Below are positions 1 to 14,410 of a stretch of 14,410 bases of DNA, piece after piece. How positions within the stretch are numbered: the stretch's first letter is position 1; each line of letters begins with the position of its first letter. Source of the DNA: Candidatus Roizmanbacteria bacterium (GTDB lineage: Bacteria > Patescibacteriota > Microgenomatia > UBA1406 > GWC2-37-13); the NCBI GenBank assembly GCA_024653985.1, contig JANLIS010000050.1, positions 1 to 14,410 of the forward strand, read 5' to 3'. Position numbers and translations under genes: made by a program. The notes under the pieces were generated by a model. It was not told the DNA's origin. It made no database searches and saw nothing but the letters and a program-made list of their open reading frames with translations.

Positions 1-1382
1 ATCGCCTGTTTGAGAAGCTCTGTAGCATCGGTTGATAGCTGACAAAATTTTTTTATTTGTGCCGAGGACATTTCTCCATTACTGAAAATTTTTAAATGCT
101 CAAATCTTTTCTTTTGGATCTCCCTTGCTTTGGCTACCCTTTTTCTCACTTCAAAACTTGACTCACTCAATATATTACTTGTTAATTTTTCCTCTGCCAC
201 CGAAGGAACATCTATATGTAGATCTATCCTGTCCAAAAGTGGACCTGATAATCTTTTGCGGTATTTAAGGATCGCTCCCGGTAAACACCGGCAAGGTCTT
301 TTTTCATGACCCAAGTATCCACATGGACAAGGATTTGACGCTGCCAAAAGCAAGAACCGTGAAGGAAAAATCAATGTCCCCGATGCCCGAGAGATAGTAA
401 TAAACCCGTCCTCCAAAGGTTGTCTAAGCGATTCCAAGGTGGTCCTCGGAAATTCTGGAATTTCATCCAAAAACAGAACCCCCCTATGTGCTAATGAAAT
501 TTCTCCAGGTGTAGGATTTGAGCCTCCTCCGACCAAACCAATTCTCGAGGTGGTATGATGGGGGCATCGAAATGGCCGACTGGCAATAAAGTTTTTACTA
601 TAAAGAAGGCCGGCGACCGAATATATCTTTGTCACTTCAAGTATTTCTTCCTTTTCCATCGGGGGAAGGATTGAAGGAAAAGCTCGAGATAGAAGGGTTT
701 TACCTGTTCCTGGCGGACCTTTCAGGATGACATTGTGAAATCCGGCCGCTGCAATTTCAAGGGCCCTCTTTGCTGTTTCCTGTCCTTTGATATCTTCAAA
801 CAAATTGTCATATTTTTCCTCTTTGAGGATGCTGATAAAATCTTCATGAGGAAAAGGGGTTATTAATTTAACCCCATTCAGATGTAAGATGAGGTCGGCC
901 AAACTATCAACAGGATAGACTTCTATATCATCAACTAAGACCACTTCAGCTATATTCTCTCTTGGAACAAAGATCTTTTTCAGTTTTTTTGATTTTGCTA
1001 AAAGTGCGATCGATATTGCCCCTGATACTCGCCGGACATCACCCTTTAAAGATAACTCCCCTATAAATAAGCTTTCCTGTAAAACATCTTTCTTTACCAT
1101 ACCTGATGCCGTTAAGATTCCAACTGCAATCGGGAGATCAAAAGCAGAACCAGCTTTAGGAATATCTGCAGGAGCCAAATTAACCGTAATCCTTGTATCC
1201 GGGATCTGAAAAGAAATATTGTTTATGGCGGCCCGAACCCTTTCTTTTGCCTCTCCTACCGCTTTATCAGGAAGACCGACGATCGTAAATCCCGGAAACC
1301 CTTTTTTTGCCACATCAACCTCAACTTCAATCAAAATTCCATCCAAACCAATGACCGTTCCGGAAAGGATTTTGGATAACAT
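1..1382 (-). CDS. yifB: YifB/ComM family Mg-chelatase-like AAA+ ATPase (C-terminus cut by window edge)
   Basis: I translated this by hand from the ATG at 1382; it stays open to base 1, giving 460 codons of a family that is usually about 500 residues, so roughly 40-50 C-terminal residues lie outside. Visible features: an N-terminal ChlI-type domain (about 1-170, with GFTIVGLPDKAVGEAKERV at 31-49), Walker A GPPGTGKT (222-229), Walker B LFLDE (303-307), a cysteine cluster (C352, C354, C364, C366) and the SGPLLDRID sensor segment (379-387). In Vibrio and Acinetobacter the homologue ComM is a hexameric branch-migration helicase that extends integration of transformed DNA; that role here is by homology. 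comF and recA in the same window fit it. The gene follows the PUR-like gene by 30 nt and has no Shine-Dalgarno. Confidence 0.95.
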   Translation of the reverse strand, partial: MLSKILSGTVIGLDGILIEVEVDVAKKGFPGFTIVGLPDKAVGEAKERVRAAINNISFQIPDTRITVNLAPADIPKAGSAFDLPIAVGILTASGMVKKDVLQESLFIGELSLKGDVRRVSGAISIALLAKSKKLKKIFVPRENIAEVVLVDDIEVYPVDSLADLILHLNGVKLITPFPHEDFISILKEEKYDNLFEDIKGQETAKRALEIAAAGFHNVILKGPPGTGKTLLSRAFPSILPPMEKEEILEVTKIYSVAGLLYSKNFIASRPFRCPHHTTSRIGLVGGGSNPTPGEISLAHRGVLFLDEIPEFPRTTLESLRQPLEDGFITISRASGTLIFPSRFLLLAASNPCPCGYLGHEKRPCRCLPGAILKYRKRLSGPLLDRIDLHIDVPSVAEEKLTSNILSESSFEVRKRVAKAREIQKKRFEHLKIFSNGEMSSAQIKKFCQLSTDATELLKQA

Positions 1383-1385
1383 ATT

Positions 1386-1416
1386 ATTATAAAACTGTTA
1401 ATCGTTAACAAGTCAA
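1386..1416 (-). promoter_or_regulatory. Candidate yifB promoter with internal palindrome
   Basis: On the minus strand TTGACT (1416-1411) lies 19 nt before TATAAT (1391-1386). The spacer holds the palindrome TGTTAA-TCG-TTAACA (1396-1410), a possible operator. The TATAAT ends only 3 nt before the ATG, too close for a normal leaderless start. The true -10 may therefore be shifted upstream (TTTATA with a 17-nt spacer), or the promoter may not be real. Confidence 0.35.
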
Positions 1417-1643
1417 TCCAAACTTACTTCGCCCAGTGTTTTTCTAAATCCTTCTAAATCTTCTTTAAACAAAATTATTGAATATCTGACTGACTTTTTA
1501 GTTGTTTTGTCAAACCTTGATTCAGTAATTCTCAAATACTTGCTTTTATTTTTTGCTTCATAGGTATCAAAAAATATAGTCATATTACTGCATTTTAGAG
1601 TTTTGGAACTTAACTTCGGCTTTGGTTGTATTTTTGTATCCAT
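1413..1643 (-). CDS. PUR-like (DUF3276-type) small nucleic-acid-binding protein
   Basis: A protein of 76 residues. I chose the ATG at 1643 over the in-frame GTG at 1655 because the Shine-Dalgarno AGGAGGTGA (1660-1652) overlaps that GTG and sits 8 nt before the ATG. The core (FFDTYEAKNKSKYLRITESR, then RYSIILFKEDLEGF and LGEV) resembles the bacterial PUR-alpha-like DUF3276 family: an aromatic beta strand, the ITESR segment and the KED-E-F helix start. Family members bind single-stranded DNA or RNA. The N-terminus (about 1-18) is basic and probably flexible. The gene begins 1 nt after the RAYT stop codon (TAA-A-ATG), so its expression probably depends on transcription, and perhaps translation, of the transposase. 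The family call is by motif memory; the alternative is an unrelated small beta-rich protein. Confidence 0.75.
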   Translation of the reverse strand: MDTKIQPKPKLSSKTLKCSNMTIFFDTYEAKNKSKYLRITESRFDKTTKKSVRYSIILFKEDLEGFRKTLGEVSLD

Positions 1644-1644
1644 T

Positions 1645-2208
1645 TTATGATTCACCTCCTTTCGATTTTAAATTATCTTCATCCTCATCCCAATTCATGG
1701 GATTATCCCTAATATATTGGCGGATTTTATTTAATTCATTTTCGTTACGGATTATGTGTTCATAATAATTACGTTGGAATATTTTGTTGTTTAATAAATA
1801 ATATTTGTGTATTTTATATGTACATTTTGATTTAAAATACCGGATAATTAATCCCAATGTAGGGGTTTGATTCATCAAACCCATATGACGATTTGATTTG
1901 GAAATATTCATTATTGTTTCGGGTTTCATAAATGAAACCCCTACATTATTTTGTTTAATCACGACAATCCCATGAATATGATTTGGCATAATTTGAAATA
2001 TGTCCAATTCAACGTTTTTAAAATATTTTGGTATTTCGTTCCAAGACCGTTTTGTAATATCTCCATGCTTGTTTAATACCATTTTGCTATTAATAATGTT
2101 GCCAAGTAAACATTCATTATCTTTCGTACAAATTGTGACAAAATACCATCCGGAATCGGAATAATCATAATTTTTTAAACGTATTTTTTTTCTAATTTTG
2201 AAAACCAT
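1645..2208 (-). CDS. REP-associated tyrosine transposase (RAYT, Y1 HUH superfamily)
   Basis: A protein of 187 residues, normal for the family. It has the N-terminal RAYT signature (YDYSDSGWYFVTICTKD, 14-30), the metal-binding HUH-type motif in MPNHIHG (H77, H79), the TLG-IIR-FKS helix (117-127) and IFQRNYYEHIIRNE (143-156), where Y148 or Y149 is the candidate nucleophile. RAYTs nick single-stranded REP DNA near a GTAG tetranucleotide. Here two REP hairpins in opposite orientation lie inside the gene, encoding residues 88-96 and 109-117 between the two catalytic motifs. The gene looks intact. The last residues (about LKSKGGES) are read from what is also the Shine-Dalgarno leader of the next gene, so the ORF end may have been acquired at insertion. 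No Shine-Dalgarno precedes its ATG; TGGACA at 2243-2238 could be a -35. Confidence 0.93.
   Translation of the reverse strand: MVFKIRKKIRLKNYDYSDSGWYFVTICTKDNECLLGNIINSKMVLNKHGDITKRSWNEIPKYFKNVELDIFQIMPNHIHGIVVIKQNNVGVSFMKPETIMNISKSNRHMGLMNQTPTLGLIIRYFKSKCTYKIHKYYLLNNKIFQRNYYEHIIRNENELNKIRQYIRDNPMNWDEDEDNLKSKGGES
1652..1660 (-). promoter_or_regulatory. Strong Shine-Dalgarno that sets the PUR-like start
   Basis: Minus strand AGGAGGTGA, a near-complete match to the anti-SD, lies 8 nt from the ATG at 1643. It is inside the last codons of the RAYT gene (encoding GGES). It is the only strong Shine-Dalgarno I found before a gene in this window. Confidence 0.8.
1858..1882 (+). repeat. REP element 1, inside the RAYT gene
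   Basis: The sequence TGTAG abuts a perfect 9-bp hairpin: GGGTTTGAT (1863-1871), loop TC, ATCAAACCC (1874-1882). The GTAG at the 5' foot matches the tetranucleotide at which E. coli TnpA-REP recognises REPs. It encodes MGLMNQTPT of the transposase on the other strand. Confidence 0.85.
1921..1945 (-). repeat. REP element 2, inverted relative to REP 1, inside the RAYT gene
   Basis: Read on the minus strand: TGTAG, then GGGTTTCAT, loop TT, ATGAAACCC. Against REP 1 one stem pair is swapped (G-C to C-G), a compensatory change. It is separated from REP 1 by 38 nt with the GTAG feet facing outward, like a BIME pair. It encodes NVGVSFMKP. Confidence 0.85.
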
Positions 2209-2211
2209 ATA

Positions 2212-2240
2212 ACAATATGATCACTTCGTGATTTTATTGT
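2212..2240. repeat. Stem-loop just upstream of the RAYT start
   Basis: Outer arms ACAATA (2212-2217) and TATTGT (2235-2240) enclose ATCAC-TTC-GTGAT (2220-2232), with a 2x2 internal loop between. It lies 4 nt upstream of the transposase ATG and next to the conserved flank repeat. It could be part of the transposon end or an operator; there is no U-tract, so it is not an obvious terminator. Confidence 0.55.
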
Positions 2241-2261
2241 CCACCGCTTATAACCTACAAA
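2237..2261 (-). repeat. RAYT upstream flank repeat, copy 1
   Basis: On the minus strand this 25-mer contains GTAGGTTATAAGCGG followed by TGGACAA. It matches 14064-14088 on the plus strand at 24 of 25 positions. The rest of the 2209-2398 gap holds the adjacent stem-loop and the trxA promoter; nothing else recognisable. Confidence 0.8.
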
Positions 2262-2328
2262 TATACGGAAATAGGGTGTATAAATAAGATAATTATACTA
2301 ATAGATATCTCGTCTTGTTATTTTACGT

Positions 2329-2357
2329 TTGACATTAAAAATAACTCGTACTAAGAT
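2329..2357 (+). promoter_or_regulatory. trxA promoter
   Basis: TTGACA (2329-2334), a 17-nt spacer, TAAGAT (2352-2357). The predicted start near 2364 leaves a leader of about 35 nt without a Shine-Dalgarno. Confidence 0.65.
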
Positions 2358-2398
2358 TGAAAGTGCTTTTTATTTATTAGTTAAATTTACATAAAAAT

Positions 2399-2716
2399 AT
2401 GGCCATTCCTCACATTGATAAAAATAATTTTGAAACTGAAGTATTAAAAACCAAAGGGGTTGTTTTAGTTGACTTTTATGCAACTTGGTGTGGTCCATGC
2501 AAAGTGACCGGACCGATCATTGAACAACTGGCTGAAGAAGTTAAAAACGTCAAGTTTATCAAAGTTGATGTTGACCAAAACCCGGAATTATCTTCTCAAT
2601 ATCAGGTTTTTTCCATCCCAACCTTTTTGATATTTAAAGATGGACAAGTGGTTAATCAGTTTGTTGGTGCCCAAAGCAAAGAAGGATTTTTAGCTGAAAT
2701 AAATAAGGCCGTATAA
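2399..2716 (+). CDS. trxA: Thioredoxin
   Basis: A protein of 105 residues, the full length of a classical cytosolic thioredoxin. The active site is WCGPCK (30-35) in the segment VDFYATWCGPCK, with the buried aspartate at D25 and the cis-proline in FSIPTFLIFKDG (P74). There is no signal peptide, so it acts in the cytoplasm. It reduces disulfides in client enzymes. The class II ribonucleotide reductase encoded at 5439-7835 has the redox cysteines and C-terminal cysteine tail expected of a thioredoxin client, so the two probably cooperate, although they are not in one operon. The gene is monocistronic and converges with the minus-strand gene ending at 2723, leaving 6 nt between stop codons. I see no convincing terminator hairpin there. 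Confidence 0.97.
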   Translation: MAIPHIDKNNFETEVLKTKGVVLVDFYATWCGPCKVTGPIIEQLAEEVKNVKFIKVDVDQNPELSSQYQVFSIPTFLIFKDGQVVNQFVGAQSKEGFLAEINKAV

Positions 2717-2722
2717 AACTAG

Positions 2723-3136
2723 TTACTGTATCTTTAGTACCCGTATAACTCTCCCGTGGACTACCTTTAACCCTAAATGAGCTTGAGCGAGGATATATAA
2801 GGCAAAGGTCGCCAACCAACGAATTGATGAAGTGATAGAGGCCTTTTGTCCGACGACGATCTTTTCATCACTAAGCGGTAGTTTAATATTTTTATAGCTC
2901 GGAAAACTGGAATTTGAAACTGCCTGTAACCCCAATTTTTTTAGGTCGGGTGGTAGCTCGATCGTTTCCGCCCTTGGATTTATGAACGGTCTGACCTCTT
3001 CTTCTGGACTGTGTTCTACCGGCTCTTTTATTTCAAACTCTTTTCCGATCGGCTCTGATTCTTTAGGCAAGCTAATACCATTATCCTTTTTCTTTTTCTT
3101 CAACAGATCATCGATGGCGGTAAAATTATCGGTCAT
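2723..3136 (-). CDS. Unrecognised acidic protein with conserved-looking C-terminal half
   Basis: A protein of 137 residues that I cannot assign to a named family. Residues 1-50 are charged and probably disordered (a KKKKKD run at 14-19, then many E and P). A middle segment (VRPFINPRAETIELPPDLKK, about 48-67) and the C-terminal half (SSFPSYKNIKLPLSDEKIVVGQKASITSSIRWLATFALYILAQAHLGLKVVHGRVIRV) look ordered, with one amphipathic or weakly hydrophobic helix (about 105-120). Similar hypothetical proteins may be common in CPR genomes, but this is from memory. No signal peptide or full transmembrane helix is clear. The ATG at 3136 lies 6 nt from a TATAAT that is shared in mirror image with the divergent Nudix gene, implying coordinated, leaderless expression. 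Confidence 0.8.
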   Translation of the reverse strand: MTDNFTAIDDLLKKKKKDNGISLPKESEPIGKEFEIKEPVEHSPEEEVRPFINPRAETIELPPDLKKLGLQAVSNSSFPSYKNIKLPLSDEKIVVGQKASITSSIRWLATFALYILAQAHLGLKVVHGRVIRVLKIQ

Positions 3137-3142
3137 AATTTG

Positions 3143-3150
3143 ATTATAAT
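3143..3150. promoter_or_regulatory. Palindromic -10 shared by two divergent leaderless genes
   Basis: ATTATAAT is its own reverse complement, so it offers TATAAT on both strands (plus 3145-3150, minus 3148-3143). Each copy ends exactly 6 nt before an ATG: plus 3157 (Nudix) and minus 3136. The start codons are 20 nt apart, so both transcripts should begin at or next to the ATG. No good -35 is visible on either side. Confidence 0.6.
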
Positions 3151-3156
3151 ATACTT

Positions 3157-3639
3157 ATGATCACTTGTTCTTTTGAAAACGGCGATAAAACTTCTCTTCG
3201 CCATGTAACTGTGAATGCAATCGTCGTAAAAAATGATCAGATATTATTTGGAAAAAGAGGAACCTTCGCTGGGAAGCCCATTCTTGAGTCGGGAAAATGG
3301 GGATTGCTCGGTGGTTTTTTTGGGCGAGATGAAAATTTGACAGAAGCTGTCAAACGGGAGGTGATGGAAGAGAGCGGTTGGGAAATAGATAATTTAAAAT
3401 TATTTAGAATCAACGATAATCCAAATAGACCAAAAGAAGATCGACAAAATGTAGACATTATTTTTATTGCCAATGCGGTCAAACAGATAAAAACTTCTGA
3501 TGAAGAGGTCAGCAAACTCCAGTGGTTTGATTTGGATAAATTACCTGCAAAAGAAGAAATTGCTTTTGATCATGGAGACGCCATCGAACTTTATAAAAAG
3601 TATTCGAAAGAAAACTTCCCCCTTCCGGTTTTAGGATAA
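3157..3639 (+). CDS. Nudix hydrolase
   Basis: A protein of 160 residues. It carries a perfect Nudix box GX5EX7REUXEEXGU at 53-75: G53, E59, then REVMEESGW (67-75), which binds the metal and pyrophosphate. The N-terminal strand HVTVNAIVVKNDQILFGKRG (16-35) and the GKWGLLGGFF lead-in (47-55) are typical of small sanitising or nucleotide-sugar Nudix enzymes. The substrate cannot be read from sequence. The C-terminus ends in KKYSKENFPLPVLG; a diverged copy of exactly this tail occurs at 4040-4084. The start is the ATG 6 nt after the shared palindromic -10, with no Shine-Dalgarno, so it is predicted to be leaderless. Confidence 0.93.
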   Translation: MITCSFENGDKTSLRHVTVNAIVVKNDQILFGKRGTFAGKPILESGKWGLLGGFFGRDENLTEAVKREVMEESGWEIDNLKLFRINDNPNRPKEDRQNVDIIFIANAVKQIKTSDEEVSKLQWFDLDKLPAKEEIAFDHGDAIELYKKYSKENFPLPVLG

Positions 3640-3683
3640 GATTTTACTAACTACGTTGAAGTAAACTTTGAGTTATCAATGTC

Positions 3684-3703
3684 ATTCCCGCGTAGGCGGG
3701 AAT
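3684..3703. repeat. dRS3-like palindrome
   Basis: ATTCCC-N8-GGGAAT, the 20-bp core that defines neisserial dRS3 repeats. The full stem is ATTCCCGC (3684-3691), loop GTAG, GCGGGAAT (3696-3703), flanked by TGTC and CCAGAC. It has no U-tract after it. It is probably a dispersed repeat; copy number in the genome cannot be seen here. Confidence 0.75.
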
Positions 3704-3730
3704 CCAGACTAAATAAACCATAATGATTAA

Positions 3731-3759
3731 TTGACAATATATAACGTATAGGTTATATT
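3731..3759 (+). promoter_or_regulatory. Promoter and operator of the HigA-like gene
   Basis: TTGACA (3731-3736), 17-nt spacer, TATATT (3754-3759), ATG 8 nt later, so near-leaderless. A perfect inverted repeat ATATAAC (3739-3745) / GTTATAT (3752-3758) with a 6-nt centre fills the spacer and -10. This is where an autoregulatory XRE repressor would bind and block RNA polymerase. Confidence 0.7.
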
Positions 3760-3767
3760 TATATCAT

Positions 3768-4040
3768 ATGAGTAATTACCAAGATCTAAAAAAACGTTTA
3801 TTAAAAAATGATAATGTAAAAAAAGAATACGATAGATTGAGACCTGAATATGAATTATTGGATAAAATTATTTCTCTCCGACTGAAACAAAAAATGACCC
3901 AAAAACAATTGGCGAAAAAGCTTGATACCAAACAATCTGCGATATCAAGATTAGAAAAAGGAATGATCAACCCTACAATAGATTTTTTGAATAAACTTGC
4001 TTCCGCTTTTGGAAAAAAATTAGTGGTTGAGTTTAAATAA
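3768..4040 (+). CDS. XRE-family HTH regulator, HigA-like, orphan
   Basis: A protein of 90 residues. The N-terminal segment DLKKRLLKNDNVKKEYDRLRPEYELLDKIISLRLKQ (6-41) resembles HigA-type antitoxins, followed by the helix-turn-helix MTQKQLAKKLDTKQSAISRLEKG (43-65) and NPTIDFLNKLASAFGKKLVVEF (68-89). In TA loci such proteins neutralise a HigB-type RNase encoded just upstream; here the upstream gap (3640-3767) has no ORF and the downstream ORF is on the other strand and not toxin-like. It is therefore an orphan antitoxin or a stand-alone autorepressor. Its stop codon TAA (4038-4040) abuts the Nudix-tail relic, so this gene sits where the body of a second Nudix gene would be expected. Confidence 0.88.
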   Translation: MSNYQDLKKRLLKNDNVKKEYDRLRPEYELLDKIISLRLKQKMTQKQLAKKLDTKQSAISRLEKGMINPTIDFLNKLASAFGKKLVVEFK

Positions 4041-4084
4041 AAAAATATTTGAAAGAAAATTTTCCTCTACCGGTTTTGAGGTAA
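4040..4084 (+). pseudogene. Remnant of the 3' end of a second Nudix gene
   Basis: In one frame it reads KKYLKENFPLPVLR-stop, against KKYSKENFPLPVLG-stop at the end of the intact Nudix gene (3595-3639). DNA identity is 36 of 45, and 6 of the 8 differing codons are synonymous, which points to divergence under protein selection before the gene was lost. No upstream part of this copy survives: the homology ends at the HTH stop codon. Confidence 0.75.
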
Positions 4085-4288
4085 AAACTGTCTGTTTTTT
4101 TGTAAATTATTAATAACATCTTTATCATTCATTATTGCTTGAATGTAATACCCGCAATCATGACAATTATCAACAGGATACCCTTTGTGTTTCTTTTTAA
4201 TATGTTTTAGAAAACGACTCTCTTGAATACTTAAATCTCGTTCAAATTTTCCTAATAAGGATCTATTGGGAGGGGAATTTTCAATCAT
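4067..4288 (-). CDS. Small hypothetical protein with Cys/His cluster
   Basis: A protein of 73 residues that I do not recognise. It contains KHIKKKHKGYPVDNCHDCGYY, giving a H-x4-H-x7-C-x2-C spacing that could bind zinc, and is otherwise charged, without membrane segments. The start overlaps the end of the DUF6580-like gene by 8 nt, which suggests translational coupling as the last gene of the nrdR operon. The last 18 nt (4067-4084) are antisense to the Nudix relic, so the C-terminal end may be recently acquired. It could be a chance ORF; the overlap and the compact Cys/His motif favour a real gene. Confidence 0.5.
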   Translation of the reverse strand: MIENSPPNRSLLGKFERDLSIQESRFLKHIKKKHKGYPVDNCHDCGYYIQAIMNDKDVINNLQKNRQFLPQNR

Positions 4289-4805
4289 AAATATGAATGT
4301 TCTTTAAATCGAAGTTTGATAAAAATCTGTATCCGTAGAAAAATGAGAAAGAATAAAACAGATCGGAAATAATTGTGTTTCTGAAAAATGGCAGACCCAT
4401 TATATAACTTTGTATTAAACCGTTTAAATTTTTTTGATAAGACATCTCTCCCGTTGCCCAGACCCCAAAGTTAGTTATCAAAAAAAATAAAACCGAAGAT
4501 ACTAGACTTGCCAATACCAGTGATTGCCACTTATTATTTTTTACCAATCCTCCAACCAAAGCAATAATAATAAAACTGACATAAACATAAGGAACGGTTT
4601 TATGAAATCCTAAAAAGATATCGGAAACAAACATGGCCGTCAAAGGAATTATCAAAGCAATTTTCTTTTTAAAATGTGACCCTGAAAATAATGCCAACCC
4701 ACCGATCGGAGCAAAATTCGGAGCATGAGGAATAACACGAGCAACGATCGCCACTAAAATAATCGCTCCATAAGAAATCAGTTTTTGTATTTTTGATCTT
4801 GTCAT
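4281..4805 (-). CDS. DUF6580-like integral membrane protein, candidate B12 (or other vitamin) uptake S-component
   Basis: A protein of 174 residues with about five or six hydrophobic segments (roughly 10-25, 32-62, 70-86, 93-113, 130-150). The N-terminal signature RVIPHAPNFAPIGGLALFSGSHFKKK (23-48) and the SDIFLGFH segment (61-68) match the DUF6580 family as I remember it; these proteins resemble substrate-binding S-components of ECF transporters. The gene lies 11 nt after the cobalamin adenosyltransferase and in the operon of a B12-dependent ribonucleotide reductase, so cobalamin or a precursor is the best substrate guess (inference). There is no cysteine, so a BtuM-like cysteine-ligated decyanation is excluded. 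No EcfA or EcfT gene is in the window. Confidence 0.8.
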   Translation of the reverse strand: MTRSKIQKLISYGAIILVAIVARVIPHAPNFAPIGGLALFSGSHFKKKIALIIPLTAMFVSDIFLGFHKTVPYVYVSFIIIALVGGLVKNNKWQSLVLASLVSSVLFFLITNFGVWATGEMSYQKNLNGLIQSYIMGLPFFRNTIISDLFYSFSFFYGYRFLSNFDLKNIHIYD

Positions 4806-4815
4806 TTGTGTAGAG

Positions 4816-4844
4816 ATTATAGAACAACTTCATTATCTTTTCCA
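4816..4844 (-). promoter_or_regulatory. Possible internal promoter for the DUF6580-like gene
   Basis: Minus strand TGGAAA (4844-4839), 17-nt spacer, TATAAT (4821-4816), then 10 nt to the ATG at 4805. The -10 overlaps the stop codon of the adenosyltransferase gene. It would allow expression separate from nrdJ. Confidence 0.45.
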
Positions 4845-5338
4845 TACTTCCTAGCAAAATCAAAAAATAGGTCAGACAATCTATTGAGATATTTTATTAT
4901 CAACAATTCGTTATTTGTAACTTTTCTTTTATTGAAAAAGTCAATATTCCTTCTTTCTGCCTTTCGGCAAAGAACTCTCAATATCTGAAATAGGGATGAA
5001 ATTTCATTTCCTCCTGGAATGATGAATTTGTTTAGTTCCGGCAGTTTTTCTTCGATCTGGTCGATCATTTTTTCAAATTCTGTGACTTTTGTTTCAAGAG
5101 ATGATAGTTCGGTTTTTGCCCCGGATAAAAAACCCATTATTTTATAGAGATCTTTTTGGATCCCGATCAATAGGTCGGATTCTTCATCGTTTTTTAATTT
5201 AACAACCACGAGGCCCATATAGGAGGTCAGTTCATCTATTGAGCCATAGGTTTCTATCTGGCAGTCGGCCTTAGAGATCCTTTTCCCACCATAAAGACCG
5301 GTCATTCCGGAATCACCTGTGCGAGTATAAATTACCAT
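4817..5338 (-). CDS. pduO: PduO-type cob(I)alamin adenosyltransferase
   Basis: A protein of 173 residues, the normal length for the PduO/MMAB N-domain enzyme, which transfers adenosine from ATP to cob(I)alamin to make coenzyme B12. The N-terminal ATP loop YTRTGDSGMTGLYGGKRISK (4-23), the YGSIDELTSYMG segment (31-42), the PGGNEISSLFQILRVLCRKAERR helix (108-130, with R125, E128 and R129) and YLNRLSDLFFDFAR (150-163) are all present. It acts in the cytoplasm as a trimer in known family members. It lies 100 nt downstream of nrdJ on the same strand, so it supplies the cofactor for that reductase. No cobalamin biosynthesis genes are visible, consistent with salvage. No Shine-Dalgarno precedes the ATG. 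Confidence 0.95.
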   Translation of the reverse strand: MVIYTRTGDSGMTGLYGGKRISKADCQIETYGSIDELTSYMGLVVVKLKNDEESDLLIGIQKDLYKIMGFLSGAKTELSSLETKVTEFEKMIDQIEEKLPELNKFIIPGGNEISSLFQILRVLCRKAERRNIDFFNKRKVTNNELLIIKYLNRLSDLFFDFARKYGKDNEVVL

Positions 5339-5346
5339 GAATTAAA

Positions 5347-5438
5347 AGTTAATAATTAAAAATGAAGAGTTTAATTAAGAATTAATAGTTAAAAAACTTT
5401 CTAATCCAAATTATTAATTCTTCACTCTTAATTTTTCA
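5347..5438. repeat. Long imperfect AT-rich inverted repeat between nrdJ and pduO
   Basis: The perfect inner arms are AAGAATTAATA (5377-5387) and TATTAATTCTT (5412-5422). Homology continues outward, with gaps, through AATGAAGAG (5361-5369) against CACTCTTAATTTTT (5423-5436). It would fold in the intercistronic mRNA. It may attenuate or protect the nrdJ transcript, or be a dispersed repeat; it does not look like a classic GC-rich terminator. Confidence 0.55.
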
Positions 5439-7835
5439 CTAACATTCTGAATATCCACATCCATAACATTTCTTACAGCCTTCCTCGTGGACCAAGGTCG
5501 CTTCTCCACAGCTGGAACAAATATCAAAAGAGGTTGATTTTGGAACTGCGGTCATTGGTTGTATCAATGCTGGTTGGGTTGTTGCGGTAACAAGTTTTGG
5601 AGTATCATCTGCCTTTGCTGAATTAGTTACTCCATTGGACTTTTTTGTTTCTCCGTTAAATCCATAGTGCATTGATAACACTTTGGCGACTGCGTCAGGC
5701 AAACTTCTTATCCTGTCCTTTCCAAACCCCATACTTCGGGCTCCACCAATTCCTGACAGCTGATTGATGATTTCCTGGACTCTCTGTTCAACCGATAGAT
5801 GCGATGAAAATCTCAAGGCAACCGAGATCATTCTTCCCAAACCTTCGGCCATAGCATAAATATCGGTTCCGGCCTTGCCGACGGTAATGAACATTTCCAA
5901 GGGTTCTGGAGGATTACCACCGTTGGTATTTAAGGTAATAAAGGCGATTCCAACCGGTGTCTGAATTCTGTAAGTTGATCCATGAACCACCATCGGACGA
6001 GGCTTGATCGTATAGGTCGGGCATTTCAATTCGGCCGCTTCAACTTTAGCTTCGCTTGCTTCTGGTTTTCGTTCCAACACTCCCGGTCGAGACCCGTCTC
6101 TCATGTAGGCGATCCCCTTACAACCTAATTTATAAGCTAGGTTATATAGTTTTTTAACATCTTCAACTGTGTGTGAGTTAGGTGCATTTACCGTTTTGGA
6201 TATTGATGCATCAACATATTTTTGAATGGCACCTTGAACTTCAACATGATTTTCAGGGGTCAGTTCATTTGCAGAAACAAACCATTCCGGTTTTTTCATC
6301 TTTCCCGCTTTAACATCCTTTTCGTGTTTTTTATACCAAGCGTCATAAAGATCATGACGGATTACATGGTCGCCCAATCTATCATGACGATTAAACTCAA
6401 ATTCGTAGACCGGCTCAATTCCACTTGTCGTCCCGGCCATCAAAGAGGTTGATCCTGTTGGAGCCTGCATCAAAAGCAATGAGTTCCTTATCCCATTTTT
6501 ATTGATTGTTTTTTTAACATCTTCCGAAAGTTGACTGACAAATTTCCCGGCAAGATATAGCTTGCGGTCATATTTGGCAAAACTGCCTTTTTCGCGGGCA
6601 AATTCAGACGAGGCCCTATAAGCTTCGTCCCTTATCAGTTTGTAAACTTTGTCAATAAATTCCAAAGATTCAGGTGATCCGTATCTCAAATGCAATTTGA
6701 TCAAGGTGTCGCCCAATCCCATCGTCCCAAGACCGATCCTTCTCTCTCCCTCAAGTTGGGTCTTGCGGATACCTTCAAAAACGTAAGGGTCCATGTCGAC
6801 AACATTATCTTGAAAACGGACGGCGCTCCTGACGATCAGTTTTAAAGTATTGAAATCGAACTTGGCTTTTTCATCAATATCTTTTCCTTTGACAAGGGCT
6901 GACAGATTGATCGATCCCAAGTTACATACACCCCATGGAGGCAAGCCCTCTTCACCACACGGATTGACACAAATGATCTTGTTCCAATAGTAGTTGTTAT
7001 ATAGTTTATTATATCTCTCCATAAAAACGACTCCTGGCTCAGCAGATTTCCAAGCAGCGGTTGCAACCAGGTCCCAAAGTTTTCTTGCTTTGACGATCTT
7101 GTGGACGATAACCTTTTTACCCATTTTTTTCCAGGCTTCCAGATCACCTGTCCATTTTTGGTCATACTCAGGATCTTTTATGTCAGGGAATACTAATGGC
7201 CAGTCGGCATCTTTTTCAACTGCTTCCATAAATGTATCGGAGACGTTTACTGAAAGGTTGGCTCCGTTGATCTTTGAGAGGTCTTGTTTGACGGTAATAA
7301 ATTCTTCAATATCAGGATGCCAGTCCCAAAGCATAAGCATTAAGGCACCACGGCGTGTACCACCCTGTTGGATGATATCTCTTGTGGCAACTGAAAAAAG
7401 TGAGGCCCAATTTATCGGACCGGATGAGAAACCATTAACCTTTTTGACCCTTGCTCCCCGTGGACGAAGCGATGAAAGATTAATTCCTACTCCGCCACCT
7501 CGAGCCATGATCTCGACCATATTACCTAGTGTTTCAAGTATCCCTCCTCTTGAATCTTTTGGTGAAGGAATGACAAAGCAGTTATAAAAAGAGACTGCGT
7601 AACCAGTTCCGGCTCCGGATAAAATTCTCCCACCGGGTACATACTTGAAATCTTTTAATATAAAATTGAACTCCTTCTCCCATTTTTTTTGTTTCGCTTT
7701 TTTTTCAACTTTGGATACAGCTTTGGCAATTCGAGACCACATCTCTTCAGGCCTTTTTTCAATGGCCTTCCCTTCCTTATCCTTCAACGAATAACGGTCT
7801 AAAAAAACTTTCTCTGAAATTCCTGTTAACTTCAT
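5439..7835 (-). CDS. nrdJ: Class II (adenosylcobalamin-dependent) ribonucleoside-diphosphate reductase
   Basis: A protein of 798 residues that reduces ribonucleotides to deoxyribonucleotides using an AdoCbl-generated thiyl radical. The active-site loop NPCGEEGLPPWGVCNLGSIN (291-310) supplies N291, thiyl C293 and E295; the redox pair should be C86 (FYNCFVI) and C304. GGTRRGALMLMLWDWHPDIEEF (158-179) and PTGSTSLMAGTTSGIEPVYEF (459-479) are typical of B12-dependent enzymes. A TSCPD domain (about 606-710) is followed by an A/T/P-rich linker and a cysteine tail (C773, C776, C787, C790, C793, C798) that may bind zinc and relay electrons from thioredoxin. There is no N-terminal ATP-cone and no intein. 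It starts 1 nt after nrdR and precedes the adenosyltransferase gene, which supports the class II assignment independently. Confidence 0.97.
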   Translation of the reverse strand: MKLTGISEKVFLDRYSLKDKEGKAIEKRPEEMWSRIAKAVSKVEKKAKQKKWEKEFNFILKDFKYVPGGRILSGAGTGYAVSFYNCFVIPSPKDSRGGILETLGNMVEIMARGGGVGINLSSLRPRGARVKKVNGFSSGPINWASLFSVATRDIIQQGGTRRGALMLMLWDWHPDIEEFITVKQDLSKINGANLSVNVSDTFMEAVEKDADWPLVFPDIKDPEYDQKWTGDLEAWKKMGKKVIVHKIVKARKLWDLVATAAWKSAEPGVVFMERYNKLYNNYYWNKIICVNPCGEEGLPPWGVCNLGSINLSALVKGKDIDEKAKFDFNTLKLIVRSAVRFQDNVVDMDPYVFEGIRKTQLEGERRIGLGTMGLGDTLIKLHLRYGSPESLEFIDKVYKLIRDEAYRASSEFAREKGSFAKYDRKLYLAGKFVSQLSEDVKKTINKNGIRNSLLLMQAPTGSTSLMAGTTSGIEPVYEFEFNRHDRLGDHVIRHDLYDAWYKKHEKDVKAGKMKKPEWFVSANELTPENHVEVQGAIQKYVDASISKTVNAPNSHTVEDVKKLYNLAYKLGCKGIAYMRDGSRPGVLERKPEASEAKVEAAELKCPTYTIKPRPMVVHGSTYRIQTPVGIAFITLNTNGGNPPEPLEMFITVGKAGTDIYAMAEGLGRMISVALRFSSHLSVEQRVQEIINQLSGIGGARSMGFGKDRIRSLPDAVAKVLSMHYGFNGETKKSNGVTNSAKADDTPKLVTATTQPALIQPMTAVPKSTSFDICSSCGEATLVHEEGCKKCYGCGYSEC

Positions 7836-7836
7836 A

Positions 7837-8301
7837 TTATTTTCCCGATTTTATCGGGTTAATTTTTTTTAACTCTTCCTCAAAGTCATCTAGATCGACA
7901 AATCTTCTAAAGACCGAGGAAAATCTAATATAGGCAACCTTATCAATTTTCTTTAATCTTTTGGCTGATAAATTGCCTATTACCTTACTTTCAATTTCTG
8001 TTGTATCTTTCTCTTTCAGCTCTCTTTCAACTTCGTTAATTATTCTATCAATTTTTTCAGCGGTTACAATTGTTTTTTCACACGATTTGAAAAGTCCACT
8101 TCTAAGTTTTTCCCTGTCAAATCTTTCTCTGGTTCCGTCTCTTTTAATGACTATTATTGGCAACTCTTCAAGTCTCTCATATGTCGTAAACCGTTTATCG
8201 CATTTTAGACACGATCTTCTCCTTCTGATCGTTGTTCCATCTTCAGATACTCTTGTTTCAATTACTTCCGTATCATGGTTCTGACAAAATATACAAAACA
8301 T
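7837..8301 (-). CDS. nrdR: Transcriptional repressor NrdR
   Basis: A protein of 154 residues, standard for NrdR, which senses dATP/ATP through its ATP-cone and represses ribonucleotide reductase genes. The zinc ribbon is C3, C6, C31, C34 with RRRRSCLKCDKRFTTYER (26-43); the ATP-cone follows (about 49-139, VIKRDGTRERFDREKL and KVAYIRFSSVFRRF). It is the first gene of the nrdR-nrdJ-pduO cluster; its stop is 1 nt before the nrdJ ATG, so the two are translated from one message. Two NrdR-box-like sites overlap its own promoter and start codon, which suggests autoregulation of the whole operon. The ATG at 8301 has no Shine-Dalgarno. Confidence 0.97.
   Translation of the reverse strand: MFCIFCQNHDTEVIETRVSEDGTTIRRRRSCLKCDKRFTTYERLEELPIIVIKRDGTRERFDREKLRSGLFKSCEKTIVTAEKIDRIINEVERELKEKDTTEIESKVIGNLSAKRLKKIDKVAYIRFSSVFRRFVDLDDFEEELKKINPIKSGK
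7844..7858. repeat. Hairpin at the nrdR/nrdJ junction
   Basis: CCCGAT-TTT-ATCGGG, a perfect 6-bp stem with a 3-nt loop, spans the last codons of nrdR and ends 8 nt before the nrdJ ATG. In the mRNA it could affect nrdJ initiation. Read on the plus strand it is followed by a T-rich run and so resembles a terminator, but no plus-strand gene ends there. Confidence 0.5.
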
Positions 8302-8329
8302 ATAGTGCGATATTAAATCTAAAACACTA
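8293..8329 (-). promoter_or_regulatory. Candidate NrdR box pair
   Basis: The proximal site is GCACTATATGTTTTGT on the minus strand (8308-8293), about 13 of 16 to the consensus acaCwAtATaTwGtgt, and it includes the nrdR ATG. Exactly 15 nt upstream is a TAGTGT half-site (8329-8324). NrdR boxes occur in pairs 15-16 nt apart; the distal box is weak in its left half. Confidence 0.45.
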
Positions 8330-8344
8330 CCTGGCAGTTTTCAA
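8316..8344 (-). promoter_or_regulatory. nrdR operon promoter
   Basis: Minus strand TTGAAA (8344-8339), 17-nt spacer, TAGATT (8321-8316). The distal NrdR half-site lies in the spacer and the proximal one lies downstream, a repressing arrangement. The rest of 8302-8489 is AT-rich and holds only this promoter and the comF -10. Confidence 0.5.
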
Positions 8345-8471
8345 GAGGTCAAAATATATCAAAACCATATCATTTTTTTGAAAATAATCATTTAGCCTCA
8401 AAATATATTTTTATTTTTTTACAATGAAATATTCTTTTAATTTTGTGAACAAAACACAGTGATCTAACTAC

Positions 8472-8477
8472 TATAAT
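8472..8477 (+). promoter_or_regulatory. -10 element for comF
   Basis: A consensus TATAAT ends 12 nt before the comF ATG, predicting a leader of about 5 nt. No good -35 is seen at the expected distance. Confidence 0.5.
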
Positions 8478-8489
8478 GACTGTAAGCTT

Positions 8490-9167
8490 ATGTTCATTCT
8501 TGATCTGCTTTTCCCTAAGTTTTGCCTTGGTTGTGGATACATTGGGGTCTATCTTTGTCCATCATGCTTAAAGAAATTGGAACCGGTCAAACAAGACGTT
8601 TGTCTATATTGCAAAAAGCCCTCTCTGCTTGGTCTAACTCATGTTAATTGTGGGAATAAGTTGAACGTTGATGGAATGATCACTATCTACCGTTATAATC
8701 CAATGTTAAAAATAATCATTAAAAATATTAAATATCGTTTGGCAGTGCAGGTTTGGAATGATTTTTATAAAATGATCTCTCCTGAAGTTATTAGTAAATT
8801 AGATTGCTACAAAAACCTACCCAGCGATCTTGTTATTCAACCGATTCCGTTGTCAAAAAATAAATTTAATGAACGGGGCTTTAATCAAGCTAGTTTTATT
8901 GGTACTTTTTTTCAAAAATTTTTGCATTTTCCAATTGTTAATTTGCTCACCAGAAATACGGAAGTACCTGCGCAGGCACAAATAAAGAACAAAAAGGGAA
9001 GATACTTAAATACGAAAGGCATATTCACTGCGACACAGGGCGTCAATCCCAATGTAATACTGGTTGATGATATTATCACCTCCGGATCAACGGTTAAAGA
9101 GGCAGCTAAAATTTTAAAAAGAGCCGGAGCCAAGAAAGTTTACGTTTTGGCTTTGGCAATGGGTTAG
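8490..9167 (+). CDS. comF: ComF family protein (competence-linked phosphoribosyltransferase)
   Basis: A protein of 225 residues. The N-terminal zinc ribbons show C12, C15, C23, C26 and then C38, C41, C54. The C-terminal PRTase-fold domain has ERGFNQA (128-134) and the PRPP loop VILVDDIITSGST (189-201). ComF is required for transformation in Bacillus and Haemophilus and is thought to act on the cytoplasmic side of DNA uptake; the biochemical role is not settled. It is divergent from nrdR and is followed 32 nt later by the AI-2E-type permease gene, which has its own promoter over the comF stop codon. No Shine-Dalgarno. Confidence 0.93.
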   Translation: MFILDLLFPKFCLGCGYIGVYLCPSCLKKLEPVKQDVCLYCKKPSLLGLTHVNCGNKLNVDGMITIYRYNPMLKIIIKNIKYRLAVQVWNDFYKMISPEVISKLDCYKNLPSDLVIQPIPLSKNKFNERGFNQASFIGTFFQKFLHFPIVNLLTRNTEVPAQAQIKNKKGRYLNTKGIFTATQGVNPNVILVDDIITSGSTVKEAAKILKRAGAKKVYVLALAMG

Positions 9168-9192
9168 CAAATATAAATAAATTAGATATAAT
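9164..9192 (+). promoter_or_regulatory. Promoter of the AI-2E-type permease gene
   Basis: TTAGCA (9164-9169, containing the comF stop), 17-nt spacer, TATAAT (9187-9192), then 7 nt to the ATG at 9200. A leaderless transcript is predicted. Confidence 0.6.
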
Positions 9193-9199
9193 TGTTGTT

Positions 9200-10180
9200 A
9201 TGAAACCACAAAAGATCGAGATATCGGCTAAGACGATCGTTTTTACCATAATGTTTATATTATCTCTCGGCTTGCTTTGGCAGATCAGAGAATTGATCTT
9301 TTCTCTTTTTATTGCTTTTATTATCGCTGGGGCCTTAAAACCGTCTGTTGGTTTTTTGGAAGGGATCAAATTTCCTAGAATCATTGCCTCTCTTATTGTC
9401 TACCTTTTATTTATCTTTGCTATATATGGTATGTTTTCCCTGATCATTCCTCCGCTTTTGTCGGAAATGATCTTTCTTTTCAAAAATTTACCGGAAATTA
9501 TCAAGTCTATAATTCCTCAATCCAATGTTGCCATCAACTTTGATTTTCTGACACAAAATATACCCAGTATTGCCAATCAAACGTTATCTTTCATAAAAGG
9601 CATTTTTTCCAATGCTATTTTTGTCACCTCAACCTTATTCTTTGGTTTTTATTTTCTTTTGGAAAAAAACCTTGAAGGAAAGCTCCTAAGTAATTTTTTT
9701 GACGAAGTTGAAATCAGTAAAATTGAATTTGTAAGCAATCGGGCCCAAAAAAGAATGAGTTCATGGTTTTGGGGAGAGATCATCCTTATGTTTGTGGTTG
9801 GTACCATGACATATATTGGACTAAATATTATCGGTATGAAATACGCTTTAGCTTTAGCAGTTTTGGCGGGGCTTCTTGAGGTGATCCCAAGTCTTGGTCC
9901 GATAGCATCATCCGTACCGGCTATATTAATCGGACTTTCCTATTCGCCGATCATGGGACTATATTGCACTATCCTCTACCTTATTGTCCAACAATTGGAA
10001 AATAATCTTGTCGTTCCAGTCGTTATGAAAAAAGCAACCGGCCTTCACCCGATAATTACCTTAATAGCTATGGTCATCGGCGGAAAACTGGCCGGGATTA
10101 TGGGAGTATTACTTGCTGTTCCTTCAACTATATTTATTGAAACTATTTTGATCGAATCTCAAAAGTTTGCAAGAAAATAA
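9200..10180 (+). CDS. AI-2E transporter family (PerM/YdiK-type) permease
   Basis: A protein of 326 residues with the usual pattern for the family: two or three N-terminal helices (about 12-90), a central less hydrophobic region (about 95-180), then a cluster of C-terminal helices (about 190-320). The signature is GLLEVIPSLGPIASSVPAILIGL (222-244) followed by QQLENNLVVPVVMKKATGLHP (262-282) and GGKLAGIMGVLLAVP. The family includes TqsA and sodium-proton antiporters, and substrates vary, so export of AI-2 should not be assumed. It is followed 46 nt later by the FAD enzyme gene. The ATG at 9200 is 7 nt from a TATAAT. Confidence 0.9.
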   Translation: MKPQKIEISAKTIVFTIMFILSLGLLWQIRELIFSLFIAFIIAGALKPSVGFLEGIKFPRIIASLIVYLLFIFAIYGMFSLIIPPLLSEMIFLFKNLPEIIKSIIPQSNVAINFDFLTQNIPSIANQTLSFIKGIFSNAIFVTSTLFFGFYFLLEKNLEGKLLSNFFDEVEISKIEFVSNRAQKRMSSWFWGEIILMFVVGTMTYIGLNIIGMKYALALAVLAGLLEVIPSLGPIASSVPAILIGLSYSPIMGLYCTILYLIVQQLENNLVVPVVMKKATGLHPIITLIAMVIGGKLAGIMGVLLAVPSTIFIETILIESQKFARK

Positions 10181-10226
10181 TTCTTGCGTTTTATCTGCGG
10201 TATATTTGCGGGAATTAAACATACAT

Positions 10227-11489
10227 ATGAAAATTGCCATTCTTGGAGGAGGAATTACCGGCTTGACTGCAGGATATTATTTGGCTAAAAAAGGACATCA
10301 GGTAACGATCATAGAAAAGGGAGAGGTTCTGGGCGGATTAGCTACCGGCTTCAAGGAGAAAGACTGGGATTGGTATTTGGAGCGGGCCTATCACCATCTT
10401 TTTGCTTCCGACTCAGATATCCTTAATTTTGCCAAGGAGATAGGATATAAAAAAATATATTTTAATAAACCTATCACCTCTTCTTTATTTCTGGTCGGCG
10501 ACAAACTGTCCGCTTTTCCCTTAGATACCCCTATCGATCTTTTAATGTTCCCCCTTTTGGGGTTGATAGACAAACTTCGCGCCGGAATAATTATCCTCTT
10601 TTTAAAATTATCTCCGTTCTTGCCTGTCTATAAAACAATGACATCAGAAGAATTTCTTAAAAAAACCATGGGAATAAAAGTTTGGAATGTCCTATGGCAA
10701 CAGCTCTTTCGGGGAAAGTTCGGCAAATATGCGGGAATTATTTCAAGCTCTTTTATTTGGGCCAGGATTAATAAACGCACTAAGGCTCTAGGTTACATTG
10801 AGGGCGGTTTCCAAAATTTTATTGATTATATAGAAGACATGTTAAAGAGAATGCGCGTCAGTATCTTGAAAAGTTGTGAGATCAAAGATATTAAAAAGAA
10901 AGGAAGCAAATTTGTGATCAATAATATCGAATATGACAAAGTTATTTCTACTCTGCCTTCTCCAGTCTTATCCCGACTTGCATCAGGTCTCTTTTCTAAA
11001 GAATATCTATTCCGTTTTGATAAATTAAAATATTTGAATGCCATTACCTTAATTTTGGAGACGGACAAACCGATTCTTGATAAAACTTATTGGTTAAACA
11101 TTTGTACTGAAAAAATTCCGTTTATGGTTTTGGCCCAACATACTAATTTTGCCGACAAAAAAAATTATAACGGGAGACATTTGGCCTATGTCGGTTGGTA
11201 CGTTGATGGAGACAGTAAACTATTGAAGATGAATAAAGACGAAATATTAAAACTTGTTCTACCTCATCTTAGGAAAATTTCAAATTCAAAATTTCAAATT
11301 TCAAATTCATATTTGTTTAAAGCTCCTTGGGCCCAACCAATATTTGATAAAGAATTTGAAAAAAACAAACCCGATTTTGTTACTCCAGATAAAAACTTTT
11401 TCATTGCCAATCTAGACATGACCTATCCTTACGACCGCGGAACCAATTATGCTGTCAAGTTAGGTAAAGAGGTGATTGAATTGATATAA
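10227..11489 (+). CDS. FAD-dependent amine-oxidase/protoporphyrinogen-oxidase-like protein
   Basis: A protein of 420 residues. I chose the ATG at 10227 because the Rossmann fold starts at once: MKIAILGGGITGLTAGYYLAKKG with GxGxxG at 7-12, then the acidic strand end IIEKGEVLGGLATGF (28-42). The open frame upstream to 10167 lacks any family sequence and overlaps the permease gene. The C-terminal FAD-binding segment is FIANLDMTYPYDRGTNYAVKLGKEV (about 391-415). Relatives include HemY-like, carotenoid and UDP-galactopyranose-mutase-like flavoproteins; the substrate is not readable. An odd low-complexity insert (ISNSKFQISNS, 351-361) is encoded by a nucleotide repeat. Its stop overlaps by 1 nt the longest possible start of the next gene. 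Confidence 0.88.
   Translation: MKIAILGGGITGLTAGYYLAKKGHQVTIIEKGEVLGGLATGFKEKDWDWYLERAYHHLFASDSDILNFAKEIGYKKIYFNKPITSSLFLVGDKLSAFPLDTPIDLLMFPLLGLIDKLRAGIIILFLKLSPFLPVYKTMTSEEFLKKTMGIKVWNVLWQQLFRGKFGKYAGIISSSFIWARINKRTKALGYIEGGFQNFIDYIEDMLKRMRVSILKSCEIKDIKKKGSKFVINNIEYDKVISTLPSPVLSRLASGLFSKEYLFRFDKLKYLNAITLILETDKPILDKTYWLNICTEKIPFMVLAQHTNFADKKNYNGRHLAYVGWYVDGDSKLLKMNKDEILKLVLPHLRKISNSKFQISNSYLFKAPWAQPIFDKEFEKNKPDFVTPDKNFFIANLDMTYPYDRGTNYAVKLGKEVIELI
11277..11309 (+). repeat. In-frame minisatellite-like insert in the FAD enzyme gene
   Basis: Two perfect copies of ATTTCAAATTCA (11277-11288 and 11298-11309) are separated by AAATTTCAA, itself a variant of the same unit. The tract is 33 nt, a multiple of three, and encodes ISNSKFQISNS. 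It looks like an expanded or inserted AT-rich repeat. Confidence 0.65.
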
Positions 11490-11490
11490 T
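11482..11490 (+). promoter_or_regulatory. Extended -10 promoter of the hydrolase gene
   Basis: TGATATAAT fits the extended -10 (TGnTATAAT). It overlaps the stop codon of the FAD gene and ends 7 nt before the ATG at 11498. It supports 11498, not 11489, as the translation start. Confidence 0.55.
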
Positions 11491-11497
11491 GTTCTAT

Positions 11498-12097
11498 ATG
11501 AAGAATATTTTTATCATTCATGGTAGTTATGGTTCTCCCCAGGAAAACTGGTTTCCTTGGTTGAAAAAGGAATTATCAAAATTAGGCCATAAAGTTTTAG
11601 TCCCCCAATTTCCAGTTCCTCCAACAGACAAACAGGACTCATCATACGGAGGTCATAAACTTTCCGAATGGGTCGAAACTCTTAATGACTATAGTAGATA
11701 TATAGATAATGAAACTATTTTTATCGCTCATTCACGCGGCTGCATCTTTACTTACCATTACCTTGCCAAGATAAAACAGTCTATCTCGGCAACATTTTTA
11801 GTTGCACCTTGGATCAATTTTTTATGGTATCCAAAGAATAGTAAAAGGATTGACTCATTTCATCAAGTTCCATTTGACTGGAAAAAAATGAAAAAAGGTT
11901 CCCGATATTTTGAAATATATCAGTCAACCAATGATGATACTCCGGTTTCGGAGGGCGAAGAAATTGCAAAAAAATTAGATGCCAAATTGGTAGTTGTCAA
12001 AAATGCAGGACATTTCAGCGCATCAACTGATAAAAAATTTATTGAGTTTCCATTACTTTTAAATAACGTGAAAGATTTTATCAAAAAAAATTCTTAG
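11498..12097 (+). CDS. RBBP9/YdeN-family serine hydrolase
   Basis: A protein of 199 residues from the ATG at 11498 (MKNIFIIHGSYG); the ATG three codons earlier lies inside the -10 hexamer and is less likely. This is a small alpha/beta hydrolase: HGSYGSPQENWFPWL (8-22) is the family oxyanion and lid signature, the nucleophile elbow is AHSRG with S79, the acid is D146 or D147 (TNDDTPV) and the base is H172 (AGHFS). The physiological substrate of the family is not known. There is no signal peptide, so it is cytoplasmic. It converges with the isomerase gene, sharing 4 nt at the stop codons, without a terminator between them. Confidence 0.9.
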   Translation: MKNIFIIHGSYGSPQENWFPWLKKELSKLGHKVLVPQFPVPPTDKQDSSYGGHKLSEWVETLNDYSRYIDNETIFIAHSRGCIFTYHYLAKIKQSISATFLVAPWINFLWYPKNSKRIDSFHQVPFDWKKMKKGSRYFEIYQSTNDDTPVSEGEEIAKKLDAKLVVVKNAGHFSASTDKKFIEFPLLLNNVKDFIKKNS

Positions 12098-13110
12098 ATC
12101 TCTTTTAATTTTTTCTTGAAGTAATCAACAAAGGGGACAGTTGCCGGATTTTCTCCGTAAAGCTTAGACAGGTGCATTGTTAAATAGTTTCCGAAGATCA
12201 TCAATTCAAACGCTTGTTCAACCTTGTTCTGACCTTTCAGTTCATACCATAGAGTTTCAATTCCGTTTTTCTCAACGACCTCTTTCGTAATCAAAAATCT
12301 TTTTTGGATAGAAGTTGAAAATAATTTTGAAAAAAAGAAAATAAACAGAGAATTTTTTACCGATTCTTTCGGATTTTTCAATCCTTCCATTAGATGATGA
12401 TTCAATTCCGGAATGATCCTAAATGATGAGATAGATTTAGCGGTTTCATTGGTTTGATTGGCAATAGAATTTCCCACTCCCGTCAAAAATTCCGAAACTA
12501 TATAGTAGGGATATTTATTAAATATTTTTTTCGCCATAATTTCTGCCTCTTTTTCTATCTCTTTTCCATGAATATTATTGATCGCCTCAACGATCCCATT
12601 TTGTGAATAATTCAACACTTTCAAATTTAAAAGCAGTCCTGCTATTCCTCCTATCAGATAGCCGAAACCTATTCTCGGCTGACCTGAGGGATTGTAGACC
12701 GGATCAAAAAAATATCCGGGAGCGTTTATTTTTTCTAAAAATACCTTAAGTTCTCCACCGTCTGATATTCCAATTATCTTGGCTTTTTTTTCATATGCTT
12801 TTTGACCGGCAGTTAAAACTTCTTCAGTGGTTCCCGAATAAGAAGATAAGATGACCAAGGTATTTTCATCAACGAATCCGGGTATATTGTAGTCGTCATT
12901 TATCAAATAAGGAACGGTTATTTCTTCCTTGAAAAGTTCCTTAATGATATAGTGGGGAAATCTTGACCCCCCCATTCCGCAGGCAACTATATTTTTTATA
13001 TTTCTATAATCTTCCGGAAGTGATAATACTGAAGATTTTTCAAAAGAATCTTTTATCTGTTCCGGGAAAAGGTCCATAGATTTTATAACTGATTCATCAA
13101 TGTCTGTCAT
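12094..13110 (-). CDS. Bifunctional phosphoglucose/phosphomannose isomerase (SIS domains)
   Basis: A protein of 338 residues from the ATG at 13110. A TTG three codons upstream at 13119 is also open, but the TATGAT -10 covers its first base, so it is unlikely. SIS-fold motifs: CGMGGSRF (44-51), SSYSGTTEE (89-97) binding sugar phosphate, PSGQPR (141-146), and catalytic ELNHH (235-239). This is the short archaeal/bacterial PGI/PMI type that interconverts fructose 6-phosphate with glucose 6-phosphate and mannose 6-phosphate. It feeds glycolysis or sugar-nucleotide synthesis for the envelope. It is divergent from the UbiA gene, with overlapping promoters. Confidence 0.93.
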   Translation of the reverse strand: MTDIDESVIKSMDLFPEQIKDSFEKSSVLSLPEDYRNIKNIVACGMGGSRFPHYIIKELFKEEITVPYLINDDYNIPGFVDENTLVILSSYSGTTEEVLTAGQKAYEKKAKIIGISDGGELKVFLEKINAPGYFFDPVYNPSGQPRIGFGYLIGGIAGLLLNLKVLNYSQNGIVEAINNIHGKEIEKEAEIMAKKIFNKYPYYIVSEFLTGVGNSIANQTNETAKSISSFRIIPELNHHLMEGLKNPKESVKNSLFIFFFSKLFSTSIQKRFLITKEVVEKNGIETLWYELKGQNKVEQAFELMIFGNYLTMHLSKLYGENPATVPFVDYFKKKLKEI

Positions 13111-13114
13111 AGAG

Positions 13115-13147
13115 TTCAATCATATTGAAAAATCATGTATAATTCAA
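13115..13147. promoter_or_regulatory. Overlapping face-to-face promoters of pgi/pmi and the UbiA gene
   Basis: Minus: TTGAAT (13147-13142), 17-nt spacer, TATGAT (13124-13119), 8 nt to the ATG at 13110. Plus: weak TTCAAT (13115-13120), 17-nt spacer, TATAAT (13138-13143), 9 nt to the ATG at 13153. The two promoters occupy almost the same 33 bp, so only one polymerase can bind at a time. Confidence 0.6.
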
Positions 13148-13152
13148 TAGTC

Positions 13153-14070
13153 ATGAAAAATAAACTGCGAACATATTTTTACGCTCTCCGAATTAATCAA
13201 TGGTTGAAGAACTTTGTTATTTTTACGGCAATCATTTTTTCCGGTCAACTTTTTCACTGGGATCTGTTATTAAAAGCCTCCAACGCTTTTATTATTTTCT
13301 GTCTACTTTCCTCAACTTCATATGTTCTGAATGACATCATTGACTATCCTTATGACAAACAACATCCGGTAAAAAAGAACCGTCCGGTCGCGTCAGGTGA
13401 CCTGTCTTTACCTGAGGCAACTTTCATTGTTTTTGTTTTAAGTTTGGTTTCATTAATATTGGCTTTGTTTTTTTCTTTACCATTTTTTTTCTTAAGTTTG
13501 TTTTTTATTCTCCTTCATTTTTTTTATTCTTTCACTTTAAAAAAACAGCCTGTTGTTGATATTTTTACGATCTCATTTTCTTTCATGATCAGAACCTTTG
13601 CTGGTGAGATAGCCACCGGATACCATATTCCGATCTGGCTTCTTCTAACAATATTTTTCGGTTCTCTTTTTATGGCTTCAGTCAAACGTCATGCCGAACT
13701 GGTTTCGCATGGAGTAAAGGCCCGTCTATCGCTCTATCGTTATAATGAGCATTTTCTTGATTTTCTAACCTATACGTTTGGAACCGCAACAATTATTGCA
13801 TACTCCACATACACTTATGTTGAAAAGCCCCCACAGATAGAAACGGTTGTTTCTAAATTTTTCAATTTGACGTTCCCGGGATTTGAAGCAAGAAAATGGT
13901 TGATGATCACTATTCCATTGGTCGTTTACGGAGTTGCCCGTTATGCCCAACTGTTATACGAAAAGGCAGAAGGAGAACGACCCGAAAGAACAATTACTTC
14001 AGACATTCCTTTGATCGTGACGATCGCTCTTTGGGGGATCATTGTTATTAGCTTGATCTATCTTTTGTAG
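13153..14070 (+). CDS. UbiA-family prenyltransferase, decaprenyl-phosphate phosphoribosyltransferase-like
   Basis: A protein of 305 residues from the ATG at 13153; an ATG at 13135 is in frame but lies on top of the TATAAT. About eight or nine membrane helices. The first aspartate motif is NDIIDYPYDKQHPVKKNRPVA (60-80), with D61, D64 and D68 for Mg-diphosphate binding; the second lies around KKQPVVDIFT. The KRHAEL segment and the N-terminal LRINQWLKNFVIF fit the Rv3806c-type enzyme that joins PRPP to decaprenyl phosphate, the first step to decaprenyl-phospho-arabinose; other UbiA roles are possible. The last codons and the TAG stop lie within the RAYT flank repeat (14064-14088). Confidence 0.88.
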   Translation: MKNKLRTYFYALRINQWLKNFVIFTAIIFSGQLFHWDLLLKASNAFIIFCLLSSTSYVLNDIIDYPYDKQHPVKKNRPVASGDLSLPEATFIVFVLSLVSLILALFFSLPFFFLSLFFILLHFFYSFTLKKQPVVDIFTISFSFMIRTFAGEIATGYHIPIWLLLTIFFGSLFMASVKRHAELVSHGVKARLSLYRYNEHFLDFLTYTFGTATIIAYSTYTYVEKPPQIETVVSKFFNLTFPGFEARKWLMITIPLVVYGVARYAQLLYEKAEGERPERTITSDIPLIVTIALWGIIVISLIYLL

Positions 14071-14088
14071 GTTATAAGCGGTTGACAA
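14064..14088 (+). repeat. RAYT upstream flank repeat, copy 2
   Basis: Matches the minus strand of 2261-2237 at 24 of 25 positions (only 14083 differs, T against G). It begins inside the last codons of the UbiA gene and supplies its stop. With the REP at 14124-14148 it forms an 85-bp element without a transposase gene. Confidence 0.8.
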
Positions 14089-14110
14089 AAAAAATAATAG
14101 TTTATAAAGT
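14082..14110 (+). promoter_or_regulatory. Candidate recA promoter inside the repeat
   Basis: A perfect -35 TTGACA (14082-14087) is formed by the one base that differs from the RAYT copy. The -10 is either TATAAA (14103-14108, 15-nt spacer) or TAAAGT (14105-14110, 17-nt spacer); neither is ideal. No LexA-box-like palindrome is visible. Confidence 0.45.
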
Positions 14111-14123
14111 TATTAAATTAAAT

Positions 14124-14148
14124 TGTAGGGGTCTGATTTATCAGACCC
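14124..14148 (+). repeat. REP element 3, in the recA leader region
   Basis: TGTAG, then GGGTCTGAT, loop TT, ATCAGACCC: the same design as the two REPs in the RAYT gene, with a compensated T-A to C-G change in the stem. It ends 26 nt before the recA ATG, so it would be transcribed as a leader hairpin if the promoter at 14082 is used. Confidence 0.85.
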
Positions 14149-14174
14149 GTGCATAAAATTATTATTAAATAAAT

Positions 14175-14410
14175 ATGAAAAGCCAGGATTCAGAAAGAAA
14201 ACAAGCAGTTACCACAGCAATTGATGCGATCCAAAAACAGTTTGGACGGGGATCAATTATGAGATTAGGGCAGGGAACGGTCGTTCCGGTAGATGTTATT
14301 TCAACCGGAATCCCAACTCTTGATACTGCCCTTGGTGTTGGTGGAATTCCAAAAGGTAGGATCGTTGAAATATTTGGACCGGAAGCTGCCGGAAAAACCA
14401 CTGTTTGTTT
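14175..14410 (+). CDS. recA: Recombinase RecA (N-terminal part, cut by window edge)
   Basis: 78 codons from the ATG at 14175, open at the right edge; full RecA is about 350 residues. The N-terminal helix [18 protein letters not shown] (15-32), the [24 protein letters not shown] segment (39-62) and Walker A GPEAAGKT (68-75) identify it; GPEAAGKT replaces the usual GPESSGKT but keeps the lysine and threonine. RecA forms filaments on single-stranded DNA for homologous recombination and, in competent cells, integrates imported DNA. It follows a REP-bearing mobile element. No Shine-Dalgarno is visible; TATTAA (14163-14168) 6 nt before the ATG is a weak leaderless -10 candidate. Confidence 0.96.

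Follow-up and report, generated by a model that had tools for sequence, protein, structure and literature searches.

The closest described counterpart of the locus reported here is subclass 2.4 of the tnpAREP genes, in which REPs are predominantly inserted in frame inside the gene, generally between the HuH motif and the tyrosine (Quentin et al. 2018, PMC6006769). The REP-bearing loop of this subclass was described as a peripheral extension, probably of little impact, and the same paper names W94, Q95, E100, H101 and R104 as the residues of E. coli TnpAREP that contact the GTAG (PMC6006769). K82 of that protein contacts the REP bulge and lies in the DNA-binding helix alpha3, and co-evolution of TnpAREP and REP has been published (PMC8266576). 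In the canonical REPtron, a RAYT (REP-associated tyrosine transposase) is flanked by cognate REPs (Nunvar 2010, PMC2817692), and REPINs are RAYT-associated inverted REPs separated by a short spacer (Bertels and Rainey 2011, PMC3116915).

Within the window, the whole 14,410-nt stretch of DNA that was analysed, we found three REPs (Table 1), each made up of a 4-nt GTAG foot, a perfect 9-bp stem and a 2-nt loop. An earlier note on this DNA had described 25-nt GTAG-footed hairpins; the hairpins and their feet stand, and their length is 24 nt. Two of them, REP A and REP B, lie in frame inside a RAYT ORF with their feet outward, 38 nt apart and between the HIH motif (residues 77-79) and Y165, where that note had placed them. 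The third is found beside recA, also as claimed (downstream gene, Pfam RecA, E 2.3e-25), and the stem differences among the three, G-C to C-G and T-A to C-G, are indeed compensatory. The REP pattern, at up to 3 mismatches, matched 3 times in the window and 0 times in 200 dinucleotide shuffles. Folded singly as ssDNA, the three REPs gave z-scores of -3.9, -4.1 and -6.5, and when the two in-ORF REPs are folded jointly (101 nt) they pair mutually into one long hairpin (z -3.2), as expected of a REPIN. The inverted pair with its short spacer is thus a BIME/REPIN-like arrangement, as had been proposed.

Table 1. Features of the RAYT locus and of related in-frame REPs (window positions unless a locus or contig is named)
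Feature	Position	Strand	Remark
RAYT ORF, 187 aa	1645..2208	-	Profile matches below cut-off; Foldseek match 4er8
HuH motif H77-I78-H79	1972..1980	-	Both His present in 143/143 mapped ORFs
REP A, first in gene, GTAG + 9-bp stem	1921..1944	-	Encodes residues 89-96, VGVSFMKP
38-nt spacer between REP A and REP B	1883..1920	-	
REP B, second in gene	1859..1882	+	Encodes residues 109-117, MGLMNQTPT, on gene strand
Recognition-helix segment, residues 118-144	1777..1857	-	AF2 helix 118-136; starts directly after REP B
GTAG-contact block F144 Q145 ... E150 H151 ... R154	1747..1779	-	Aligned to E. coli TnpAREP
Tyr165, likely catalytic tyrosine	1714..1716	-	Invariant column in alignment A1
Dispersed REP, same family as in-ORF REPs, just before recA	14125..14148	+	
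tgt hetero-REPIN	L016:912-2156	-	Window's genome, C33:6136-6191
Double-foot REP in frame in DUF2298 membrane protein (GLINQTPT)	L004:3-1799	-	Window's genome, C35

The window ORF scores below the cut-offs of the curated families (NCBIfam NF047646, E 4.1e-13 and 49.5 bits, cut-off 80; Pfam Y1_Tnp, 19.1 bits, gathering 23), and both matches are restricted to the part after the REP loop. Many relatives, 60-70% identical to it, carry a precomputed Pfam PF01797 assignment. A Foldseek search with the AF2 model (mean pLDDT 79) gave as best PDB match 4er8, which is TnpAREP bound to a REP hairpin (E 3.5e-6, TM 0.56/0.63). The ORF has the HuH motif and the single tyrosine of a RAYT, the latter judged in alignment A1, which holds the window protein and 55 relatives, from 120 among 5562 relatives matched. 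The W/F Q ... E H ... R block is present as well, and its Q occurs in 140 of the 143 mapped ORFs. Tyr165 lies 20 residues past Q145, the same spacing as from Q95 to Y115 in E. coli TnpAREP, where Y115 is the residue that we take to be the catalytic counterpart. Because fold, motifs and REPs fit, the ORF is filed as a RAYT despite the sub-cut-off family scores, in line with the earlier identification. A DUF3276-like 80-aa ORF at window 1413-1655 (-) overlaps the 3' end of the RAYT ORF by 11 nt.

In the AF2 model, a strand (77-84) is followed by a loop (85-117) and then by a helix (118-136). The loop contains the REP-encoded residues, with pLDDT < 50 at 92-96 and 102-110, and the helix codons directly adjoin the last codon of REP B. 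K82 of E. coli TnpAREP precedes W94 by 12 residues, and the same count back from F144 leads to about residue 132, inside the helix. By residue register rather than structural superposition, the likely counterpart of this helix is alpha3, which binds the DNA.

The assembly (817 kb, 127 contigs, 86% complete) contains 17 distinct sites of the REP family, a hand count from 21 matches after merging of palindromic double matches and one shifted duplicate; a reversed control pattern gave 0 matches in the same assembly. Six sites lie in three RAYT ORFs and 11 elsewhere, the latter being the dispersed cognate REPs that characterize a RAYT. The hairpins therefore belong to a REP family of this genome, as the earlier note had claimed, and the search for more copies that it proposed does yield them. 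All 11 outside copies are of the ..TGAT.. type, like the second REP of the window, and the TTTCAT type was found by the assembly scan only inside the three RAYT ORFs. The pair of A and B recurs in these three ORFs only, so that the repetition of one pair through the genome that is typical of REPINs was not seen in the assembly; two dispersed REP pairs carry a different first REP, GTAGGGGCGCAAT.. We also considered whether the dispersed REPs descend from the in-ORF pair as their master copy, a proposal left unsupported by dispersed copies that are all of one type, that of the second REP. At loci L017 and L018, dispersed REPs have an additional short inverted repeat next to them (TTACACC..GGTGTAA-like in L017). 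Another palindromic repeat, CATTCCCGCGNAGGCGGGAAT, at window 3683-3703, is commoner in the genome than the REP, with 37 forward and 38 reverse matches at up to 2 mismatches (overlapping, as it is palindromic; control 0).

All five RAYT matches in the assembly have GTAG hairpins in the ORF. The RAYTs on contigs C61 and C38 share the in-ORF REP family of the window RAYT, the paralogue on C77 carries GTAGGGGCAACCC/GTAGGGGCAGGC, a type with one other place in the assembly, and that on C23 carries a double-foot palindrome of a type found nowhere else in the assembly. The paralogue at C38:21434-22027 has one in-frame TAA, and its in-ORF REPs are still intact. Among 20 genomes of the genus, 10 have a RAYT match; of 20 ORFs that could be mapped, 4 have no in-ORF REP and 16 do, counting the five from the window's genome. 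Two of those four, L237 and L242, are short-loop RAYTs accompanied by GTAGTGG.. REPs, as pairs on both sides of the gene in L237 and upstream only in L242. C61:25824 in the window's genome holds a REP near-identical to this type. Judged on 379 genomes of the phylum, the window's REP family is rare elsewhere: 8 have the pattern, the window's own included, and 7 of these 8 are among the 45 RAYT-positive genomes. One scan of viral contigs with a single protein, which detects close relatives only, gave no confirmed RAYT relative.

RAYT ORFs were surveyed in 80 of 561 matching contig loci, in the 379 phylum genomes (45 with a RAYT match) and in further genomic stretches; the selection criterion was similarity to A1, and as this alignment consists of the window protein's relatives, the sample is biased. 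Of 152 distinct RAYT proteins, 143 were kept and 9 dropped, their HuH or Q being unmappable by HMM. Counted as in-ORF REPs were hairpins between HuH and Q that have a GT[AG]G foot and a perfectly paired stem of at least 8. Such REPs occur in 110 of 143 ORFs (109 by GTAG alone), and the same hairpin pattern occurs in only 6 and 7 ORFs in the two remaining gene parts; with nine control feet the counts ranged from 0 to 7. Between HuH and Q the REP density is 5.09 sites/kb. The remainder of the ORF has 0.21 and 0.36/kb, and the 500-nt flanks have 0.98/0.59 per kb. As the ORFs are related by descent, these counts are not independent events. This HMM-mapped survey replaced an earlier, looser regex survey (84/100 ORFs).

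Codon shuffling left hairpins in a mean of 0.1 ORF and synonymous recoding in a mean of 1.5 (maximum 6, 60 draws), vs 110 observed. With hairpins so far above both nulls, it is the DNA and not the peptide that is conserved, and to that extent the suggestion of the earlier note about the hairpin is supported. Homologues that destroy the stem by their codon choice, named in the earlier note as evidence to the contrary, are not the rule, the stems being kept in those 110 of 143 ORFs; a counter-case is the genus relative L220, in which one stem pair of the first REP is lost to G-T and Pro is changed to Ser. Selection for the encoded peptides (VG.....P and the like) would account for the recurrence of VGVSFMKP and NQTPT in close relatives, but the REPs encode 166 distinct peptides in several reading phases, and synonymous recoding destroys the observed stems. 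The synonymous-codon null rejects this explanation, and we give it next to no credence.

There are 77 distinct 8-nt arms among the in-ORF REPs, and the GTAG phase that would yield a TAG stop is unused (0/96). The 110 cases comprise 52 double-foot units, 24 outward pairs, 1 inward pair, 21 and 7 single REPs and 5 others. The hairpins should form in the mRNA too, and RAYT could then bind its own gene or transcript and damp its expression. Most in-ORF units, however, face both strands, which counts against such autoregulation because a single mRNA site needs no such arrangement, and the hairpins lie in mid-gene; we regard this explanation as very unlikely.

No REP hairpin is present in either 500-nt flank in 59 of the 110 in-ORF cases. 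REP density is 2-4/kb beside the gene and drops to 0.05-0.10/kb beyond 500 nt. The possibility that in-ORF and flank REPs are mutual alternatives was rejected, since there is no anticorrelation: flank REPs accompany 51 of 110 ORFs with an in-ORF REP and 12 of 33 without. Where both occur (51 cases), 7.1 of 8 arm bases are alike, vs 4.6 for shuffled partners, and coexisting flank and in-ORF REPs are thus mostly of the same type. Matches to in-ORF REPs at up to 2 mismatches number 0.103/kb at the own locus vs 0.0028/kb at other loci, a 37-fold difference; the in-ORF REPs of 35 of 110 ORFs have at least one own-locus match and those of 75 have none.

REPs also lie in frame in other genes of the window's genome. 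The hetero-pair GTAGGGGCGCAAT.. / ..GTTTGAT.. is in frame in tgt (tRNA-guanine transglycosylase; VGAQFIAPKNKGLINQTPT) and is found again in a small ORF with no Pfam match. With the double-foot copy in the DUF2298 protein, 2 of the 11 dispersed sites are inside ORFs (tgt, DUF2298), or 3 of 11 if the small ORF is counted. A GTAG hairpin was seen in none of the tgt loci of 11 relatives, the nearest of which (79%) has no insert, and several of the 11 have other insertions in the same loop. Such cases favour neutral insertion, the reading in Quentin 2018, by which REPs occasionally land in a permissive RAYT loop and are tolerated there without function. The loop is disordered in the AF2 model, the positions, reading phases and architectures of the REPs vary among ORFs, and 9 ORFs have partly decayed hairpins in the RAYT loop, all of which fits as well. 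Against it stand the in-ORF REPs of 5/5 RAYT matches in the genome, vs the 2 or 3 of 11 other sites that lie in ORFs, the more frequent occurrence of REPs in the loop (110/143) than in the 300 nt upstream (47) or downstream (31), and the tie of REP type to the adjacent helix described below. On this balance we consider neutral insertion unlikely.

The helix segment was compared with the rest of the protein as a predictor of REP type, helix here meaning everything from the end of the last REP to Q, and core the remainder. Two of 110 rows had no usable helix anchor and were dropped, leaving 108 RAYTs for the correlations, and removal of one duplicate locus name left 107 rows elsewhere, among which there are 42 REP-arm types. 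The correlations were 0.297 (REP-helix), 0.334 (REP-core) and 0.152 (helix-core). The partial Mantel correlation of REP with helix given core was 0.264, with 0/999 permutations as high, and that of REP with core given helix was 0.306; since REP type tracks the core even when the helix is held fixed, descent matters too. Among pairs with a core identity of at least 0.6, REP arms agree (8 of 9) in 2%, 16%, 51% and 100% as helix identity rises (64, 64, 45 and 13 pairs, respectively). In leave-one-out prediction over the 107 RAYTs, with neighbours of core > 0.7 excluded, REP-arm identity was 0.841 for the nearest neighbour by helix, 0.648 by core and 0.549 at random, the helix neighbour being better in 73 cases, tied in 25 and worse in 9. 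The corresponding apex identities were 0.776, 0.491 and 0.404 (72 better, 21 ties, 14 worse).

A held-out genus set (n=10; L221, which has the same loop as L033, and rows of the own genome left out) gave apex identities of 0.75 by helix vs 0.50 by core (7-1, 2 ties, p 0.035) and arm identities of 0.78 vs 0.62 (5-1, 4 ties, p 0.11). In 14 RAYTs with flanking REPs only, apex identity was 0.61 by helix, 0.52 by core and 0.42 at random; the helix beats random (0/5000) and compares with the core at 8-3 with 3 ties (p 0.11), and for the arm at 5-3 with 6 ties (p 0.36; one of the 14 rows is a poly-G artefact). This flank-only set bears weakly on recognition rather than mere linkage. Across distant bacteria, then, the adjacent helix tends to be a better guide to REP type than is the remainder of the protein.

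The least biased test of exchange is offered by RAYTs that share a genome, and it shows the core to be common to paralogues and the helix to be random. For 30 within-genome pairs in 8 genomes, core identity was 0.615 vs 0.436 when permuted (0/2000 as high), and helix identity 0.334 vs 0.327 (694/2000 as high). Family f25, eight RAYTs from genomes G012 and G033, makes 13 of these 30 pairs; without it, 17 pairs gave 0/2000 for the core and 228/2000 for the helix, and without f25, C61 and C38, 10 pairs gave 0/2000 and 1440/2000. The C77 and window RAYTs are a case in point, with core 0.65 and helix 0.30. Mean DNA identity over the 28 pairs of f25 is 0.69 before HuH, 0.64 up to the REP, 0.52 after the REP and 0.69 after Q (shuffled baseline 0.50). 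The sharpest step is that between L143 and L149 of one genome, with 0.80, 0.88, 0.46 and 0.84 over the same four stretches. In many f25 pairs, divergence already extends to the stretch ahead of the REP (0.48-0.60 in 13/28), so only some of them, L143/L149 best of all, show a clear breakpoint at the REP foot.

For 7 of the 8 f25 helices a closer match lies outside the family than inside it, and one is tied (the outside set is larger). L117 of f25 and the proteobacterial RAYT L086 have an identical REP arm, with helix 0.66 and core 0.54, and the best REP-arm match between L114, from the window's phylum, and L063, from Geobacteraceae, is identical, with helix 0.62 and core 0.47. In AU tests of f25 as nearly one clade, the core alignment allowed the grouping (p-AU 0.20) and the helix rejected it (p-AU 3e-43), although these tests are biased because the partners were picked by helix similarity; when no partners are picked, f25 can be explained by 2 changes on the core tree, as against 7 on that of the helix. 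REP type needs 55 changes on the core tree and 33 on the helix tree (shuffled 70, floor 21), where trees of the helix segment are weak because it has only some 30 residues. The REP arm is common to 18 of the 50 pairs in which the helix lies most above the core, to 0 of the 50 opposite pairs and to 5.2% of all pairs. No near-identical donor cassette was found among 22 pairs with helix > core (helix DNA 0.51-0.77 identical), and the exchanges, if real, are therefore old.

Tree conflict of this kind leads us to infer exchange of REP and helix. The same data could arise by descent if helix and REP co-diverged fast together while the framework evolved slowly. REP type does track the core too (partial 0.306), the published co-evolution of TnpAREP and REP (PMC8266576) would be expected, and the helix segment is short. 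The recurrence of the same helix with the same REP in different frameworks, as in L114 and L063, and the sharing of core but not helix by within-genome pairs argue the other way, and we find descent without exchange improbable.

Our preferred reading, to which we assign a probability of roughly 0.6, is that REP and recognition helix form an exchangeable specificity cassette that keeps enzyme and substrate together. In the window, the inverted REP pair (REPIN) lies in the loop, disordered in the model, that joins the HuH strand to the recognition helix, and the framework would supply HuH, Tyr and GTAG contacts. RAYT presumably cuts single-stranded REPs, and the in-ORF REP would be a putative resident substrate or source of dispersed copies. 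REP and helix codons would pass as a single cassette, both by descent and by exchange from one RAYT framework to another, and a change of specificity would therefore bring its cognate substrate along. That this cassette is mobile, with recombination, perhaps by RAYT at the shared GTAG feet, swapping specificity and substrate together, is a more tentative proposal that we place slightly below even odds; by such a joint swap, new RAYT-REP pairs would arise without a mismatched intermediate. If true, an adjoining lock (REP) and key (helix) would be a simple solution to how RAYT and REP families change partners without mutual loss, and the 42 REP-arm types of the 107 RAYTs would be a readable specificity code for ssDNA-hairpin enzymes. 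The interpretation in the earlier note is partly supported; the adjacency of REP and recognition-helix codons and the pairing of REP type with helix type are absent from it.

The in-ORF REPs of the window are a fresh case of the published subclass 2.4 arrangement, with which they share GTAG REPs, double-foot forms included, in the variable beta3-alphaC insertion, known from many phyla (PMC6006769). REPINs resemble the window pair also in their compensatory hairpin changes, and differ in having been described from extragenic space, the pair here lying inside the RAYT ORF and the hetero-pair inside tgt (PMC3116915). The canonical REPtron has the RAYT and its cognate REPs in common with our survey, from which it differs in those in-ORF cases whose 500-nt flanks hold no REP hairpin (PMC2817692). 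Di Nocera 2013 (PMC3733652) reported that REPs and RPEs can also lie in frame within other genes, with REP-encoded peptides as here; those REPs are scattered over unrelated genes and do not lie beside a transposase recognition helix. No description of a REP-helix cassette turned up in a search of open-access literature that took in passages of PMC3686654, PMC2817692, PMC3116915 and PMC8266576. The passages on subclass 2.4 in PMC6006769 give no nulls, tie no REP to the recognition helix and describe no exchange of a cassette-like kind. What our analysis adds to that arrangement are the nulls for conservation at the DNA level, the link between REP and recognition helix, and the sharing of framework but not helix by paralogues.
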